A DNA stretch of 64,000 nucleotides from Coriobacteriia bacterium (GTDB lineage Bacteria; Actinomycetota; Coriobacteriia; Coriobacteriales; Atopobiaceae). The position numbers and the translations under genes were made by a program. The stretch covers positions 1-64,000 of the forward strand of contig JAUMVN010000001.1 in the NCBI GenBank assembly GCA_030530145.1, written 5' to 3'. The notes beneath the pieces were generated by a model. The model made no database searches and was not told where the DNA came from. It was given only the letters and a program-made list of their open reading frames with translations. Shown here piece by piece: positions 1 to 64,000 of this stretch (positions within the stretch are counted from its first letter, which is position 1; every line of letters begins with the position of its first letter).

Positions 1-68
1 AGATGCTTTACCCTTGCCGTCGGCCCGCTTCTCATAGGGCAGCCCATCGGAACCGCCCCTTTGTGACA

Positions 69-111
69 CGCCCGTACCCTGAACCGGAAGGTTTTGGGTG
101 CGGGCGTTTTT
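69..111 (+). terminator. Intrinsic terminator upstream of phage scaffold gene
   Basis: An 11-base arm (69-79) pairs with 96-106, with one G-U-type mismatch, and is followed by five T residues (107-111). It would end a phage gene lying off the left edge. Bases 1-68 show no assignable gene. Confidence 0.7.
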
Positions 112-145
112 CTGTTTCGCCCGCCTGATTCGGAAGGGTTTACAC

Positions 146-655
146 ATGGACGGTGAGGTTAATGGCGCGGAGACGACGGGCAAAGAGCAGCAAGGGGTCC
201 AGGGCGACCAGGCGCTCGGCGACGAGCAATCGCAGCGGCAGGCGGAGGAAGTAGGCGGCGGCGAGGGCGCTGGTGCCGACGCGGAGTACCGCGCGGCGCT
301 GGCTGACCGGGACAAGAAGATCGCGGAGCTGGAGGGGCAGATCGCCGAGGCGGCGAAGTCCGTGGAGTCGGCGAACGCTCTGGCCAAGGAAATCGAGGAG
401 ATGAGGGCGGCGACGGATGCCGAGCGCATCGGGTACGAGCTGAAACTCGCGGGTTGCCGCTCCGTGCGCGCGGGGCGCGTGCTGCTAGCGGACCACAAGG
501 GCGACATGGCAGCGCTCAAGAAGGCCGAGCCGTGGCTGTTCGGCGATGCCGTCGGCGGCGGCGCTACCGGACTTGAACCGGCGGGGGCTTCCAAGGGCGA
601 GGGCGATGAGATGAGGCGCTGGTACGAGATCGCGGGCATCGAGGATAAGGAGTAA
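146..655 (+). CDS. Phage capsid scaffolding-like protein
   Basis: This 169-residue protein is acidic and Glu/Ala/Gln-rich, with a predicted coiled coil around residues 45-110 that includes DRDKKIAELEGQIAEAAK. That is the usual look of tailed-phage scaffold proteins (DUF4355-like) encoded directly before the major capsid gene. The ATG at 146 is preferred over an upstream in-frame start because a GGAAGG ribosome site lies about nine bases before it and the earlier start sits inside the terminator. A capsid gene follows five bases after the stop. The call rests on composition, position and the neighbour rather than a catalytic motif. Since the capsid gene is broken, the gene probably has no present function. 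Confidence 0.65.
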   Translation: MDGEVNGAETTGKEQQGVQGDQALGDEQSQRQAEEVGGGEGAGADAEYRAALADRDKKIAELEGQIAEAAKSVESANALAKEIEEMRAATDAERIGYELKLAGCRSVRAGRVLLADHKGDMAALKKAEPWLFGDAVGGGATGLEPAGASKGEGDEMRRWYEIAGIEDKE

Positions 656-660
656 ACGAT

Positions 661-1224
661 ATGGCTAACAACATCGCGGCTATCAAGAACTACACCGCCG
701 TTCTGGACAAGGTTTACCAGAGGGCGTACGTCTCCGGTTGCCTGACCAGCGGCGGGCGCATGGTCAAGGCGGGCAAGAACGCGAAGGAGATCATGATCCC
801 CAAGATCAGCGTCTCTGGCCTGGGCGACTACACGCGTAACGTCGGCTACAAGACCGGCTCCATCACGTTCGACTACGAGACCAAGACGTTCAACTACGAC
901 CGCGGCATCAAGCTGCTGGCCGACGCCATGGACGTCGAGGAGGCGGGCGTGCTGGACTGCTTCGTGGCGGCGGGCTCCGAGCTCATGCGCACGCAGGTGG
1001 CCCCTGAGGCCGACGCGTTCACGTTCGCGGAGATCGCGGGCCATGCCGGAGTCGATACGGAGTCGAAGTCGTACGCCGACGCGGAGGCGGCGGACATCCT
1101 CAAGGACCTGCGCTCGGTGACCAACGAGATGGATGAGCTGGAGAACCTGGACTCGTACATGAGGAAGTATCGCTAGTACGGCATCGTGGAGCTGCTGGAC
1201 AACAAGCTCGACGGCGTGCGGTGA
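661..1224 (+). pseudogene. Major capsid protein, rearranged 5' fragment
   Basis: The frame opens at ATG 661 and reads an N-terminal capsid-like sequence (VYQRAYVSGCLTSGG, then TFNYDRGIKLLADAMDVEE) of the type seen in N4-gp56/HK97-fold siphophage capsids. At about residue 158 it jumps to ELENLDSYMRKYR, then a TAG (1174-1176). Reading continues in frame for 15 more codons (YGIVELLDNKLDGVR) to TGA at 1222, which resembles the usual capsid C-terminus (Tyr-Gly, then Asn-Lys then Gly). The stretch expected in between is absent here, and part of it lies at 2755-2971. So this is the N-terminus fused to the C-terminus with the centre missing, plus a nonsense codon. Not functional as it stands. Confidence 0.75.
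1135..1150 (+). repeat. 16-bp direct repeat, copy 1
   Basis: GAGCTGGAGAACCTGG occurs here and again at 2956-2971, in the same orientation and reading phase (ELENL). It marks the point where the capsid N-terminal piece joins the C-terminal piece. Confidence 0.8.
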
Positions 1225-1285
1225 GAGGATGCCCCTCGTGATGATGCTTCTGAGCGGTTACTGTTGAACCCGCTGCTCGGGAGTC

Positions 1286-2425
1286 TTAGTGTTCCAGCGC
1301 TCTCTTTACGTTCTGCGGAATCTCCCAAGTGCCGTTGCGCTTGCCGCCGACTCTCTGAAGAAGGCCCTTTTCCTGTAGGGAGATGGTCCTCGATTTGACC
1401 GTGCGCTCGGACACGTCCAGACGCGATGCAAGTTCCTTTTGGGTTGCCGACGGATCTCGGGAGATCGCGATGAGCGTGGCTTGTTCCCCCAAAGTGCAAT
1501 CCAAAGTGCAAATATTGCACTTTGGGGTAGTGGTATTTGCACTTCGGATTTCAAGATCGGTCGAGTGCTCTGCGTAGTCCACGTGAAGCTCCCTGTTGAG
1601 CAACGGATGACTCGCCCCGAGCATGACGTTTTCCAAGAAGTTCGTCAGCGGCTCAAGCGTAGGGCGCACGGACGCCTCGTAATTGGTGTAGTTAGCACGC
1701 ACCAGCGCGTTCCTGAAGAACCAGGAGTTGTTCTCAAAGGGCTCATTTGTGACCTCGAAGCCCATAGTCCTAAGGTACTTGATGAGAAGCACGGCCGTCG
1801 ACCTTGTGTTTCCCTCGCAGAAGGGGTGAATCTGCCAAACGCCGGCGATGAACCGCGCGATATGCTCGACCGCTTGCGAGACCGATAGCTCGGCATAGGA
1901 GAAGTCTCTCTCGCGCCCGAAGTCGTAGTCGAGCGTCGGCACGAGGTCGGTGCAGGGGGCGTATGTCACCGTGTCGCCGTTGAGCACCCATTCCTTCTTC
2001 GTGATGTTGTAGTCGCGGATCTTCCCCGCGCCGTCGAAGATTCCCTCAAAGAGGCGGCGGTGGATCCCGATCCAGGTGACAGGCGATAGCGTAAAGGCCT
2101 TTTCGCCGAGCAGCTCGACGGTGCGCTGGGAAACGAGATCGGCCTCTTCAGTTTTACGCTCGATGATGCCTCGGCTGCGCCGTTGCTCGTAATAGCTCTC
2201 AATACGCTCGCGCGCGCCTTGGGTATCGATATCGCCCTCAACGTGGAGCTTGGCTGTATCGATGAGGTACTCGGAGACCTCAAGGCCGTCGACTTGCTGA
2301 AGGCCGATGGCTGTTTGCCACGACTCGGCCTTTTGGGCTCTGTTCGGCTCTCCTTGACGGATGTACTCGTCCAGCTCAAGCTGCCAGAGCTTCTTCTCGG
2401 GGCTCTCGCCGTTGGCTGTGCTCAT
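1286..2425 (-). CDS. Fic family protein with VbhA-like N-terminus and C-terminal winged helix
   Basis: The protein has 379 residues. The Fic motif HPFCEGNTRS lies at residues 200-209 and matches HPFx[D/E]GNxRx, so an AMPylase or related nucleotidyl-transfer activity is expected. Residues about 38-82 (QTAIGLQQVDGLEVSEY and following) resemble a fused VbhA-type antitoxin domain, with Asp-Gly where free VbhA antitoxins have Glu-Gly. Residues about 325-375 form a winged helix (QKELASRLDVSERTVKSR). The ATG at 2425 overlaps the TGA of the upstream hsdM remnant (ATGA), with GGGAG just before it, so translation is probably coupled. Fic genes of this type are common inside type I restriction loci. The frame looks intact although everything around it is broken. 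Confidence 0.8.
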   Translation of the reverse strand: MSTANGESPEKKLWQLELDEYIRQGEPNRAQKAESWQTAIGLQQVDGLEVSEYLIDTAKLHVEGDIDTQGARERIESYYEQRRSRGIIERKTEEADLVSQRTVELLGEKAFTLSPVTWIGIHRRLFEGIFDGAGKIRDYNITKKEWVLNGDTVTYAPCTDLVPTLDYDFGRERDFSYAELSVSQAVEHIARFIAGVWQIHPFCEGNTRSTAVLLIKYLRTMGFEVTNEPFENNSWFFRNALVRANYTNYEASVRPTLEPLTNFLENVMLGASHPLLNRELHVDYAEHSTDLEIRSANTTTPKCNICTLDCTLGEQATLIAISRDPSATQKELASRLDVSERTVKSRTISLQEKGLLQRVGGKRNGTWEIPQNVKRALEH

Positions 2426-2670
2426 TGCGCTCCCTGCCCTTCAAGATCGGCCACGATGACTTCAATCTGGGCGCGCAGCTTGCATTCGCGCTCAACGATA
2501 TTTTTGATGTACTCGACAAGGTCCTCGGAGATGAAGCGGTGGAAGAGAAAACAGGGGATGCATGTCTTGAAGTCCCAGCCGTCCACGGCGCCGCGGATAT
2601 CGTCGACGATTTTCAAGATGGCCTTGTGGAGATTGGCGCGCTTGGTTTCCTTGTTGTTTGTAAATACCAA
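2422..2670 (-). pseudogene. hsdM: Type I restriction methylase HsdM remnant with in-frame internal deletion
   Basis: The 82 codons begin with the classic HsdM N-terminal helical domain (VDDIRGAVDGWDFKTC, then FLFHRFISEDLVEYI). After residue 58 the sequence jumps to CKLRAQIEVIVADLEG, which looks like the extreme C-terminus of HsdM. The roughly 400-residue SAM-binding core with the NPPF motif is gone, yet the frame is kept. The start is TTG at 2670, with GGAAGGGG upstream. The stop overlaps the Fic start by four bases. No HsdS or HsdR is visible. It may survive only as a translated leader for Fic; assignment of the tail to HsdM is an inference. Confidence 0.7.
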
Positions 2671-2754
2671 AAACGGCGCCCCTTCCTTTAATTGAGGTCA
2701 AATTAAACGCAGACCTGAGCACGTTTACCACGCTGCTCTAGTTTAATCCGTTGG

Positions 2755-3021
2755 ATGGGCATTAAGTCGCATTGGAGTGCCGAGCGCCTGGCGGACAGCT
2801 TCAGCCCGGTGAACCCTAACCTGCTTTCCGGCGAGTCGGAGCAGTTCGGCTACGCGAAGGCGGCCGACGGCAAGGCGATCAACTGGATGGTTGTGGAGAA
2901 GTCGACCGTGATCAAGTTCGACAAGCACGTGGCGTCGCGCGTCTTTAGCCCGAACGAGCTGGAGAACCTGGGTGCCTTGCTAATGGGAACTATCCGGGCT
3001 GCACTTTGTCGTCATTCTTAA
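2755..3021 (+). pseudogene. Major capsid protein, displaced internal fragment
   Basis: Reading through ATG 2755 gives capsid-like sequence from about FSPVNPNLLSGESEQ to KFDKHVASRVFSPNELENL, including the conserved INWMVVEKSTVIKF strand typical of the late part of phage capsids. After the shared ELENL (the 16-bp repeat at 2956) the frame runs into unrelated residues and stops at 3019. The true C-terminus is found instead at 1151-1224. The frame is open upstream only to 2719 and that part does not look like capsid. No ribosome site is evident. This is the other piece of the capsid gene that starts at 661. Confidence 0.75.
2956..2971 (+). repeat. 16-bp direct repeat, copy 2
   Basis: Second copy of GAGCTGGAGAACCTGG, 1.8 kb from copy 1. 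It marks the 3' edge of recognisable capsid sequence in the displaced fragment. Confidence 0.8.
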
Positions 3022-3022
3022 C

Positions 3023-3486
3023 TTAGAAGTCGAGAGGGGAGAGTATCGCCTTCGCGGTTTGGCAGCACTCAGGTAGCTCGATTCCCTCGGCGTACGGGTT
3101 CTTCTTCACGTACTTCGCCCACAAAGCGAGCATCGCTTGGTCCGCCGCTACCTCGTCGAGGACGAGCTCCCATTGCGCCATCATGGCCGAGCTTTCCCGC
3201 TTATCGCAGGTCGCAGTGATGGCTTTCGACAGTGTGGCCAAATCACATTCGGAACCCTTGGTCCGCCATAGCACGTGAACGTCGTAGAAGTCGCGAGGGC
3301 GGGTGTTCGTCACGCCGCGCGAGACCAGCGTCTCGAGTTGACCTTGTCGCGCCACTCCGACTTGGATAGCCTTTCGAGAAGCCTCTCGAGCAGGTAGTTC
3401 TGCATCATCGCCTGGGCCGGGATGCCGGCCTCCTTGGCGCTGTTCTTGATGCGGGCCTTGAGCTGCATTGCGTTCGCCGTCCTCAT
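3023..3486 (-). pseudogene. AbiEii-type nucleotidyltransferase toxin, internally deleted
   Basis: From ATG 3486 the strand encodes a typical AbiEii N-terminus (MQLKARIKNSAKEAGIPAQA, then MMQNYLLERLLERLSKSEWRDK). It then shifts frame and continues at about 3355 with the C-terminal part (QLETLVSRGVTNTRPRDFYDVHVL). Together about 45 plus 108 residues remain, against roughly 290 in full-length relatives. The lost part contains the nucleotidyltransferase core (the Gly-Gly/Gly-Ser and Asp-x-Asp motifs), so no toxin can be made. The start overlaps the abiEi stop by four bases, the normal AbiE operon arrangement. Confidence 0.8.
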
Positions 3487-4067
3487 AGGAGCACCTCCAG
3501 GTAGTTCCTTATCTTCCTCTCTGTGTGGAGCTTTTTCGCGTAGCGCATGAGCTTTGCCGGATCGCGGTCCGCCCTCCTGGTATAGGCCTGCATGGCCGGG
3601 GTCACGAGCTGCGCATCAATTACTCTCTGGCCGCGTACGATGTCGCAGAGTGTGCGCTCCAGATCGTAGGCGCGCACCGAGTTACCGTTGGGGGTCTCCA
3701 GCGTGCAAAGGCCCAGGTCCAGCAAGTCGTCGGCGCAGGTGCGGCACTTAATGCCCGCTTCGCGCGCACCTGCTGCGTTGTACGCCCTGGGAAACGTCAT
3801 CGTGAGTGAAAAAGGCGGCCGGTCGGACATGCCGTGTAAAAACAGCGCCGTGTCGTCGGAGAATACCCCACGCGCAAAGCGGTGCTGCGCCACGAGGTAG
3901 GGGTCCTCCCAAACGTCCGGCAGCGCGTAGAGGCCACGGTCGATTTGCACAAGGCTGCCCGCTGCCACGGCTTCTGCGAGCTTGCGTCGTGGGATTCCGG
4001 CTTTGGTCGCGCATGAGGAGGTGACATATCCGTTGTTCTGTGACGCTAGTTCAAGTACTGCGTCCAT
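3483..4067 (-). CDS. AbiEi-type antitoxin of type IV toxin-antitoxin system
   Basis: The 194-residue protein has an N-terminal winged helix (NNGYVTSSCATKAGIPRRKL) that in this family binds operator DNA, followed by the AbiEi C-terminal antitoxin domain (RGLYALPDVWEDPYLVAQHR, then TPNGNSVRAYDLERTLCDIV). The ATG at 4067 is chosen over one ten codons upstream because AGAGGTG sits at ideal spacing before it. In intact systems AbiEi represses its operon and neutralises AbiEii. Here the partner toxin is destroyed, so this is an orphan antitoxin that could still act as a repressor or an anti-addiction factor. The frame appears intact over the usual length of about 200 residues. Confidence 0.85.
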   Translation of the reverse strand: MDAVLELASQNNGYVTSSCATKAGIPRRKLAEAVAAGSLVQIDRGLYALPDVWEDPYLVAQHRFARGVFSDDTALFLHGMSDRPPFSLTMTFPRAYNAAGAREAGIKCRTCADDLLDLGLCTLETPNGNSVRAYDLERTLCDIVRGQRVIDAQLVTPAMQAYTRRADRDPAKLMRYAKKLHTERKIRNYLEVLL

Positions 4068-4227
4068 GGCTTCACCTCTTCTTTCTATTCCGTACATCTA
4101 CGCTTAAGATTATCTCAAATTCAGCCTCAAGGTACAGCGGAACATTTGCTTTGTGGAGTTGCATTTGGATTTTCTGTGTGGCGTAGCTGCCTCGTCAAAG
4201 GCAAAGGAAGAGCAGCCTGAATCAACT

Positions 4228-4326
4228 ATGTGCGGTGTAAGGGATGTCATAGGCCATGAGCGCTACGATGCACTGCTGGCCGCGGAGTCAGCTGACACTA
4301 CTCCCGACTCGGAGCTGTTTGAATGA
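4228..4326 (+). pseudogene. Antitoxin C-terminal remnant upstream of RelE-type toxin
   Basis: The frame is open from 4108 to TGA at 4324-4326. Only its last part (GHERYDALLAAESADTTPDS ending in ELFE) resembles the C-terminal toxin-binding tail of a small antitoxin. The first ATG is at 4228 and gives 32 residues with no DNA-binding domain and no clear ribosome site. The stop overlaps the toxin ATG (ATGA), as in intact modules. The upstream part reads as unrelated sequence, which suggests 5' truncation. Bases 4098-4227 hold nothing else recognisable. Confidence 0.45.
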
Positions 4327-4640
4327 GCGCCGAGAGGTTCAAGGTCGTATTTGCGTGCTTGGCCGCCGAGAAGGAATACCGTTCGCTAGACGGATCGACG
4401 CGCGTCATGGTCGACAAGGGCCTCTTGCGCCTCGCGCAGCGTGCAGACGAGATCGGCAAGGCTCTTTCGGGCGCCCTGGCGGGCTGTAAGGAGCTGAGGT
4501 TCCGAGCTGACGGCATCAGGGTGATTTACCGCATTGTCGATGGCCGCGTCGAGGTCGTTCAGGTTCTTGCCATCGTTTCACGGGACAAGGGCAGGGTGTT
4601 TGACATCCCCTCAAAGCGCAACTCCGAGATCGACCGATAA
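4323..4640 (+). CDS. RelE/ParE-superfamily toxin
   Basis: The 105-residue basic protein has the RelE-like layout: an N-terminal strand and helices, then the strand series ELRFRADGIRVIYRIVDGRV-EVVQVLAIVSRDKG, where RelE-fold toxins carry their Arg/Tyr-rich active surface. Family members are usually ribosome-dependent mRNA interferases, or gyrase poisons in the ParE branch. The exact activity cannot be told here. The ATG overlaps the stop of an antitoxin remnant by four bases, so expression would be coupled to it. With no full antitoxin nearby the toxin is probably weak, silent, or neutralised in trans. Confidence 0.75.
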   Translation: MSAERFKVVFACLAAEKEYRSLDGSTRVMVDKGLLRLAQRADEIGKALSGALAGCKELRFRADGIRVIYRIVDGRVEVVQVLAIVSRDKGRVFDIPSKRNSEIDR

Positions 4641-4725
4641 GTTGCGAAGCCAACTCCCAGCGCCGCCCCCAACGCCCCGTCTGCTACGATTCCCGCGTGG
4701 CAAACGAACAGGAAGGGAGCGCTCA

Positions 4726-5106
4726 ATGGGCTCGAAGCAGGCAAAGACCGTATCCATCGCGAACATGGCCGTAGGGGGCGTCGTCGTATGCGTCGTCGGC
4801 GCGCTGCTGTTCCTGGGCAACGTCACGGATTCGAACGCCATCTTCGGTTTTCTCTGCGGTGCGTCAAACCTGTTCTACGGCTTCACGGTCTTCCGGGCGG
4901 TCACGGACGCCGAGCCTGACGCCTCGACCTTCTACGGGCTGCGCAAGCGCGCCGGCTCTTCTTGGCTCGTGCCCTTGTTCATGACGGCCGCGCCGCTGGT
5001 CATCCAAGACGGCCTCAACCCGGTCGTCTTCGCCTGCGGGCTGTGCGCCATCGCAGCGTCCGTGCTGCTCGAGCTGTGCCTCCGCGGCGGCTCGCAGGGC
5101 AAGTAG
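4726..5106 (+). CDS. Small four-helix membrane protein, unknown function
   Basis: The 126-residue hydrophobic protein has four likely membrane segments: IANMAVGGVVVCVVGALLF, AIFGFLCGASNLFYGFTVF, WLVPLFMTAAPLVIQDG and FACGLCAIAASVLLELCL. ATG 4726 follows GGAAGGGAG at good spacing, while an earlier in-frame start would overlap the toxin gene. I recognise no family motif. It is the last gene before the tRNA pair and is followed by a palindrome that may end its transcript. Confidence 0.6.
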   Translation: MGSKQAKTVSIANMAVGGVVVCVVGALLFLGNVTDSNAIFGFLCGASNLFYGFTVFRAVTDAEPDASTFYGLRKRAGSSWLVPLFMTAAPLVIQDGLNPVVFACGLCAIAASVLLELCLRGGSQGK

Positions 5107-5153
5107 GAGAGCGGCCCGACGGAAGGCAACGGCCACCGCCAACGGCCCTCAAG

Positions 5154-5184
5154 GAAGAAATTTCCGGATCCGGCAAATTTCTTC
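5154..5184. other. 31-base palindrome abutting tRNA promoter
   Basis: GAAGAAATTT, then CCGGATCCGG, then AAATTTCTTC form an almost perfect dyad (one extra base), ending one base before the -35 box of the tRNA-Val promoter. It could be the intrinsic terminator of the upstream membrane-protein gene, or an operator. Confidence 0.5.
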
Positions 5185-5185
5185 T

Positions 5186-5213
5186 TTGCATTCCGCCGGT
5201 TCTTTGGTAGAGT
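5186..5213 (+). promoter_or_regulatory. Promoter of tRNA-Val/tRNA-Ala
   Basis: TTGCAT (5186-5191) and TAGAGT (5208-5213) are separated by 16 bases and followed by TATTTTCTCGCGCGAAG, the same leader as in front of the tRNA-Pro gene at 28964. The match between two independent tRNA loci supports the call. Confidence 0.65.
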
Positions 5214-5229
5214 ATTTTCTCGCGCGAAG

Positions 5230-5304
5230 GGGCGATTGGCTCAGGGGTAGAGCACTTCCTTCACACGGAAGGGGTCGCTGGTTCGAATCCAGCATCGCCC
5301 ACCA
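5230..5304 (+). tRNA. tRNA-Val (anticodon CAC)
   Basis: A complete cloverleaf: acceptor arms 5230-5236 and 5294-5300, anticodon loop TTCACAC on a five-pair stem, T-loop GTTCGAATC, and an encoded CCA (5302-5304). Five bases separate it from the next tRNA, so both are co-transcribed. Confidence 0.95.
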
Positions 5305-5309
5305 TATTC

Positions 5310-5385
5310 GGGGAATTAGCTCAGTTGGGAGAGCGCGTGACTGGCAGTCACGAGGTCAGGGGTTCGAACCCCCTATTCTCCACCA
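5310..5385 (+). tRNA. tRNA-Ala (anticodon GGC)
   Basis: Acceptor arm GGGGAAT pairs with ATTCTCC (one G-U). The anticodon stem GTGA/TCAC encloses the loop CTGGCAG with anticodon GGC. The T-arm is GGGGTTCGAACCCC and the CCA is encoded. Together with tRNA-Val it borders the decayed prophage region, a typical integration neighbourhood, although no attachment repeat was found. Confidence 0.95.
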
Positions 5386-5395
5386 TGAATTTGAT

Positions 5396-5428
5396 GACGA
5401 GCACCTAGTTTGGTGCTCGTCTATTTTA
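5396..5428 (+). terminator. Terminator of the tRNA-Val/Ala transcript
   Basis: GACGAGCACC pairs perfectly with GGTGCTCGTC around a six-base loop and is followed by TATTTTA, 10 bases after the tRNA CCA end. Confidence 0.85.
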
Positions 5429-5450
5429 TGTGCAGGCCGCAGTGTCCTGT

Positions 5451-5593
5451 GCGCCCTGAAATTGCGGGTCCCAGTAATTTCGGCCCGGCCGGAGCCCTGC
5501 GAACGCGCCTCCCAGCAACGTTTTCGCCCGATTCGCCCTCTAAACACGACACGCAGTAATCGGGCGTTGCTGGGAGCCGCGAATTCAGGGCGC
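5451..5593. repeat. Intergenic fold-back repeat module 1
   Basis: Three related copies lie in the 222-base gap before the acyltransferase stop: 5451-5487 and 5505-5533 in one orientation, 5559-5593 inverted. Arms beginning GCGCCCTGAA share CTCCCAGCAACG-like cores, so the inverted copy can pair with either of the first two. There is no coding signal. The module lies between the tRNA terminator and the 3' end of a minus-strand gene. Confidence 0.7.
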
Positions 5594-5649
5594 GGCCCGC
5601 GAGCTCACAGGCGGCCACCAGCCACCGGCGCGGCCCCCGGACCCCTGCG

Positions 5650-7518
5650 CTACCGCCCGGTGATCGCGCGGCGGAGCATCTTCACGTACGCGTCGGCGCC
5701 CTCGGGGCGCACGTGCTCGCCGTCGTTCCAGAACCAGTCGTCGTGGCCCTCGCTCTCGGCGTACCAGTCGACGACGGCCGCGTTCTCGTACTGGGGCACG
5801 ACGCGGCGGATGATCTCGTTGTTGGAGTCCTGCCAGGCATCCGGGCAGCGGCAGGTGAGGAAGTAGACCTTCTTCGACGAGTCGACGGCCTCGATAAGGG
5901 CCCTTACCTGGTCCTCGTTGATCCAGCCGTTGTCCGCGATGGACCAGACCACCACGTCTCCCTCGTGCCCGGCCTCCTTGCACTGCTCGTAGGCCTCGAC
6001 GCCGTCCGTCATCTGCCGCCCGATCTTGGCGTCCATATAGCCGTTGGGGAAGATCTCGTAGAACTCCGCGCTCGCGTCCTCGGGGACCGAGTCGCCGACG
6101 AGCGTGACGTTGGCGTCGGTCGCGCCCGTCTCGGCGTCCACGTTGAAGTTCGTCGCGTTGATGGTGTCCACCGCCTTGGCGAACTCGGTGTCCCTGAAGT
6201 ACGTGTTCGAGAGGTCGTAGGTCTCCTTCTGGGCGGCTTCCTTCGCGGCGGCGACGGCCTCGGCCTGGGCCTTGCGCTCCTCGGCGCTCAGGGCCTCGGT
6301 CTGCGGGCGCGTGCCCGCTACCTCGCCCATGGGCACGGCCGCGACGGCCACGGCGACGGCGAGAAACGCCGCCTCCGCCGCGAGCACGGGCCTCTGCTGC
6401 CCGAGGGCGCCCCGCTCGCCGAGCGCGGCGACGCCCTTCTCCAGGATCTCGTAGGAAGCCTCGCTCACGGCGAGAATAACGAGCAGCTCAGCGGCCCAGC
6501 CCCACCAGGGAAGCTGCGTGGTGCGCGTGGCCGGGTTCATGATGAGCAGCAGCGGGTAGTGCCAGAGGTAGACGGCGAAGGACCGCTCTCCCAGCCAGGC
6601 CAGCGGGCGCAGCGAGAGCGCGCGACCCACCGCCGTGGGCTCGCTCTCTGCAAGCACGCCCACCAGGAGCGCCGAGAGCACCGCAGCCAGCGCGATGCCG
6701 CCCCGGTAGGCGAAGGCGTCGTGGCCGTTCGAGAGCCAGGCGAGGGCGCACAGGCCCGCCAGGGAGCCGGCCGCCACGAGCTCGCGGAGGCCGCCCCAAC
6801 GCGGCTCGAGCGCGGCCCGCGCGCGGTCGGGAAGAAGGTCGAGCCCCTTGGACAGCCCGCCGCCGAGCGTGGCCAGCGCAAGGGCGGAGCCCACGAGGAG
6901 CTCGCCCGCGCGGGTGTCCGGGCCGTAGTAGACGCGCGCGGTGTCGGCCGAGGTCCCGAAGAGGACGGCCATGAGGACGCACGACGCCGCCGCCGCGGCG
7001 AGCGTGCCCGCGACGAGCGTCCTTCTCCGCGCCTCGAGCCTCCAGGTAAGCATGAGGACGAGCGGCCAGGCCAGGTAGTACTGCATGAGGACGCCCAGGT
7101 ACCAGAAGTGCGTGAGCGGGGAGGGGAGGCCCGCGGCTGCGAAGTAGCTCACCTTGCGCACGATGTAGTTGATGTTCTGGAAAAAGAGGAGCGCCGGCGC
7201 CACGTCGGCCTTCTCCTTGGCAAGAAGCGCGGGCGAGAACGCGAGCGCGAGCCCCGCCGTGACCGCGACGACCGCGAGCATCGTCGGCATGAGGCGCGCG
7301 ACCTTCTTCCCAAGGAAGCGCAGGTAGCCGAAGCCCTCCTCGCTCGACAGGCGGCGCGCGACCGAGAGCGTGGTGAGGTAGCCCGTGAGCACGAAGAAGA
7401 CGGTCACGCCCATGAAGCCGCCGGGAAACCTTCCCTGATCGGCGTGATAGGCGACGACCGCCGCAATGGCGAGGACGCGGAGGCCGTCGAGGGCGGCGAC
7501 CTTCTGGGGACGAGGCAT
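5650..7518 (-). CDS. Membrane acyltransferase with C-terminal SGNH domain (OatA/OafA type)
   Basis: The 622-residue protein has an acyltransferase-3 membrane domain (residues about 8-360, roughly ten helices; signature YHADQG at the start of the first helix and FFVLTGYLTTL) followed by a periplasm-facing SGNH esterase domain. VGDSV supplies the nucleophile block and DGEHVRPEG the Asp-His block. Such proteins move acetyl groups across the membrane and O-acetylate peptidoglycan or other surface glycans, often giving lysozyme resistance. ATG 7518 has GGAG seven bases upstream and starts at the conserved N-terminus. Long open frames on both strands here are composition artefacts. It is transcribed alone, divergent from the ABC-F gene. 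Confidence 0.85.
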   Translation of the reverse strand: MPRPQKVAALDGLRVLAIAAVVAYHADQGRFPGGFMGVTVFFVLTGYLTTLSVARRLSSEEGFGYLRFLGKKVARLMPTMLAVVAVTAGLALAFSPALLAKEKADVAPALLFFQNINYIVRKVSYFAAAGLPSPLTHFWYLGVLMQYYLAWPLVLMLTWRLEARRRTLVAGTLAAAAASCVLMAVLFGTSADTARVYYGPDTRAGELLVGSALALATLGGGLSKGLDLLPDRARAALEPRWGGLRELVAAGSLAGLCALAWLSNGHDAFAYRGGIALAAVLSALLVGVLAESEPTAVGRALSLRPLAWLGERSFAVYLWHYPLLLIMNPATRTTQLPWWGWAAELLVILAVSEASYEILEKGVAALGERGALGQQRPVLAAEAAFLAVAVAVAAVPMGEVAGTRPQTEALSAEERKAQAEAVAAAKEAAQKETYDLSNTYFRDTEFAKAVDTINATNFNVDAETGATDANVTLVGDSVPEDASAEFYEIFPNGYMDAKIGRQMTDGVEAYEQCKEAGHEGDVVVWSIADNGWINEDQVRALIEAVDSSKKVYFLTCRCPDAWQDSNNEIIRRVVPQYENAAVVDWYAESEGHDDWFWNDGEHVRPEGADAYVKMLRRAITGR

Positions 7519-7686
7519 GTAAGCTCCAGCCTTGACGCGAATGTTTGAACGCCTTGATTGTAGCCCGCGCGCCGGACAGGAATGTGGGCATCGCGTACCG
7601 GCTCTGCCGCCGGTCGCGGACGAGGGGCCGTTTTGCCTATACTTACAAGGTTTGAATACACGTGAACTCGCATTTTGGAGCAGCTC

Positions 7687-9669
7687 TTGATAGCCCTCGC
7701 AGATAAAGTTTCCAAGTCGTTCGGCGGACGCGTCCTCTATTCGGGTGCGACGCTGCAGCTCAACGCGGGGGAGCGCTGGGCGCTCGTGGGCCCCAACGGC
7801 TCGGGCAAGACCACCTTCCTCAAGATCTTCATGGGCCTGGAGTCCTGCGACGAGGGCACCGTGACCTTCGCCAAGGACACCACCGTGGGCTACCTCGAGC
7901 AGGAGACCAAGCTCATGGGCAATAAGTCCGCCCTGCAGGAGGTCGTCGACTCCGCCCACGAGGTCAAGCACTGGGAGAAGAAGGTCGCCGAGCTCGAGCA
8001 CGCCATCTCCGTCTGCGACGGCGAGGGCCTCGAGCGCCTGCTGGAGGACTACGGCCATGCGCAGGAGCGCTTCGAGCGCCTGGGCGGCTACGAGCTCGAG
8101 GCCCGCGCGCGGCAGATCCTCGCCGGCCTGGGCTTCCCTGTCGAGGACTTCGACAAGCCGGCCGAGGACTTCTCGGGCGGCTGGCAGATGCGCATCTCGC
8201 TCTCCAAGCTGCTGCTGCGCCGCCCCGACCTGCTCATGCTCGACGAGCCCACGAACCACCTGGACCTCGAGAGCGTCCAGTGGCTCGAGGGCTTCCTCAA
8301 CAGCTACGAGGGCGTGGTCCTTCTCGTCAGCCACGACCGCACCTTCATGGACGCCTGCGTGAGCCACGTGGCCGCCGTCGAGAACCGCCGCATAACCACC
8401 TACACGGGCAACTACTCCAGCTACCTTAAGCAGCGCGAGGACAACCTCGAGCAGATGCGCGCCAAGCGCGCCGCCCAGGAGCGCGAGATAGCCCACATGC
8501 AGGTCTTCGTGGACAAGTTCCGCTACAAGCCGACCAAGGCCGCCCAGGCCCAGGAGCGCATGAAGAAGATCGAGCAGATCAAGAGCGAGCTCGTCATGCT
8601 CCCCGAGGGCTCCAAACACATGAGCTTCAGCTTCCCGGAGCCCCCGCGCACGGGGGACATGGTCATCAGCCTCGACGGCGTGGCCAAGTCCTTCGGCGAG
8701 AACCGCGTCTACGAGGGCGTCGACCTCAAGCTCTACCGCGGCGACCACGTGGCGCTCGTCGGCCCCAACGGCGCCGGCAAATCGACCCTCATGAAGCTCA
8801 TCAACGGCAAGCTCGCGCCCGACGCAGGCTCCGTGAGCCTCGGCCAGAACGTGACGCAGGCCTACTACGCCCAGCATCAGCTAGAGGAGCTCGACGAGGG
8901 CAACACCGTCCTCGGCGAGATGGACACCGTGGCCAAGGGCTGGACCACTTCCGAGGAGCGCCGCCTGCTCGGCGCCTTCCTCTTCCACGGCGACGACGTC
9001 GAGAAGCGCGTCTCGGTGCTCTCGGGCGGCGAGCGGGCGCGCCTCGCGCTGGCGAAGATGCTCGTCTCGCCGGACCCGCTGCTCATGCTCGACGAGCCCA
9101 CGAACCACCTGGACATCGACTCGGTCGACGTCCTCGAGCAGGCGCTGATCAAGTTCCCGGGCACCATCGTGCTCATCTCCCACGACGAGCACCTGGTCCG
9201 CGCCGTGGCGAACAAGGTCGTCGACGTGCGCGACCACAAGGTCACCCTCTACGACGGCGACTACGAGTACTACCAGTTCAAGCGCGCCGAGCTCGAGGCG
9301 CTCGCGGCCGGCGAGGAGGCACCCGCCGCCGGCAAGCGCGCGCCCGCGCTGGCCGAGGAGCCCGCCGCGGCCGCCGGCCGCAACGTGAAGACGCGCGAGC
9401 AGCGCCGCGCCGAGGCCGAGGAGCGCAAGCGCCGCAACCAGGCGCTCAAGGGCGAGAAGAAGCGCCTGCGCGAGGTCGAGGCCGCGCTCACGCCCGCCCA
9501 GAAGCGCTACGACGAGCTCGTGGCCCTCATGGCGGACGAGTCGCTCTACAACGACGCCGCCCGCTTCGACGAGTGCATGAAGGAGTACAACGCCCTCTCG
9601 AGGAAGATCCCGGCCCTCGAGGAGGAGTGGATGGAGCTCACCGAGAAGATCGAGAACGCCGATGTCTAG
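7687..9669 (+). CDS. ABC-F family ATPase with Uup-like C-terminal coiled coil
   Basis: The 660-residue soluble protein has two ATP-binding cassettes and no membrane domain. Walker A motifs are GPNGSGKTT and GPNGAGKST, signatures [10 protein letters not shown] and [10 protein letters not shown], and both Walker B motifs read [12 protein letters not shown] basic linker lies between the cassettes and a charged coiled coil at the C-terminus. ABC-F proteins act on the ribosome (translation factors or antibiotic protection) rather than in transport. I prefer the TTG at 7687 because GGAG at 7677 is correctly spaced and the protein then begins at the family-like [13 protein letters not shown]; a TTG at 7675 is the alternative. 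The stop overlaps the next gene. Confidence 0.85.
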
Positions 9670-9967
9670 GTCCTCGCACGACAACGCCGCGAAGGCGCTT
9701 CTCGGCGCGGTTGCGTTCGCGCTGCGGGCGGCCGCCTGGCTGCTCGTGGCCCTGGTTGTGGCGGACCTCTTCCTCACCGGGCCCGCCCGCGCGGCCCTGC
9801 TGCCGCTGAACACCTGGCTCGCGCGCGCCCTCCCGGAGGGCCTCTCGGGCTCGCTCGTCCTCACCACGCCCCTGGGCGGGGCCTTCCGCGGCGACTTCGC
9901 CCTCGTTGCGGTAGTCTTGTTCGTGGTCGACTGGGCCATCTGTAAAATAGCTGCCTCGCTGCGCTGA
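9662..9967 (+). CDS. Small two-helix membrane protein
   Basis: A 101-residue protein with hydrophobic segments at about residues 12-40 ([20 protein letters not shown]) and 78-96 ([19 protein letters not shown]), separated by an amphipathic loop. I recognise no family. The ATG overlaps the end of the ABC-F gene by eight bases, so translation is coupled, and the M50 protease gene follows 23 bases later. Confidence 0.65.
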
Positions 9968-9990
9968 CGCCGCGAGAGGGGAGTCTTCGC

Positions 9991-10689
9991 TTGACCTTCG
10001 CATCTACGTTCTCGTTCGAGCGCGTGCTGAGCATCGCCGTCTCGGTCGTCCTCGTCATGCTCTCCGCGACCGTGCACGAGGTGGCCCACGGCTGGGCCGC
10101 CCTCAAGTGCGGCGACCCAACGGCCAAGGAGGCCGGGCGCCTGACGCTCAACCCCGCGGCTCACATCGACGGCTTCGGCTCCCTGGCTTTGCCGCTCCTC
10201 ATGGCCCTTATGGGCGGGCCGATGTTCGCCTTCGCCAAGCCCGTGCCGTACAACCCGCGCCGGCTCAAGAACCCGGAGCGCGACGAGGTGATCGTGGCAC
10301 TGGCGGGACCGGCGTCGAACCTCGCACAGGCGCTTCTGGGCGCCGCGCTTCTTGCCGGGGCGCTGAGCCTCGACGCCGCCGCCTCCGCCGTGGGGGCCTC
10401 GGTCTACATCTGGGTCCTGCGCATCCTCTCGAACTACGTGTACGTCAACCTCACGCTGTGCTTCTTCAACTTGATTCCGTTCCCGCCGCTCGACGGATCC
10501 AAGGTGGTCATGCCCTTCCTCCACGGCGAGGCGCGCGAGCGCTACTACCGCGTGCAGGCCTACGCCATGCCGGCGCTCATCGCGGTTCTCTACGTCCTGC
10601 CGAGCTTCCTCGGGATCGACCCGGTGGGCGCCTACCTCGATCTCACCGCGGGCAACCTCTACGACCTGCTGATCATGGCGGTGATGTAG
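9991..10689 (+). CDS. Site-2 protease family (M50) membrane metallopeptidase
   Basis: The 232-residue membrane protein carries the zinc motif HEVAH (residues 29-33) inside its first membrane segment and the second metal ligand in FPPLDGSK, in the NLIPFPPLDG version typical of short PDZ-less M50 proteins. Such enzymes cleave membrane-embedded substrates, often anti-sigma factors or signal-peptide remnants; no substrate is suggested here. The start is TTG at 9991, with GGGGAG at ideal distance. The neighbours (scpA and scpB) recur beside this gene in many Gram-positive genomes. Its stop codon directly precedes the scpA GTG. Confidence 0.85.
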   Translation: MTFASTFSFERVLSIAVSVVLVMLSATVHEVAHGWAALKCGDPTAKEAGRLTLNPAAHIDGFGSLALPLLMALMGGPMFAFAKPVPYNPRRLKNPERDEVIVALAGPASNLAQALLGAALLAGALSLDAAASAVGASVYIWVLRILSNYVYVNLTLCFFNLIPFPPLDGSKVVMPFLHGEARERYYRVQAYAMPALIAVLYVLPSFLGIDPVGAYLDLTAGNLYDLLIMAVM

Positions 10690-11628
10690 GTGTCCTACAA
10701 GGTCCGCACGCAGGCGTTCTCGGGGCCGTTCGACCTCCTGCTGCAGCTCGTGACGAGGCAGAAGGTGACCATCGGCTCCATCTCCATCGCCGAGGTGGCC
10801 AACCAGTACCTCGCCGAGGTGGAGCGCATGCGCGACCTCGACCTGGACGTGGCGAGCGACTTCGTCCTCGTCGCCTCCACCCTGCTGGACATCAAGGCCG
10901 CCTCGCTCGTGCCCGACGAGCCCGTGCGCAAGAAGCGCGAAGAGTGGGAGGACGAGGAGGAAGACGACCTCGACGGGCTCGACCCCGACGAGGCGCGCGA
11001 GGTGCTCATCGCCCGCCTGATCGCCTACAAGCAGTTCCGCGGGGCGGCCGCCGCCCTCGCGGCCCGAAGCGAGGCCGAGGCGCGCATGCACCCCAGGACC
11101 GTCGGCGCGGACCCCGAGTTCCTGGGCCTCATGCCCGACTATCTCGAGGGGATCTCGCTGCGAAGCCTCGCCGTCATCTGCGCGGACATCGACTCCAAGC
11201 GCGAGACCTTCTTGCTGGAGAGCGAGCACATCGCGCCCAAGCGCCTGCCCGTTGCCCTTACCATCGCCTCGGTCGACCGCCTGGTGCGCAGCCGCGGGCA
11301 CGTGACCTTCACCGAGCTCGTGGGCGAGGACTCGGCGCCCGAGGTCGTGGTCGCCAACTTCCTCGCTATCCTCGAGCTCTTCAAGCGCGGGCTCGTGCGC
11401 GTGAGCCAGAGCGAGGTCTTCGGCGAGATAGACGTCGACCACATCGACGGCGCCGAGGCCTACCGCATCGACGAGACGGCGCTGGCGGAGCTCGACGAGG
11501 CCACGCGCGACCTTGTCATAGAGGCGGCCGGCGAGGACGCGGCAGGGGCCGACGATGAGGAGGCTGACGAAACCGCCGGCGAGGACGCGGGCGCGCCGGA
11601 AAACGACGAAGACAGGAGCGAAGCCTGA
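10690..11628 (+). CDS. scpA: Segregation and condensation protein A
   Basis: This 312-residue kleisin starts with the conserved FSGPFDLLLQLVTRQKVTIG and continues through DVASDFVLVASTLLDIKAASL, with the winged helix that binds the SMC head near residues 195-255. ScpA bridges SMC dimers with ScpB to compact and segregate the chromosome. It has an acidic Ala/Asp/Glu-rich tail of about 45 residues beyond the winged helix, longer than usual. The GTG start abuts the stop of the protease gene, and the stop overlaps the scpB ATG by one base. Confidence 0.92.
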   Translation: MSYKVRTQAFSGPFDLLLQLVTRQKVTIGSISIAEVANQYLAEVERMRDLDLDVASDFVLVASTLLDIKAASLVPDEPVRKKREEWEDEEEDDLDGLDPDEAREVLIARLIAYKQFRGAAAALAARSEAEARMHPRTVGADPEFLGLMPDYLEGISLRSLAVICADIDSKRETFLLESEHIAPKRLPVALTIASVDRLVRSRGHVTFTELVGEDSAPEVVVANFLAILELFKRGLVRVSQSEVFGEIDVDHIDGAEAYRIDETALAELDEATRDLVIEAAGEDAAGADDEEADETAGEDAGAPENDEDRSEA

Positions 11629-12344
11629 TGCAAACCCTCGAGACGCTCGACGCCGACAACCTGAAGCCGATGCTCGAGGCGCTTCTCCTCGTGTCGGACG
11701 ACTCCGTGCCCGCCACCGAGCTGGCGCGCGCCTGCGGGGCGGCCCCCGGCGAGGTCTCCCAAGCCCTGGCCGAGCTCTCGGCCGAGTACTCCGACGCCAA
11801 CCGCGGCTTCCAGCTGCGCGAGGTGGCGGGCGGCTGGAGGCTCTTCACCCACCCGGCGTTCCACGACCAGGTTGCGGACTACGTGCTCTCGTGGGACGCC
11901 CGCAAGCTCTCGCAGGCCGCCCTCGAGACGCTCGCCGTCATCGCGTACCACCAGCCCGTCACGCGCGAGGGCGTGCGCGCCATCCGCGGCGTCAACTCGG
12001 ACGGCGTCATCGCCTCCCTGCGCGAGAAGGGCCTGGTCCGCGAGACGGGCCACGAGGCCGACCGCGGCCAGGCGGTGCTCTTCGGCACGACGCGCCTCTT
12101 CCTCGAGCACTTCGGCCTGAAGTCCCTGCGCGAGCTGCCGCCGCTCGAGGACTTCGCCCCCGACGAGGAGTCCAAGCGCTTTATCCGCGAGCGGCTCTCG
12201 GGGCGGCAGATGGAGTCCACCCTCGAGCAGGCCTCCGACGACATCGACGACGAGCGCGAGCTCATGGGCGACGACTTCGGCGCCGAGGGCGCGGGCGCTG
12301 GCGAGCAGGGGCAGGGCTCCGGGGAGGTCACGGCGCATGAGTGA
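11628..12344 (+). CDS. scpB: Segregation and condensation protein B
   Basis: The 238-residue protein has two winged-helix domains; the family signature is visible as LSQAALETLAVIAYHQPVTR and IRGVNSDGVIASLREKGLV. It dimerises and binds ScpA in the SMC complex. The C-terminal 40 residues are acidic and probably disordered. It overlaps scpA by one base and rluB by eight, so scpA, scpB and rluB are translationally coupled. Confidence 0.92.
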   Translation: MQTLETLDADNLKPMLEALLLVSDDSVPATELARACGAAPGEVSQALAELSAEYSDANRGFQLREVAGGWRLFTHPAFHDQVADYVLSWDARKLSQAALETLAVIAYHQPVTREGVRAIRGVNSDGVIASLREKGLVRETGHEADRGQAVLFGTTRLFLEHFGLKSLRELPPLEDFAPDEESKRFIRERLSGRQMESTLEQASDDIDDERELMGDDFGAEGAGAGEQGQGSGEVTAHE

Positions 12345-13146
12345 CGAGCTCTACCCCATGCGCCTGCAGCGCTTCCTCGCGCGGGCCGGCGTCGCGTCCC
12401 GGCGCGGCTCGGAGCGGCTCATGACCGCGGGCCGCGTGCGCGTGAACGGCCAGGTGGTCACCGAGCTCGGCAGCAAGGTCGACCCCGGCCGCGACGTCGT
12501 CACGGTCGATGGCCGCGTCTGCCGCATCCAGGAGAAGCCCTGCTACCTCATGCTCTACAAGCCGGCCGGCTACCTCACCACCATGAGCGACCCGCAGGGC
12601 CGCCCCACGGTGGCCGAGCTCGTCCCGAGCGAGACCTATCCCGGGCTCTACCCGGTGGGGCGCCTCGACTTCGACACCACTGGGCTGCTCCTCTTCACGA
12701 CGAACGGCAACGTTGGTCAGGACCTTCTCCACCCGTCGAACCACGTGGACAAGCACTACGTCGCGCTCGTGCGCGGCGTGCCCGCGAAGAAGGACTTCGA
12801 CCGCCTGCGCGCCGGCATCATGCTCGAGGACGGCCCGGCGAGCCCCGCCGAGCCCGAGCTTCTTTCGGAGGCGGACCCCCTGTACCGGGTGGTCGCGCCG
12901 CACGGCGCCGGCGCGGACCGGGGCGGCAACCCCAACAGCGTGGTCGGCCTCACCATCCACGAGGGGCGCAAGCACCAGGTTAAGAAAATGATGCTCGCTT
13001 GCGGGCACAGGGTCATCCGGCTCCATCGCGACGCGTTCGGTCCGCTCCGGCTTACGGGCGTGGAGGAAGGGTCCTGGCGCCTTTTGAACGAAGACGAGGT
13101 CAACGCCATAGAATCGCTTTGCAAGAAGAGAGAGGGATACGCATGA
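12337..13146 (+). CDS. rluB: 23S rRNA/16S rRNA pseudouridine synthase, RluB/RsuA family
   Basis: The 269-residue protein has an S4 RNA-binding domain (residues 8-55, RLQRFLARAGVASRRGSERL) followed by the RsuA/RluB catalytic domain. The active-site Asp is D111 in GRLDFDTTGLLLFT. In bacteria with one such gene next to scpB it modifies the 23S rRNA peptidyl-transferase region (RluB position), which cannot be proved from sequence. An insertion of about 15 residues lies between the last two core strands (near AGADRGGNPNSV). The stop overlaps the cmk ATG. Confidence 0.88.
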   Translation: MSDELYPMRLQRFLARAGVASRRGSERLMTAGRVRVNGQVVTELGSKVDPGRDVVTVDGRVCRIQEKPCYLMLYKPAGYLTTMSDPQGRPTVAELVPSETYPGLYPVGRLDFDTTGLLLFTTNGNVGQDLLHPSNHVDKHYVALVRGVPAKKDFDRLRAGIMLEDGPASPAEPELLSEADPLYRVVAPHGAGADRGGNPNSVVGLTIHEGRKHQVKKMMLACGHRVIRLHRDAFGPLRLTGVEEGSWRLLNEDEVNAIESLCKKREGYA

Positions 13147-13847
13147 TAGTCGCCATCGACGGGCCTTCCGGGTCCGGCAAGTCATCGATCGCGCGCGCCA
13201 TCGCCGAGCGCTGCTCGCTCACGTTCCTGGACACGGGGGCGATGTACCGCTCCGTGGCCGCCGAGTGTCTGCGCGCGGGCGTGGACCCCGAGGACGCCGA
13301 GGGCGTCGCGGCCGTCGCGCGCGCCATCGACATCCGCTTCGGCGCCTCCGAGGGCGGCCAGACCGTCTTCGCAAACGGCCGCGATGTCACGGCCGAGATC
13401 CGCACGCCCGAGGTCGAGCTCGCGGTCTCGCCCGTCTCGGCGACGCCGGCGGTCCGCGAGGTCATGGTCGCGCTTCAGCGCAAGGTGGGGGAGAGCGCCG
13501 ACGTCGTCGCCGAGGGGCGCGACATCGGCACCGTCGTGTACCCCGCGGCGGACGTGAAGGTGTTTCTCACCGCGAGCCCCGAGGCGCGCGCACGCCGCCG
13601 CGCCGTCCAGCGCTCCGGAGGGAACCTCGCCGAGAACCCCGAGGCCACGGCCGATGCCGACGCCGAGGCGCGCATCCTCGCCGACCTCAAGCGCCGCGAC
13701 GACTACGACTCCACCCGCGAGGCGTCCCCTCTGCGCCCGGCCGACGATGCCGTGGTCATCGACTCCTCCGACCTCACCTTCGAGCAGGTCGTCGATAGGA
13801 TCTGCGGCCTCTCCGACGAGCTCGCCGCCCGACGAAAGGACGCTTAA
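13143..13847 (+). CDS. cmk: Cytidylate kinase
   Basis: The 234-residue enzyme phosphorylates CMP and dCMP. P-loop GPSGSGKSS at residues 7-15, the CMP site LDTGAMYRSVA, and the conserved VAEGRDIGTVVYP and DDYDSTREASPL blocks are all present. The ATG at 13143 overlaps the rluB TGA by four bases, with a GAGAGGG site upstream. The order scpA-scpB-rluB-cmk-plsC-ispH-der is a conserved Gram-positive cluster. Confidence 0.95.
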   Translation: MIVAIDGPSGSGKSSIARAIAERCSLTFLDTGAMYRSVAAECLRAGVDPEDAEGVAAVARAIDIRFGASEGGQTVFANGRDVTAEIRTPEVELAVSPVSATPAVREVMVALQRKVGESADVVAEGRDIGTVVYPAADVKVFLTASPEARARRRAVQRSGGNLAENPEATADADAEARILADLKRRDDYDSTREASPLRPADDAVVIDSSDLTFEQVVDRICGLSDELAARRKDA

Positions 13848-14594
13848 GTGGCTGCCGAGGACACCCAGAAGAAACCCAAGGGCAAGCTCCGCGCCTTCGC
13901 GGGCAACACCTACGACGACTACTACGACGCCGCGATGTCCGACTTCCCGTGGACCGCGCGCGTGCTCATGAACATCGTCGTCTACGCCTGCTACGCCTTC
14001 ACCAAGCTCGTGTGGCCCTGGAAGATCGAGGCCGCCGAGCTCCTCACCGAGGACAAGCGCGGGCGCGTGATCATCCAGAACCACGAGTCCATGGTCGACC
14101 CCGTGATCATGGTCGTCGTGCTCTGGCGCGCGGGCATCCACATGCGCATCGTCTACAAGAGCGAGTTCGACCGGATCGGGATCGCGCGCTGGCTCTTCTC
14201 GCGCGTCGGAGGCTTCCCGGTCAACCGCGGCGCCACCGACATGAAGGTGGTCCGTCGCGCCCGCGCGGCCCTGCAGCGCGGCGAGTGCCTGCTCATCTAC
14301 CCCGAGGGCACCCGCGTCAAGGAGGACGCCAAGGCCGAGGTCCACGGCGGCTACGCCCTGATGGCCCAGCTCGCCAAGGCGCCCGTGCAGCCCACCGCGC
14401 TCGTCGGCGCGCGCCGTCTGCGCTTCCGCAGCCGCGTCGTCGTGCGCGCAGGGGCGCCCATCGAGTGGTCCGACCTCGAGTCGACCAAGCGCAAGGAGCA
14501 GGTGGCCGAGATGGAGCGCCGCGGCATGGAGGCGGTCTACGCCCTGCGCGACGAGCTGCGCGCGGCCTACCCCGAGCTCGAGGCCGAGGAGTAG
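13848..14594 (+). CDS. plsC: 1-acyl-sn-glycerol-3-phosphate acyltransferase
   Basis: The 248-residue membrane-associated enzyme makes phosphatidic acid from lysophosphatidic acid. The catalytic HX4D motif is NHESMVD (His79, Asp84), the substrate block is FPVNRG, and the third motif is YPEGTR (151-156). One membrane helix lies near residues 37-55. It starts with GTG directly after the cmk stop, with AAAGGA upstream. It works with PlsY and GpsA encoded a few genes downstream to build the glycerophospholipid backbone. Confidence 0.9.
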   Translation: MAAEDTQKKPKGKLRAFAGNTYDDYYDAAMSDFPWTARVLMNIVVYACYAFTKLVWPWKIEAAELLTEDKRGRVIIQNHESMVDPVIMVVVLWRAGIHMRIVYKSEFDRIGIARWLFSRVGGFPVNRGATDMKVVRRARAALQRGECLLIYPEGTRVKEDAKAEVHGGYALMAQLAKAPVQPTALVGARRLRFRSRVVVRAGAPIEWSDLESTKRKEQVAEMERRGMEAVYALRDELRAAYPELEAEE

Positions 14595-14596
14595 CC

Positions 14597-15436
14597 GTGG
14601 CGAGGATCCAGATCGCGTCCGAGGCGGGCGCCTGCTACGGCGTGGAGCGCGCGCTCAAGATGGTCGAGGAGGCCGCCGAGAGCTCCGAGGTCCCCGTCCA
14701 CACCCTGGGCCCGCTCATCCACAACCCGCGCGTGGTGGGAAGCCTCGCCGAGAAGGGCGTGACGGTCGTCTCCTCGCCCGAGGAGGCCGCAGGGCACACG
14801 CTGCTGCTGCGCACCCACGGCGTCACCCCGGACGAGGAGTCGCGCGCCCGCGGGCTCTGCCACGAGGTCCTCGACGCCACCTGCCCCTTCGTGAAGAAGG
14901 TGCACCTGGCGGCGGCGCGGCTCGCGCGCGAGGGGTACCAGGTCGTCGTGGTGGGGGAGAAGGGCCATCCCGAGGTCGAGGCCACGCTTCCCCACGCCCC
15001 CGGCGCGGTCGTCGTGGGCAACCCCGACGAGGCCGCGGGCCTGCCCGCCGCAAAGAAGATCGGCGTCGTGGTGCAGACCACGCAGTCGCGCGCGAACCTC
15101 GAGGCCGTCGTCGCAGCGCTTCTCGGCCGCGCCGAGGAGCTGCGCGTGGTCAACACGATCTGCGACGCCACGAGCGGCCACCAGGGGGCCTGCGCGGAGC
15201 TCGCCGAGAAGGCCGACGTCATGGTCGTGGTCGGCGGGCGCATCTCCGCGAACACCAAGCGCCTGGCCGAGATCGCCGCCGGGCTCTGCCCGCGCACGCA
15301 CCACATCGAGGGCGCCGACGAGCTCGAGGCGTCCTGGTTCGAGGGCGCGGGCCTCATCGGCGTCACCGCGGGCGCCAGCACCCCTGCCGCCCACATCGAG
15401 GCCGTCCAGGCGCGCATCGCCGAGCTCGCGCGGTAG
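14597..15436 (+). CDS. ispH: 4-hydroxy-3-methylbut-2-enyl diphosphate reductase
   Basis: The 279-residue iron-sulfur enzyme catalyses the last step of the MEP isoprenoid pathway, giving IPP and DMAPP. Three cluster cysteines are in GACYGVERA, DATCPFVKKV and NTICDATSGHQ. The substrate residues HTLGPLIHNP, RTHGV, EKGHPEVE and SANTKRL are conserved. The GTG at 14597 (MARIQIASEAGACYGVE) follows AGGAG that spans the plsC stop. The frame is open far upstream but that part is antisense-like and overlaps plsC. Confidence 0.93.
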   Translation: MARIQIASEAGACYGVERALKMVEEAAESSEVPVHTLGPLIHNPRVVGSLAEKGVTVVSSPEEAAGHTLLLRTHGVTPDEESRARGLCHEVLDATCPFVKKVHLAAARLAREGYQVVVVGEKGHPEVEATLPHAPGAVVVGNPDEAAGLPAAKKIGVVVQTTQSRANLEAVVAALLGRAEELRVVNTICDATSGHQGACAELAEKADVMVVVGGRISANTKRLAEIAAGLCPRTHHIEGADELEASWFEGAGLIGVTAGASTPAAHIEAVQARIAELAR

Positions 15437-15455
15437 CGCGCCGAACCTCCGGCGC

Positions 15456-15640
15456 CCCTTAAACGACGGTTGCAGCAATCCCGACCAAATTCCCGCCCCT
15501 TAAATGACGGTTGCAGCAATAGCGCCTAGCTGCAAACGTCATTTAAGGGGCGTTTGCCCCTCTCTATTGCTGCAACCGTCATTTAGAGGGCAAATAGCAC
15601 CGCCCCATTGCTGCAACCGCACTTTCCGGGGCGCACCAAA
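15456..15640. repeat. Intergenic fold-back repeat module 2
   Basis: Five copies of a 24-26 base unit fill the gap after ispH: two in one orientation (about 15459-15480, 15497-15520) and three inverted (about 15529-15552, 15565-15590, 15607-15632). The inverted unit reads TTGCTGCAACCGTCATTTA and then GGGGCG. Copies differ by a few bases, mostly near the GGGG end, so several alternative hairpins can form. There is no coding potential. Bases 15641-15750 hold no clear feature. Confidence 0.8.
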
Positions 15641-15750
15641 CAACAGACTCGATACCCCCCCGCACGAGCCCGTGGCCTCGCCGCGCGTCGGCCGACTCCG
15701 TGCGATTGAAAGTCACCTTGCCTACTTGTTCGTAAGGTTCACTATCTGAT

Positions 15751-15860
15751 GGACCCTCGCCCCTTATCCCCACGCGCAGTTCCGCATGAGCCGAAGGACA
15801 CTTAATGTGTCCTTCGTGCGAATAGGACTGTTTGAGCATGGGGATAAGGGGCGAGGGTCC
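15751..15860. ncRNA. 110-base fold-back element upstream of der
   Basis: A perfect 21-base outer stem (15751-15771 with 15840-15860, beginning GGACCCTCGCCCCTTATCCC) encloses a bubble with weaker pairing (CGCAT with GTGCG, GTTC with GGAC) and a perfect 9-base inner stem GAAGGACAC/GTGTCCTTC around the loop TTAAT. It lies 57 bases before the der start. It could be a structured 5' leader, a small RNA with 6S-like outline, or a miniature mobile element. No poly-T follows, so a simple terminator is unlikely. The structure is directly visible; the function is not. Confidence 0.6.
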
Positions 15861-15917
15861 AAGCGGCGGAATGAGCATGGTATTCTGATTCAGTCTGTAC
15901 CGATACAAGGAGAACCA

Positions 15918-17252
15918 ATGCCTAAGCCCATCGTAGCCGTGGTCGGCCGCCCGAACGTCGGCAAGTCCACGCTCGTCAACCGCATCGCCCTCTCGCGCGA
16001 CGCCATCGTCCACGAGTCCCGCGGCGTCACCCGCGACCGCTCTTACCACGAGGCCGACTGGAACGGCCGCGACTTCGTCATCATCGACACCGGCGGCATC
16101 GAGTCCATCAAGTCCAAGGACGTCTTCGCCCCCGGCATCCGCGAGCAGGCCATCCTCGCCACCCAGGAAGCCGACGTCCTGGTCTTCGTGGTCGACGGCG
16201 CCACCGGCATCACCGACGAGGACGAGGAGGTCGCGCGCATCGTCCGCAAGACCGACAAGCCCGTCTTCCTCTGCGTGAACAAGAAGGACAACCCCAGGAC
16301 CGAGCAGGACAACCTCTGGGACTTCTACGCGCTCGGCTGCGGCGAGCCCATGCCCATCTCGGCCACTCACGGCCACGGCACCGGCGACCTGCTCGACCTC
16401 GTGGTCGAGGCCTTCCCCGAGCCCGAGGAGGCCGAGGAAGACGACGACGTGCTCTCCATCGCCATCGTCGGCCGCCCGAACGTGGGCAAGTCCTCCCTGG
16501 CAAACCGCCTGGCCAACAAGAAGCGCTCCATCGTCTCCGACGTCGCGGGCACCACGCGCGACGCCATCGACTCGATGATCGAGTGGAAGGGCCAGGCCAT
16601 TAAGCTCGTCGACACGGCCGGTATGCGCAAGAAGAGCCAGGTCCACGAGGACGTCGAGTACTACAGCCTCGTCCGCGGCCTGCAGGCCATCGACCGCGCC
16701 GACGTCGCCATGCTCGTCGTCGACGCCGCCGTCGGCGTCACCGAGCAGGACCAGAAGGTGGCCGGCATGGCCATCGACCGCGGCTGCGCCGTCGTCCTGC
16801 TCATCAACAAGTGGGACCTCGTGGACTCCGAGCAGAAGCGCGACGAGATCGTCGCCTCCATCAACAAGCGCCTCTCGTTCGCGCCCTGGATTCCCTTCGT
16901 CAACATCTCCGCCCTCACCGGACGCGCGACGGACAAGGTCCTCGAGCTCGCCGTGAAGGCGGCCGAGGCGCGCAAGCAGCAGATCCGCACGACCGAGCTC
17001 AACCGCCTGCTCGCGGAGATCGCCGAGTCCGGCCACACCGTCTCGGACAAGGGCCGCAGGCTCAAGATGAAGTACGCGACGCAGACCGGCACCAAACCGC
17101 CCGTCATCTCCGTCTTCTGCAACGCGCCCGACCTCGCCGACGACAACTTCCAGCGCTTCTTCGAGAACCGCCTGCGCGCCCGCTTCGACCTCACCGGCAC
17201 GCCGGTGCGCCTCAAGTTCCGCAACAAGTCGACCGCGGGGGGCGAGCGCTGA
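15918..17252 (+). CDS. der: Ribosome-associated double GTPase Der (EngA)
   Basis: The 444-residue protein has two tandem G domains and a C-terminal KH-like domain. Both G1 motifs read GRPNVGKS(T/S), the G3 motifs are DTGG and DTAGMRKK, and the G4 motifs NKKD and NKWD. Der is needed for 50S subunit assembly. ATG 15918 has AAGGAGA at ideal spacing. An upstream frame extension through the fold-back element is not coding. The stop overlaps the plsY start by one base. Confidence 0.95.
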   Translation: MPKPIVAVVGRPNVGKSTLVNRIALSRDAIVHESRGVTRDRSYHEADWNGRDFVIIDTGGIESIKSKDVFAPGIREQAILATQEADVLVFVVDGATGITDEDEEVARIVRKTDKPVFLCVNKKDNPRTEQDNLWDFYALGCGEPMPISATHGHGTGDLLDLVVEAFPEPEEAEEDDDVLSIAIVGRPNVGKSSLANRLANKKRSIVSDVAGTTRDAIDSMIEWKGQAIKLVDTAGMRKKSQVHEDVEYYSLVRGLQAIDRADVAMLVVDAAVGVTEQDQKVAGMAIDRGCAVVLLINKWDLVDSEQKRDEIVASINKRLSFAPWIPFVNISALTGRATDKVLELAVKAAEARKQQIRTTELNRLLAEIAESGHTVSDKGRRLKMKYATQTGTKPPVISVFCNAPDLADDNFQRFFENRLRARFDLTGTPVRLKFRNKSTAGGER

Positions 17253-18184
17253 TGACGCTCGTAGCCTGGACGGCCGTCTTCGTCGTCTTCTCCTACGCGG
17301 TCTGCGGCGTCCCCTTCGGCCTCGTCATCGCGCAGCGCCTCGGCCACGTCGACGTGCGCCGCACGGGGAGCGGCAACATCGGCGCCACCAACGTCGCGCG
17401 CTCCGCCGGCAAGGCGGCGGGCGTCCTCACGCTCGCCTGCGACGCGGCCAAGGGCCTCGCGTGCATGCTCCTCTCGCGCTGGCTGATCTCGCTCATCGTC
17501 TACGGCGTCTCGGGCTTCGCCCCGCAGCTCGGCTACGCCGGCGAGGGCGCGATTTCCATGTCGCTCGTCTTCGCGGCGTGCATCCTCGGCCACGTGTTCA
17601 GCCCCTATCTGCACTTCCACGGCGGAAAGGGCATCGCCGTCGGCGTGGGCGCGACCTTCGGCCTCTGGTGGCCCGTCGCGCTCGGGCTCATCGCAGTCTT
17701 CGCCGTCGTCGCCGTGGCCACGCGCTACGTGAGCGCCGCCTCCGTCACCGCGGCGGTCTCGCTGCCGCTGCAGTGCCTGGCCTGGGGTTTCGCGCAAGAG
17801 GCCCTCTGGCCCGTCGCCGTCGTGGCGGCCGTGGTCGTCATCGCCCACCGCGGCAACATCGCCCGCCTCGTAAAGAAGGAAGAGCCCAAGTTCGCCTTCA
17901 AGTCCGCCGAGACGCCGACGCAAGAAGGCACCGAGGAAGTCGCCGCGGCCGAGGACGCCGAGGGGCAGCACTTCTCCGCAGCCCCCGGGACGGACGGCGA
18001 GACGAGCGCGGCCGACGCCGGCGCAGGCGACGCCGATGAACCCGGCGAGGCGGGCGCCCCTGCCGAGAAGGCGCCGGCGCATTTCTCCGCGGAGCCCGGC
18101 CCGGACGGGGACGAGACAGCGGAGGCCAACTCCGACGACGCCTCCGACCAGGCGCTTATTGACACGGACGAGGCGGACCAGTGA
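17252..18184 (+). CDS. plsY: Acyl-phosphate glycerol-3-phosphate acyltransferase with long acidic tail
   Basis: The 310-residue protein has the normal PlsY membrane domain in residues 1-205: GVPFGLVIAQ, RRTGSGNIGATNVAR, and HFHGGKGIAVGVGA are the three conserved cytoplasmic loops. It adds the first acyl chain to glycerol-3-phosphate made by GpsA. About 100 extra residues follow; they are acidic and low complexity and contain two copies of an HFSAxPGxDGxET motif. Usual PlsY proteins end near 200 residues, so the tail is a lineage-specific addition of unknown role. The stop overlaps the gpsA GTG by four bases. Confidence 0.9.
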   Translation: MTLVAWTAVFVVFSYAVCGVPFGLVIAQRLGHVDVRRTGSGNIGATNVARSAGKAAGVLTLACDAAKGLACMLLSRWLISLIVYGVSGFAPQLGYAGEGAISMSLVFAACILGHVFSPYLHFHGGKGIAVGVGATFGLWWPVALGLIAVFAVVAVATRYVSAASVTAAVSLPLQCLAWGFAQEALWPVAVVAAVVVIAHRGNIARLVKKEEPKFAFKSAETPTQEGTEEVAAAEDAEGQHFSAAPGTDGETSAADAGAGDADEPGEAGAPAEKAPAHFSAEPGPDGDETAEANSDDASDQALIDTDEADQ

Positions 18185-19224
18185 GCGTAGACGGCGCCCA
18201 GGCGCGCAAGGTCGCCGTCATCGGCTCGGGTTCCTGGGGCACCGCCTTCTGCGGGCTCGCGGCGCCGCACGCGGACGAGGTGGCGCTCTGGTGCCGCGAT
18301 GCCGCGGTGGCCGACGCGATCCGCGCCACAGGGAGAAACCCCCGCCACCTGAGCGGCTACGACCTGCCCGGCAACGTCGTCGCCACCGCGGACGCGCGCG
18401 AGGCGCTCGACGGCGCCGAGCTCGTGGTCCTCGCGCTGCCCTCGGCCCACCTGCGCGCGACCTGCGAGCGCATCCGCGACCACGTGCCGGCCGACGCGCT
18501 CGTGGCGGTCCTCACCAAGGGCATGGAGCCCGGCACCCACCGGCTCATGCTCGACGTGGCCGCGGACGTGCTCGGCAGCCCCAATCGCATGGCCGTGCTC
18601 TCGGGGCCGAACCACGCCGAGGAGATCTGCCGCGGGCAGGTCTCTGCGGCCGTGGTCGCGTCGAACGAACCGCAGGTCGCGGCACGTGTGCAGGAGCTCG
18701 TCGCCTCCGAGCACTTCCGGGCCTACGTGTCCAGTGACGTCGTCGGCGTCGAGGTCTGCGGCGCGGTCAAGAACGTCGTCGCCATAGCCTGCGGCGTGGC
18801 GGCCGGGCTCGACGCCGGGGACAACACCCTCGCCGTCCTCATGACGCGCGGCATCGCCGAGATCGGTCGCCTCTCCACGGCGCTCGGCGGCGATCCCCTC
18901 ACGCCGATGGGGCTCGCCGGCATGGGCGACCTCGTGGCCACCTGCACGTCTCGCCACTCGCGCAACCGCACCTTCGGCGAGGCGCTCGTCGCCGGCGAGT
19001 CGCTCGAGGCGTACGAGGCGCGCACCGGCATGGTCGTCGAGGGCGCCCGGGCCGCCATGAGCGTCAACGAGCTCGCCCTCGAGCGCGGCATCGAGGCGCC
19101 CATAACGGCCGCCGTGCATGGTGTTCTCGTTGACGGGCTGGACACGGCGTCGGCCCGTGCCGCCCTTCTTGGTAGACTACCGCGCGAGGAGTTCTACGGA
19201 ATGCCCGCGTCGAGAAAGGAATAG
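18181..19224 (+). CDS. gpsA: Glycerol-3-phosphate dehydrogenase [NAD(P)+]
   Basis: The 347-residue enzyme reduces dihydroxyacetone phosphate to sn-glycerol-3-phosphate for lipid synthesis. The Rossmann motif GSGSWGTAF is at the N-terminus, and the catalytic lysine region CGAVKNVVAIACGVAAGL and the conserved GLAGMGDLVATCTS are present. GTG 18181 overlaps the plsY stop, coupling production of the substrate to the first acyltransferase. Confidence 0.95.
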   Translation: MSVDGAQARKVAVIGSGSWGTAFCGLAAPHADEVALWCRDAAVADAIRATGRNPRHLSGYDLPGNVVATADAREALDGAELVVLALPSAHLRATCERIRDHVPADALVAVLTKGMEPGTHRLMLDVAADVLGSPNRMAVLSGPNHAEEICRGQVSAAVVASNEPQVAARVQELVASEHFRAYVSSDVVGVEVCGAVKNVVAIACGVAAGLDAGDNTLAVLMTRGIAEIGRLSTALGGDPLTPMGLAGMGDLVATCTSRHSRNRTFGEALVAGESLEAYEARTGMVVEGARAAMSVNELALERGIEAPITAAVHGVLVDGLDTASARAALLGRLPREEFYGMPASRKE

Positions 19225-19226
19225 GG

Positions 19227-19904
19227 ATGCAGAGCAGGATCCAAATCGCCCCGTCGGTGCTGTCGGCGGACTTCGCCAAGCTGGGGGAGGACCTCGCGGA
19301 CATCGCGTCCGCCGACTGCGTCCACTACGACGTGATGGACGGTCACTTCGTCCCCAACATCTCCTTCGGGCTCGACATCCTCAAGGCGACCAAGCGCGCG
19401 ACCGACCTGCCCGTGGACGTCCACCTCATGATCACGAACCCCGACGAGATGATTCCCGCCTTCATCGACGCGGGCGCCGACAACGTGACCTTCCACATGG
19501 AGGCGACGGCCCACGCGAACCGCCTGGTCCAGCTCATCCACGCCGCCGGCCGCAAGGCGTCGGTGGCCATCAACCCCGCCACCCCCGTGAGCGCCCTCGA
19601 GGAGGTCGTGGAGGACGTCGACATGGTCCTCGTCATGACCGTCAACCCCGGTTTCGGCGGGCAGAGCTTCATCGAGTCCTCCCCGGCGAAGATCCGCCGC
19701 CTGCGCGCCCTCTGCGAGTCCCGCGGCGTGCATCCCCTGATCGAGGTCGACGGCGGCATCAAGGCCTCGACCGCCCCGCTCGTCGCCGAGGCGGGCGCCG
19801 ACGTCCTGGTGGCCGGCAGCGCCGTGTTCGGCCGCGACGACCGCGCCCAGGCCATCGCGGAGATCCGCGAGGCCGCCGAGGCCGCGACCCTGAAGAAGGC
19901 TTAG
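19227..19904 (+). CDS. rpe: Ribulose-phosphate 3-epimerase
   Basis: The 225-residue TIM barrel interconverts ribulose-5-phosphate and xylulose-5-phosphate. Metal and catalytic residues are in HYDVMDGHFVPNISFG, VDVHLMITNP, MTVNPGFGGQSFI and IEVDGGIK. It starts two bases after the gpsA stop, with AAAGGAATAGGG in front. Confidence 0.95.
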   Translation: MQSRIQIAPSVLSADFAKLGEDLADIASADCVHYDVMDGHFVPNISFGLDILKATKRATDLPVDVHLMITNPDEMIPAFIDAGADNVTFHMEATAHANRLVQLIHAAGRKASVAINPATPVSALEEVVEDVDMVLVMTVNPGFGGQSFIESSPAKIRRLRALCESRGVHPLIEVDGGIKASTAPLVAEAGADVLVAGSAVFGRDDRAQAIAEIREAAEAATLKKA

Positions 19905-19910
19905 CACCCG

Positions 19911-21092
19911 ATGCAGAACAAGAAAACCGTATATCTCGACTACGCGGCCTCGGCCCCGGCCCGGGAGTCTTCCCTCGCCGCGGAGGCCGCCTACGCCGCC
20001 TCCCCCTACGCGGGCGCCAACCCCAACTCGCTCCACACGCAGGGGCGCCTCGCCGCCCGCGCCCTCGACCAGGCGAGAAGCGACCTCGCCCGGTGCCTCG
20101 GCGGCAAGTTCCGCCCCTCTGAGGTCGCCTTCACGTCGGGCGGCACCGAGAGCAACAACCTCGCGCTCTTCGGCCTCGCGGCAGGGGCCCGCGAGCGCGA
20201 CCGAAGGCGCACGAAGGTCGTCATGTCCGCGATCGAGCACGACTCGGTGCTCGACGTGGCGGCGCCCCTGAGGGCCGAGGGCTTCGAGGTGGAGCTCGTG
20301 CGCCCCGGCCGCGACGGCAAGGTGGCGCCCGAGGCCCTCGCCGAGGCCGTCGACGGCGGCTGCGCCCTCGTGTCCGTCATGTACGCGAACAACGAGACGG
20401 GCGTCGTGCAGCCCGTGGCCGAGCTCGCGGCCGCGGCGCACGCGGCGGGCGCCCTCTTCCACACCGACGCCGTCCAGGCTTTCGGGCGCGTCCCGCTCGA
20501 CCTCGCGGCCGTCGACGCCGTCTCGGCCGCCGCGCACAAGATCGGCGGCCCGGTGGGCGTCGGGCTCCTCGCCGTGCGCGGCCGCGCCGCGCTCCGCCCG
20601 AGGCAGTTCGGCGGCGGCCAGGAGCTCGGGCGCAGGCCCGGGACCCAGGACGTGCGCGGGGCCCTCGCCTTCGCCGCCGCGGCCAAGGAGTGCTGCGACG
20701 GCCTCGAGGGCCGCAGGGAGGCGTGCGCGGCGAAGGCGCGGCGCCTCTACGCGAGGCTCTGCGCCGACGGCGGCCCCATCCTCGCCACGGCCGGCACCGA
20801 GGTGGGGGAGGACCGGCTCCCCGGCATGGTGAGCCTGCTCGTCCCCGACCTCGACTCCGAGACCATGATCCTCGCGCTCGACGACGCGGGGTTCGAGGTC
20901 TCGGCCGGCTCCGCCTGCTCCTCCGGCTCGCTCGACCCCTCGCACGTGCTCTCCGCGATGGGCATCGCCCGCAGGGAGGCGCTGGGGTCGCTGCGCGTCT
21001 CGTTCGACGAGCGCGCGGACGACGAGGACCTCGAGCGATTCGCAGACGCCCTTCTCGGCATCGTCGCCGCCCGCACCGGCGCCCGCCGCTAG
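19911..21092 (+). CDS. Cysteine desulfurase (NifS/IscS family)
   Basis: The 393-residue PLP enzyme releases sulfur from cysteine as an enzyme persulfide. The PLP lysine is K210 in AAAHKIGGP, the substrate residues lie in TSGGTESNN, and the catalytic cysteine is C336 in SAGSACSSGS, the extended-loop type I arrangement. No IscU, SufU or ThiI gene is adjacent, so the sulfur may feed Fe-S clusters or tRNA thiolation (such as MnmA); which one cannot be told. It follows rpe by six bases. Confidence 0.88.
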   Translation: MQNKKTVYLDYAASAPARESSLAAEAAYAASPYAGANPNSLHTQGRLAARALDQARSDLARCLGGKFRPSEVAFTSGGTESNNLALFGLAAGARERDRRRTKVVMSAIEHDSVLDVAAPLRAEGFEVELVRPGRDGKVAPEALAEAVDGGCALVSVMYANNETGVVQPVAELAAAAHAAGALFHTDAVQAFGRVPLDLAAVDAVSAAAHKIGGPVGVGLLAVRGRAALRPRQFGGGQELGRRPGTQDVRGALAFAAAAKECCDGLEGRREACAAKARRLYARLCADGGPILATAGTEVGEDRLPGMVSLLVPDLDSETMILALDDAGFEVSAGSACSSGSLDPSHVLSAMGIARREALGSLRVSFDERADDEDLERFADALLGIVAARTGARR

Positions 21093-21138
21093 CCGCAAAC
21101 ACCTTCAAGCCCGCACTCACACGGAAAGAGGAACCACC

Positions 21139-21867
21139 ATGACCGAAGCCTCCGCGCTCCTGCGCCTGCAGCAGATCGACATCGAGCTTCTCCGCAACGC
21201 ATCGGCCCTGCAGAAGCTTCCCCAGCAGGCCCGCCTCAAGACCATCGACCTCGCGAAGAGGAAGGTGACGGTCGAGCACAAGAAGATCACCGGCCAGCGC
21301 AAGGACGTCGAGATCGACATCGTCGACCTCAAGGCCGACATCTCGCACTACGCCCAGGTCCGCGAGCGCGTCCTGGCCGACGCCGACTCCCGCTCCCTCA
21401 CGCACCGCGAGGCCCGCGACGTCGAGGACCAGCTCACGCACCTGGCCAAGGTCACCGAGAAGTGCGAGCACCAGATGGGCACCCTCGACGAGAGGCTCGA
21501 GCGCCTCCAGCTCGCCGAGAACAACGCCAAGCTCACCGCCGAGCGCCTCGACGCCGAGCGCGCCGCCACCGAGAAGTCCTTCGAGGACGACTCCAAGGAG
21601 ATCCGCGCGCGCATCCTCGAGCTCAACGCCGAGCGCGAGGCCTGCGCGGCCGAGGTCTCCGAGGACGTGATGGCGCGCTACGAGTCCGCCCGCAAGCGCT
21701 TCGGCGGCCTCGCCGTCGAGTCCCTGGCCGGCAACGTCCCCACGACCTGCCGCGTCAAGCTGCAGCCGAGCCTCTACCACGACCTCTCCCACGGCTCCGA
21801 GATCACCGAGTGCCCCTACTGCCACCGCATCCTCGTCACGGCGGGCGCCGAGGGGTCCGAGGCGTAG
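21139..21867 (+). CDS. Coiled-coil zinc-ribbon protein (DUF164/CdsZ-like)
   Basis: The 242-residue protein is mostly a long antiparallel coiled coil (residues 1-190) followed by a short C-terminal zinc-ribbon-like segment. The second knuckle ECPYCHRIL is intact. The first, normally CxxC, has only one cysteine (TTCRVKL). Relatives are described as nucleic-acid-associated C4-type zinc-ribbon proteins of uncertain function and are often next to coaBC-like genes or a Nif3 gene. ATG 21139 has AGAGGAACC upstream, and the stop directly precedes coaBC. Confidence 0.75.
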   Translation: MTEASALLRLQQIDIELLRNASALQKLPQQARLKTIDLAKRKVTVEHKKITGQRKDVEIDIVDLKADISHYAQVRERVLADADSRSLTHREARDVEDQLTHLAKVTEKCEHQMGTLDERLERLQLAENNAKLTAERLDAERAATEKSFEDDSKEIRARILELNAEREACAAEVSEDVMARYESARKRFGGLAVESLAGNVPTTCRVKLQPSLYHDLSHGSEITECPYCHRILVTAGAEGSEA

Positions 21868-23091
21868 ATGGCGGCCAACGAACCCCAGGCCAGGGGCAAG
21901 AAGGTCCTTCTCGCCGTCTGCGGCGGGATAGCGGCCTACAAGGCCTGCGAGGTGCTCCGGGCGCTCCAGAAGGCCGGCTGCGAGGTGCGCGCCTGCATGA
22001 CCGCGTCGGCCGAGCGCTTCGTGGGCGCCCCCACCTTCGAGGCGCTCACGCGCAGCGCCGTCTGCGACGACCTCTTCGGCAACCCCGAGACCGCCATCCC
22101 GCACATCGACTACGCCGAGTGGGCCGACCTCGCCCTCGTCGTTCCCGCGACCGCCAACGTCATGGCGAAGATGGCGGCCGGCATCGCGGACGACTCCCTC
22201 ACGGCGACCTTGCTGGCCTGCTCCTGCCCGGTGCTCGTCGCCCCCGGCATGAACGTCCACATGTGGAGAAACCCCGCCACGCAGGCCAACGTGCGCACCC
22301 TCCAGGCCCGCGGCGCGCGCTTCGTGCTACCGGTCGAGGGGCGCCTCGCCTGCGGCGACGTCGGGGAGGGCAAGCTCGCAGACGTCGAGGAAATCGCTGC
22401 CGCCGCGCTCGCCCTTCTCGCCGAGAAGGCCCCCGAGCAGGACCTCGTCGCGACGCGCCTGCTGGTCACGGCGGGCCCCACTCACGAGGCCATCGACCCG
22501 GTGCGCTACATCGCGAACTCCTCGACGGGAAAGATGGGCTACGCCATCGCGGCCGCGGCCGCCCGCCGCGGCGCCGAGGTGACCCTCGTCTCGGGGCCGA
22601 CTTCCCTGCCGTGCCCGGAGGGCGTCCGCCGCGTCGACGTCGTCTCGGCGGCGCAGATGCACGACGCCGCGCTCGCGGCCTTCTCGGCGTCCGACGCCGC
22701 CGTCTGCACCGCAGCCGTGGCCGACTACACGCCCGCCCGGCCGGCCGACCACAAGCTCAAGAAGGCCCACGAGCACCTCGACCGCATCGAGCTCGTGGAG
22801 ACGGCCGACATCCTGGCCGACCTCTGCGCCCGCAAGGATGGCCGCGTCGTCGTGGGCTTCGCCGCCGAGACGAACGACCTCATCCCCAACGCGCAGGCGA
22901 AGCTCCGCAAGAAGGGCGCCGACGCCATCATCGCCAACGACGTGAGCCGCGCGGACTCCACCTTCGGGTCCGACACGAACCGCGTCGCCGTGGTGCGCGC
23001 AGACGGCGTCGACCAGCGCGAGACGCTTCCTCTGGCAGACGTGGCGGACATCGTCCTCGACGTGGTGCGCGACCGCCTGAGGAGGCGCTAG
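21868..23091 (+). CDS. coaBC: Bifunctional phosphopantothenoylcysteine decarboxylase/synthetase
   Basis: The 407-residue protein fuses CoaC (residues 1-190) and CoaB (195-407) of coenzyme A synthesis. CoaC shows the catalytic His in PHIDYAEWADL, the substrate motif APGMNVHMW, and the clamp Cys in GRLACGDVGEGKL. CoaB shows TAGPTHEAIDPVRYIANSST and the lysine-containing KLKK loop. It starts immediately after the zinc-ribbon gene and is followed three bases later by an ABC-F gene. Confidence 0.93.
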   Translation: MAANEPQARGKKVLLAVCGGIAAYKACEVLRALQKAGCEVRACMTASAERFVGAPTFEALTRSAVCDDLFGNPETAIPHIDYAEWADLALVVPATANVMAKMAAGIADDSLTATLLACSCPVLVAPGMNVHMWRNPATQANVRTLQARGARFVLPVEGRLACGDVGEGKLADVEEIAAAALALLAEKAPEQDLVATRLLVTAGPTHEAIDPVRYIANSSTGKMGYAIAAAAARRGAEVTLVSGPTSLPCPEGVRRVDVVSAAQMHDAALAAFSASDAAVCTAAVADYTPARPADHKLKKAHEHLDRIELVETADILADLCARKDGRVVVGFAAETNDLIPNAQAKLRKKGADAIIANDVSRADSTFGSDTNRVAVVRADGVDQRETLPLADVADIVLDVVRDRLRRR

Positions 23092-23094
23092 CGG

Positions 23095-24906
23095 ATGGGC
23101 ATCCTGATCGGCCTCGACCACGTGGCCCACGAGTGGCCCAACAAGAAGGTCATCGACGACCTGACAATCGGCGTGCAGGAGGGCGAGCGCATCGGCGTCG
23201 TCGGCCGAAACGGCGACGGCAAGTCGACCCTGCTCGACATCGTCGGGCGCCTCGTGGAGCCCGACGCCGGCACCGTCACCTGGCGCGGGGGCATCCACGT
23301 GGGCATGCTCGGCCAGGCCGACGCGCTGCGCGACGACGACACCGTCTGCCGCGCGGTCGTCGGCGACGTCCCGGAATACGAGTGGGCGAGCGACCCGCGC
23401 GTTCGCGGCATCATCGACGAGCTCATAGGCGACCTCGACTGGCAGGGCCGGGTGGGCGAGCTCTCCGGCGGTCAGCGCCGCCGCTGCGACCTCGCGCGCC
23501 TGCTCGTGGGCACCTGGGACGTCATCCTCATGGACGAGCCCACGAACCACCTGGACATGCAGGCCATCCGCTGGCTCGCCGAGCACCTCAAGCGCCGCTG
23601 GCCTGCGGGCGAGGGCGCGCTTCTCGTCGTCACCCACGACCGATGGTTCCTCGACGAGGTCTGCGAGCACATGTGGGAGGTCCACGACCGCGAGGTCACG
23701 CCCTTCGAAGGCGGCTACTCGGCCTATATCCAGCAGCGCTGCGAGCGCGACCGCCAGGCGGCCGTCATGGAGGAGCGGCGCCAGAACACCCTGCGCAAGG
23801 AGCTCAACTGGCTCGCCCACGGCGCCAAGGCCCGCACGAGCAAGCCGAAGTTCCGCATCGACGCCGCCCGCGAGCTCATCGCCAACGACCCGCCGCTCCG
23901 AAACCCGCTCGAGCTCAAGCGCCTCGCCGTCTCGCGCCTGGGCAAGAAGGTCATCACGATGAAGGGCGTCTCCTACAGCTACCCCGGCGCCGATCAGCCG
24001 ACGGTCGAGGGCGTCGACTGGCTCATCGGCCCGGGCGACCGCTACGGCATCCTCGGCGCGAACGGAGCCGGCAAGTCGACGCTGCTGCGGCTCATGACGG
24101 GCAGGCTCGAGCCCACCGATGGCACCGTGGGCATCGGCGCCTCGGTCAAGTTCGGCTGGCTCTCGCAGCACCTCGACGCGCTCTCCGACAAGGAGGACTG
24201 GCGCATCCTCCAGATCCTCTCGCGCTATAAGCACAGCTATATGGTCGGCGGCAAGATGCTCAGCCCAACCCAGCTCTGCGAGCGACTCGGCTTCGAGCAG
24301 CGCGAGCTGCAGAGCTTCGTGTCCGACCTCTCGGGCGGCCAGCGCAGGCGCCTGGCCCTGCTGTGCGTCATCCTCGACGAGCCGAACGTCCTCGTCCTCG
24401 ACGAGCCGGGCAACGACCTGGACACCGACATGCTTGCCGTCCTCGAGGACCTGCTGGACTCCTGGCCGGGGACGCTCTTGGTAGTGAGCCACGACCGCTA
24501 CCTGATGGAGCGCGTCACCGACGACCAGTTCGCCCTTATCGGCGGCCATGTGCGCCACGTGCCCGGCGGCGTGGACGAGTACCTGCGGCTCGCCGAGGCG
24601 CAGGGCGAGGAGCCCCGGGCCCAGAAGCCAGCAGAGACCGGCCTGGCCGGGCAGCCCGCCCGCGACCCGGCGCCGGGCCTCACCAACGCCGAGCGGCGTG
24701 ACCTGAAGAAGCGCTACGACGCCGTCAGCCGGAGGCTCGAGAAGCTCGATCCGGAGCCCGACCGCCTGCGCGACGCCATGGGCAAGGTCGACCCTTCCAA
24801 CTACGCCGAGCTCATGGCCGCGCAGAAGGAGCTCGACGACTGCGTGGCCGAACAGGCCGCGCTCGAGGAGGAGTGGCTCGAGCTGGCCGATAGGCTCGGG
24901 CTCTAG
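23095..24906 (+). CDS. Uup-type ABC-F ATPase
   Basis: The 603-residue protein has two cassettes without membrane segments. Walker A motifs are GRNGDGKST and GANGAGKST, and signatures LSGGQRRRCDLA and LSGGQRRRLALL. The Walker B motifs are MDEPTNHLD and VLDEPGNDLD; the divergent second one is a Uup-subfamily trait. A C-terminal coiled coil (residues about 525-600) follows a Pro-rich linker. Uup acts on DNA branch structures or on ribosomes; its substrate is unsettled. The gene ends the long plus-strand run and is followed by a strong terminator. Confidence 0.85.
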   Translation: MGILIGLDHVAHEWPNKKVIDDLTIGVQEGERIGVVGRNGDGKSTLLDIVGRLVEPDAGTVTWRGGIHVGMLGQADALRDDDTVCRAVVGDVPEYEWASDPRVRGIIDELIGDLDWQGRVGELSGGQRRRCDLARLLVGTWDVILMDEPTNHLDMQAIRWLAEHLKRRWPAGEGALLVVTHDRWFLDEVCEHMWEVHDREVTPFEGGYSAYIQQRCERDRQAAVMEERRQNTLRKELNWLAHGAKARTSKPKFRIDAARELIANDPPLRNPLELKRLAVSRLGKKVITMKGVSYSYPGADQPTVEGVDWLIGPGDRYGILGANGAGKSTLLRLMTGRLEPTDGTVGIGASVKFGWLSQHLDALSDKEDWRILQILSRYKHSYMVGGKMLSPTQLCERLGFEQRELQSFVSDLSGGQRRRLALLCVILDEPNVLVLDEPGNDLDTDMLAVLEDLLDSWPGTLLVVSHDRYLMERVTDDQFALIGGHVRHVPGGVDEYLRLAEAQGEEPRAQKPAETGLAGQPARDPAPGLTNAERRDLKKRYDAVSRRLEKLDPEPDRLRDAMGKVDPSNYAELMAAQKELDDCVAEQAALEEEWLELADRLGL

Positions 24907-24919
24907 GGGCATTCCCGCT

Positions 24920-24966
24920 GCCTGCGCCCCCGCCGTCCTACCCGACGGCGGGGGCGCAGGCGTTTA
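24920..24966 (+). terminator. Strong intrinsic terminator
   Basis: A perfect 18-base stem (24920-24937 with 24944-24961) with a six-base loop CTACCC, followed by GTTTA. It closes the operon ending in the Uup-type gene. Confidence 0.85.
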
Positions 24967-25063
24967 CACACCGTCAATATCCTACCGTTCACAGCCTTTA
25001 CGCCCCCAATGAGCCGCAGGCAGGTAAGCATATTGGTCAACTGTTCCCATCGAGGGGAGTGGA

Positions 25064-26542
25064 ATGGCCGATTCTTCTTACGACGTCATCGTCATCGGGG
25101 CCGGGGTCTCCGGGTGCGCCGTCGCGCGCGAGCTCTCGCGGCTCGAGGTGGACGCCTGCGTCGTCGAGCGCGAGGAGGACGTCTGCTGCGGCACCTCCAA
25201 GGCGAACTCCGCGATCGTCCACGCAGGGTTCGACGCCCGCACGGGCTCGGCTATGGCGCGCCTGAACGTCGCCGGCGCGCGCATGATGCCCGGCCTGTGC
25301 GAGGAGCTGGGGGTCGACTTCAAGCAGGTCGGCTCCCTCGTCGTCTGCACGAGCGAGGAGTCCCGCCCGGGGCTGAGGGAGCTTCTCGACCGCGGCGCGG
25401 CGAACGGCGTCGAGGGCCTGCGGATCATCGAAAGGGCCGAGCTCCTCGAGCTCGAGCCGAACGTCTCCGACGAGGCCGTGGCCGCGCTCTGGGCGCCGAC
25501 CGCCGGCATCGTCAACCCCTTCCAGCTCACCGTTGCGCTCGCCGAGTGCGCGTGCGTGAACGGCGTCGAGTTCCGCTTCAACGAGAAGGTCGAGGACATC
25601 CGGCGCGCGCCCGAGGGCCGTTGGGCCGTGCGCACGGACAAGGGCGTCCTCGAGGCCCGCGTCGTGGTCAACGCGGCGGGCGTCTACGCGGACGAGCTCC
25701 ACAACATGGTCGCCGCGCCCGAGGACCGCATGGACATCGTGCCCCGGCGCGGACAGTACTACGTGCTCGACACCGCCGCCGACGGGTATGTGCGCCACAC
25801 CGTCTTCGCCCTTCCCACCAAGCTCGGCAAGGGCGTCCTCGTCACCCCGACGACCGCGGGCAACGTCCTCGTCGGCCCGACCGCCGAGGACATCGCGGAC
25901 AAGGAGGGCGTCGACACGACCGCCGAGGGCATCGCCGAGGTCCGCGCCAAGTCCGCCGTCACCATGAAGGACGTCCCCTTCCAGCACTGCGTCCGGACCT
26001 TCAGCGGCCTGCGCGCCCACCGGGCCGGCCATGACTTCGTCATCGGCGAGGTCGATGGCGCCCCCGGGTTCGTCGACTGCGCCGCCATCGAGTCCCCGGG
26101 CCTGAGCTCGGCCCCCGCCATCGGGAAGACGGTCGCCGACATCGTCTCTTCTCTCCTCGTCCACCCGGCGAAGAAGCCCTATTGGCAGGGTTCCAGGAAG
26201 CGCATCCCCGACGTCGAGCACATGAGCCTCGACGAATGGGCGGCCCTGATCCAGAGAAGGCCCGACTACGGGCGCGTCGTCTGCCGCTGCCGTCACGTCA
26301 CCGAGGGGCAGATCGTCGACGCCGTCCGCGCGCCCTTGGGGGCTCGCAGCCTCGACGCCGTCAAGCGCAGGACCGAGGCGGGCATGGGCCGTTGCCAGGC
26401 AGGCTTCTGCACGCCGAAGGTCATGGAGATCCTCGAGCGAGAGGTGGCCGGCCTCACCATGGCGGGCGTGACGAAGATGGGGTCCGGCTCCGAGGTCGTC
26501 GTCGGGCATACCCGGCAGGTCGGAAGGGGTGAGGCGCAATGA
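25064..26542 (+). CDS. GlpA-like FAD-dependent oxidoreductase with BFD-type [2Fe-2S] domain
   Basis: The 492-residue protein has an N-terminal FAD-binding DAO fold (VIGAGVSGCAVARELS, then GTSKANSAIVHAG) and a C-terminal BFD-like domain with four cysteines (VCRCRHVTEG, and CQAGFCTPKV). It resembles anaerobic glycerol-3-phosphate dehydrogenase subunit A and L-2-hydroxyglutarate oxidases. With the next two genes it makes the trio often found with glycerol genes in anaerobes, predicted to oxidise glycerol-3-phosphate. ATG 25064 is preceded by GAGGGGAGTGGA. The stop overlaps the next ATG by four bases. Confidence 0.82.
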   Translation: MADSSYDVIVIGAGVSGCAVARELSRLEVDACVVEREEDVCCGTSKANSAIVHAGFDARTGSAMARLNVAGARMMPGLCEELGVDFKQVGSLVVCTSEESRPGLRELLDRGAANGVEGLRIIERAELLELEPNVSDEAVAALWAPTAGIVNPFQLTVALAECACVNGVEFRFNEKVEDIRRAPEGRWAVRTDKGVLEARVVVNAAGVYADELHNMVAAPEDRMDIVPRRGQYYVLDTAADGYVRHTVFALPTKLGKGVLVTPTTAGNVLVGPTAEDIADKEGVDTTAEGIAEVRAKSAVTMKDVPFQHCVRTFSGLRAHRAGHDFVIGEVDGAPGFVDCAAIESPGLSSAPAIGKTVADIVSSLLVHPAKKPYWQGSRKRIPDVEHMSLDEWAALIQRRPDYGRVVCRCRHVTEGQIVDAVRAPLGARSLDAVKRRTEAGMGRCQAGFCTPKVMEILEREVAGLTMAGVTKMGSGSEVVVGHTRQVGRGEAQ

Positions 26543-27804
26543 GCGTCGACTACGACGTCGTGGTCATCGGCGGCGGGCCCGCGGGCCTCTCGGCGGCAGC
26601 CGCTGCGCGCGCGAACGGGGCCGGGCGCGTCCTCGTCATAGAGCGGGACGACGAGCTCGGGGGCATCCTCAACCAGTGCATCCACAACGGATTCGGCCTC
26701 ATCACCTTCAAAGAGGGGCTCACGGGTCCCGAGTACGCCGCCCGCTACGAGGAGCTCGCCCGCCAGGCGGGGGTCGAGTTCAAGCTCGGCGCCATGGTCG
26801 TGGATGTCTCGGCGGGGCGGGTCGTCACCTGCGTCTCGGGTGAGCACGGTATGGAGCGCCTCTCGGCGGGGGCCGTCGTGCTCGCCATGGGCTGCCGCGA
26901 GCGCCCGGCCGGCGCGCTCGCCGTCCCCGGGTTCCGACCCGCGGGCGTCTACACCGCCGGCACCGCGCAGCGCCTGGTCAACATCGAGGGCCTCATGCCC
27001 GGCCGGGAGGTCGTCATCCTCGGCTCCGGCGACATCGGCCTCATCATGGCGCGCCGCATGACGCTCGAGGGGGCCCATGTGGCCTGCGTGGCCGAGCTCA
27101 TGCCGTACTCCGGCGGCCTCAAGCGCAACATCGTGCAGTGCCTCGAGGACTTCGGCATCCCGCTGCTTCTCAGCCACACCGTGACGCGGATCGAGGGCGA
27201 GAAGCGCGTCGAGGCGGTCACGCTCTCCGAGGTCGACGGGCGCGGCAGGCCCGTCCCCGGCACGGAGGTCACCTATCCCTGCGACACGCTCCTCCTGTCG
27301 GTCGGGCTTCTCCCCGAGAACGAGCTCTCCCGCGCCGCCGGGGTCGAGCTCTCCGGCGTCACGCGCGGCCCGGTCGTCGACGAGTCGCTCGAGACGAGCG
27401 TCCCCGGCGTCTTCGCCTGCGGCAACGTGCTGCATGTCCACGACCTCGTCGACTACGTGACCCAGGAGGCGTCCATCGCCGGAGAGCGGGCGGCGCGCTT
27501 TGCCAAAGGCGAGGAGGCAGAGCACGCGCGGCGCGTCGGAATCGTGGGCACGGGCGGCGTCCGCTACACCGTGCCGCAATCGGTCGACCCCGGCCGCATG
27601 CCCGAGAAGCTCACGGTGAGGTTCCGGGTATCGGGCGTCTACGAGAACCGCGCCGTCGAAGTCCGGGCAGGGGAGAAGAGGCTCGTGCGCAAGAGGCGCC
27701 CCATCCTCGTCCCCGGCGAGATGGAGGAGTTCGTCCTTCGCAGGGATGACCTCGAGGCGTGCGGGGACGTGCCGGAGATCGTCGTATCCCTCGAGGAGGC
27801 ATGA
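26539..27804 (+). CDS. FAD/NAD(P)-binding oxidoreductase, GlpB-like partner
   Basis: The 421-residue flavoprotein has two nucleotide-binding motifs (VIGGGPAGLSAAAAA near residue 10 and VILGSGDIGLIMARRM near 155) and the C-terminal FAD motif VPGVFACGNVLHVHDLVDYV. ELGGILNQCIHNGFG is characteristic of the family paired with GlpA-like proteins. It likely passes electrons from the flavin dehydrogenase to NAD(P) or another acceptor. It is coupled by four-base overlaps to both neighbours. Confidence 0.82.
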   Translation: MSVDYDVVVIGGGPAGLSAAAAARANGAGRVLVIERDDELGGILNQCIHNGFGLITFKEGLTGPEYAARYEELARQAGVEFKLGAMVVDVSAGRVVTCVSGEHGMERLSAGAVVLAMGCRERPAGALAVPGFRPAGVYTAGTAQRLVNIEGLMPGREVVILGSGDIGLIMARRMTLEGAHVACVAELMPYSGGLKRNIVQCLEDFGIPLLLSHTVTRIEGEKRVEAVTLSEVDGRGRPVPGTEVTYPCDTLLLSVGLLPENELSRAAGVELSGVTRGPVVDESLETSVPGVFACGNVLHVHDLVDYVTQEASIAGERAARFAKGEEAEHARRVGIVGTGGVRYTVPQSVDPGRMPEKLTVRFRVSGVYENRAVEVRAGEKRLVRKRRPILVPGEMEEFVLRRDDLEACGDVPEIVVSLEEA

Positions 27805-28181
27805 TGGGCGAGCACACGAACACGCGGCACCTCACCTGCATACGGTGCCCGAGGGGATGCCAGCTCACAGTCGAGCTCGCCGACGACGGCTCGATCGCGG
27901 CCGTCTCGGGCAACTCCTGCAAGCGGGGCGAGACGTACGCCATAGCCGAGGTCACCTCTCCCGTCAGGACCGTGACGACCACGGTCGCCGTGGAAGGAAG
28001 CGCCGAGCGGAAGCTCGTCTCCGTGAAGACGGTCCCCGAGGTGCCGAAGGCCGCGGTGCTCGACGTCATGGCCGAGGCGATGACCGTGGTCGCGCGCGCC
28101 CCGGTGCGCATCGGCGACGTGCTCAGGAAAGACATCGCAGGTACCGGGTCGGACCTCGTGGCCACGAAGGCCGCTCGCTGA
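27804..28181 (+). CDS. DUF1667 cysteine-motif protein, third gene of GlpA-like operon
   Basis: The 125-residue protein begins with CIRCPRGCQL and has a further Cys in GNSCKRGETYA, four cysteines suited to an Fe-S cluster. The rest matches the DUF1667 pattern (EVTSPVRTVTTTV, then VPVKT-like VSVKTVPEVPKA). DUF1667 proteins nearly always accompany the two flavoproteins above. Two adjacent ATGs (27801 and 27804) are possible; the second is better spaced from AGGAGG at 27794. I infer a small electron-carrier subunit in place of GlpC. Confidence 0.8.
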   Translation: MGEHTNTRHLTCIRCPRGCQLTVELADDGSIAAVSGNSCKRGETYAIAEVTSPVRTVTTTVAVEGSAERKLVSVKTVPEVPKAAVLDVMAEAMTVVARAPVRIGDVLRKDIAGTGSDLVATKAAR

Positions 28182-28252
28182 GGCCGCGCGCCGGTCAACA
28201 TCGGAGCATCGCCGTGATCGGACGCGGCGGAATCCCCGCTTCACCAACACTC

Positions 28253-28354
28253 GCGTTGCAAAAACCGGGCTGATGGCAAGAAATTCCTGCCATCAGCCCG
28301 GTTTCCGCAACGCGGAGGCCCGTTTCTCTGCCATCAGCCCGGTTTCCGCAACGC
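28253..28354. repeat. Intergenic fold-back repeat module 3
   Basis: A 26-base arm (28253-28278) is inverted at 28288-28313, with 24 of 26 positions matching and a nine-base loop. The second arm is repeated exactly at 28329-28354. The unit contains CCATCAGCCCGGTTTCCGCA. The first arm could pair with either later copy. It lies between the converging DUF1667 and EIIB genes, upstream of the EIIB terminator on the minus strand. Confidence 0.8.
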
Positions 28355-28398
28355 ACTTCGACCGCCAGACGCGCCAAGGGAAACCTGGCGCGGACGAA

Positions 28399-28435
28399 AA
28401 TAGAGGGGCGAGGGACCATGTCCCCCGCCCCTCTC
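28399..28435 (-). terminator. Terminator of the EIIB gene
   Basis: On the minus strand GAGAGGGGCG pairs with CGCCCCTCT through a partly paired middle with an ATG loop, followed by ATTTTCG. It lies 23 bases after the EIIB stop. Confidence 0.7.
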
Positions 28436-28457
28436 GCTGAATGAGCTCGCCCAGGCC

Positions 28458-28778
28458 TTAGAGCAGCTTCTGGAAGGCATCGCCGACGTACTGGGCCTTC
28501 TCGGTGCCGAGGACGATGTGGACGCCGCCCTCCTCATCCTCGGGCTTCACGACGCCGATGGCGCCGGCCTTCATGCAGGCGTCGTAGTCTACTTTCGAGG
28601 TGTCCTTCAGGACGAGGCGCAGGCGCGTGGCGCAGTTGGTGGCCGAGACCACGTTATCGGGGCCGCCGACCGCGTCCATGATCTTGCCCGCAATGGACGA
28701 GACCTGCACCACGCGCTTGATGACCTCGTCGTCGCCGTTCTTGAAGGCGTCCGCGATGCGCTCGAATATGGTTGCCAT
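28458..28778 (-). CDS. Stand-alone PTS EIIB domain, glucose family
   Basis: The 106-residue protein is a single EIIB domain. The phosphorylatable cysteine is C49 in SATNCATRLRLVLKD, the signature of the glucose/N-acetylglucosamine/sucrose family. These domains pass phosphate from EIIA to the sugar during import and are usually fused to EIIC. Here no EIIC or EIIA lies nearby. A glutamate-rich C-terminal half resembles the usual fold, ending in VGDAFQKLL. ATG 28778 has GGAGG at good spacing, and the gene has its own terminator, so it is a monocistronic orphan. Confidence 0.85.
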   Translation of the reverse strand: MATIFERIADAFKNGDDEVIKRVVQVSSIAGKIMDAVGGPDNVVSATNCATRLRLVLKDTSKVDYDACMKAGAIGVVKPEDEEGGVHIVLGTEKAQYVGDAFQKLL

Positions 28779-28905
28779 GCCAAAACCTCCCACTTGTCTG
28801 TTTACACCGGATACCCAGCATGGTAGCCAAGAAGCCATATAAACGTTTGCTAAACACCGCCGAACGGTAATCGAGGCCCCGCAAAACTTTTCTTTAGAAT
28901 CTCGC

Positions 28906-28934
28906 TTGCATTCGCCTGCCCATGCTGGTAGATT
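28906..28934 (+). promoter_or_regulatory. Promoter of tRNA-Pro
   Basis: TTGCAT (28906-28911) and TAGATT (28929-28934) are 17 bases apart, followed by ATTTTCTCGCGCGAAG, the same leader as at the tRNA-Val/Ala promoter. The rest of the 28779-28963 gap holds the unassigned promoter of EIIB. Confidence 0.65.
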
Positions 28935-28963
28935 ATTTTCTCGCGCGAAGGCGCGAACATATT

Positions 28964-29040
<77 letters not shown>

Positions 29041-29049
29041 GGAATTTCA

Positions 29050-29080
29050 AAGGCCAGGAACTCAAGTTCCTGGCCTTTTT
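29050..29080 (+). terminator. Terminator of tRNA-Pro
   Basis: AAGGCCAGGAACT pairs perfectly with AGTTCCTGGCCTT and runs into TTTTT, ten bases after the tRNA. Confidence 0.88.
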
Positions 29081-29098
29081 CCGAATGAAAGGGGCCTC

Positions 29099-29425
29099 AT
29101 GGCGGAGAGCTCGTTCTTCTCGCGCGCGTACGACGTCGTCCGGCAGATACCGGAGGGAAAGGTCGCCTCCTACGGGCAGGTCGCGCGGCTCATGGGCGAG
29201 CCCCGACGCGCGCGCTACGTCGGCTACGCCATGCACGCGAGTCCCGGCATGGAGGGCGGCGTCCCCTGCCATCGCGTGGTCTTCAAGGACGGCCGCCTCG
29301 CCGGCGGCTACGCCTTTGGCGGCCCGGGCGTCCAGCGCTCGCTCCTCGAGGGGGAGGGCGTCGGCTTCCTTGCGGACGGAAGGGTCGATATGGCGCGCTT
29401 CTGCTGGGAGGCGCTGACCGACTAA
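29099..29425 (+). CDS. MGMT-family DNA-binding domain protein
   Basis: The 108-residue protein is a single methyltransferase DNA-binding domain: IPEGKVASYGQVARLMG is the winged-helix part and PCHRVV carries the active-site-type cysteine (C57). Alkyltransferase-like proteins have Trp at that position, so a methyl-accepting cysteine is kept, but the N-terminal domain of Ada/Ogt enzymes is absent. It may repair or only recognise O6-alkylguanine. ATG 29099 follows AAAGGGG. Its stop lies one base from the stop of the opposing radical SAM gene. Confidence 0.8.
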   Translation: MAESSFFSRAYDVVRQIPEGKVASYGQVARLMGEPRRARYVGYAMHASPGMEGGVPCHRVVFKDGRLAGGYAFGGPGVQRSLLEGEGVGFLADGRVDMARFCWEALTD

Positions 29426-29426
29426 C

Positions 29427-30203
29427 TTAATAGGAGACCTGGCAGGGGATGCCCAGCGCGCGCACGCGGCCCGCGATGCCGTCGAGGACCTCCGCCGGCG
29501 CCTTCTCGAGGCCGGCCGCGGGCGTCTCGCGCGCGACGGTGTAGATGGTGACGGCGCCGGGACGGATGCGGCGCAGCGCGTCGAGCCAGGGCCCGACGTA
29601 CTTATCGCCGGTGTTGTCCACGTCGCGGCCCTCATACGACCCGCGCAGAAAGATCGTCTGCACAATCACATGGCCCTCAAAGGCGGCGAAGGCCTCCACC
29701 TGCTTCTCCACGTCATAAGGGCCGCACGGCCGGTCGAGAAGCTCGATGTAGTCGGCGTCGACGGTGTCGAGCTTCAGGATGTTGTCGTCCACGAGCATCA
29801 GCGCCTCGCGGACCTCGGGCCTGTCCGCGAAGGTCCCGTTGGAGAGAACCGCGATCTTCGCCTTCGGCGCGAGCTCGTCGCGCAGCGCGACCGCGCGCCG
29901 GATGGCTTCCGGGAACCCCGGCGCGGCCGTCGGCTCGCCGTTGCCCGCGAAGGTTATCACGTCGGGGAGCTCGCCTTCGAGCGTCATCTCCCTGAGCTTC
30001 TCCCCGAGCGCGGCGGCCACCGTCTCGGCGGAGTTGTGGGGCTCCCCGCAGACGCGGTCAGCGTTGAAGCCGTTCTCGCAGTACAGGCAGTCGAAGGTGC
30101 AGATCTTGCCCGACGCCGGCATCATGTTCACGCCGAGCGAGACGCCGAGCCGCCGGCTCCTTACCGGGCCGAAGACCGGGCTTGCGTTCAGGAACGTCGA
30201 CAT
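29427..30203 (-). CDS. Radical SAM protein
   Basis: The 258-residue protein has the cluster motif CTFDCLYC (CX3CX2C) near residue 35, then GNGEPT and a SAM-binding barrel. The N-terminal FGPVRSRRLGVSLGVNMMP is typical of the small COG0731-like radical SAM proteins often annotated as wyosine-related or as activating enzymes; the substrate is unknown. ATG 30203 is preceded by GAGAGGAGAG. It is divergent from serC and converges on the MGMT-like gene. Confidence 0.8.
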   Translation of the reverse strand: MSTFLNASPVFGPVRSRRLGVSLGVNMMPASGKICTFDCLYCENGFNADRVCGEPHNSAETVAAALGEKLREMTLEGELPDVITFAGNGEPTAAPGFPEAIRRAVALRDELAPKAKIAVLSNGTFADRPEVREALMLVDDNILKLDTVDADYIELLDRPCGPYDVEKQVEAFAAFEGHVIVQTIFLRGSYEGRDVDNTGDKYVGPWLDALRRIRPGAVTIYTVARETPAAGLEKAPAEVLDGIAGRVRALGIPCQVSY

Positions 30204-30291
30204 GTTTCTCTCCTCTCGGTTACGTCCAAAACCATACCGCAAACGGCGCGTGTAAGATAAGCCCTGCAAACAAGCGATGATTGGGGGAATC

Positions 30292-31374
30292 GTGTCCCGC
30301 GTCTATAACTTCTCCGCCGGCCCTGCCGTGCTCCCTGAGGAAGTGCTCGAGAAGGCCGCGGCCAATATGCTCGACTACAACGGCTGCGGCATGTCCGTCA
30401 TGGAGATGAGCCACCGCTCGCCCGAGTTCCAGTCCATCCTCGACGAGGCCGAGGCGGACCTGCGCGACCTCATGGGCATCCCCGACGACTACGAGGTGCT
30501 CTTCCTACAGGGCGGCGACTCGCTGCTCTTCTCGACCGTCTTCATGAACCTCGCGACGAACGGCAAGGCCGACTACGTCGTGACGGGCAACTGGTCGAAG
30601 AAGGCCTTCGAGCAGGCGCAGATCCTCGGAGACGCCAAGCTCCTCGCGAGCTCGGCCGACAAGAACTTCTCTTATGTGCCCGACGTCTCCTCGCTCGACG
30701 TGCGCGAGGACGCGAGCTTCGTCTACATCTGCCAGAACGAGACGATCACCGGCACGCGCTACCCCGAGCTCCCGGACACCAAGGGGCACGTGCTCGTCTC
30801 CGACCAGTCGTCGATGTTCCTCTCCGAGCCCGTCGACGTCGCCCGCTACGGCCTCATCCACGCCGGTGTCCAGAAGAATGTGGGCCCCGCCGGCGTCCAG
30901 ATCGTCATCGTGCGCAAGGACCTCATCCCCGACGACCTCCCCGGCGTGCCCACGATGCTGCGCTTCCGCACGCACGCGGACGCGGGATCGCTCTACGACA
31001 CGCCGAACTGCTGGGGCATCTACGTCTGCGGCCTTGTCTTCAAGTGGATCAAGGGCCTGGGCGGGCTCGAGGCCATGGCCCAGAGGAACCGCGCGAAGGC
31101 GCAGCTCCTCTACGACTACCTCGACGCCTCCGAGCTCTTCTCGTCCAATGTGGCGCCGAGGGACCGCTCGATCATGAACGTCCCCTTCGCCACCGGCGAT
31201 AAGGACCTCGACGCCGAGTTCGTGGCCGAAGCCAAGGGCGCCCGACTCATCAACCTCAAGGGCCATCGTCTCGTGGGCGGCATGCGCGCGAGCATCTTCA
31301 ACGCGATGCCGCCGGAGGGCGTCGAGGCGCTCGTCGGCTTCATGGAGCGCTTCGAGCGCTCCCACCGCGCCTAG
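30292..31374 (+). CDS. serC: Phosphoserine aminotransferase
   Basis: The 360-residue PLP enzyme converts 3-phosphohydroxypyruvate to phosphoserine. The start RVYNFSAGPAVLPEEVLEKA and the PLP lysine K195 in HAGVQKNVGPAG are diagnostic. The GTG at 30292 is preferred to ATG 30277 because GGGGGAA sits just before it and the protein then has the standard N-terminus. The serA and serB genes are not adjacent. Confidence 0.93.
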   Translation: MSRVYNFSAGPAVLPEEVLEKAAANMLDYNGCGMSVMEMSHRSPEFQSILDEAEADLRDLMGIPDDYEVLFLQGGDSLLFSTVFMNLATNGKADYVVTGNWSKKAFEQAQILGDAKLLASSADKNFSYVPDVSSLDVREDASFVYICQNETITGTRYPELPDTKGHVLVSDQSSMFLSEPVDVARYGLIHAGVQKNVGPAGVQIVIVRKDLIPDDLPGVPTMLRFRTHADAGSLYDTPNCWGIYVCGLVFKWIKGLGGLEAMAQRNRAKAQLLYDYLDASELFSSNVAPRDRSIMNVPFATGDKDLDAEFVAEAKGARLINLKGHRLVGGMRASIFNAMPPEGVEALVGFMERFERSHRA

Positions 31375-31415
31375 CGGCGAGACACGACCAGAAAGACAAC
31401 CCCCCAAGGAGCCCC

Positions 31416-32822
31416 ATGAACCCCTACGACCACTTTGCCCACGAGGACGACTATCCCGACCTGCCCTACGGCGAGGCGTGCGGCCGGCTGGCCGAGGCCC
31501 TCTCGTGCAAGACGGTCTACACGGGGCCCGACACGACGGACTGGAGCGAGTTCGAGAGGCTCCAGGCCCTCATGCGGGAAAGCTTCCCCCATGTCATGGG
31601 GGCGGGCACATTCGAGCTCGTGGGGCACTCCGTGCTCATCACGGTGCCCGGGCGGAACCCCTCGCTGGAGGCCGTGCAGCTCATCGCCCACCAGGACGTC
31701 GTGCCCGTCGTCCCCGGCACCGAGGGCGAGTGGGAGCACGGCGCCTTCGAGGGGTTCCTCGACGACGAGTGGGTCTGGGGCAGGGGAGCGCTCGACATCA
31801 AGGACATGCTCATGGCCGAGCTCGAGGCCGTCGAGTACCTTCTTGCCCGCGGAGAGAAGCCCGAACGCACCGTCTATCTCGCGTTCGGCGAGGACGAGGA
31901 AGTCCGCAGCTTCGGCGCGACGGCCGTGGCGCAGGCCATGGCGTCCCGCTCCATGCGCTCGGCGTTCCTCATCGACGAGGGGACGACCACCTTCTTCGAC
32001 GGGGCGGCCTACGGGGCACCCGGCGCCGTCGTGTCGGACATCTGCGTCTCGCAGAAAGGCTACCTGGACATCGAGCTCACGGCGCGCGGCGAGGGCGGCC
32101 ACTCGTCGAACCCGTTCGGCGGCACGTCGCTCGAGCGGCTGTGCCGAGCCGTCGCCGCCGTGTCGGCCGCCAAGCCCGCCCCCGAGCTCGGCAGCATCGT
32201 CGCCGGGACCTTCCGCGAGCTCGCGCCCCTCGTGACGGAGGAGCCCTTCGCATCGCTCGTGGCCGACGTCGACGCCAACGCGCGGAGGATCGCCGAGGCC
32301 GCCGCGGGCGTGAGGGAACTCTACCCCTTCGTGTGCACGACGGTCGCCGTCGACATGCTCGAGGGGGCCTCGAGCGCGGCCAACGTCATGCCGGGGGACT
32401 GCACGGCGACCATCAACTTCCGCCTGCTCCCGGGCACAACAGGAACCGAGGTGCTCGGCCTCGTCGAGAAGGCCGTCGAGGGAACCGGCGTCGAGGCGCG
32501 CATCGCCCACGAGACGCCCGCCGGCCGCATCGACTCCGTCGACGGAGCGGGCTACGCCGAGCTCAAGGAGTCGCTCGAGCACTACCATCCCGGCGTCGCC
32601 TGGGTCCCGTCCTTCGTGTGCGGCGGCACCGACTCGGTCCGCTACGAGGGCGTCTGCGGCTCGATCATGCGCGTCTGCCCGTTCCGCCCCGCCCCCGAGG
32701 AGGAGGCCCGCGGCGTCCACGGCGTCAACGAGCGCATCTCGCGCAGGACCTACGCCCAGGGAATCCGGGTCCTCGTCCGCCTTCTCCAGAACACTGCTTT
32801 TAACGTGTCTTTCCGCGGTTGA
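31416..32822 (+). CDS. M20 family metallopeptidase
   Basis: The 468-residue enzyme shows the two-zinc ligands in order: H92 in IAHQDVVPV, D127 in GRGALDIKDM, the catalytic Glu in FGEDEEV, and a dimerisation lid domain around GGHSSNPFGGTSLERL. It is close to the carboxypeptidase-S/PM20D1-like branch, which cleaves or forms N-acyl amino acids and dipeptides. The substrate cannot be set by sequence. AAGGAGCCCC precedes ATG 31416. It is expressed after serC with a 41-base gap. Confidence 0.87.
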   Translation: MNPYDHFAHEDDYPDLPYGEACGRLAEALSCKTVYTGPDTTDWSEFERLQALMRESFPHVMGAGTFELVGHSVLITVPGRNPSLEAVQLIAHQDVVPVVPGTEGEWEHGAFEGFLDDEWVWGRGALDIKDMLMAELEAVEYLLARGEKPERTVYLAFGEDEEVRSFGATAVAQAMASRSMRSAFLIDEGTTTFFDGAAYGAPGAVVSDICVSQKGYLDIELTARGEGGHSSNPFGGTSLERLCRAVAAVSAAKPAPELGSIVAGTFRELAPLVTEEPFASLVADVDANARRIAEAAAGVRELYPFVCTTVAVDMLEGASSAANVMPGDCTATINFRLLPGTTGTEVLGLVEKAVEGTGVEARIAHETPAGRIDSVDGAGYAELKESLEHYHPGVAWVPSFVCGGTDSVRYEGVCGSIMRVCPFRPAPEEEARGVHGVNERISRRTYAQGIRVLVRLLQNTAFNVSFRG

Positions 32823-32901
32823 CGTTCACCCGGGTTTTACGCCGCGGCCCGCTCGGGTAACATAGCAGGGTTTGAAATTGCATCTTGCGACGAGGGGAAG
32901 C

Positions 32902-33636
32902 ATGAAAGACAGACTCGAGCACCTGCGCTCTACGCTCAAGAAGGTGGCCGACGCCGACGCGGCCGAGCACCAGGAGCGGGGCATCGCCACCGACCCCGTG
33001 GGGACTCCCGGGAACCCCTCTCAGCAGATCCTCACGCCCGCGAACGTCATCACGTTCTGCCGACTGCTCCTCACCATCGCCTTCCTCATCCTGTTCTGCG
33101 ACCACGTGAGCCGCTACGCCGCGCTCGCGTGCTACGCCGTGGCCGCTGGCACCGACTTCCTCGACGGGCAGGTCGCCCGCAGGACGCAGACGGTGAGCTG
33201 GCTCGGGAAGATCATGGACCCCATCATGGATCGCGTCCTTCTCTTTACCGGCGTGCTCGGGCTCCTCATCGTGGGCGAGCTGCCCGTCTGGGTTCCCGTC
33301 TACGTCATCGGCCGCGACGTCTACCTGGCCATCGGCAGCGTCGCGCTGCAGAAGTACCGCGTGCGCCCGGTCGACGTCGCCTATATCGGCAAGGCCGCGA
33401 CGGCGTTCCTCATGACGGGCTTCTGCTTCTGCCTGCTCGGCCTCCCCGAGCTGGAGGGCCTGGGCATCGTCGATGCCGAATGGCTGCCCGGTCTCAACGC
33501 CTCTTCCGCCTGCCTGGGCATCTTCCTCGTCTACATCGGCGTTATCTTCTCGATCATCACGGCCGTCCACTACACCGTCGAGGGAATCCGCATCAAAAAA
33601 GAGGCCCTCGCCAAGCGCGAGGAGGACGCCCGATGA
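32902..33636 (+). CDS. CDP-alcohol phosphatidyltransferase family protein
   Basis: The 244-residue membrane protein has the catalytic signature TDFLDGQVARRTQ, then GKIMDPIMDR (D-x2-D-G-x2-A-R-x8-G-x3-D-x3-D), within about six membrane helices from residue 50 on. The N-terminal 50 residues are charged. The family makes phosphatidylglycerol-phosphate, cardiolipin or phosphatidylinositol-type lipids. A separate pgsA lies at 53052, so this may be the cardiolipin-type or another head-group enzyme. ATG 32902 follows GAGGGGAAG; an upstream TTG is less likely. It overlaps the next gene by four bases. Confidence 0.85.
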   Translation: MKDRLEHLRSTLKKVADADAAEHQERGIATDPVGTPGNPSQQILTPANVITFCRLLLTIAFLILFCDHVSRYAALACYAVAAGTDFLDGQVARRTQTVSWLGKIMDPIMDRVLLFTGVLGLLIVGELPVWVPVYVIGRDVYLAIGSVALQKYRVRPVDVAYIGKAATAFLMTGFCFCLLGLPELEGLGIVDAEWLPGLNASSACLGIFLVYIGVIFSIITAVHYTVEGIRIKKEALAKREEDAR

Positions 33637-34487
33637 AGGGGCCGGTCGCCCGCATGGGGGCGCTCTACCAGGAACATCTCTATCTCGGCGCGACGTTCGC
33701 GCCCTCCGATGAGGGCGACGTGATGCGCGTCGCCTCTTACCCGAGCGAGAAGGGCGCCGGTTTCGACCCCAAGGCGGCGTATCTCGCCGACCTCACCGGC
33801 TCCACCTACGAGCTCATCTCGGGGGACGCCTCACAGGCCCTCGCGGAGGCGTTCTTCTGCGGAAAGAAGCTCGCGGTGGGGGAGTGCTCCTGGGAGGCCT
33901 CGCTCACGGCCGAGGGCGCCCTCACGTCCGTCCCGCTCGTCGGGCGCACGGGCCAGGGCGAGTACGTGATGCTCGACCCCTCGCCGCGCGGCGACGTCGC
34001 CTCGGCGTGGCTCGGGTTCATCTCGTCGATCGAGCAGGACGGCTATGCCCCCTACGCCGGGGCACAGGTCGAGGACGCGACCGAGATGCTCACGCCGCTG
34101 CTCCTGGCGGGCCACGCCGCGCGCGCGGTGCTCTCCGACTACGTCGAGCACCCGCGCGACCTCCCGGCGCCGGGAAGCGTCCGCAACGTCCGCCTCGACC
34201 GCATCCCGACCGTCTCGATGGGCATCAGGCTCCCCGGCGCGCCCGAGCTTCCCGCCTATGCGCTCCTCGTCCCCGCGGCGCAGGCGGCCACGCTCTGGAG
34301 AAGCTTCCTCTCGTTCGGCGAGGTGGAGCCCGTCGGCTCCGGGGCCCTAGGCCGCGCGCTCAGGTCTTTAACGCCCTGGGGAGACGACCTCTTTGAGAAA
34401 GACCAGGTCAAGCCGAGCGCTGAGCGTCTCTCCGCAGCAGGCCTCCTGCGGGCGGAGCGCGACTTCATCGGGGCGCGCGCCCTCTGA
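33633..34487 (+). CDS. GcvT/YgfZ-like folate-binding-fold protein, function unknown
   Basis: The 284-residue soluble protein has the spacing of an aminomethyltransferase fold: an early YLADLTGSTYELISGDASQA segment like the T-protein substrate loop, a middle barrel strand GEYVMLDPSPRGDVASAWL, and a C-terminal GIRLPGAPELPAYALLVPA half. Key catalytic residues of glycine cleavage T-protein are not evident, and no other gcv gene is near. YgfZ-type proteins assist Fe-S cluster repair. The similarity is weak, so treat it as a hypothetical protein coupled to the lipid synthase by a four-base overlap. Confidence 0.5.
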   Translation: MKGPVARMGALYQEHLYLGATFAPSDEGDVMRVASYPSEKGAGFDPKAAYLADLTGSTYELISGDASQALAEAFFCGKKLAVGECSWEASLTAEGALTSVPLVGRTGQGEYVMLDPSPRGDVASAWLGFISSIEQDGYAPYAGAQVEDATEMLTPLLLAGHAARAVLSDYVEHPRDLPAPGSVRNVRLDRIPTVSMGIRLPGAPELPAYALLVPAAQAATLWRSFLSFGEVEPVGSGALGRALRSLTPWGDDLFEKDQVKPSAERLSAAGLLRAERDFIGARAL

Positions 34488-34534
34488 GCGCCCCTAAGCA
34501 AGCAGGAATTCGAGCAGTACGGAGTTTTGAGGCA

Positions 34535-35731
34535 ATGAACTACGACTTCACCACCAGGATCTCCCGCAAGGGAGTCGGCTCCCAGAAATGGGACGAGATG
34601 CTCGCCGAGAACCCCAAGGTCCCCGCCGGCGTCGCGCCCCTCTCCGTGGCGGACATGGAGTTCGAGAACGCGCCCGAGATCAGGCGCGCGCTCCATGAGC
34701 TGGTGGATGCCGGCCCGCTCGGCTACACGGGCCCCACGGACCGTTTCTACTCCGCATGCATCGACTGGCAGGTCCGTCGCCACGGCTGGATGCCGCAGAA
34801 AGAATGGGCCGTCGTCACGCCCGGCGTGGTCCCGGCCATCTTCGACGCCGTCTCCACGCTGACCGACGAGGGCGAGGGCGTTATCATCCAGCCCCCCGTC
34901 TACTACCCGTTCCGCATGGCCGTCGAGTCGGCCGGGCGCACCCTCATCGAGAACCTGCTGGTGGTCGAGGACGGCTCCTACCGGATCGATTTCGAGGGGC
35001 TCGAGGCCACGGCCGCGCGCCCCGACGCGAGGATGCTCGTGCTGTGCAGCCCGCACAACCCCGTCGGGCGCGTCTGGAGCGTGTCCGAGCTGCGCCGCGT
35101 CGTGGACATCTGCATGGCCAACGATGTCCTCATCGTCTGCGACGAGATCCACAACGACCTCATCATGCCCGGCAACGCGCACACGACCATCGCCAACGTC
35201 ATGAGCGCGGAAGAGCTCGGGCGCGCCGTGGTGTGTACCGCGCCCTCGAAGACCTTCAACCTCGCCGGCTGCCAGTGCTCGGTCATCTACATCGCCGACG
35301 AGGGCCTGAGGGAGCGCTTCTGCTCCGGTTTCGGGAAGCTCGCGCTGCAGACGGTCAACGCCTTCGCCTACACGGCGACCATCGCCGCCTACGAGAAGTG
35401 CGAGCCGTGGCTGAACCAGCTGGTGGACGTCGTGTGGTCGAACTTCTCCTATCTCGTCAACTGGGTCGCGCAGAGCCACCCCGAGCTCGACGTCTACGAG
35501 CTGCAGGGGACCTATCTCGCCTGGGTCGACTTCAGGGCCTGGGGGCTCGAGCCGGGCGAGCTCAAGCGCTTCATGCGCGAGGAGGCGCTTCTGTGGCTCG
35601 ACGAGGGAGACCTCTTCGGGCAGGGCGGCGACGGCTTCGAGCGCTTCAACCTCGCGTGCCCCGCGGACGTGCTCGCCGAGTCGCTCAAGAGGCTCGACGA
35701 GGCGGCCGAGAGGCGCGGCCTCGGCAAGTAA
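34535..35731 (+). CDS. MalY/PatB-type PLP C-S lyase/aminotransferase
   Basis: The 398-residue fold-type I enzyme begins with the family-specific NYDFTTRISRKGVGSQKWD and has the PLP lysine K239 in TAPSKTFNLAG, the Asp-x-x-Tyr-equivalent VCDEIHNDLI, and SPHNPVGRVW. PatB/MalY proteins cleave cystathionine or cysteine to a thiol, pyruvate and ammonia through 2-aminoacrylate. A RidA gene 44 bases downstream, which removes such enamines, supports a beta-lyase role over a simple aminotransferase. Confidence 0.85.
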   Translation: MNYDFTTRISRKGVGSQKWDEMLAENPKVPAGVAPLSVADMEFENAPEIRRALHELVDAGPLGYTGPTDRFYSACIDWQVRRHGWMPQKEWAVVTPGVVPAIFDAVSTLTDEGEGVIIQPPVYYPFRMAVESAGRTLIENLLVVEDGSYRIDFEGLEATAARPDARMLVLCSPHNPVGRVWSVSELRRVVDICMANDVLIVCDEIHNDLIMPGNAHTTIANVMSAEELGRAVVCTAPSKTFNLAGCQCSVIYIADEGLRERFCSGFGKLALQTVNAFAYTATIAAYEKCEPWLNQLVDVVWSNFSYLVNWVAQSHPELDVYELQGTYLAWVDFRAWGLEPGELKRFMREEALLWLDEGDLFGQGGDGFERFNLACPADVLAESLKRLDEAAERRGLGK

Positions 35732-35775
35732 CCCGACGGCAAGAAGAACACGACGCGAAAGAGGGTGCGCCCGTT

Positions 35776-36153
35776 ATGAAGTACTCGGTCAACGCCAAAG
35801 GCTGCCCGGACGCCGTCGGCGCCGCCTCCAAGGGAACGACCGCCGGGAGATACGTCTTCGTCTCGGGCCAGGTGCCCGTCGACGAGAACGGCGCGCTCGT
35901 CGCCCCGGGAGACGTCCGCGCGCAGGCCTCCCGGGTCCTCGACCAGGTCGAGGCGGTCCTCTCGGAGGTGGGCCTCGACCTCTCCGACGTCGCGAAGACG
36001 ACCCTGTACCTGACGGACCTCGCCCTTCTCGACGCCTTCGACGAGGTCTACGCCGAGCGCATCGACCCGCCGATGCCGGCGCGCTCCGTCGTGCAGGCAT
36101 CGTGCCTGCCGCTCGGGGCAGAGGTGCAGATGGACGCAATCGCCTGCAGGTAA
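35776..36153 (+). CDS. RidA family reactive enamine/imine deaminase
   Basis: The 125-residue protein has the YjgF/RidA fold: YVFVSGQVPVDENGALV, the long helix GDVRAQASRVLDQVEAVLSE and PARSVVQASCLPLGAEVQMD, which holds the active-site arginine. RidA hydrolyses 2-aminoacrylate and similar enamines released by PLP enzymes. It is placed right after a PatB-type lyase, and the pair probably forms one detoxification unit. ATG 35776 was chosen; the frame extends upstream only as antisense-free noise over PatB. Confidence 0.88.
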   Translation: MKYSVNAKGCPDAVGAASKGTTAGRYVFVSGQVPVDENGALVAPGDVRAQASRVLDQVEAVLSEVGLDLSDVAKTTLYLTDLALLDAFDEVYAERIDPPMPARSVVQASCLPLGAEVQMDAIACR

Positions 36154-36209
36154 GCGGTATAAACTAAAGTAATTCAACCTAATCGAGCATCCTACGTAGG
36201 GAGCCATCC

Positions 36210-36641
36210 ATGGAAAACGAGAACATCCCCGTCAGCGAGGGGGCCACCGAGATCTTCCGCATGCCGTCGGCCGACGCCACGGTGCCCGACCTCATGGCCG
36301 TCTCGAAGCCGGTCCGCCCGACCCTGACCATCGTCAAGGGCCCCCAGATCGGCGAGACCTTCGAGCTCAACGCCGCGACGATCACCATCGGCCGCGACCC
36401 CAAGAACTCGGTCTTCCTCAACGACATGACCGTCTCGCGGCGTCACGCGAGCCTCGACCTCTCCGGCGTCTCCTCCGGCTTCGCCACGGTCAAGGACCTC
36501 GGCAGCCTCAACGGCACCTGGGTCGACGGCGCCATCGTCAACGACGCGACGCTCAAGGACGGGTCGACCATCCAGATCGGCACGTTCCGCATGGTGTTCC
36601 ACACCAACGCGCGCAAGGCCCGCATCGCCACCGACATCTAG
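36210..36641 (+). CDS. FHA domain protein, GarA/OdhI-like
   Basis: The 143-residue protein has a flexible N-terminus with GATEIFRMPS (Thr13), then an FHA domain (residues about 48-125) with the phosphothreonine-binding residues in ITIGRDPKNS, VSRRHASLD and DLGSLNGTWVDG. In mycobacteria GarA is phosphorylated on an N-terminal ETT-S-VFR motif and controls 2-oxoglutarate metabolism. Here a single Thr in a similar position suggests the same switch by a Ser/Thr kinase. A MerR regulator follows, as in the garA-ftsR order of actinobacteria. Confidence 0.8.
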   Translation: MENENIPVSEGATEIFRMPSADATVPDLMAVSKPVRPTLTIVKGPQIGETFELNAATITIGRDPKNSVFLNDMTVSRRHASLDLSGVSSGFATVKDLGSLNGTWVDGAIVNDATLKDGSTIQIGTFRMVFHTNARKARIATDI

Positions 36642-36650
36642 GCGAAGCCC

Positions 36651-37382
36651 ATGCCCGACGCCGGTTACCTCACCATAGGCAAAGTCGTAAAGCGGCTTCA
36701 AGCCCAATACCCCGACCTCACCGTGTCGAAGGTCCGCTATCTCCAGGACGAGGGGCTCATCAACCCGTCACGGACGCCGGGCGGCTACCGCCTCTACTCG
36801 CAGCGCGATATCCGCAGGCTCGAGACCATCCTCTACCTGCAGAAGAACCGCTTCATGCCCCTCTCGGTCATCAAAGAGGAGCTTGACCGCGGGGAATCGA
36901 AGTCCAGCGCCAAGGGCGAGGTCACGGCCGATAACGTCCAGGTGAGGAGAGACGACGAGGACGTGGCCGAGCGGCTGCACCCCATAGACCGAATGCCCGA
37001 GCTCTGCGGCACCACGGTCTCGTTCGTGAGGGAGCTCTCCGAGGCAGGCGTCATCAAGCTCAAGAAATCGCCCCATGGGCGCGACCTCGTCGACGGGCAC
37101 GACCTGCCGCTCATCCGCATCTGCGACGAGCTGCGGCGCTACGGCTTCGGCGCGAAGAACCTGCGCTCCTACGTCATTGCCGCCAACCGCGAGTCGTCGG
37201 CCTTCGAGCAGGCGCTCATGGTCTTCGCCAGGCGCGGGGGAGGCGTGGAGGTCGAGCACACAGAGGAGAACCGACGGCAGTTCGACGAGGCCTTCTCGCG
37301 CATGCTCGGACTCACCAACGCCGTGCGCAGCGAGCTCATTGGGCGCCGCGTCAAGGAAGCATTCAAGGACCTGGGGGAGTAG
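36651..37382 (+). CDS. MerR family regulator, FtsR-like
   Basis: The 243-residue protein has an N-terminal MerR winged helix (YLTIGKVVKRLQAQYPDLT and VRYLQDEGLINPSRTPGGYR) and a second DNA-binding-like region around residues 110-160 (TTVSFVRELSEAGVIKLKKS). The double-domain layout and position after an FHA gene match the actinobacterial FtsR (Rv1828-type) regulator, which activates ftsZ. ATG 36651 lies nine bases after the FHA stop. Known ligands are absent, and no metal-binding cysteines are seen. Confidence 0.82.
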   Translation: MPDAGYLTIGKVVKRLQAQYPDLTVSKVRYLQDEGLINPSRTPGGYRLYSQRDIRRLETILYLQKNRFMPLSVIKEELDRGESKSSAKGEVTADNVQVRRDDEDVAERLHPIDRMPELCGTTVSFVRELSEAGVIKLKKSPHGRDLVDGHDLPLIRICDELRRYGFGAKNLRSYVIAANRESSAFEQALMVFARRGGGVEVEHTEENRRQFDEAFSRMLGLTNAVRSELIGRRVKEAFKDLGE

Positions 37383-37418
37383 GCTGCCCCGCTTAGAACC
37401 GGAAGAAGGAAACGCCAC

Positions 37419-37955
37419 ATGGCACGTTACGACTACGAGAGCAAGATCGTCGATATCCCGGACTACCCCGAGCCCGGCGTCATCTTCAAGGACGTGATGC
37501 CGCTCTTCGCCGACCGCGAGGCCTTCACCTCCGCCGTTGACGAGATCTGCGAGCACTTCAAGGACGCGGGCATCACCAAGGTCGTCGGCTCCGAGGCGCG
37601 CGGGTTCCTCATCGGCGCCCCCGTGGCCTACAAGCTTGGCGTCGGCTTCGTCCCGGCGCGCAAGCCGGGCAAGCTCCCGCGCGCGGTCTACTCGCAGAGC
37701 TACTCGCTCGAGTACGGCACGAACACCGTGGAAATGCTCCAGGACGCCGTGGACGCCGATGACCGCGTCCTCGTGATCGACGACCTCGTGGCAACCGCCG
37801 GCACGACCATCGCCTCCGCCGACCTCGCGAAGAAGAGCGGCGCGACCATCGTCGGCTTCGGCTTCATCCTGGAGCTCGCCTTCCTGAACCCGCGCGACGC
37901 CATCGCCAAGAGCTATCCGGACGTGGACGTCTTCACGCTCGTCAAGGTCGATTAG
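37419..37955 (+). CDS. apt: Adenine phosphoribosyltransferase
   Basis: The 178-residue enzyme salvages adenine to AMP with PRPP. The PRPP-binding motif VLVIDDLVATAGT lies at residues 117-129, and the conserved VGSEARGFLIGAPVAYKLG and RKPGKLP blocks are present. GGAAGAAGGAAACGCC precedes ATG 37419. It is normal length, with a 36-base gap from the MerR gene. Confidence 0.94.
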   Translation: MARYDYESKIVDIPDYPEPGVIFKDVMPLFADREAFTSAVDEICEHFKDAGITKVVGSEARGFLIGAPVAYKLGVGFVPARKPGKLPRAVYSQSYSLEYGTNTVEMLQDAVDADDRVLVIDDLVATAGTTIASADLAKKSGATIVGFGFILELAFLNPRDAIAKSYPDVDVFTLVKVD

Positions 37956-37978
37956 CCGAAATAACCCTCGAGGACACC

Positions 37979-39568
37979 TTGGACAAAACCGCAGATACCG
38001 GCGCCTCGGCACATGTGTCGAGGCGTTTTTCCAGAAAATACCAGATAGACCTCGTCGTCGAGGGGGCCTTGGTCGGCCTCTTCGGCGGGGGAGTGGTCAC
38101 GCTCTATCGCCTCTCGCTCTCGACCGCCGAGGGCCTGTTGCGCGGCATAACCGGCGCCATCGAGGGGCAGCTTCCGTTCATGGCGGCGTGGTTCGCCGTC
38201 CTCGCCCTGCTGGCTTACCTCGTCGGGAGGCTCGTGCTCTGGGAGCCGGCCACCTCCGGTTCCGGCATACCGCAGGTAGATGCGGAGGTCATGGACCGCA
38301 TGGACATGCCTTGGCACCGGGTCATCCTCGCCAAGTTCGCCGAGGGCACGCTCGGCGCGTTCGCCGGTCTATCCATGGGCCGCGAGGGCCCGAGCGTGCA
38401 GCTCGGAGGCATGGCGGGCAAGGCCGTCTCCAAGCTATTCGGGCGAAAGAGGGGAGAAGAGCGCCTTCTCGTCACCTGCGGCGCGGCCGCGGGCATGTCC
38501 GCCGCCTTCCACGCCCCGCTCACCGGCGTGCTCTTCGCTATCGAGGAGATACACAAGGAGTTCACCTCGTCGCTCATCATCTCGGTCATGGCCTCGTCCC
38601 TCATGGCCGACTACCTCGTGTCCGGCATCCTCGGGGTCGCGCCCGTGATGAGCCTTGAGTTCACGAGGAATCTCCCTCATGTGGACTATGCCTTCGTCGT
38701 GCTTCTCGGCATCGTGTGCGGCCTTCTCGGCGCGCTGCACAACCGCGGCATGTTCGCCTGTCAGCGGCTTTACGGCAGGATCGAGAAGGGCTTGCCGTTC
38801 CTCAGGCTCATCATCCCGTTCATGCTCGCGGGCGTCGCGGCCTTCGCGTGGCCCGAGCTCATGTGCGGCGGCGACGCGATCTTCGAGCAGATCGTCGAGC
38901 CGGCCGGACTCAGGTTCCTTCCGATGCTGGCGCTGCTCGGGGGCAAATATCTCTTCACCACAGTCTCGTTCGGGTCGGGAGCCCCGGGCGGGACGCTCTT
39001 TCCGCTCGTCATCATGGGCGCGCTCGTAGGAGCATGCTTCGCGCTCGGCATGGAGGCGTTCCTCGGCCGCGGGCTGACCTTCTACGAGAACTTTATGGCG
39101 CTCGGCATTGCCGGGCTCTTCGCGGCGGTCGTGAGGGCGCCGGTCACCGGCGTCGTCCTCGTGTTCGAGCTCACCGGCTCCCTTGACGCGCTTCTCTCGG
39201 TCTCGCTCGTGTCGATAATCGCCTACATGGTCGCGAACCTCACGAAGACCGACCCGTTCTATGAGCACCTCCTGGCAAGCCAGCTCGACATTTGCGAAGA
39301 AATGCCCGCTGTCGAGGGCATACCTGGCAAGAAAATCGTCAAGACCTTCCACGTAGGCGCCGGCAGCCGCCTCGAAGGAAAGAAGGTCTCGGAGATTCCG
39401 TGGCCCGACGGGACCCGCGTGGTGCTCATAGAGCGCGCCTCCAGCGAGATTATTCCGAACGGCTCCTCGGTCATCGAGGCCTTAGATGAGCTTCTCCTGA
39501 TTATGGATTCCGAGGCTGAGGACGATGTGACCATGAAGCTCGATGTCATGACCCGCCCGCAAGGGTAG
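37979..39568 (+). CDS. ClC-type chloride channel or H+/Cl- exchanger with TrkA-C domain
   Basis: The 529-residue membrane protein has the ClC selectivity motifs GSGIP (94-98), GREGP (134-138, gating Glu136) and GGTLFP, over about 16 helices. A C-terminal TrkA-C/RCK-type regulatory domain follows (residues about 445-525, starting EMPAVEGIPGKKIVKTF). The gating glutamate favours an H+/Cl- exchanger, though channels keep it too. The start is TTG at 37979 with AGGA upstream. A bidirectional terminator follows. Confidence 0.88.
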   Translation: MDKTADTGASAHVSRRFSRKYQIDLVVEGALVGLFGGGVVTLYRLSLSTAEGLLRGITGAIEGQLPFMAAWFAVLALLAYLVGRLVLWEPATSGSGIPQVDAEVMDRMDMPWHRVILAKFAEGTLGAFAGLSMGREGPSVQLGGMAGKAVSKLFGRKRGEERLLVTCGAAAGMSAAFHAPLTGVLFAIEEIHKEFTSSLIISVMASSLMADYLVSGILGVAPVMSLEFTRNLPHVDYAFVVLLGIVCGLLGALHNRGMFACQRLYGRIEKGLPFLRLIIPFMLAGVAAFAWPELMCGGDAIFEQIVEPAGLRFLPMLALLGGKYLFTTVSFGSGAPGGTLFPLVIMGALVGACFALGMEAFLGRGLTFYENFMALGIAGLFAAVVRAPVTGVVLVFELTGSLDALLSVSLVSIIAYMVANLTKTDPFYEHLLASQLDICEEMPAVEGIPGKKIVKTFHVGAGSRLEGKKVSEIPWPDGTRVVLIERASSEIIPNGSSVIEALDELLLIMDSEAEDDVTMKLDVMTRPQG

Positions 39569-39574
39569 AGAGCC

Positions 39575-39605
39575 AAACAGGGGCCCGTAAAGGCCCCTGT
39601 TTCTT
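39575..39605. terminator. Bidirectional terminator between ClC and TrxR-like genes
   Basis: AAACAGGGGCC pairs with GGCCCCTGTTT around a six-base loop. A and T runs on both sides suit converging transcripts. Confidence 0.85.
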
Positions 39606-39634
39606 ATAGTAATCTCTACTTTACATAAGATATA

Positions 39635-40573
39635 TTATCGCGGTTTCAAATTAGAGAGATACCTCGAAGCATGGGCCGCAGCGACAGCACCGTCAGCAGC
39701 TGCCGTGACGACCTGCTTGAGCACGCCGTTCCGACAGTCTCCGGCCGCATAGATGCCCTGGGCGCTCGTGAGCATACGTTCATCGGTAATCACGTATCCG
39801 TGCTCGTCGAGTTCAACCAACCCCTTGAGCAAACCCGTGTTCGGCCGAGACCCGACGTACACGAACACACCGAGGGATCCTTCTTCGTACTCCAAGCGTC
39901 TCTGCGAGCCGTCTGCGACATTGCGCAAAGTGATCGCGTTGACAAGATCTTCGCCCTCAACGGAAACGACGCTCGCCTTAAAAAGAAACTCGATGTTCGG
40001 GACGGCCTCGAGCTTGCGGACAAGAGAGGCGTCCGCCCTCATGGAGCCCTTGCGCACGACGATAGTCACGAGCCGGGCGAAACGGGACAGGAACAACGCC
40101 TCCTCAGCCGCGCTGTTCCCTCCCCCACATACGAACACATGTTTGTTACGATAGAACATACCGTCGCATGTCGCGCAGTAGCTGACACCTCGGCCGGTAA
40201 AAGCGACCTCGCCCTCAAACCCGCCGCGCGACGGGCTGGAGCCGACGCACGCGATTACAGACCTTGCGAGCACCTCTTCCGAGGTCGTCGTTAGCGAGAA
40301 CGAGCCGTCAGGCAAAGCCCTCAGCTGAGTAACTTCCTCTTGGACAAACTCCGCGCCAAGCGATAAAGCTTGGTCGCGCATGGTTGCCATGAGGCTAAAC
40401 CCATCGGTTCCAGGAACGCCGGGATAATTCTCTATCTCGCTCGACGAGACGATCTGACCGCCCCAGTCGCCCTTCTCAAGGACAATGACGTCAAGAAGTT
40501 CCCTGCGGGCATACAGCGCCGCGGAGCAACCCGCCGGACCGGAACCAAGTACGGCGACGTCGTGGACATGCAT
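39635..40573 (-). CDS. trxB: Thioredoxin reductase-like FAD/NADPH disulfide oxidoreductase
   Basis: The 312-residue flavoprotein has FAD motif GSGPAGCSAALYARR, redox cysteines C133 and C136 in SYCATCDGMFYRNK, NADPH motif VCGGGNSAAEEALFLS, and the C-terminal GIYAAGDCRNGVLKQVV. It reduces thioredoxin or a related protein. It is the last gene of the nrdR-dut-trxB operon (two-base gap to dut), which links it to electron supply for ribonucleotide reductase. A thioredoxin gene is not seen here, so the exact partner is open. Confidence 0.88.
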   Translation of the reverse strand: MHVHDVAVLGSGPAGCSAALYARRELLDVIVLEKGDWGGQIVSSSEIENYPGVPGTDGFSLMATMRDQALSLGAEFVQEEVTQLRALPDGSFSLTTTSEEVLARSVIACVGSSPSRGGFEGEVAFTGRGVSYCATCDGMFYRNKHVFVCGGGNSAAEEALFLSRFARLVTIVVRKGSMRADASLVRKLEAVPNIEFLFKASVVSVEGEDLVNAITLRNVADGSQRRLEYEEGSLGVFVYVGSRPNTGLLKGLVELDEHGYVITDERMLTSAQGIYAAGDCRNGVLKQVVTAAADGAVAAAHASRYLSNLKPR

Positions 40574-40575
40574 GG

Positions 40576-41022
40576 CTAGACCCCGCTGGAGCCGAACCCG
40601 CCGGCGCCGCGATCGGTCTCATCGAGCTCGTCGACCTCCATCAAGGCTAGGACCGGGACCTTCTGGATGACCAGCTGGGCGATGCGCTCGCCCTTCTTGA
40701 TCTCTATCGGGTTCTCAGCGTCGAGGTTGATAGCGCAGACCTTGAGCTCGCCGCGATAATGCGCGTCGATGAGGCCGGGGGTATTCGCCATCGAGAGGCC
40801 TTTCCGAAGGGCGAGCCCACTGCGCGGCTGGACGAATCCGGCATACCCGTCGGGGATGGCGATGGCAAGCCCCGTGGAAACAAGGCGACGCTCGAAGGGA
40901 GCAAGGACAACGTCCTCATTCGAGCGCAGGTCAAGACCCGCATCGCCCTCATAGGCATAGCTCGGAAGCTCAACGCCCGGGTCGAGCCGCTTGATGGGAA
41001 GAGAAATGCGATCGTCACTCAT
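40576..41022 (-). CDS. dut: Deoxyuridine 5'-triphosphate nucleotidohydrolase
   Basis: The 148-residue trimeric dUTPase shows [50 protein letters not shown], and the mobile C-terminal motif [11 protein letters not shown]. It removes dUTP and supplies dUMP. It overlaps nrdR by eight bases and is coupled to a gene that controls dNTP synthesis. Confidence 0.94.
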
Positions 41023-41467
41023 TGGCCAGGCTCCTCAGTTCCTCACTGAACTCATCGACGTCCTTGAACTCGCGATATACGGACGCGAAGCGGATATACG
41101 CGACCTTGTCGATCTTCAACAGACGCCTCAGCACCATGCTCCCGAGGTCTATCGAAGAGACCTCGGTGACGCCACCGTCGCGGAGCTCGGCCTCGATACT
41201 GTCGATAAGGTCGCTCAGGGTCTGCGCAGGGACGTCTCGCTTCACCGTAGCGGCAAAGAGGCCGCGCATGAGCTTCTGCCGCTCGAAGGTCTCTTTATGG
41301 CCGTCTCGCTTGACGACCATCAGAGGGGTTTCCTCGCAGCGCTCATAGGTCGTGTAACGAAACCCGCATCCCGTGCACTCGCGGCGCCTGCGGATGGCGT
41401 CGTTGTTCTCGGACGGCCGGGAATCGACGACCTTAGACTCGTCGAAGCCGCATTTAGGACAGCGCAT
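41015..41467 (-). CDS. nrdR: Transcriptional repressor NrdR
   Basis: The 150-residue protein has a zinc ribbon ([15 protein letters not shown] and [12 protein letters not shown]) and an ATP-cone ([20 protein letters not shown]), the full NrdR layout. It represses ribonucleotide reductase genes when dATP is high. It is the first gene of the nrdR-dut-trxB operon and lies beside the LysM gene and lexA, as in other actinobacteria. Confidence 0.95.
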
Positions 41468-41527
41468 CGAACCTCCCTATTGAATAAGGTTACGCTGTCT
41501 ACGGTAACACACGGCCTTCCCCGCAGT

Positions 41528-41968
41528 TTAAGACGCGGGCACCAAAAGGGATTGACCTGCAGAAAGATTAGAAACGGAGAGTCCGTTCCTGTCCTTAATC
41601 CAGGAGACCACGTCCTTGGTCGAGACGCCATCGACGCCGTGCTCCTCGGCGATGTCCCAAAGGCTCTCGCCTTCAAGGACCCTGACCGTTGCGGTCGGGA
41701 CGGCCCCCAACTGCGCGGCAACCGCCTTGCGCGCACCCAGCCCGCGGGAAGCGAGGACCGCGGCGAGAACGATGAGCAGCAGCGCGGAGGCCAGAACGGT
41801 GAATGAATAACCGCAGCGGGCAGAACCCAACCTTCGAGAAGGCGACTCCGGCCGGCCCTGAGTTGCCATACCGCCCTCTATAAGGACGAGTGTCGGCACG
41901 ACCTCGGCTTGCAGGGCAGCGGTTCCGGAAACGGGATACAGCGCGTTCTTGGGCATGTTCTTCTTCAT
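41528..41968 (-). CDS. LysM-domain membrane protein, SOS-linked (ChiZ/YneA position)
   Basis: The 146-residue protein has a cytoplasmic N-terminus, one membrane helix (residues about 53-72, TVLASALLLIVLAAVLA) and an extracellular LysM domain (TVRVLEGESLWDIAEEHGVD to LSAGQSLLVPAS). Divergent placement from lexA and next to nrdR matches Rv2719c/ChiZ of mycobacteria and YneA of bacilli, SOS-induced proteins that delay cell division. ATG 41968 has GGAAGGTAAGG upstream. A LexA-type box lies in its promoter at 42075-42088. Confidence 0.82.
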   Translation of the reverse strand: MKKNMPKNALYPVSGTAALQAEVVPTLVLIEGGMATQGRPESPSRRLGSARCGYSFTVLASALLLIVLAAVLASRGLGARKAVAAQLGAVPTATVRVLEGESLWDIAEEHGVDGVSTKDVVSWIKDRNGLSVSNLSAGQSLLVPAS

Positions 41969-42065
41969 GAGCCTTACCTTCCGCCTTGTATTGACGGTCC
42001 ATTTATACCGGCGCCTTGTGACAACAATAGAATCCGTACGCGTGTACCTAAGTACCTTTGTTCGT

Positions 42066-42094
42066 ATACTAATGAAGACACATGTTCGAGTCAA
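42066..42094 (-). promoter_or_regulatory. SOS-type promoter of the LysM gene
   Basis: On the minus strand TTGACT (42089-42094) and TAGTAT (42066-42071) are 17 bases apart. The spacer holds CGAACATGTGTCTT, a one-sided match to the CGAAC-N4-GTTCG operator. The same two hexamers and spacing occur at recA. Confidence 0.65.
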
Positions 42095-42101
42095 GAGAAA
42101 T

Positions 42102-42141
42102 AGAACGCTCGTTTGCAGAAAACAGGTGTTTGGTGTAAAAT
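42102..42141 (+). promoter_or_regulatory. lexA promoter with LexA operator
   Basis: AGAACGCTCGTTTG (42102-42115) matches CGAAC-N4-GTTCG at 8 of 10 fixed positions and overlaps the -35 box TTGCAG (42113-42118). The -10 box TAAAAT (42136-42141) follows after 17 bases. This fits autorepression of lexA. Confidence 0.7.
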
Positions 42142-42167
42142 CCGCTTCAACGAGAAGGAGGCCGCCC

Positions 42168-42824
42168 ATGGCAAAGGGAAAGATCGGTAAGCGTCAGCTC
42201 GCTATTTACGAATACATCCTCGGATACACCAAGGAGCACAGCTACCCGCCTTCGGTCAGGGAGATCGGCGAGGCGGTCGGGCTCGCCTCTCCCTCCACGG
42301 TGCATATGCACCTCAAGGCCCTGGAATCCAACGGCTACATCAAGCGTGACCCGAAGAAGCCCAGGACCATCGAGGTCGTCTCCGACGGTGAGGAGCAGGG
42401 CGTTGGGGGCACGAAGCTCGCAGAGGTGTCCCAGGACCTCAACAACAACGCGATCACGCTGCCGCTCGTTGGGAGAGTCGCGGCGGGTATGCCCATCCTC
42501 GCGGAGCAGAACGTCGAGGAGAGCCTCACGCTCCCCACGAGCATCGTGGGCGACTCGAGCTCCTTCATCCTCCGTGTGCACGGCGAGTCCATGATCAACG
42601 CGGGGATCTTCGACGGCGACTACATCGTCGTCAAGGAACAGCACGACGCGCACGATGGGGAGATCGTCGTGGCCCTCATCGACGATTCTGCGACCGTGAA
42701 GACGTTCTATCGGGAGAAGGACCGAATCAGGCTTCAGCCCGAGAACGACACCATGTCGCCCATCTACGCCGACAACCCGACCATCATCGGCAAAGTGACG
42801 GCGCTCATCCGCTCGGTCTCCTAA
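42168..42824 (+). CDS. lexA: LexA repressor
   Basis: The 218-residue SOS repressor has an N-terminal winged helix (YPPSVREIGEAVGLASPSTV), the self-cleavage site Ala106-Gly107 in VGRVAAGMPIL, and the Ser141-Lys178 dyad in VHGESMINAG and ATVKTFYRE. RecA filaments trigger cleavage and de-repress DNA-damage genes. ATG 42168 has GAAGGAGG upstream. Operators at its own promoter and at recA indicate a standard SOS circuit. Confidence 0.96.
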   Translation: MAKGKIGKRQLAIYEYILGYTKEHSYPPSVREIGEAVGLASPSTVHMHLKALESNGYIKRDPKKPRTIEVVSDGEEQGVGGTKLAEVSQDLNNNAITLPLVGRVAAGMPILAEQNVEESLTLPTSIVGDSSSFILRVHGESMINAGIFDGDYIVVKEQHDAHDGEIVVALIDDSATVKTFYREKDRIRLQPENDTMSPIYADNPTIIGKVTALIRSVS

Positions 42825-42837
42825 AGGGACGACAGCT

Positions 42838-43626
42838 TTGGGTTACCCGAATATCCAAATGAGCAAGCAGGGATTTTCCTCACCCTCCCGGGATTCACAG
42901 ACTGGGAGGGTGAGGATCTTCGACGTCTTGCGGGGGCTCAGCGTCGTGTCGATGGTCCTCTTTCATTTCTGCTACGACCTGACCGCCATCCAGGGCACCG
43001 AGCTGCCGTGGTTCAAGCCCCCGCTCGAGGACCTGTGGCGCGCGAGCATTTCGTGGGTCTTCCTTATCCTCGCCGGCATCATGTGCGCTTACTCGAGGAG
43101 CAATTTCAGGCGCTCCCTCGTCTACGGCGTGTTCGCGCTTCTCATCTGGGTCGTGACCACGCTGGCAAAGGTCGATGTGCCGATATCGTTCGGCATCATC
43201 TACTGCATGTTCGCGTCGACCCTGGCGTATGCGGCCCTTGAGCGATTAGGCGTCGCTCCCAGGGGAATCGCGGCGGCGGGCGTTCTGTTCGTTTGCTTTG
43301 TCCTGTGCCTGGGCATCAGCTCGGGGAGCATCGGCTTGGCAGACGCGCGTTTACGTCTCCCCCGCTGCCTCTATGAGACCAAATGGCTTTCTTGGCTCGG
43401 TTTTCCCGGCCCCGGTTTCTCTTCGGGAGACTACTATCCGCCGCTCCCCTATTCATTGATTTTCCTTGCCGGCGCGGCCATCGGGCCGGGCCTGAAGGAA
43501 CGGCTCCTGGGCACCCCGCTCGCAAGGGTCAGCTGCCCCGCCCTTGAGATCATCGGACGTAACGCATTGGCGGTCTACGTGGTCCATCAGCCCGTGTTAC
43601 TGCTGCTATCCGGCTTCGTCTCCTGA
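42838..43626 (+). CDS. DUF1624/heparan N-acetyltransferase-like membrane protein
   Basis: The 262-residue membrane protein begins after a hydrophilic lead with RVRIFDVLRGLSVVSMVLFH, the signature of DUF1624/acyltransferase-like proteins, and has about seven helices ending in GRNALAVYVVHQPVLLLL. The conserved His and Arg of the first helix suggest acyl transfer to a surface glycan, unproved. The start is TTG 42838 with AAAGGGACG upstream; an ATG at 42859 lacks a ribosome site. It follows lexA by 13 bases. Its 3' end overlaps hflX by 21 bases on the opposite strand. Confidence 0.72.
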   Translation: MGYPNIQMSKQGFSSPSRDSQTGRVRIFDVLRGLSVVSMVLFHFCYDLTAIQGTELPWFKPPLEDLWRASISWVFLILAGIMCAYSRSNFRRSLVYGVFALLIWVVTTLAKVDVPISFGIIYCMFASTLAYAALERLGVAPRGIAAAGVLFVCFVLCLGISSGSIGLADARLRLPRCLYETKWLSWLGFPGPGFSSGDYYPPLPYSLIFLAGAAIGPGLKERLLGTPLARVSCPALEIIGRNALAVYVVHQPVLLLLSGFVS

Positions 43627-44916
43627 ATCGGCGACCCGATATGGGTCCAAGGTTAGGCGCATTCTCTCCGAAGCCTTGACTGTGGCGAGCAGGCCGCCGT
43701 CAACATATTGCTCCCGCATGACCTGGCACCGCTCATGAACCATCTTGAGGAGAAGGCCTTTCTCATAGGGCACCAGAACGGTCAGGGTCTCGTCTCCCTG
43801 GGATGCTTCCCTTCCGATGCGGTACAGAAGAGAATCAATGCCCTTGCCGTCCCTAGCAGAGATCATGACGGCCTCAGGATACGCCGCGGCAATTGAACGA
43901 AGCTCATCCTGCGTCAAAAGATCGGCTTTGTTCAGCACGATCAATCGCCGGATACCCTCGGCCCCGATGTCACTGAGGATAGACACAACGGCGTCGAGCT
44001 CGTCTTGGCGGCGAGGGTCCGAAGCATCGACCACCAACAGCAGTAGATCGGCGGCCCTCACCTCCGAGAGCGTCGATTTAAAGGCCTCGACCAGCGTGGT
44101 AGGGAGCTTTTGGATAAACCCGACGGTATCCGTCAGCGTGATCTTTCGGCCCTCGGCCAAATCAAACGACCGCGTCGTGGGGTCGAGCGTGGCGAAAAGC
44201 TCGTCCTTTGCATAGACCCCGGCGCCGGTGAGCTGGTTCAAGAGGGTGGACTTGCCGGCGTTCGTATAGCCGACAAGCGCGACCCGATAGATGCCCGAGT
44301 CCCAGCGCGCCTTGCTCTGGACGCCGCGCCTCTTCTCCAGCTCCTGGAGCTCCTTCTTCAAAACCGATATGCGACCGCGGACAAGGCGCCGGTCGACCTC
44401 AAGCTGGCTCTCGCCCTGGCCGAATCGCCCGCCGATCCCGCCGCGCGTTTGCTCCCCGACCAGGTGGCTCCACATACCGCGTAGCCGAGGGAGAACGTAT
44501 TGGAGCTGGGCGAGCTGGACCTGGAGCCGTCCTTCGTGGGTCCGGGCATGCTCACCGAAGATGTCCAGGATGAGCGCCGTCCGGTCGATGATCTTCACCG
44601 GCTCGCCGACCTCGCGCTCAAGGTTCGACTGTTGCGAAGGGGTCAGCTCGTCGTCGAAGATGACTACATCGGCGTCGAGCCGCCGAACATAGCCGACCAG
44701 CTCCTCGACCTTGCCTTTGCCGATAAAGGTCTTCGGGACCGGCTTGTCGAGCCTCTGTGTCAGGGTGAAGACGACCTCGGCTCCGTCCGTCTGCGCAAGC
44801 CTCTCGAGCTCAGCAAGCGAATCCTCGCAGGTCCAAGAGCCGACGCCCCTATCGACACCAACGAGTATCGCCTTTTCGGCCACTTTTTCGGTAGAGAAGG
44901 GCTTAAAACGACCCAT
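43606..44916 (-). CDS. hflX: Ribosome-splitting GTPase HflX
   Basis: The 436-residue protein has the HflX N-terminal domain (KTFIGKGKVEELVGYV, FDDELTPSQQSNLE), the GGIGGRFGQGESQLE linker and a G domain (GYTNAGKST, DTVGFIQKLP, NKADLL). It splits stalled or hibernating 70S ribosomes. Two close ATGs exist; the one at 44916 is best spaced from GGAGG. The start lies within the 3' end of miaA (14-base overlap), so both are coupled. Confidence 0.93.
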   Translation of the reverse strand: MGRFKPFSTEKVAEKAILVGVDRGVGSWTCEDSLAELERLAQTDGAEVVFTLTQRLDKPVPKTFIGKGKVEELVGYVRRLDADVVIFDDELTPSQQSNLEREVGEPVKIIDRTALILDIFGEHARTHEGRLQVQLAQLQYVLPRLRGMWSHLVGEQTRGGIGGRFGQGESQLEVDRRLVRGRISVLKKELQELEKRRGVQSKARWDSGIYRVALVGYTNAGKSTLLNQLTGAGVYAKDELFATLDPTTRSFDLAEGRKITLTDTVGFIQKLPTTLVEAFKSTLSEVRAADLLLLVVDASDPRRQDELDAVVSILSDIGAEGIRRLIVLNKADLLTQDELRSIAAAYPEAVMISARDGKGIDSLLYRIGREASQGDETLTVLVPYEKGLLLKMVHERCQVMREQYVDGGLLATVKASERMRLTLDPYRVADSGDEAG

Positions 44917-45856
44917 GCTCATCCTCCGAGGCCGCGTCAATATTCCCAAGGATTCGCTCAGCGGCCTCGTCGAGAGAAACGCTCGAGAGTTCGATCCACT
45001 GGACACGAGGGTCGTTCTTGAACCAGGAGATCTGGCGCTTGGCGTAGCGGCGCGTCCTCACCTTGATGGCGTCCACGGCGTCCTCCAAGCTCCGATGTCC
45101 CTCCAAGTAGTCCACGAGCTCCTTATATCCGATAGCTTGCCCCGCAGTTGTGTTGCCGAGCGCCCCGGCGTCATAAAGCCCTCGGACCTCTTCGACGAGC
45201 CCCTGCTCGATCATGAGGTCGACGCGCTCCTCGATACGCCGATAAAGGGCCTCTCTTGGCATCGAGAGGCCGAACACGAGCGCCCGGTACCACGCCGCGC
45301 GCTTATGCAGACCTTTGTTGTGCTCGGCATAGCTCACGCCCTCGTCGAGCATCTCGAGAGCGCGAACGACCCTCCTCACGTTGTTCGGGTGGATGAGGGC
45401 GGCGCTCGCAGGGTCTCGCTCCAGGAGCAGTCGGTACACGGCGTCTGCGCCGAGGTCATCGGCCATGCCCTCGTAGGTCGAACGCTCCCTCGCGCCCTTC
45501 TCGCCGGCAGGGAACCGCATATCGTCGATAACGGCGTTCAGATAGAGGCCCGTTCCGCCGCATAGTACCGGGACCTTGCCCCGCCCGAGAATACCATCGA
45601 CCACGGCGCGGCAATCCCGTTGGAACAGCTGGACGGAATAGTCGTCCACCGGGTCGCAGACGTCGACCATGCGCAGGGGGACGAGCCTCTCCGCGGTGGG
45701 GGTCTTCGCGGTTCCGATGTCCATACCGCGGTAAACCTGCATTGCGTCGACGGAGACGACCTCAGAGGAAAGCCGGGACGCGAGGCGGTCCGCCAACGAG
45801 CTCTTGCCGGAGGCCGTCGGGCCCACAACGGCTATGACAGGACCGGGAAGGCTCAA
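44903..45856 (-). CDS. miaA: tRNA dimethylallyltransferase
   Basis: The 317-residue enzyme adds dimethylallyl to A37 of tRNAs that read UNN codons. P-loop GPTASGKSS, the catalytic VDAMQVYRGMDIGTAK, and CGGTGLYLNAV are conserved. The start is the TTG at 45856, which overlaps the miaB TGA (TTGA) with GAGGG upstream; the frame is open further but only over miaB. MiaA and MiaB act one after the other on the same base, and the two genes are coupled. Confidence 0.93.
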   Translation of the reverse strand: MSLPGPVIAVVGPTASGKSSLADRLASRLSSEVVSVDAMQVYRGMDIGTAKTPTAERLVPLRMVDVCDPVDDYSVQLFQRDCRAVVDGILGRGKVPVLCGGTGLYLNAVIDDMRFPAGEKGARERSTYEGMADDLGADAVYRLLLERDPASAALIHPNNVRRVVRALEMLDEGVSYAEHNKGLHKRAAWYRALVFGLSMPREALYRRIEERVDLMIEQGLVEEVRGLYDAGALGNTTAGQAIGYKELVDYLEGHRSLEDAVDAIKVRTRRYAKRQISWFKNDPRVQWIELSSVSLDEAAERILGNIDAASEDEHGSF

Positions 45857-47211
45857 CGAGGGTCGCCCTCGATGGATCCGCGGAGATACCACGTGCGGGC
45901 CTCGTCGACGCGCACCGAGCACACCTTGCCGACGAGTTCGTCGGCGTCGAGCCCCTCAGGAAGCCCGAAATGAACTGTGCGCATCTTCTCGCTGTGGCCG
46001 ACCATAACGTTGCCGTCACGCTTCGAGGGGCCTTCGACGAGAACGGAGACGACCTCGCCGAGCTCGCGCTGGTTCGACTCGAAGGCCTGCTTGGCGACGA
46101 GGTCCGCCAGGCGATCGAAACGCTCTTGGATGACCTCTTTAGGGGTGTCGTCGGGAATCTTCGCGGCGGGCGTCCCGGGCCTCGGCGAGTAGATAAAGGT
46201 ATAGGCGCCGGAGAACCCAGCCTCGCGCACGAGCGAGAGCGTGTCCTCGAAATCCTCCTCGGTCTCGACGGGGAAACCGACGATGATGTCCGTGGAGAGC
46301 GCGAGGTCGGGCATAGCCTCCCTTAGGCGCCCCACGAGGGCGAGATACTGCTCCCTCGTGTACTTGCGGTTCATTGCCTTGAGCACGCGCGTGGAGCCGC
46401 TCTGGACGGCAAGGTGGAGATGAGGCATGACGCACTCGGTCTCGGCCATGGCGCGGATGGTCTCGTCGGTAAGGTCATGAGGGTTCGAGGAGGTGAAGCG
46501 CAGCCTCTCGATGCCCGTCTTGCCGACGGCGCGCAGAAGGTCCGAGAAGCGCGGCTCGCCATAGATGTTGCGGCCGTAGGAATTGACGTTCTGCCCGAGC
46601 AGCGCGATCTCGCGCACACCGTCTGCCACGAGGCGCTCGCACTCCCCCACCACGGCCTCGATGGTGCGGCTCTTCTCGCGCCCGCGGACATAGGGCACGA
46701 TGCAGTACGTGCAGAAGTTGTTGCAGCCCGTCATGATCGGAACCCAGGCGTGGAATTTCTGGGCGCGCCGGGACGGAAGGTCGCACGAGAAGCCGCGCCC
46801 CTCCTCCTTGGTATCGACCTCGACAGTCTTCCCATCGTCCTCGAAGGCCTCGGAAAGAAGCTCCGGGAGGCTCGCGAGGGCGCTCGTTCCGAAGACGACG
46901 TCGGCGGCCGGGATATGCTGCCTGATCTTCTCGCCGTCGCGCTGCGCGATGCAGCCGCCGATGGCGACGACGCGCTTGCCGCACGGGGGCTTGGGCGCGC
47001 TGACCATCGCGGACGCCTGCCCGTAGAGGCGCTGGTCGGCGTTCTCGCGCACACAGCACGTCATGAAGACGACGATGTCAGCCTGCTCCGGCTCCTCCAC
47101 CCAGATGCACCCGTTCTGCTCAAGAAGACCCTCCACGCGCTCGGAGTCGTGGAGGTTCATCTGGCAGCCGAAAGTCTTTACATAGTATGTCTTGCCAACA
47201 AGAGAGCTCAT
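45853..47211 (-). CDS. miaB: tRNA-2-methylthio-N6-dimethylallyladenosine synthase
   Basis: The 452-residue radical SAM methylthiotransferase has an N-terminal cluster domain (TFGCQMNLHDSE, MTCCVRENA, GGCIAQ), the radical SAM motif CNNFCTYC in a TGCNNFCTYCIVPYVRG block, and a C-terminal TRAM domain. It methylthiolates the base modified by MiaA. It follows the small SpoVS gene by 11 bases. Confidence 0.95.
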   Translation of the reverse strand: MSSLVGKTYYVKTFGCQMNLHDSERVEGLLEQNGCIWVEEPEQADIVVFMTCCVRENADQRLYGQASAMVSAPKPPCGKRVVAIGGCIAQRDGEKIRQHIPAADVVFGTSALASLPELLSEAFEDDGKTVEVDTKEEGRGFSCDLPSRRAQKFHAWVPIMTGCNNFCTYCIVPYVRGREKSRTIEAVVGECERLVADGVREIALLGQNVNSYGRNIYGEPRFSDLLRAVGKTGIERLRFTSSNPHDLTDETIRAMAETECVMPHLHLAVQSGSTRVLKAMNRKYTREQYLALVGRLREAMPDLALSTDIIVGFPVETEEDFEDTLSLVREAGFSGAYTFIYSPRPGTPAAKIPDDTPKEVIQERFDRLADLVAKQAFESNQRELGEVVSVLVEGPSKRDGNVMVGHSEKMRTVHFGLPEGLDADELVGKVCSVRVDEARTWYLRGSIEGDPR

Positions 47212-47222
47212 GGACCTACCCT

Positions 47223-47528
47223 TTAGGAAGCGATGCCGGTAGCCGCGGGAACCGACGGCGCTTGGATCTTGTGCACATAGATGGCGAGCCTGATGGCCGT
47301 GCGGCTCTCGCCGCCGATGAGGATATCGGAAAAAGTGGGTGCGCAGGAAACGTCATAGCCCGTGGGGATGAGAAAACCGCGCGCGATGGCGACCGCCTTG
47401 ATGGCCTGGTTCACGGCCCCGGCGCCCACACACTGGATGTTGACCGGCTCGCCGTCTTTGACCAAGCCGGCTATAGCGCCGGCCACGGACGCCGGCGATG
47501 ACTTGCTCGATACCTTGAGGTAGTCCAT
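47223..47528 (-). CDS. spoVS: Stage V sporulation protein S family protein
   Basis: The 101-residue Alba-fold-like protein begins DYLKVSSKSSPASVAGAIAG and contains VNIQCVGAGAVNQAIKAVAIARGFL, the SpoVS signature. In sporulating Firmicutes it affects spore coat assembly. In non-sporulators such as this likely actinobacterium its role is unknown, with nucleic-acid binding suspected from the fold. ATG 47528 has AGGAG upstream. It has its own promoter and then reads into miaB. Confidence 0.9.
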   Translation of the reverse strand: MDYLKVSSKSSPASVAGAIAGLVKDGEPVNIQCVGAGAVNQAIKAVAIARGFLIPTGYDVSCAPTFSDILIGGESRTAIRLAIYVHKIQAPSVPAATGIAS

Positions 47529-47584
47529 GAAGTGCTCCTGAGTTGGTCCGTTTTGAGTTTGAAGATTGTCGTTAAGCTGCGGAT

Positions 47585-47612
47585 ATTCTACAAAGAAAAC
47601 CTTTGTTTGCAA
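47585..47612 (-). promoter_or_regulatory. Promoter of spoVS-miaB-miaA-hflX
   Basis: On the minus strand TTGCAA (47607-47612) and TAGAAT (47585-47590) are 16 bases apart. This places the start of transcription about 50 bases before the spoVS start codon. Confidence 0.6.
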
Positions 47613-47625
47613 AGCGAGGAGCTCC

Positions 47626-48708
47626 TCAGAGGTCCTCGGAGACGTCGAAGGTCACCACGATGCGCCCCTTGCCGACGCGCACCTTCGGCGCATCCTCGAG
47701 CTTAAGGTAATACCGGTCGCCGAGAAGCGCGAACGCCCGCTCGAGCTCCCGCGAGAAGTCGCGCGAGTCCTCGGCGGACAACTTGAGCCCGCGGTGGTCA
47801 TGCGCGAGGTCGACGGGCTTGGGCTGCTTAGGACCGCCGCGATGCGTGAGGCGCGCCATCACGCTCCTGAGGGGTTTGATCTGCCCGGAAACAATGCGAT
47901 GCGCCGTCCGCTCGCTCATATCCAGCCCGACGGAAGAAGCGACCTCATGGAGCTCGGCGGCGTCAGCCGCAGCCCTCAGGCGCTCGAGCACGGGAAGCTC
48001 CCCCATATCGTCGATGAACATGAGGTCGGAGGCGCCGATGCTCCTCGCGGCGCGGGCGCGCGCCGTAGAGGCGATCTCCGAAGGGGATCCCACGTACACC
48101 TCGCAGGTCGAGCGCTCCTCGATGGCGAACTCGCAGCAGGTGCGGATGATGTTATGGGGGCCGCGCTCGCACACGATCGCGCCGTCCTCGTCGACGCCGG
48201 TCGCGGGCCAGGTCGATTGGTCGGTCCGCTCCGAGAGCTTAGTCGCGTCGGTGACGACCTTAATGGAAGAGCCCTTACCGACGGCGCTTGACACGACGCC
48301 GGCAGACACGGCGTTCTCCCTCACCGAGTACAGCGCCATGCCGCGTCCATGGACGCCCCAACGGTCCATATGGACGCTCTCGAGCTTAGACGTGACGCGC
48401 GCCTCGAAAACATGCTCCTGCATGTCTTCCGGGATGCCAGAGCCGTCGTCGAGGATCGTGATGGTGCGCAGGTCGCCCTCGCGGCTTGTGGCGACGTAGA
48501 TGTGCTTTGCGCCCGCGTCGCGCGAGTTCCTGAGCATCTCGATGACGATGTCCTCGGCGCACCGGATATCGTGCTTGGCCTGACGTCGCTCGGCCTCCGC
48601 CACGCGAAGACGAACATAGCCCTCGCCGAGGTTCTCCTCGACGCGAAGGCTACGCTCGCCGCCCATGGAGGCAACGAAGCCGAGAAAGCTTGACTCGGGC
48701 TCGACCAT
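47626..48708 (-). CDS. GHKL-type ATPase, function unknown
   Basis: The 360-residue protein has a GHKL ATP-binding domain: IEMLRNSRDAGA (N box), ILDDGSGIPEDM (G1) and HGRGMALYSVRENA (G2), as in MutL or Hsp90 rather than in sensor kinases. No dimerisation/phosphoacceptor His domain is seen. The C-terminal 150 residues include an HTH-like stretch (LHEVASSVGLDMSERTAHRI). Genes of this kind lie between rny and spoVS in other Gram-positives. It starts only five bases after rny. Confidence 0.75.
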   Translation of the reverse strand: MVEPESSFLGFVASMGGERSLRVEENLGEGYVRLRVAEAERRQAKHDIRCAEDIVIEMLRNSRDAGAKHIYVATSREGDLRTITILDDGSGIPEDMQEHVFEARVTSKLESVHMDRWGVHGRGMALYSVRENAVSAGVVSSAVGKGSSIKVVTDATKLSERTDQSTWPATGVDEDGAIVCERGPHNIIRTCCEFAIEERSTCEVYVGSPSEIASTARARAARSIGASDLMFIDDMGELPVLERLRAAADAAELHEVASSVGLDMSERTAHRIVSGQIKPLRSVMARLTHRGGPKQPKPVDLAHDHRGLKLSAEDSRDFSRELERAFALLGDRYYLKLEDAPKVRVGKGRIVVTFDVSEDL

Positions 48709-48713
48709 GAAAG

Positions 48714-50264
48714 CTACTTGGCCACGTCGACGGCGCGCGACTCGCGGATGACGACGACGCGGACCTGGCCCGGATACTCCATCTCGTCCTCGATCTGCTT
48801 AGCGATGTCGTGCGCGAGGACGGTTGCCTGGGCATCGGAGACCTTGCCGGGCTCGACCATGACGTGGAGCTCGCGACCAGCCTGCATGGCATAGGTCCTC
48901 TCGACGCCGTCGTGCGCGTTCGAGATCTCCTCGAGCTTCTCGAGACGCTTGATGTAGTTCTCGGCGGACTCGCGACGCGCGCCGGGTCGGGCAGCGGAGA
49001 TGGCGTCCGCCGCCTGGACGAGAACGTCGAGGACGGTGTCGGGGTCGACGTCGGCGTGGTGCGCCTCGATGGCGTGCACGATCTCGGGCCGCTCGCCGTA
49101 GCGGCGGGCGAGCTCGGCGCCGATGACCGCGTGGGGACCCTCGACCTCGTGGTCGATGGCCTTGCCGAGGTCGTGCAGGAGACCGGCGCGCTTAGCGGGA
49201 GCCTCGTCGAGGCCGAGCTCGGAGGCCATGATCCCGCAGAGCGCGGATACCTGGATGGAATGCGTGAGGACGTTCTGCCCGAACGAGGTGCGGTAACGCA
49301 GGGCGCCAAGGGTCTTGACGAGCTCGGGGTGCAGGTCGTGGATGCCGGCGTCGAAGGCGGCCTGCTCGCCGGCCTCCCTCACGCGCTCGGAAACGAGAGT
49401 CTCGGCCTTCTTGTAGAGCTCCTCGATGCGGGCCGGGTGGATCCTGCCGTCGGCGATGAGGTTCTCGAGCGCGACGCGGGCCGTCTCGCGGCGAACAGGG
49501 TCGAAGCTGGAGAGAATAACGGTCTCGGGGGTGTCGTCGATGACGAGGGACACACCGGAAACCTGCTCGAAGGTCCTGATGTTGCGGCCCTCGCGGCCGA
49601 TGATGCGGCCCTTGAGGTCATCGGAGGGGATGTGGACAGAGGTGACCGTGATCTCGCCGGCCTGGTCGGCGGCGCAGCGCTGGATAGCCGTGGAGATGAT
49701 CTCGCGGGCCGTCTTGTCGGCCTGGGCGCGCACGTTCTGCTCGCTCTCGCGCAGGATCTGCGCCTCCTCGCGGACGGACTCGGCGCGCACGCGCTCGAGG
49801 AGCTCCGCGTGGGCGTCGTCAGCGGAGAGGCCGGCGATGCGCTCGAGCTCGGAGGCCTTCTTGGCCTCGAGGGCGTCGAGGTCGCTCTTGCGCCTGTCGA
49901 GTTGCCCCTGCAGGCTCGCGAGCTGGTGGTCGCGGCGGTCGAGCGCGTCGTTGCGATGGTCGAGGGACTCCTCGCGCTGCATGATGCGGTTCTCCATGGT
50001 CTGGAGCTCGGCCTTGCGCTTCTTCTCCTCGGCTTCAGAGGCCTGCTTGATGGCAAGAACCTGCTCCTTGGCCTCGATGACCGCCTCCTTCTTCGCGTTC
50101 TCGGCCTGTCGCGAGGCCTCGGAGGTGATGCGCTCGGCCTCGGCCTGGGCAGACTCGACCTGAGCCTGAGCGGCCTTGACCTTGGAGTTGGACTGGCCGG
50201 ATAGGATGAAGTAAACGATGCCTGCCCCGGCGAGCAGGCCGACAACTGCAAAGACGATTTCCAT
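48714..50264 (-). CDS. rny: Ribonuclease Y
   Basis: The 516-residue endoribonuclease has a single N-terminal membrane helix ([17 protein letters not shown]), a long coiled coil (residues about 30-200), a KH domain ([20 protein letters not shown]) and an HD domain ([17 protein letters not shown]). It starts mRNA decay at the membrane. It has its own promoter (50451-50480) and a leader of about 180 bases. Confidence 0.94.
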
Positions 50265-50335
50265 TAGTGCTCCTCAGATGACAAAATCATGTAGTCGTAT
50301 AAGGAACCCCACCCGAAGAGGTGGAACTCCGCCAT
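50264..50335 (-). CDS. Possible 23-codon leader ORF coupled to rny
   Basis: ATG 50335 opens a frame reading [20 protein letters not shown] and ending EEH, with a TAA that overlaps the rny ATG (TAATG). No good ribosome site precedes it, so translation is doubtful. If used, it would deliver ribosomes to rny. Confidence 0.2.
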
Positions 50336-50450
50336 CAGAGGTGCAATCGTCGAACCCCGTCTGCGCTATGTCCCTAAAAAAGCAAACGCTAGAAACAGAA
50401 TATGGTCAGCTGGAAGACCAGCGAAGAGAATGCCCTTTAACGGCGTGTCT

Positions 50451-50480
50451 ATCGTATGACCTCAGAGGGTGAAATGTCAA
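50451..50480 (-). promoter_or_regulatory. Promoter of rny
   Basis: On the minus strand TTGACA (50475-50480) and TACGAT (50451-50456) are 18 bases apart, 22 bases past the recX stop. The leader to the rny start is about 180 bases and contains a hairpin of CCACC with GGTGG (50310-50323). Confidence 0.6.
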
Positions 50481-50501
50481 ACCGAAGTAAGGTGAGCGCG
50501 G

Positions 50502-51173
50502 CTACCTTCCAAGCACCGACTTCGCAGCGTCGATGGCGATATTCATTGAATAACCTTTGCCGCAAAGAAACCTCACGATCTTTTGAAAGTCGTTCTTGCC
50601 GGTGAGGCGGCGGCGAGACGCGAGCTCATGCGCGCGCTCGCGCTCGTCGTCCTCGGAGAAGAACTCCTCGGGCCAGCCCTGGACATCCTCGGCTCGGATG
50701 CCCCTGCGCGAAAGTTCCCGCTCGATCTTCATGCGCCCCCAGCCGGCGTAGACCTTCGAGCGGATGAAGACGGAGGCGTATCTCTCGTCGTCCACAAGGC
50801 GGGTCTCCCTCGCCCGGTCGACCAGCTCGTCGCAGACCTCGGCGGAGTACCCGTCTCGGCGGAGCTTGTCGTGGAGCTCCTGGGAGGAATAGTCCCGTTT
50901 GTTTATGAGACGCTCGACCCTCGACGAGCCGCAGGCGACGGACAGGCTCTTCACCTGATAAGCAAGCTCGGCGCGCGACGAGACGAACGAAGGGCCGTCC
51001 GCCGAAGCGGCCTTGAGCCTTCTTCCCACCGCGACGGGGACCGACCAGGTCTCCTCGCCGTCGGGCGAGGAGACCGTGAGCCTGGCCCTTGCGAACGTGG
51101 CGCCGAACGAGGCGCCGCCGCGCTCGGGGAGCTCGACGAACCAGGAGAAGCCGCTCGGTGAACCATCAGCCAT
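50502..51173 (-). CDS. recX: Regulatory protein RecX
   Basis: The 223-residue protein has the RecX three-helix repeats in residues about 95-220: LINKRDYSSQELHDKLRRDG, VDDERYASVFIRSKVYAGWG and KIERELSRRGI. RecX binds inside the RecA filament and limits its activity. An N-terminal extension of about 80 residues, beta-rich, precedes the core. It starts eight bases after the recA stop and is co-transcribed. Confidence 0.9.
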   Translation of the reverse strand: MADGSPSGFSWFVELPERGGASFGATFARARLTVSSPDGEETWSVPVAVGRRLKAASADGPSFVSSRAELAYQVKSLSVACGSSRVERLINKRDYSSQELHDKLRRDGYSAEVCDELVDRARETRLVDDERYASVFIRSKVYAGWGRMKIERELSRRGIRAEDVQGWPEEFFSEDDERERAHELASRRRLTGKNDFQKIVRFLCGKGYSMNIAIDAAKSVLGR

Positions 51174-51181
51174 AAAGGCGC

Positions 51182-52297
51182 CTACTCAGCAGCGTCGTCG
51201 GGGCCGAAATCGGGCGCTATCCCCTCGACCGGCTCGCCCACGCGCTCGTCGCCGAGCTCAAGGCCACACGCAACCCGAATCCTGTGCTCGATCTCCTCGC
51301 GCAGGTCGGGGTTCTCGGCGAGGAAAGCCTTGACGGTCTCGCGTCCCTGGCCCAAGCGCTCCTCGTCGTACGAGTACCAGGAGCCGGACTTCTCGATGAC
51401 GTGGAAATCGACGCCCATGTCGAGGATGGAGCCCTCCTTGGAGATGCCCTCGCCGTACATGATGTCGAACTCGCACTGTTTGAAAGGCGGCGCCACCTTG
51501 TTCTTGACGACCTTGACGCGGACGCGGTTGCCGATGATGTTTCCCTTGTCGTCCTTGATGGTGTCCGTGCGGCGGATGTCCATGCGCACGGTCGAGAAGA
51601 ACTTCAGGGCGCGTCCGCCAGGGGTCGTCTCGGGGTTGCCGAACATGACGCCGATCTTCTCTCGGAGCTGGTTGATGAAGATGCAGGTGGTGTTGGACTT
51701 GGAGAGGGAACCCGCGAGCTTGCGCAGCGCCTGGCTCATGAGCCTGGCCTGGAGCCCGACCGTGGAGTCGCCGATCTCGCCCTCGATCTCGGCGCGCGGG
51801 GTGAGGGCCGCCACGGAGTCGATGACGACGACGTCGATGGCACCGGAGCGGACGAGCATGTCGCAGATCTCGAGCGCCTGTTCACCGGTGTCGGGCTGGG
51901 AGATGAGGACCTCGTCGATGTCGACGCCGATGCGGGCGGCGTAACCGGGGTCCAGGGCATGCTCGGCGTCGATGAAGGCGACGACGCCGCCGAGGGCCTG
52001 CGCCTCCGCGAGGATCTGGAGGGAGAGCGTCGTCTTGCCCGAGGACTCGGGGCCGTAGATCTCGACGATCCTGCCGCGCGGCACGCCGCCGATGCCGAGC
52101 GCGTGGTCGAGGGCGATCGAGCCGGTGGGAATGGACTCGACCTCAAAGTCGGGGCCGTCGTCGCCGAACTTCATGATGGAGCCCTTGCCGAACTTCTTCT
52201 CGATCTCCTTGGTGGTCTCCTCGAGGACCTTCTCGCGCTCCTCGCCCTCGGTGCGCGGACGGATCTCTTTGGTCAACGGACCCTTTGCCTTAGCCAT
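51182..52297 (-). CDS. recA: Recombinase RecA
   Basis: The 371-residue recombinase has Walker [10 protein letters not shown] (82-90), Walker [13 protein letters not shown], the L2 loop [22 protein letters not shown] and the usual N-terminal polymerisation helix. There is an N-terminal lead of about 20 charged residues. No intein is present. Its promoter carries a LexA operator. Together with lexA and the LysM gene it defines the SOS regulon in this window. Confidence 0.97.
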
Positions 52298-52326
52298 GTA
52301 CGCTCCCCTTTGTTCGAATTGCCTCG

Positions 52327-52355
52327 ATACTAATCGAACAGCCGTTCTTAGTCAA
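52327..52355 (-). promoter_or_regulatory. recA promoter with LexA operator
   Basis: On the minus strand TTGACT (52350-52355) and TAGTAT (52327-52332) are 17 bases apart, and the spacer holds AGAACGGCTGTTCG (52335-52348), matching CGAAC-N4-GTTCG at 9 of 10 fixed positions. Confidence 0.8.
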
Positions 52356-52402
52356 CCGCAAGAGAACCGTAGCACGTCGAATTCCCGCAGCAGCCGCGCG
52401 TA

Positions 52403-52446
52403 GCCGACGGCATGCCGACGAGACGCCGACGGAATGCCGACGGGAG
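52403..52446. repeat. Four 11-bp tandem repeats upstream of recA
   Basis: Four tandem units of GCCGACG followed by four variable bases (GCAT, AGAC, GAAT, GGAG). The period equals about one helical turn. They lie about 50 bases upstream of the recA -35 box and next to the cinA terminator. Confidence 0.75.
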
Positions 52447-52452
52447 GCGGCT

Positions 52453-52486
52453 AAGACAAAGCCCCGGGCGTTGAAAACCCGGGGCT
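52453..52486 (-). terminator. Terminator after cinA
   Basis: AGCCCCGGG pairs with CCCGGGGCT; the minus-strand side continues TTTGTCTT. It separates cinA from recA, so recA depends on its own SOS promoter. Confidence 0.8.
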
Positions 52487-52519
52487 CAGGCTGGGCAGCG
52501 CTCGAGCAGGTCTCGCGGA

Positions 52520-53050
52520 TCAGGCCCTCGTCTCCACAATGCCTTCATACAAGAGGCGGAGCGCCTTCTCGCACGCCGCGCGGCGAACCTCAGCGCGGCC
52601 GCCGGGAAACAGCTCCGATCGTGTAAGGGTCCCTTTCGGGGCCGCGAGGCCGAACCAGACGGTACCGACGGGCTTGCCCGGCTCCTCCCCCTGCGGCCCC
52701 GCTATGCCCGTCACGGACACGGCGACGTCGCAGCCGAGCACCCGGCGGGCCCCCTCGGCCATCTGCGCCGCGCACTCCGCCGAGACCGCGCCCAGGCCCT
52801 CAACCTCGAGCACGTCCTCGTTGCTGACGCCGAGCACCTCGTGCTTCACCGGAATCGCGTAGCTGACCACGGAGCCCCTCACCGCGGAGGACGAGCCCGG
52901 GACGGCGGTCAGGCAGCCGCATACGAGGCCCCCCGTGCACGACTCGGCGCACCCGACGGTGAGCCCGGCGTCGGCGGCCGCCCCGACGACCATGGCGGCG
53001 AGCTCGTAGAGGCTGCCGTCGTCCTCGAGTATCGCCTCGGCGGCGCCCAC
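52520..53050 (-). CDS. cinA: CinA-family nicotinamide-nucleotide amidohydrolase (PncC)
   Basis: The 176-residue protein is the CinA C-terminal domain alone: GCAESCTGGLVCGCLTAVPG, then SYAIPVKHEVLGV and VTGIAGPQG. It deamidates nicotinamide mononucleotide. The N-terminal MoCF domain of full CinA is missing, which is common. The start is GTG 53050, one base after the pgsA stop. Confidence 0.88.
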   Translation of the reverse strand: MGAAEAILEDDGSLYELAAMVVGAAADAGLTVGCAESCTGGLVCGCLTAVPGSSSAVRGSVVSYAIPVKHEVLGVSNEDVLEVEGLGAVSAECAAQMAEGARRVLGCDVAVSVTGIAGPQGEEPGKPVGTVWFGLAAPKGTLTRSELFPGGRAEVRRAACEKALRLLYEGIVETRA

Positions 53051-53051
53051 G

Positions 53052-53663
53052 CTACTCGGCCTCCGCGAGGTACTTCCAGCCCTTGAGGAAATAGTCGACG
53101 CCCGACCAGGCGGTGAGGAGCACCGCGACCGCGAGGAAGACGCGCGAGACGATGAGAAGAACGCCGAGCGCGCCGTCGCATGGGATCCCCATGCACAGAA
53201 GAAGCCCGCAGATGGCGACCATGGTCGTCGCCGTCTTCCACTTGCCGAGGTTGCTCGCGGCGACGACGACGCCCTTGGAGGCCACGACCATCCTGAGGCC
53301 GCTCACCAGGAACTCGCGGGCCACCACGACGAGAAGGACCCACGACGAGACATAGCCGTGCTCGAGGAGATAGCACAGCGCGACGATGACAACCAGCTTG
53401 TCCGCGATGGGGTCGAGGAACTTGCCGAAGGTCGTGACCTCGCCCCTGCTGCGGGCGAGGTAGCCGTCCAGCTTGTCCGTGAGGGCAAGAAGGACGAAGA
53501 ACACGAAGCTCACGAGAGCGAGGGAATCCCACGAGGAGCCGGGCTGCGCGGGGCAGAACGACTCGGCGACGAGCAGCCAGACCGGGACGAAGACGACGCG
53601 CACCGTCGTGACGATGTTCGCGGGGGTCCAGACGCTTGCGGAAGGCTGAGCGGAAGCGGACAT
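53052..53663 (-). CDS. pgsA: CDP-diacylglycerol-glycerol-3-phosphate 3-phosphatidyltransferase
   Basis: The 203-residue membrane enzyme makes phosphatidylglycerol phosphate. The CDP-alcohol motif is TDKLDGYLARSRG, then GKFLDPIADK, preceded by PANIVTTVRVVFVP. About five helices are present. It belongs to the conserved rimO-pgsA-cinA-recA order. Confidence 0.92.
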   Translation of the reverse strand: MSASAQPSASVWTPANIVTTVRVVFVPVWLLVAESFCPAQPGSSWDSLALVSFVFFVLLALTDKLDGYLARSRGEVTTFGKFLDPIADKLVVIVALCYLLEHGYVSSWVLLVVVAREFLVSGLRMVVASKGVVVAASNLGKWKTATTMVAICGLLLCMGIPCDGALGVLLIVSRVFLAVAVLLTAWSGVDYFLKGWKYLAEAE

Positions 53664-53666
53664 GCT

Positions 53667-55013
53667 TTACGCCACCTCCCCGTCGTCGACGAGCTCTCCG
53701 ACCATCTCGTAGCAGAACGAGTCGACGAGGTCGACGGTCACGACGTCGCCGACGGCAGCCTCGCCGCTGGCGATGTGCACGGCGCCGTCGCAATCGGGGG
53801 CCTGGAACCAGGCGTGCCCGATGAGCTCGGCGCCCGACTCGGTCTCCTCGATACCGTCGATGATCACCTTGACGCGCTCGCCGACGTGCTTGGCCGTTGC
53901 GGAAAAGCCGAGCTCCTCGACGAGGTCGATGAGGCGCTGGGTGCGCTCGAGCTTGACGTCCTCGTCGACCTGGCCGTCCATCTTGGCGGCCGCGGTCCCT
54001 TCTTCCTGCGAATACGCGAAAACAGAAGTGTAGTCGAACTCCTCGGCCTCGATGAAGTCGTAGAGCTCGTCGGCCTCCTCGTCCGTCTCGCCGGGGAAAC
54101 CGGCCATGCCGGTCGTGCGCAGGACCATGCCCGGGATCTCGGAGCGCAGGCGCGCGAACAGCTCGTGGAGCTGCCGAGGGTCGCCTGAGCGGTTCATAGC
54201 CTTGAGGACGCGCTCGGAGCAGTGCTGGATGGGGATGTCGATATAGGGGAGCACCTCGGGCGTGTCGCGGATGGCCGCGATGAGCTCGTCGGTCATTCCC
54301 TCGGGCTGGAGATAGAGGACGCGGACCCAGCCGTCATAAGGGCGCACGGACTCGGCCACCTGCACGAGCAGCTTGGCGAGCGTCTGGTCCCCGCCGAGGT
54401 CTGATCCCCAGATGCCCGTGTCCTGCCCGATCAAGACGACCTCGCGCACGCCGCCCTCCATGAGGTCGCGGACCTCGCGGACGATCTCGTCGGCCGGGCG
54501 CGAGTAGTAGCGCCCGCGGATATACGGGATGGCGCAGAAGGTGCAGAAGCGGTCGCAGCCCTCGGAGATCTTGACGAACGCCGAGGCCCCCTCGACCGTC
54601 CGAAGCGTCCCGCCCCCGTCGACGGCCGGGACGTCGAGGCCCAGGACGCCGCAGACGACGTCGACGATGCCGTCCTCGTCCTCGGCCTTCACGAACGCGG
54701 CGACTTCCGGGAGCTCGCCGGGAAGGTCGTCGCCGTAGCGGGAGGGAACGCACCCGCACATGACGATCGGGCACGAGCGCACGCCCTCGGCGCGGCCCTC
54801 GGCCAGGTCGAGCGTGGCCTCGACGGACTCCTCGGTCGCGGATGCCAGGAATGAGCAGGTGTTGACGATGGCGACGTCGGCATTGTCGGGGGTATCGGCC
54901 TCATCGAAGCCGGAGGAGCGCAGCAGCGCCCGCATCCGGTCGGTGTCGACTTCGTTCTTTGCGCAGCCGAGCGTGATATAGAGCACCCTCGGCGACGGGT
55001 TGGTCGGTGCCAT
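53667..55013 (-). CDS. rimO: Ribosomal protein S12 methylthiotransferase RimO
   Basis: The 448-residue radical SAM enzyme modifies Asp in ribosomal protein S12. N-terminal cysteines lie in ITLGCAKNEVDTDRM, NTCSFL and MCGCVPSRY; the radical SAM motif is CDRFCTFC in EGCDRFCTFCAIPYIRG; a TRAM domain is C-terminal. ITLGCAKN separates it from MiaB. Three bases separate it from pgsA. Confidence 0.95.
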   Translation of the reverse strand: MAPTNPSPRVLYITLGCAKNEVDTDRMRALLRSSGFDEADTPDNADVAIVNTCSFLASATEESVEATLDLAEGRAEGVRSCPIVMCGCVPSRYGDDLPGELPEVAAFVKAEDEDGIVDVVCGVLGLDVPAVDGGGTLRTVEGASAFVKISEGCDRFCTFCAIPYIRGRYYSRPADEIVREVRDLMEGGVREVVLIGQDTGIWGSDLGGDQTLAKLLVQVAESVRPYDGWVRVLYLQPEGMTDELIAAIRDTPEVLPYIDIPIQHCSERVLKAMNRSGDPRQLHELFARLRSEIPGMVLRTTGMAGFPGETDEEADELYDFIEAEEFDYTSVFAYSQEEGTAAAKMDGQVDEDVKLERTQRLIDLVEELGFSATAKHVGERVKVIIDGIEETESGAELIGHAWFQAPDCDGAVHIASGEAAVGDVVTVDLVDSFCYEMVGELVDDGEVA

Positions 55014-55022
55014 CGAGGCCCC

Positions 55023-55520
55023 CTATCGGTAGTTGTTGAACTGCAGGGGCTGCCCGTAGTCGTTCTGCTTCAGCTGGGCGATGACCTGCTGGAGGACGTC
55101 GCGGGAAGCGGAGCTCACCCGGAGCTTATCGCCCTCGACGGTCGCCTTGCACTTGAGCTTGAGGTCGCGGATGTCCTTGGCGATCTTCTTCGCCGTGTCC
55201 TGGTCGATGCCCTGGACGATATGCCCTGCCTGGCGGACGCTCATGCCGCTCGCGGCCTCGGGCTTGTCCCACTTGACGGCGGCCAGGTCGATCCCGCGCT
55301 TCGTGAGCTTGCCGCCGAGGACGTCGCGGACCTGCCCCGCGACGAACTCGGAGGGAGCCTCCAGCTTGAAGGAGCCGTCCTTCTTCGAGAGCTCGAGCGA
55401 GGCGCCCGTGCCCTTGAGGTCGTAGCGCTGCCCGAGCTCGCGGGCAGCCTGCTGGTAGGCGTTGTCGACCTCTTGCATGTCCACCGTCGAGACGATGTCG
55501 AAGCTGCATTCCTTGGCCAT
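55023..55520 (-). CDS. YajQ family nucleotide-binding protein
   Basis: The 165-residue protein has the two-ferredoxin-fold YajQ pattern: SFDIVSTVDMQEVDNAYQQA at the start, LKGTGASLELSKKDGSFKLE and the end LKQNDYGQPLQFNNYR. Some relatives bind cyclic di-GMP or tRNA. No partner gene indicates the role here. It is expressed between the rodZ-like gene and rimO. Confidence 0.88.
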   Translation of the reverse strand: MAKECSFDIVSTVDMQEVDNAYQQAARELGQRYDLKGTGASLELSKKDGSFKLEAPSEFVAGQVRDVLGGKLTKRGIDLAAVKWDKPEAASGMSVRQAGHIVQGIDQDTAKKIAKDIRDLKLKCKATVEGDKLRVSSASRDVLQQVIAQLKQNDYGQPLQFNNYR

Positions 55521-55574
55521 GGTTCTCTCCTTATCCTCGGCGCCCCTCGTGCGCCCAAGGGCAAAATACCGGTG

Positions 55575-57131
55575 TTATTCCTCGGCGGCGGCCTGGTCCG
55601 CCGCATCGGCCGGCTGCGAGTCGGCCGCTCCCGAGCCGTCCGTCGAGCCGGTGGTCGTCGTCTCGGGGGGCTTCGTCCCCTTGACCGAGAGCGAGCCCAA
55701 GCCCGAGGCCTTCGACGTGAAGGCGACGCTCTTGCCGTTGTTGGTCACGGTCACGCTCGACGGGTCCCCGGCTTGGACCGTCAGGCTGTCAGTAACGGTG
55801 AACTCCTGCTCCCAGGGCCCCGTCACCGACTCCGCGACGGCGCTCACGCCGTCGTTCGTGATCTCTAGCCAGGTATAGGCGCCGGAGGCGACCGAAACCT
55901 TCACGACCGTGGGGGTATAGGTCGACGCGGAGCCGCCGTCGCTCGAGGCGGCCGCAGAAGAATCTCCCTGCGACGACGTCGTCTGGGAGGTGGTCTGCGA
56001 GGACCCCGACTGAGTGCCGCTCGCGGTGCCCGACGAGCTCCCCTGCGAGCTTTGGTCCACGGAGTTGACGGTGACGGCCTTCCCCTGGTCGGATGAGGAG
56101 CCCTTCGAGTTGACGCAGGAGCTCACCGAGAAGACGATGATCGCGGTGAGGACGACGGCGAGCACGAGGATGATCGCGAAGATGGCCCGCTGCTGGTCCG
56201 CGAAGAAACCCTGCGCCCCGCTCGGCTGACGCCGGCCGCGCCCCGAGGACCCCCTCTGCTGGCCTGCCCCGCGAGAAGGGCCCGGCGCGTAGTCCGACCC
56301 GCTCCGGCGGCGGACGTTCGGGCGGTCCATGTTAGCGATGTTTCTCGACGACCTCCGGCCGCTGATGGTGGAGGCCCGCTCATAGGGGCTCGCCTGCTCG
56401 TCGTAGCGCATGTCGTCGGTGTACTCGCGGGGGCGGATGCTGCGGGTGCTCACGTCGTCGCGGCGATAGTAGCCGTCGCGCGCGTCTCCGCGGTAGCCGT
56501 GGTCCTGACCGACCTCGCCGGCGGCCTGGCCGCGCATCCGCTGCTGCGACCCGCGCCGCCTCTGGCGCTCCGCGCGCGAGCTGACGGGCCGCTCCTCGGC
56601 CTCGGGACGGCGCCTCTGGGTATTGTAGGGCCTGCGCTGCCTGCCCTGGCCCTCCGGGCCGTAGCCCTGCGAAGCATACGCTTCCGCGGCCGAGGGGCCA
56701 GACCCCGCGAGGGGAAGCGAGCGCCTCGAGCGGACCGGCGTCGTCGTTGCGAACGCGCCCATGTCGCCCGCGGGACCGCCGGACGTGGGAAGAAGCCCGT
56801 GGTACTCCACATAGGCCTTCGGGCGCGAGGAGAGGTCGCCGACCCCTCCCCTGCCGCGGCGGGAACCGCCGGCCGACCGCTCGTCGACATAGGCGGAGAG
56901 CTCGTCTTGGAACAGGCCGGTGATCTGCCTCGGGTCGAGGCCGAGGTAGCGGGCGTACGAGGACAGCATGCCCTGCGCATAGCCGCTCTGGGGCATGCGC
57001 TCGAAGTCGCCCTCCTCGAAGGCCATGAGCACGTCCTCGCGCAGCCTGAGGATACGGGAGGCCTGCTCGAGGGAAAGGCCCAGCTGCCGCCTGCGCGAGC
57101 TGAGCATATCGCTGAAACGCTGGCGAGCCAT
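55575..57131 (-). CDS. RodZ-like HTH membrane protein with long disordered linker
   Basis: The 518-residue protein has an HTH_25 domain (residues 1-70: LGLSLEQASRILRLREDVLM, then YAQGMLSSYARYLGLDP), a low-complexity Arg/Gly/Ser-rich linker (about 85-310), one membrane helix (315-337) and a Ser/Gly-rich spacer before a C-terminal beta domain (DUF4115, about 405-490). RodZ links MreB to the cell-wall machinery. The 220-residue linker is longer than usual and highly basic. It precedes yajQ and follows ftsK by six bases. Confidence 0.85.
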   Translation of the reverse strand: MARQRFSDMLSSRRRQLGLSLEQASRILRLREDVLMAFEEGDFERMPQSGYAQGMLSSYARYLGLDPRQITGLFQDELSAYVDERSAGGSRRGRGGVGDLSSRPKAYVEYHGLLPTSGGPAGDMGAFATTTPVRSRRSLPLAGSGPSAAEAYASQGYGPEGQGRQRRPYNTQRRRPEAEERPVSSRAERQRRRGSQQRMRGQAAGEVGQDHGYRGDARDGYYRRDDVSTRSIRPREYTDDMRYDEQASPYERASTISGRRSSRNIANMDRPNVRRRSGSDYAPGPSRGAGQQRGSSGRGRRQPSGAQGFFADQQRAIFAIILVLAVVLTAIIVFSVSSCVNSKGSSSDQGKAVTVNSVDQSSQGSSSGTASGTQSGSSQTTSQTTSSQGDSSAAASSDGGSASTYTPTVVKVSVASGAYTWLEITNDGVSAVAESVTGPWEQEFTVTDSLTVQAGDPSSVTVTNNGKSVAFTSKASGLGSLSVKGTKPPETTTTGSTDGSGAADSQPADAADQAAAEE

Positions 57132-57137
57132 CCCCTG

Positions 57138-59702
57138 CTAAACCTCCCCGTACTGTGCGTCCGCCAATTTAAGGTCCTCGAGGCCGTCCTTGTCGAGGAG
57201 CACCTCGCGCGGCTTGGAGCCGTTCGCGGGGCCGACGACGCCCTTGGCCTCGAGCATGTCCATGATCCTGCCCGCCCTAGCATACCCAACGGACAGCGCG
57301 CGCTGAAGACTCGAGGTGGAACCCAGCTGAGAATCCACGACGATGCGGGCGGCCTCCCAAATGAGCGGGTCGTCGTCCTTGGGTGCGTCGGGGCCCGCCG
57401 GCGCGCCGGGCGCGTTCGGCACCACGGCGGTGAGGATGTCCTCGTGGTAGTCGGCCGTGACCTGGCCCTTGATGAAACTAACCGTCTCCTCGATCTCGCC
57501 GTCGGAGACCCAGCACCCCTGCGCGCGCGTGGGCTTCTTTCCGCGGAGCTTGACGAGCATGTCTCCCTTGCCCAGGAGCTGCTCGGCGCCCTTCTGGTCG
57601 AGGATGATGCGCGAGTTCAGCGAGTTGTCGACCGAGAGCGCCACGCGGTTGTCGATGTTGGCGCGGATGAGGCCGGTGACGACGTCCGCCGACGGGCGCT
57701 GCGTCGCGACGATCAGGTGGATGCCCGCCGCGCGGCCGAGCTGGGCGATGCGCACGATGGAGCTCTCCACGTCCTTGCCGGCGACCATCATGAGGTCGGC
57801 GAGCTCGTCGATGACGATGACGAAGTAGGGCATGTGCTTCGGCGGGTTCTCCATGTCCGCGTACTTGTCGCCGTCGACGTTGCCGTTGAAGGTCTTGATG
57901 TCGCGCACCTTGTAGTGCTCGAAGACCTTCAGGCGCCGCTCCATCTCGGTCACGCCCCACTGAAGGGCGCTCGCGGCCTGGCGCGGCTCGGTGACGACCG
58001 GCACGTACAGATGCGGCAGGCCGGCATAGCCCGTGAACTCGACGCGCTTGGGGTCGACCATGATCAGGCGGACCTGCTCGGGGGTCGAGCGCATGAGCAT
58101 GCTCATGACGATGGCGTTGAGCAGCACCGACTTGCCGGAGCCGGTCGTGCCGGCAACCAGGAGGTGCGGCAGGCCAGCGAGGTCGACGACGATGGGCTTT
58201 CCCTCGGAATCGCGCCCGAAGGCGCACTCGAGCGGGCCGCCCTTCGCGTACGGGAGCACGTCGGAGAGAAAGACCGGCTGGGGCTTCTCGTTCGGGATCT
58301 CGATGCCGACGAGCGAGGTCCCCGGGATGGGGGCGAAGATGCGCACGGACTTGGCCGCGAGCGAGAGCGCGATGTCGTCCTCGAGGTTGACGATCTTGTT
58401 CACGCGCTCGCCCTCGCCCATGGAGATCTTGAACGTCGTGACCGACGGGCCGGCGATCCAGCCCTCGACGCGCGAGGTGAGGCCGAACTCCTCGAGGGTC
58501 CCCTGGAGCTTCTGCGCCGTGCCGGCGAGCTCGGAGTCGTTGGCGTAGCTGCCCGAGAACCCCGCGTTCTCCTTGAGGATGGAGAGGGGCGGGAGCTCGT
58601 AGGAATCGTTCCCATCGCCCGGGCGCTTGATCTCGGTCGGGGGCGCCGGCTGCTCCTTGGCCTCGCCGGCGGGGGCGTCGGCGCGCGCTGCGCCGGCGAG
58701 AAACGCGGGGACGGACCCGGCCGCGGCGGCATCCGCGGCAGCGGGGGCGCCGGCAGGGCCCTTCGCCTTCTTGGCCCCCTGCTTGCGGCGGGTGCGCGGC
58801 TCGAGCAGGGAGGTGGCGGCCTCCTCGACGTCCGACAGGTCGTCCGCCGCCGCGAACTCCTCAGCGATGGAGGCCGTCGAGCGCGCCTTCCGCTCGGCAG
58901 GCTGCTGGCCGCGCTTGAGAACGGTCGTCTTCCGGTTTCCGAGGAAGGTCGTCTCGCCCTCGCCCGTCTCGTCGAAGAGCGACGGCTGGGCGGCGGAGCC
59001 CGAGGACGACCCGCCCCGGGGCTGCTGGGCCTCCTCGCGCCGCTGCATGGTCTGCAGGCGCGTCTCGGCGCGCTCCGCGAGGCGCTCCTCGCGTCGGGCG
59101 GCGACGTCCTCGCGGGCGCGCTGCATTCCCTCGCCGAGGCGCGTGACCGCGTCGGAGATGGAGAAGCCGCAGATAACGATGCCCGCGGCGACCACGCCGA
59201 GCAGGCAGACGTTGCCGACGATGACGCCGACGAGCTTCGCCGCCCAGAACGCGACGAAGCCGCCGACGTAGCCGCCCGACTCGCCGACGGTCTCGGCCGA
59301 GAGGGCGAGCTCCGGGTTATCCCCGACGCCGGGCTGGTTGAGCGAGATCATGGCGAGGACGGCGAGGACGACGAGCGCGAGGCCCGCCGCCACATGGCCG
59401 GAGAAGGGCCCGTCCTCCCCCATGAAGAACGTCGTGGAGAAGAGGAACAGCGCCACGGGGACGAGCACCGCGCCCGCCCCGAAGCACATGGTGAGGGCAT
59501 GGCCCACCGCGCTCGTGACGACGGCGCCCGAGGGGACGACGACCGAGACGAACATCGCGATGGCGAGCACCGCCAGGACGACCCCGGCGATGTCGCGCTC
59601 CGCGTCGGTGAGGACGATGCCCTCGGCCTTGGGCCGGGCCTTGCCGCCCTTGGCCTTGGGCGAGCCCTTCTTTGCTGCGTTCCTGCTGCGGCTGGAGGGC
59701 AT
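57138..59702 (-). CDS. ftsK: DNA translocase FtsK/SpoIIIE
   Basis: The 854-residue protein has about four N-terminal membrane helices (residues 30-190), a linker rich in Ala/Gly, and the motor domain with Walker A AGTTGSGKSVLL, DPKRVEF, and VIDELADLMM. A gamma winged helix (SVGYARAGRIMDMLEAKGVV) that reads polar KOPS-like sequences ends the protein. It pumps chromosome termini during division. It lies three bases from the RNase J stop. Confidence 0.95.
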   Translation of the reverse strand: MPSSRSRNAAKKGSPKAKGGKARPKAEGIVLTDAERDIAGVVLAVLAIAMFVSVVVPSGAVVTSAVGHALTMCFGAGAVLVPVALFLFSTTFFMGEDGPFSGHVAAGLALVVLAVLAMISLNQPGVGDNPELALSAETVGESGGYVGGFVAFWAAKLVGVIVGNVCLLGVVAAGIVICGFSISDAVTRLGEGMQRAREDVAARREERLAERAETRLQTMQRREEAQQPRGGSSSGSAAQPSLFDETGEGETTFLGNRKTTVLKRGQQPAERKARSTASIAEEFAAADDLSDVEEAATSLLEPRTRRKQGAKKAKGPAGAPAAADAAAAGSVPAFLAGAARADAPAGEAKEQPAPPTEIKRPGDGNDSYELPPLSILKENAGFSGSYANDSELAGTAQKLQGTLEEFGLTSRVEGWIAGPSVTTFKISMGEGERVNKIVNLEDDIALSLAAKSVRIFAPIPGTSLVGIEIPNEKPQPVFLSDVLPYAKGGPLECAFGRDSEGKPIVVDLAGLPHLLVAGTTGSGKSVLLNAIVMSMLMRSTPEQVRLIMVDPKRVEFTGYAGLPHLYVPVVTEPRQAASALQWGVTEMERRLKVFEHYKVRDIKTFNGNVDGDKYADMENPPKHMPYFVIVIDELADLMMVAGKDVESSIVRIAQLGRAAGIHLIVATQRPSADVVTGLIRANIDNRVALSVDNSLNSRIILDQKGAEQLLGKGDMLVKLRGKKPTRAQGCWVSDGEIEETVSFIKGQVTADYHEDILTAVVPNAPGAPAGPDAPKDDDPLIWEAARIVVDSQLGSTSSLQRALSVGYARAGRIMDMLEAKGVVGPANGSKPREVLLDKDGLEDLKLADAQYGEV

Positions 59703-59705
59703 CCC

Positions 59706-61370
59706 TTAGACCTCCAGGACGACCGGGATGACCATCGGGCGGGCATGGGTCTTGTTCCAGAGCAGGTTTGAGAGCTGGTTGCGGACGTTGCGGCGGACGG
59801 CGTCGATGTTCACGCCGTCGGCGTTGGTGAGCTTCTCGACCTGCTGGCGGATCATGAGCTGCGCGTCCTCGAGGAAGGCGGGGTCGGACGAGAAAGAGAC
59901 ACCGCGGGCGTTGATCTCGATGGCCTTGACCGTGCCCTTCTTGCCCGTGAGGGCGATGGTGCAGGTTACGACGCCGTCGTCGGCGAGCTTCTGGCGGTCG
60001 CGGAGCACCACGGGGTCGGCCTCGGTCACGGTGCCGCCGTCGACGTAGACGACGCCGGACTCGACCGCGCGGCCGCGGCGGACCTTGTGGTTCACGAGCT
60101 CGAGGGAGTCGCCGTTGTCGAGGATGAAGACGTTCTTCTCGCTCATACCGAGGTCGAGCGCGAGCTGGGCGTGGGCGCGCAGGTGCTGCGCCTCGCCGTG
60201 GACCGGCATGAAATAGCGCGGGCGGGCCATGGAGAGCATGAGCTTGAGCTCCTCCTGGGAACCGTGGCCCGACACGTGGACCAGGGTCTTGCTCTTGTCG
60301 TAGATGTCGCAGCCGATCTTGGAGAGCGAGTTGACGATGGCCTGGACGCTCTTCTCGTTGCCGGGCACCGGCGTGGCCGAGATGATCACGGTGTCGGAGG
60401 CGTTGATGGACAGCGACTTGTGCTCGCCGTTGGCCATGCGCGCCAGCGCCGAGAGCGGCTCGCCTTGGCTACCGGTGCAGAGAACAACGATCTGGTCGGA
60501 ATCGAGCTTATCGATGTCGAAGGCGTCGATGATGTCGTCGGCGCCGATCTTGAGGTAGCCGAGCTCGCGCGCGACCTTGGTGTTCGTGACCATGGAGCGG
60601 CCGGTCACGACGACCTTGCGGCCGACGGACGTGGCGGCGTCGCAGACCTGCTGCAGGCGATGGATATGCGACGAGAAGCTCGCGACGAAGACGCGGCCGG
60701 GCGCGTTCTTGATGATGTGGCGCAGGTTCGGGCCGACGGCAGCCTCGGAGGGCGTGTACCCGGGGCGGGTCGCGTTCGTCGAGTCGGAGAGCAGAAGGTC
60801 GATGCCGTTGCCGCCGAACTTGTTGATGGCCTGGTAGTTGGGCCTGCGACCGTCGATGGGCGTGTTGTCGAGCTTGAAGTCGCCCGTGTGCATGACGGTT
60901 CCCGCCGGGGTCTGCATATAGACGCCGAGCGCCCCCGGGATGGAGTGCGTCATCGAGAAGAACGTCAGGTTGATGGCGCCGAGGTTCACGTTCGAGCCGT
61001 CCTGGACCTCACGGAACTTGGGGCTCTTGATCTTGTGCTCGGCGAGCTTGCCCTCGATCATGCCGAGGGTGAGCTTGCTCGAGTAGATGGGGACCTTCTT
61101 GGTGAGGTCCATGAGCAGGTACGGCAGCGCGCCGGTGTGGTCCTCGTGGCCGTGGGTGATCACGATGCCGCGCAGCTTGTGCTCGTTCTCGAGCACATAG
61201 GTGTAGTCAGGCAGGATGAGGTCGATACCGGGCATATTGTCGTCCGGGAACATCAATCCGGCGTCGATCAAGACCATGTCGTCCCCGTACTCGAAGGCGG
61301 TCATGTTCTTGCCGATGCCGTCGAGACCACCCAGCGGGATGATCTTCAGGGCGATATCTTTCTTGGGCAT
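59706..61370 (-). CDS. rnj: Ribonuclease J
   Basis: The 554-residue metallo-beta-lactamase ribonuclease has the zinc motif THGHEDH (H73, H75, D77, H78), the beta-CASP domain (SGRGS-like GRSMV block, CTGSQGEPLSALARMA, VHGEAQH) and a C-terminal domain. It is a 5'-to-3' exo- and endonuclease for mRNA and rRNA. ATG 61370 was chosen at the conserved start; GAAAGG lies 12 bases before. With rny and pnp it gives a full Gram-positive-type RNA decay set. Confidence 0.93.
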   Translation of the reverse strand: MPKKDIALKIIPLGGLDGIGKNMTAFEYGDDMVLIDAGLMFPDDNMPGIDLILPDYTYVLENEHKLRGIVITHGHEDHTGALPYLLMDLTKKVPIYSSKLTLGMIEGKLAEHKIKSPKFREVQDGSNVNLGAINLTFFSMTHSIPGALGVYMQTPAGTVMHTGDFKLDNTPIDGRRPNYQAINKFGGNGIDLLLSDSTNATRPGYTPSEAAVGPNLRHIIKNAPGRVFVASFSSHIHRLQQVCDAATSVGRKVVVTGRSMVTNTKVARELGYLKIGADDIIDAFDIDKLDSDQIVVLCTGSQGEPLSALARMANGEHKSLSINASDTVIISATPVPGNEKSVQAIVNSLSKIGCDIYDKSKTLVHVSGHGSQEELKLMLSMARPRYFMPVHGEAQHLRAHAQLALDLGMSEKNVFILDNGDSLELVNHKVRRGRAVESGVVYVDGGTVTEADPVVLRDRQKLADDGVVTCTIALTGKKGTVKAIEINARGVSFSSDPAFLEDAQLMIRQQVEKLTNADGVNIDAVRRNVRNQLSNLLWNKTHARPMVIPVVLEV

Positions 61371-61512
61371 TCCTAAAACTGAACCTTTCTGATTAAGCCG
61401 ATAGGTGCTATTCGACGATTGGCAGTGCCGCCAACCGAACAATCCAGTCCGTGCGCCGATTGCGCAAGCTGATTCATTGTAACTAAGAATGAGGCCCGCT
61501 CGCGCACTTACA

Positions 61513-61541
61513 TAAAAAGAGGCCCCGCGTGCGCGGGGCCT
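61513..61541 (-). terminator. Terminator after pnp
   Basis: On the minus strand AGGCCCCGCG pairs with CGCGGGGCCT and is followed by CTTTTTATG, 28 bases after the pnp stop. The remaining gap to 61371 holds the rnj leader, with a possible -10 box TACAAT at 61476-61481. Confidence 0.88.
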
Positions 61542-61568
61542 CCTCTCGAGTCGGCTTATAGCCGGCGC

Positions 61569-63797
<2,229 letters not shown>

Positions 63798-63815
63798 TTT
63801 TCTTTTCCCTTATCT

Positions 63816-63862
63816 CCGCCTGCCACATCGCAGGCGGGCCTTCTTGCGGGGCCCTTCCCCGC
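63816..63862 (-). promoter_or_regulatory. Hairpins in pnp leader
   Basis: Two stems lie just before the pnp ribosome site: CCGCCTGC with GCAGGCGG (63816-63837) and GCGGGG with CCCCGC (63846-63862). In enteric bacteria a leader hairpin is the site of RNase III-dependent PNPase autocontrol; a similar role here is inferred. Confidence 0.5.
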
Positions 63863-63884
63863 GGCGTTCCCCGGGCTCCTCCCG

Positions 63885-63917
63885 GAAAACACAACAAGGG
63901 GCACCCGCAGGTGCCCC
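63885..63917 (-). terminator. Terminator or attenuator between rpsO and pnp
   Basis: On the minus strand GGGGCACC pairs with GGTGCCCC and is followed by TTGTTGTGTTTT, 22 bases after the rpsO stop. Partial read-through would feed pnp. Confidence 0.65.
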
Positions 63918-63939
63918 CGTGTTTGAGAATCTGTGCGAC

Positions 63940-64000
63940 CTACTGGATGTTGTCGCGGATGCCGAGGCTCTTGATGAGGCTACGGTAGTTCTCGATGTCG
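63940..64000 (-). CDS. rpsO: Ribosomal protein S15, 3' end only
   Basis: The last 19 codons before TAG (63940-63942) read DIENYRSLIKSLGIRDNIQ, matching the S15 C-terminal RYR-x-LI-x-x-LG-(I/L)R pattern. The gene runs off the right edge. Its place before pnp agrees with the common rpsO-pnp order. Confidence 0.8.
   Translation of the reverse strand, partial: DIENYRSLIKSLGIRDNIQ

Follow-up and report, generated by a model that had tools for sequence, protein, structure and literature searches.

The window, the whole 64,000-nt stretch of DNA that was analyzed, starts with the first base of contig C54 (261 kb) in a draft assembly of 57 contigs and 2.47 Mb. This contig end carries the head module of a prophage, consisting of a scaffold-like gene followed by a capsid gene, and pieces of the latter are interspersed with bacterial defense genes (Table 1). 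A counterpart of the scaffold-like gene also sits before intact capsid genes in relatives, and the intact capsid homologues come from Coriobacteria such as Olsenella, Collinsella, and Atopobiaceae. Two tRNA genes, tRNA-Val (5230–5304) and tRNA-Ala (5310–5385), are located near the phage remnant, and dense ordinary chromosome extends from ~5.2 kb onward. No att repeat or integrase remnant was seen near the phage remnant, where the contig ends at base 1. In searches that lacked a positive control, neither a protein encoded ahead of the capsid gene nor a phage tail-region protein turned up elsewhere in the genome. Phage and plasmid collections gave matches to tRNA and hsdM and weak ones to the capsid, and no others.

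Table 1. Features at the start of the window and the matches by which they were identified.
Feature	Position	Strand	Match or remark
Scaffold-like gene of phage head module	146–655	+	Open, apparently full length; phrog_31118, E 4.6e-38; weak Phage_scaffold, PF06810
Capsid N-terminal part, residues 1–~157	661–1131	+	phrog_422 major head protein, E 1.5e-39
N–C deletion junction	1132–1150	+	GAGCTGGAGAACCTGG (1135–1150), repeat copy 1
Capsid C-terminal part, in-frame fusion to N-terminus	1151–1218	+	Residues 258–292
fic, intact, 379 aa	1286–2425	-	PF02661, E 5.9e-11; PADLOC PDC-S72, E 1.3e-119
hsdM remnant, 82 codons	2422–2670	-	Aligned with the full-length HsdM of L096 and L095
Displaced capsid central fragment, residues ~213–263	2818–2971	+	Ends in repeat copy 2 (2956–2971)
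abiEii remnant	3023–3486	-	Alignment to L092, L093, L094, and L097; PADLOC AbiEii
abiEi, apparently intact	3483–4097	-	PF13338; PADLOC AbiEi, E 9.1e-67

The identities of the capsid fragments, and the deletions described below, rest on alignment. As a mapping reference, the full-length 294-amino acid capsid of relative L046 was searched against the window's own 2.47-Mb assembly. Residues 1–161 of this protein matched window positions 661–1143, residues 258–292 matched 1132–1236, and residues 213–268 matched 2818–2985. The assembly had no match to it beyond these three places and thus no other capsid copy, and residues ~162–212 are absent. Comparison at the DNA level with dozens of relatives gave the same three-piece mapping. 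The N-terminal part has 67–78% amino acid identity to the best intact capsids, and the C-terminal part has up to 94% nucleotide identity to intact C-termini. In G038:C131, the relative that best matches the center, positions 14320–14462 match window 2829–2971 and positions 14443–14530 match window 1131–1218. These matches overlap by 20 nt (14443–14462), and therefore the center and C-terminus are contiguous in the intact gene. Their order in the window is reversed compared to relatives, and fic and the truncated hsdM separate them by 1.6 kb. The flanking sequences (1219–1285, 2671–2817, and 2972–3050) gave nothing convincing against the relatives' loci. One candidate for sharing the N–C join, L052, matches to residue 170, and was rejected because its translation after MDEAEV is unrelated.

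The original prediction of an order N-terminus, C-terminus, insert, center is borne out by alignment to intact full-length capsids, which have the 1151–1218 sequence at their C-terminus and a center that matches 2818–2971. The predicted extents were somewhat too generous. A center at 2755–2971 is correct for 2818–2971 (only ~51 residues, starting near 2818), but 2755–2817 has no capsid match. Likewise, a C-terminus at 1135–1224 stands up to ~1218, but beyond ~1219, for the last six or so codons of a usual capsid gene, homology is lost, and an in-frame TAG occurs at 1174–1176. All three pieces align with the PHROG 422 major head protein (residues 1–161, 213–263, and 258–292). The match to the phrog_422 profile is confined to pieces (positions 1–158 and 225–269 of 297), to which alignment adds a C-terminal piece. 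In contrast to PHROG 422 members, the gene here is split, is missing residues 162–212, has a stop in its C-terminal part, and has its center and C-terminal part in reverse order.

As had been predicted, an exact 16-nt direct repeat (GAGCTGGAGAACCTGG) occurs at 1135–1150 and 2956–2971, with the copies 1821 bp apart. A repeat this long was seen in 0.3% of first-order Markov shuffles (3.1 kb). The 16 nt are common to both pieces because both descend from the same capsid codons (SPDELENL, or the product of their N–C fusion), and, as judged from the relatives, in which they are ordinary capsid coding sequence, they are not a dedicated recombination site. In intact capsid genes, the segment missing here is bounded by two similar sites (MDE.. 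at residue ~158 and SPDELE at residue ~257). In L046 these are ATGGACGAGCTGGAGGTG at the residue ~158 site and CCCGACGAGCTGGAGACG at the C-terminal site, with ~13 nt in common; in other relatives ~6 nt are common to the two sites. The capsid middle would have been lost by an in-frame deletion between these short matching sites near residues 158 and 257, probably by slippage or illegitimate recombination at short homology. Such a deletion would yield exactly NEMDELENLDSYM, in frame, and the N–C fusion would have gained its stop codon later. As an ordinary deletion between short direct repeats, the N–C join needs neither a second copy nor a special site. The claim that a recombination step or two phage copies is needed thus holds for the displaced center, which calls for a second copy or re-insertion, and not for the N–C join. 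The case for slippage at short repeats is strongest for the capsid, since few bases match at the joins of hsdM and abiEii.

The sequence between the capsid pieces had been termed a Fic/hsdM insert. Both genes do lie there, but the term is loose, as hsdM and abiEii are deletion remnants and the region is a decay patch, not one insertion. The fic gene keeps the HPFCEGNTR motif and encodes a C-terminal winged HTH, and phage sequence comes directly after it. The hsdM remnant consists of the first ~55 codons joined in frame to the last ~30, with ~430 codons gone, and this in-frame fusion could, going by its sequence, be translated as a small protein. The arrangement resembles that of type I restriction loci in which fic and hsdM are neighbors (PADLOC PDC-S72-like Fic), in that fic follows hsdM with an ATGA overlap, but differs from them in that hsdM is reduced by internal deletion and no hsdS or hsdR lies beside it. 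Similarly, an abiEi-abiEii pair is present as in AbiE systems, but only abiEi is intact. In abiEii, N- and C-terminal parts are joined at ~3338–3340, with ~385 bp gone compared to relatives and the frame lost. The fic and abiEi genes may still be expressed. With three genes having internal deletions in the patch at 661–3486, decay is local, since coding density is high elsewhere in the window (selected ORFs make up 89% of its length) and complete domains are present in most genes sampled outside the patch. Two further features were observed among these genes. The 3' part of fic (1487–1553) contains nested inverted repeats, with arms at 1487–1500/1514–1527 and 1495–1514/1534–1553. Beside the abiE genes, a 105-amino acid open frame (4323–4640) has the look of a RelE-type toxin by eye, and has no Pfam match at E 1e-4.

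We consider it likely that what remains at this locus is part of a decayed prophage, adjoining an eroded defense patch, with the capsid middle deleted and the downstream center derived most simply from a second copy. The capsid has an internal deletion, a stop codon, and a truncation, and dense bacterial genes follow, as expected of a cryptic prophage. Cryptic or grounded prophages undergoing decay have been reviewed (PMC6379469). As in such prophages, the head module here is partial and pseudogenized and is located at a chromosomal locus, with other phage genes not found; the separation of a capsid fragment past two eroded defense genes is an uncommon geometry. The locus is a clear example of a prophage and adjacent defense genes eroding through internal deletions, with the capsid deletion lying between short matching sites.

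The displaced center would have to derive from a second copy of the capsid gene or from a linked excision followed by a single re-insertion. The center (residues ~213–263), 1.6 kb downstream, would most simply be what is left of a second, same-family prophage after erosion around the defense genes. A second copy is plausible because two or three such prophages are present in several of the relatives. The correlation between N-terminal and central distances is -0.48 in the window versus a median of 0.70, and none of 34 intact capsids is lower, as two capsid sources would predict; this pattern is suggestive and not robust, with a bootstrap range of -0.64 to 0.18 and low scores for short-type capsids as well. 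A linked rearrangement of a single copy, in which recombination at the short repeat excised or copied out the center together with the repeat and placed it downstream of fic by re-insertion (or template switching), seems to us a less probable origin, though one with some substance. It would keep the reading of decay and change only where the displaced fragment came from. The C-terminal part opens with one copy of the repeat, and the displaced fragment stops at the final base of the other; a breakpoint lies at each end of the 16 nt. Independent breaks would give such an ending with a chance of ~2% by our arithmetic (20 of ~885 nt), a coincidence that hints at linked events. The C-terminal part also has a rare, distinctive codon choice in common with G038, to which both it and the center are close, and the assembly has no other capsid copy. 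Against such a rearrangement, the repeat is complete in both places, whereas simple excision would not leave two copies; residues 162–212 are missing; and no reciprocal junction was seen, the sequences on either side of the center having no convincing match in the relatives' loci. If the events were linked, one recombination event would have moved part of the capsid gene past the defense cassette.

That pieces of two phages were joined artificially at the end of a draft contig, in assembly or binning, is improbable. It is true that the first base of the window is also that of its contig, in a draft of 57 contigs, and that the remaining phage was not found in the assembly. However, assembler words are usually longer than 3–16 nt, and the joins, which are of this length, fall below the usual word size. 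In addition, two more independent deletions lie deeper in the contig, and the hsdM join is in frame. The setting nonetheless carries a caution: active rearrangement should not be assumed whenever a gene fragment is out of place at the end of a draft contig. A plain cassette insertion with a 16-bp target duplication was rejected, because it would leave the N-terminus and center before the insert and the C-terminus after it, and because residues 162–212 would remain. It is very unlikely that the capsid repeat of a resident prophage was a true recombination hotspot that captured defense cassettes (fic with hsdM, and abiE), killing the phage while the bacterium kept the genes. Still more remote is an active switch, in which recombination at the 16-nt repeats would cut out the intervening 1.8 kb. 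Exact direct repeats do flank fic, and an excised circle would rejoin center and C-terminus. Yet excision would restore no capsid, given the absent residues and the TAG at 1174, and the repeat is ordinary capsid coding sequence in relatives. The genes examined within the first 5 kb included no dedicated recombinase, and among the listed matches in 140 genomes of the family none spans the arrangement. An active switch or invertible element was rejected on these grounds, and the capsid locus, a pseudogene derived from the PHROG 422 family, looks like a case of ordinary decay through deletions at short repeats and not like a new kind of genetic switch.

Related capsids were observed in short (~294 amino acids) and long (~338–357 amino acids) forms (loci L009, L036, L049, L002, and others). 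The long form has an extra stretch of ~45–60 residues with a consensus-like TYELT.DT.V.SGKTYYT, and the displaced fragment belongs to the short form.

Follow-up and report, generated by a model that had tools for sequence, protein, structure and literature searches.

A hairpin upstream of der in a Coriobacteriia genome is one copy of a dispersed palindromic repeat that probably acts as folded single-stranded DNA

The window analysed here is a 64,000-nucleotide stretch of an Atopobiaceae genome (Coriobacteriia bacterium, GCA_030530145.1, contig JAUMVN010000001.1, positions 1 to 64,000), in which a long hairpin lies between ispH and der (Table 1). Folding confirmed that this hairpin is real and far beyond chance: its minimum free energy is -92.8 kcal/mol versus -51.6 (sd 4.5) for dinucleotide shuffles (z -9.2), and 0 of 200 shuffles were as low. 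An unbroken outer stem leads through a bubble into a paired tip. The first-pass annotation had described a 110-base hairpin closed by a perfect 21-base stem, and its arms (15751–15771 and 15840–15860) are indeed fully complementary, the unbroken pairing in fact reaching 23 bp. The bubble and the perfect tip that it reported are also present, with a tip of 10 bp rather than 9. The 57 bases that it placed before a good ribosome site are instead the distance from the hairpin to the der ATG (15918); the site itself, AAGGAG at 15907–15912, is good and begins 46 bases past the hairpin. As the annotation had stated, there is no poly-T tract at the hairpin, and a scan of 15400–15950 for promoter- or terminator-like sites gave none. 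At the gathering score no Rfam family matches the hairpin, the window's three matches being tRNAs elsewhere, and the sub-threshold matches of the hairpin are mostly to eukaryotic microRNA models.

Table 1. Coordinates of the palindromic element, its parts and the neighbouring genes in the window
Feature	Coordinates	Strand	Evidence
ispH, upstream gene, ending 313 bases before the element	14597..15436	+	TIGR00216, 263 bits (cut-off 187.85)
Whole palindromic element	15750..15861	minus (TCAAA strand, by convention); plus is the TTTGA strand	Fold z -9.2; arms found independently
Outer stem, left arm, 23 bp perfect	15750..15772	.	Arm unique to the window copy among copies compared; pairs with 15839–15861
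Conserved family core, covered by covariance model R1	15774..15835	minus	R1 90.5 bits, model positions 1–62 of 62; this copy is among the 21 rows used to build R1
10-bp tip hairpin; its loop reads TTAAT (plus) or ATTAA (minus)	15792..15816	.	Fold and R1; 15792–15801 pairs with 15807–15816
Five-base bulge, TTTGA on plus, TCAAA on minus	15831..15835	.	Read from sequence and fold; conserved in core alignment
Outer stem, right arm	15839..15861	.	Fold and arm search
der, downstream gene	15918..17252	+	TIGR03594, 544 bits (cut-off 306.7)

Other repeats are also present in the window. At 15453–15634, four copies of GTTGCAGCAAT are arranged in inverted fashion, with arms CGCCCCTTAAA and TTTAAGGGGCG and a spacing of 40–41 bases; this second dispersed repeat has related arrays elsewhere in the same genome (37 matches, both strands counted). 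At 28253–28354 lies a palindrome of 26–31 bases, one arm of which (GCCATCAGCCCGGTTTCCGCAACGC) is repeated such that two alternative long hairpins are possible.

The hairpin before der is one member of a dispersed repeat family. Searching its own genome with the hairpin returned 15 places, including the copy itself and its reverse-strand match. Covariance model R1, built from the inner 62 positions of 21 copies with a degenerate copy (L017) left out, gave 15 full-length matches of 75–92 bits in the same genome. Two loci scoring 21 bits each (L039 and L040) are by inspection members with a different tip, bringing the total to about 17 copies, and the other R1 matches listed are the reverse strand of the tip. 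The first-pass annotation had named many dispersed copies as the result that would speak against a der leader, and these copies point to a mobile palindrome and away from such a leader. Its suggestion of a MITE with 21-base terminal repeats survives as far as dispersal goes; the ends differ from copy to copy, unlike those of a classic MITE, and it is the core, not the 21-base ends, that recurs through the genome.

At the level of the family, 38 of 140 genomes contain a match to R1; counted among the matches listed, 21 of these genomes reach at least 65 bits. A strict core pattern was found in 68 of 396 genomes and 25 of 153 genera of the class, where 68 is a lower bound because the pattern misses the window's own copy; the reversed pattern gave 0 among the matches listed from the same class scan. 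Scanning one genome per species yielded at least 119 stretches, nearly all from Coriobacteriia of three families, with further records labelled as Hydrogenedentota (numerous copies in J094), Bdellovibrionaceae (UBA6502), Omnitrophota and Actinomycetes. These further records are all metagenome-assembled and could be mislabelled or contaminated. In the J094 assembly, labelled Hydrogenedentota (L166, L169, L180 and others), many copies have one outer stem in common, with A and T tracts, and resemble bidirectional terminators. Many species share the sites behind thyA, inside a helicase gene and inside iorA, which suggests that within this genus the family is old and largely inherited vertically. 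No transposition event was seen directly.

Read along the TCAAA strand, a copy consists of an outer arm, GC, the bulge TCAAA, CAGTCC, a tip stem, in many copies closed by an ATTAA loop, then GGAACTG, C, GC and the other outer arm. The inner part is nearly invariant across the 21 copies of the core alignment, and an inner hairpin with its five-base bulge, TCAAA on one strand and TTTGA on the other, is common to all copies. The tip varies in sequence yet keeps all 10 of its pairs in all 21 copies, with 7 pairs changed on both sides and 0 on one side only, so that the tip covaries. Short-tip and further core subtypes occur in other genera and at other sites.

Around this core lies an outer stem of about 28 positions that is nearly always self-complementary and whose sequence depends on the site; 23 of 94 independent outer stems are perfect past the sixth position. 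At the iorA site, 13 distinct alleles (17 used of 19 given) are 95.3% Watson-Crick paired, and 37 cells show changes on both sides versus at most 17 in 500 shuffles, while the 9 of 18 pairs that vary are a number also reached by shuffles. Mean left-arm identity between alleles over 18 nt is 0.74 for helicase and 0.76 for iorA, and complementarity within alleles is 0.86 and 0.91, respectively; judged by simple identity, stem turnover at the same site is not striking. Two helicase alleles, L119 (G123) and L117 (G138), have reciprocal chimeric arms: the right arm of the former exactly complements the left arm of the latter, as would be expected from recombination inside the core. Such alleles with mismatched, chimeric arms persist, which we count against our preferred explanation. 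At L081 and L100, copies form tandem pairs in which the second has the same right arm and an unrelated left arm. The L054 and L055 loci (G127 and G130) carry element pairs with similar outer stems (CCCGCCCGGCGTGTCCCC and GGCCTCCGGCAT), between which short and long cores are swapped.

Some copies lie inside genes, and the reading frame stays open through the element in all 17 in-gene loci examined: eight DEAD/DEAH helicase genes, seven iorA genes, a TerB-domain gene and a xanthine-dehydrogenase-like gene. Within one genus, empty iorA alleles (G036, G126, G135 and G136) encode 29 amino acids between fixed anchors versus 52–61 in filled ones; these empty alleles are so diverged that they neither favour nor disfavour a fold-back insertion in which one target arm was copied. 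Part of the right arm of the iorA copies, CCGGCGCC, is already present in the empty G036 allele. Across species, a single iorA stem family carries at least five core types and both core orientations, the core of G130 being inverted.

Outside genes, copies are found preferentially behind gene ends, in one orientation. Among 101 independent copies, counted after removing loci of genomes with shared stems, 35 lie in sense and 4 in antisense within 60 bases past a gene end as predicted by a simple purpose-made codon model (p = 3e-7). In copies behind stop codons, TCAAA falls 26–54 bases past the predicted gene end. A wider, non-independent table of 203 copies, in which gene calling is poor at AT-rich loci, has 61 sense, 16 antisense (combined labels summed) and 76 far copies, together with 23 antisense and 18 sense copies in genes. 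Copies follow thyA, asd and groEL, among other genes. Several genomes have copies in the spacer that separates thyA from its co-directional downstream neighbour, which we take to be dfrA; in G137 this spacer looks like either a deletion between two elements or the ancestral state. Inverted pairs are frequent (for example L054, L055, L057, L058, L061, L083 and L094), with cores roughly 75–120 bases apart. A run of four or more Ts, the T tract of an intrinsic terminator, occurs in the 34 bases scanned past the core in 5 of 78 independent intergenic copies. In Collinsella aerofaciens (L163, NZ_OY725717.1), a copy stands some 200 bases ahead of groES, in the interval that follows an amidohydrolase gene. 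What makes the der copy atypical is that it stands upstream of a gene and that its TTTGA strand runs in the same sense as der, so that the copy is antisense relative to the orientation usual at gene ends.

The mismatches in the outer stems are unequal between the strands. Along the TCAAA strand, 102 independent stems contain 81 A.C and 20 G.T mismatches (p = 7e-10), a count that replaces an earlier 118:55 in which related stems were included. The ratio is 23:11 in the ++ context, which is weak taken alone, 15:0 in the -- context, 15:2 in in-gene sense copies and 7:1 in the small in-gene antisense class (9:5 by a less strict count); palindromes are error-prone in short-read assemblies, and all these ratios are to be read with that in mind. 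If the element acted only as a duplex, or had no need to pair, A.C and G.T would be expected equally often because the arms are complementary in composition. The skew has the same sign where neighbouring genes run along the element (38:13) and against it (22:1), so neither transcription nor replication direction explains it. The simplest reading is that the strand that must fold would be the complement of the TCAAA strand, with G.T wobbles tolerated. In sense copies the mRNA corresponds to the other strand, and this speaks for single-stranded DNA. RNA may contribute as well, the ++ context being the weakest at 23:11.

Combining these observations, we consider it probable that the der hairpin is one copy of a REP/BIME-like palindromic DNA repeat that acts as a folded single DNA strand. 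What is seen directly is the repeat and where its copies lie; which strand acts, and by what mechanism, is inferred from sequence patterns. The family is defined by its inner hairpin with a five-base single-stranded bulge at the foot, and a long outer stem, particular to each site, clasps this hairpin. The TTTGA strand would be the one that folds and works as single-stranded DNA, where a putative strand-specific DNA-processing activity would recognise it, and the stems would stay paired because unpaired copies would lose recognition. Several observations weigh against this reading: PF01797 (RAYT) genes did not supply an enzyme, no transposition event was seen, the family looks mostly vertical in the genus, chimeric arms persist, and the skew is weak in the ++ context and drawn from few mismatches in the in-gene antisense class. 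A more specific version can be put forward only tentatively: the repeats may form a third REP-like superfamily with a TTTGA tag, in which a putative single-strand DNA enzyme swaps the inner cassette or turns it round, changing core type and orientation within a resident outer stem that remains in place. Such an exchange would fit the iorA stem family that carries several core types and both orientations.

A role in RNA seems to us unlikely. The element would then be a terminator or stability hairpin at the mRNA 3' end of some housekeeping genes, its stem covarying for mRNA folding. Such a role would fit both the placement and the orientation of copies past stop codons (35 versus 4), behind thyA, asd, groEL and others, as well as the AT-rich Hydrogenedentota assembly, where the stem between A and T tracts looks like an intrinsic terminator. 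However, T runs of at least four follow just those 5 of 78 intergenic copies, and the window copy is without a terminator-like site. In sense copies the sense strand moreover carries A.C mismatches, a kind not tolerated in RNA, where G.U would be expected; copies also occur within open reading frames and between the co-directional thyA and presumed dfrA genes. A related idea, that the outer stem is generally the pre-existing terminator hairpin of the gene, was rejected: in-gene copies have the same kind of stem, and the skew is on the wrong strand.

Recognition may be unnecessary if replication itself, by template switching, rewrites one arm from the other, which would keep the palindrome perfect and stretch it into its flanks. 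Arms that are near perfect yet differ between sites, and that change together at orthologous sites, agree with this account, as does the presence of CCGGCGCC in the empty G036 allele. We nonetheless regard it as improbable, since template switching would not hold an asymmetric bulge and an inner hairpin nearly invariant, would not be expected to give a strand skew of a single sign in both gene orientations, and sits poorly with the persistence of mismatched chimeric arms. That the family is a MITE, mobilised by a transposase through conserved terminal inverted repeats, is very improbable. The present copies resemble MITEs in being short, dispersed and palindromic, sometimes within genes, and many copies in the RUG13877 assembly, a partial exception, have partly common outer arms. 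Yet in most genomes no terminal repeats are conserved among copies, and inspection of the window copy by eye shows no target duplication. As for a der leader or a miniature 6S RNA, both raised by the first-pass annotation, we give them almost no credence. The outline recalls them; against both stand the dispersed copies, the lack of an Rfam match at the gathering score and the antisense orientation of the core, and in G001 and G004 der has no element upstream although the repeat occurs elsewhere in both genomes. The der copy is an ordinary family member that stands at an unusual site. Transcription would give the der leader a very stable hairpin, and any effect on der expression would be incidental.

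REP repeats are linked to RAYT (Y1) transposases, and we examined this family as a partner. PF01797 is found in 95 of 140 family genomes, yet of 10 repeat-bearing genomes examined outside that set, 5 lack it. None of the 11 loci around PF01797 genes contained the repeat, so RAYT genes flanked by it were not seen, and other repeats stand beside PF01797 genes. We therefore rejected RAYT/Y1 as the partner. The RAYT-like protein of the window's own genome resembles NF047646 below the cut-off (57.8 versus 80 bits). Tandem repeats of 32–35 bases, AGAGCTTTGGGGAC and its complement, stand on both sides of its gene (L303, 955–1021 and 2102–2206), and are likely a separate REP family.

Should the reading as a folded DNA repeat be right, a whole class of gut bacteria would carry a REP-like repeat that bears another tag and has no known enzyme. 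Dozens of species would offer a natural experiment at one site, with stems that differ yet always match themselves, allowing one to ask which strand is the target, what keeps palindromes perfect, and how the helicase, IorA and similar proteins tolerate them. The family is a good case for how palindromic repeats persist and change, and hairpin-based RNA annotation in these genomes will also catch DNA repeats.

Several known systems invite comparison. Integron attC sites are imperfect palindromes found right after genes in a fixed orientation; they vary in sequence and are active as a folded bottom strand. They carry conserved R and L boxes at their ends (RYYYAAC ... GTTRRRY) and are part of gene cassettes. 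The present repeat is likewise a sequence-variable imperfect palindrome behind genes in a preferred orientation, but its ends are not conserved, no such boxes are seen, and the adjoining genes are housekeeping genes. Literature on Collinsella, Atopobium, Coriobacteria names and Hydrogenedentota with palindromic or REP repeats gave, among the records listed, no description of the family. Palindromic candidate RNAs have been reported in gut genomes (PMC8040213, available part), and the family may be listed unnamed in the supplementary tables of that study.

Rickettsia palindromic elements (RPEs) are described, in the available part of PMC10969869, as palindromes lying in frame within unrelated metabolic and DNA genes, in families of about 150 bp with conserved peptides. 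Compared by description, the 17 of 17 open in-gene loci here are similar, whereas the present stems vary between sites and most copies lie outside genes. The closest likeness is to REPs, which the accessible portion of PMC3733652 describes as dispersed palindromes with an unpaired tag at one end of the hairpin. Most of them follow coding regions and separate co-directional or convergent genes; they form dimers of opposite orientation, and some lie within genes, including helicases. That paper makes no mention of Collinsella, Coriobacter-, Eggerthella or Slackia. The present repeat is similarly dispersed, intergenic and mainly past gene ends, with frequent inverted dimers and occasional in-gene copies, one kind in a helicase. 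It differs in its tag, a TTTGA/TCAAA bulge rather than the GTAG or CGTC of the REP superfamilies treated there (PMC3733652), in the long site-unique outer stem that clasps its hairpin, and in that RAYT genes do not adjoin it. Because tag and outer clasp differ and the RAYT link was not found, we file the repeat as one that works like a REP outside the GTAG and CGTC superfamilies.
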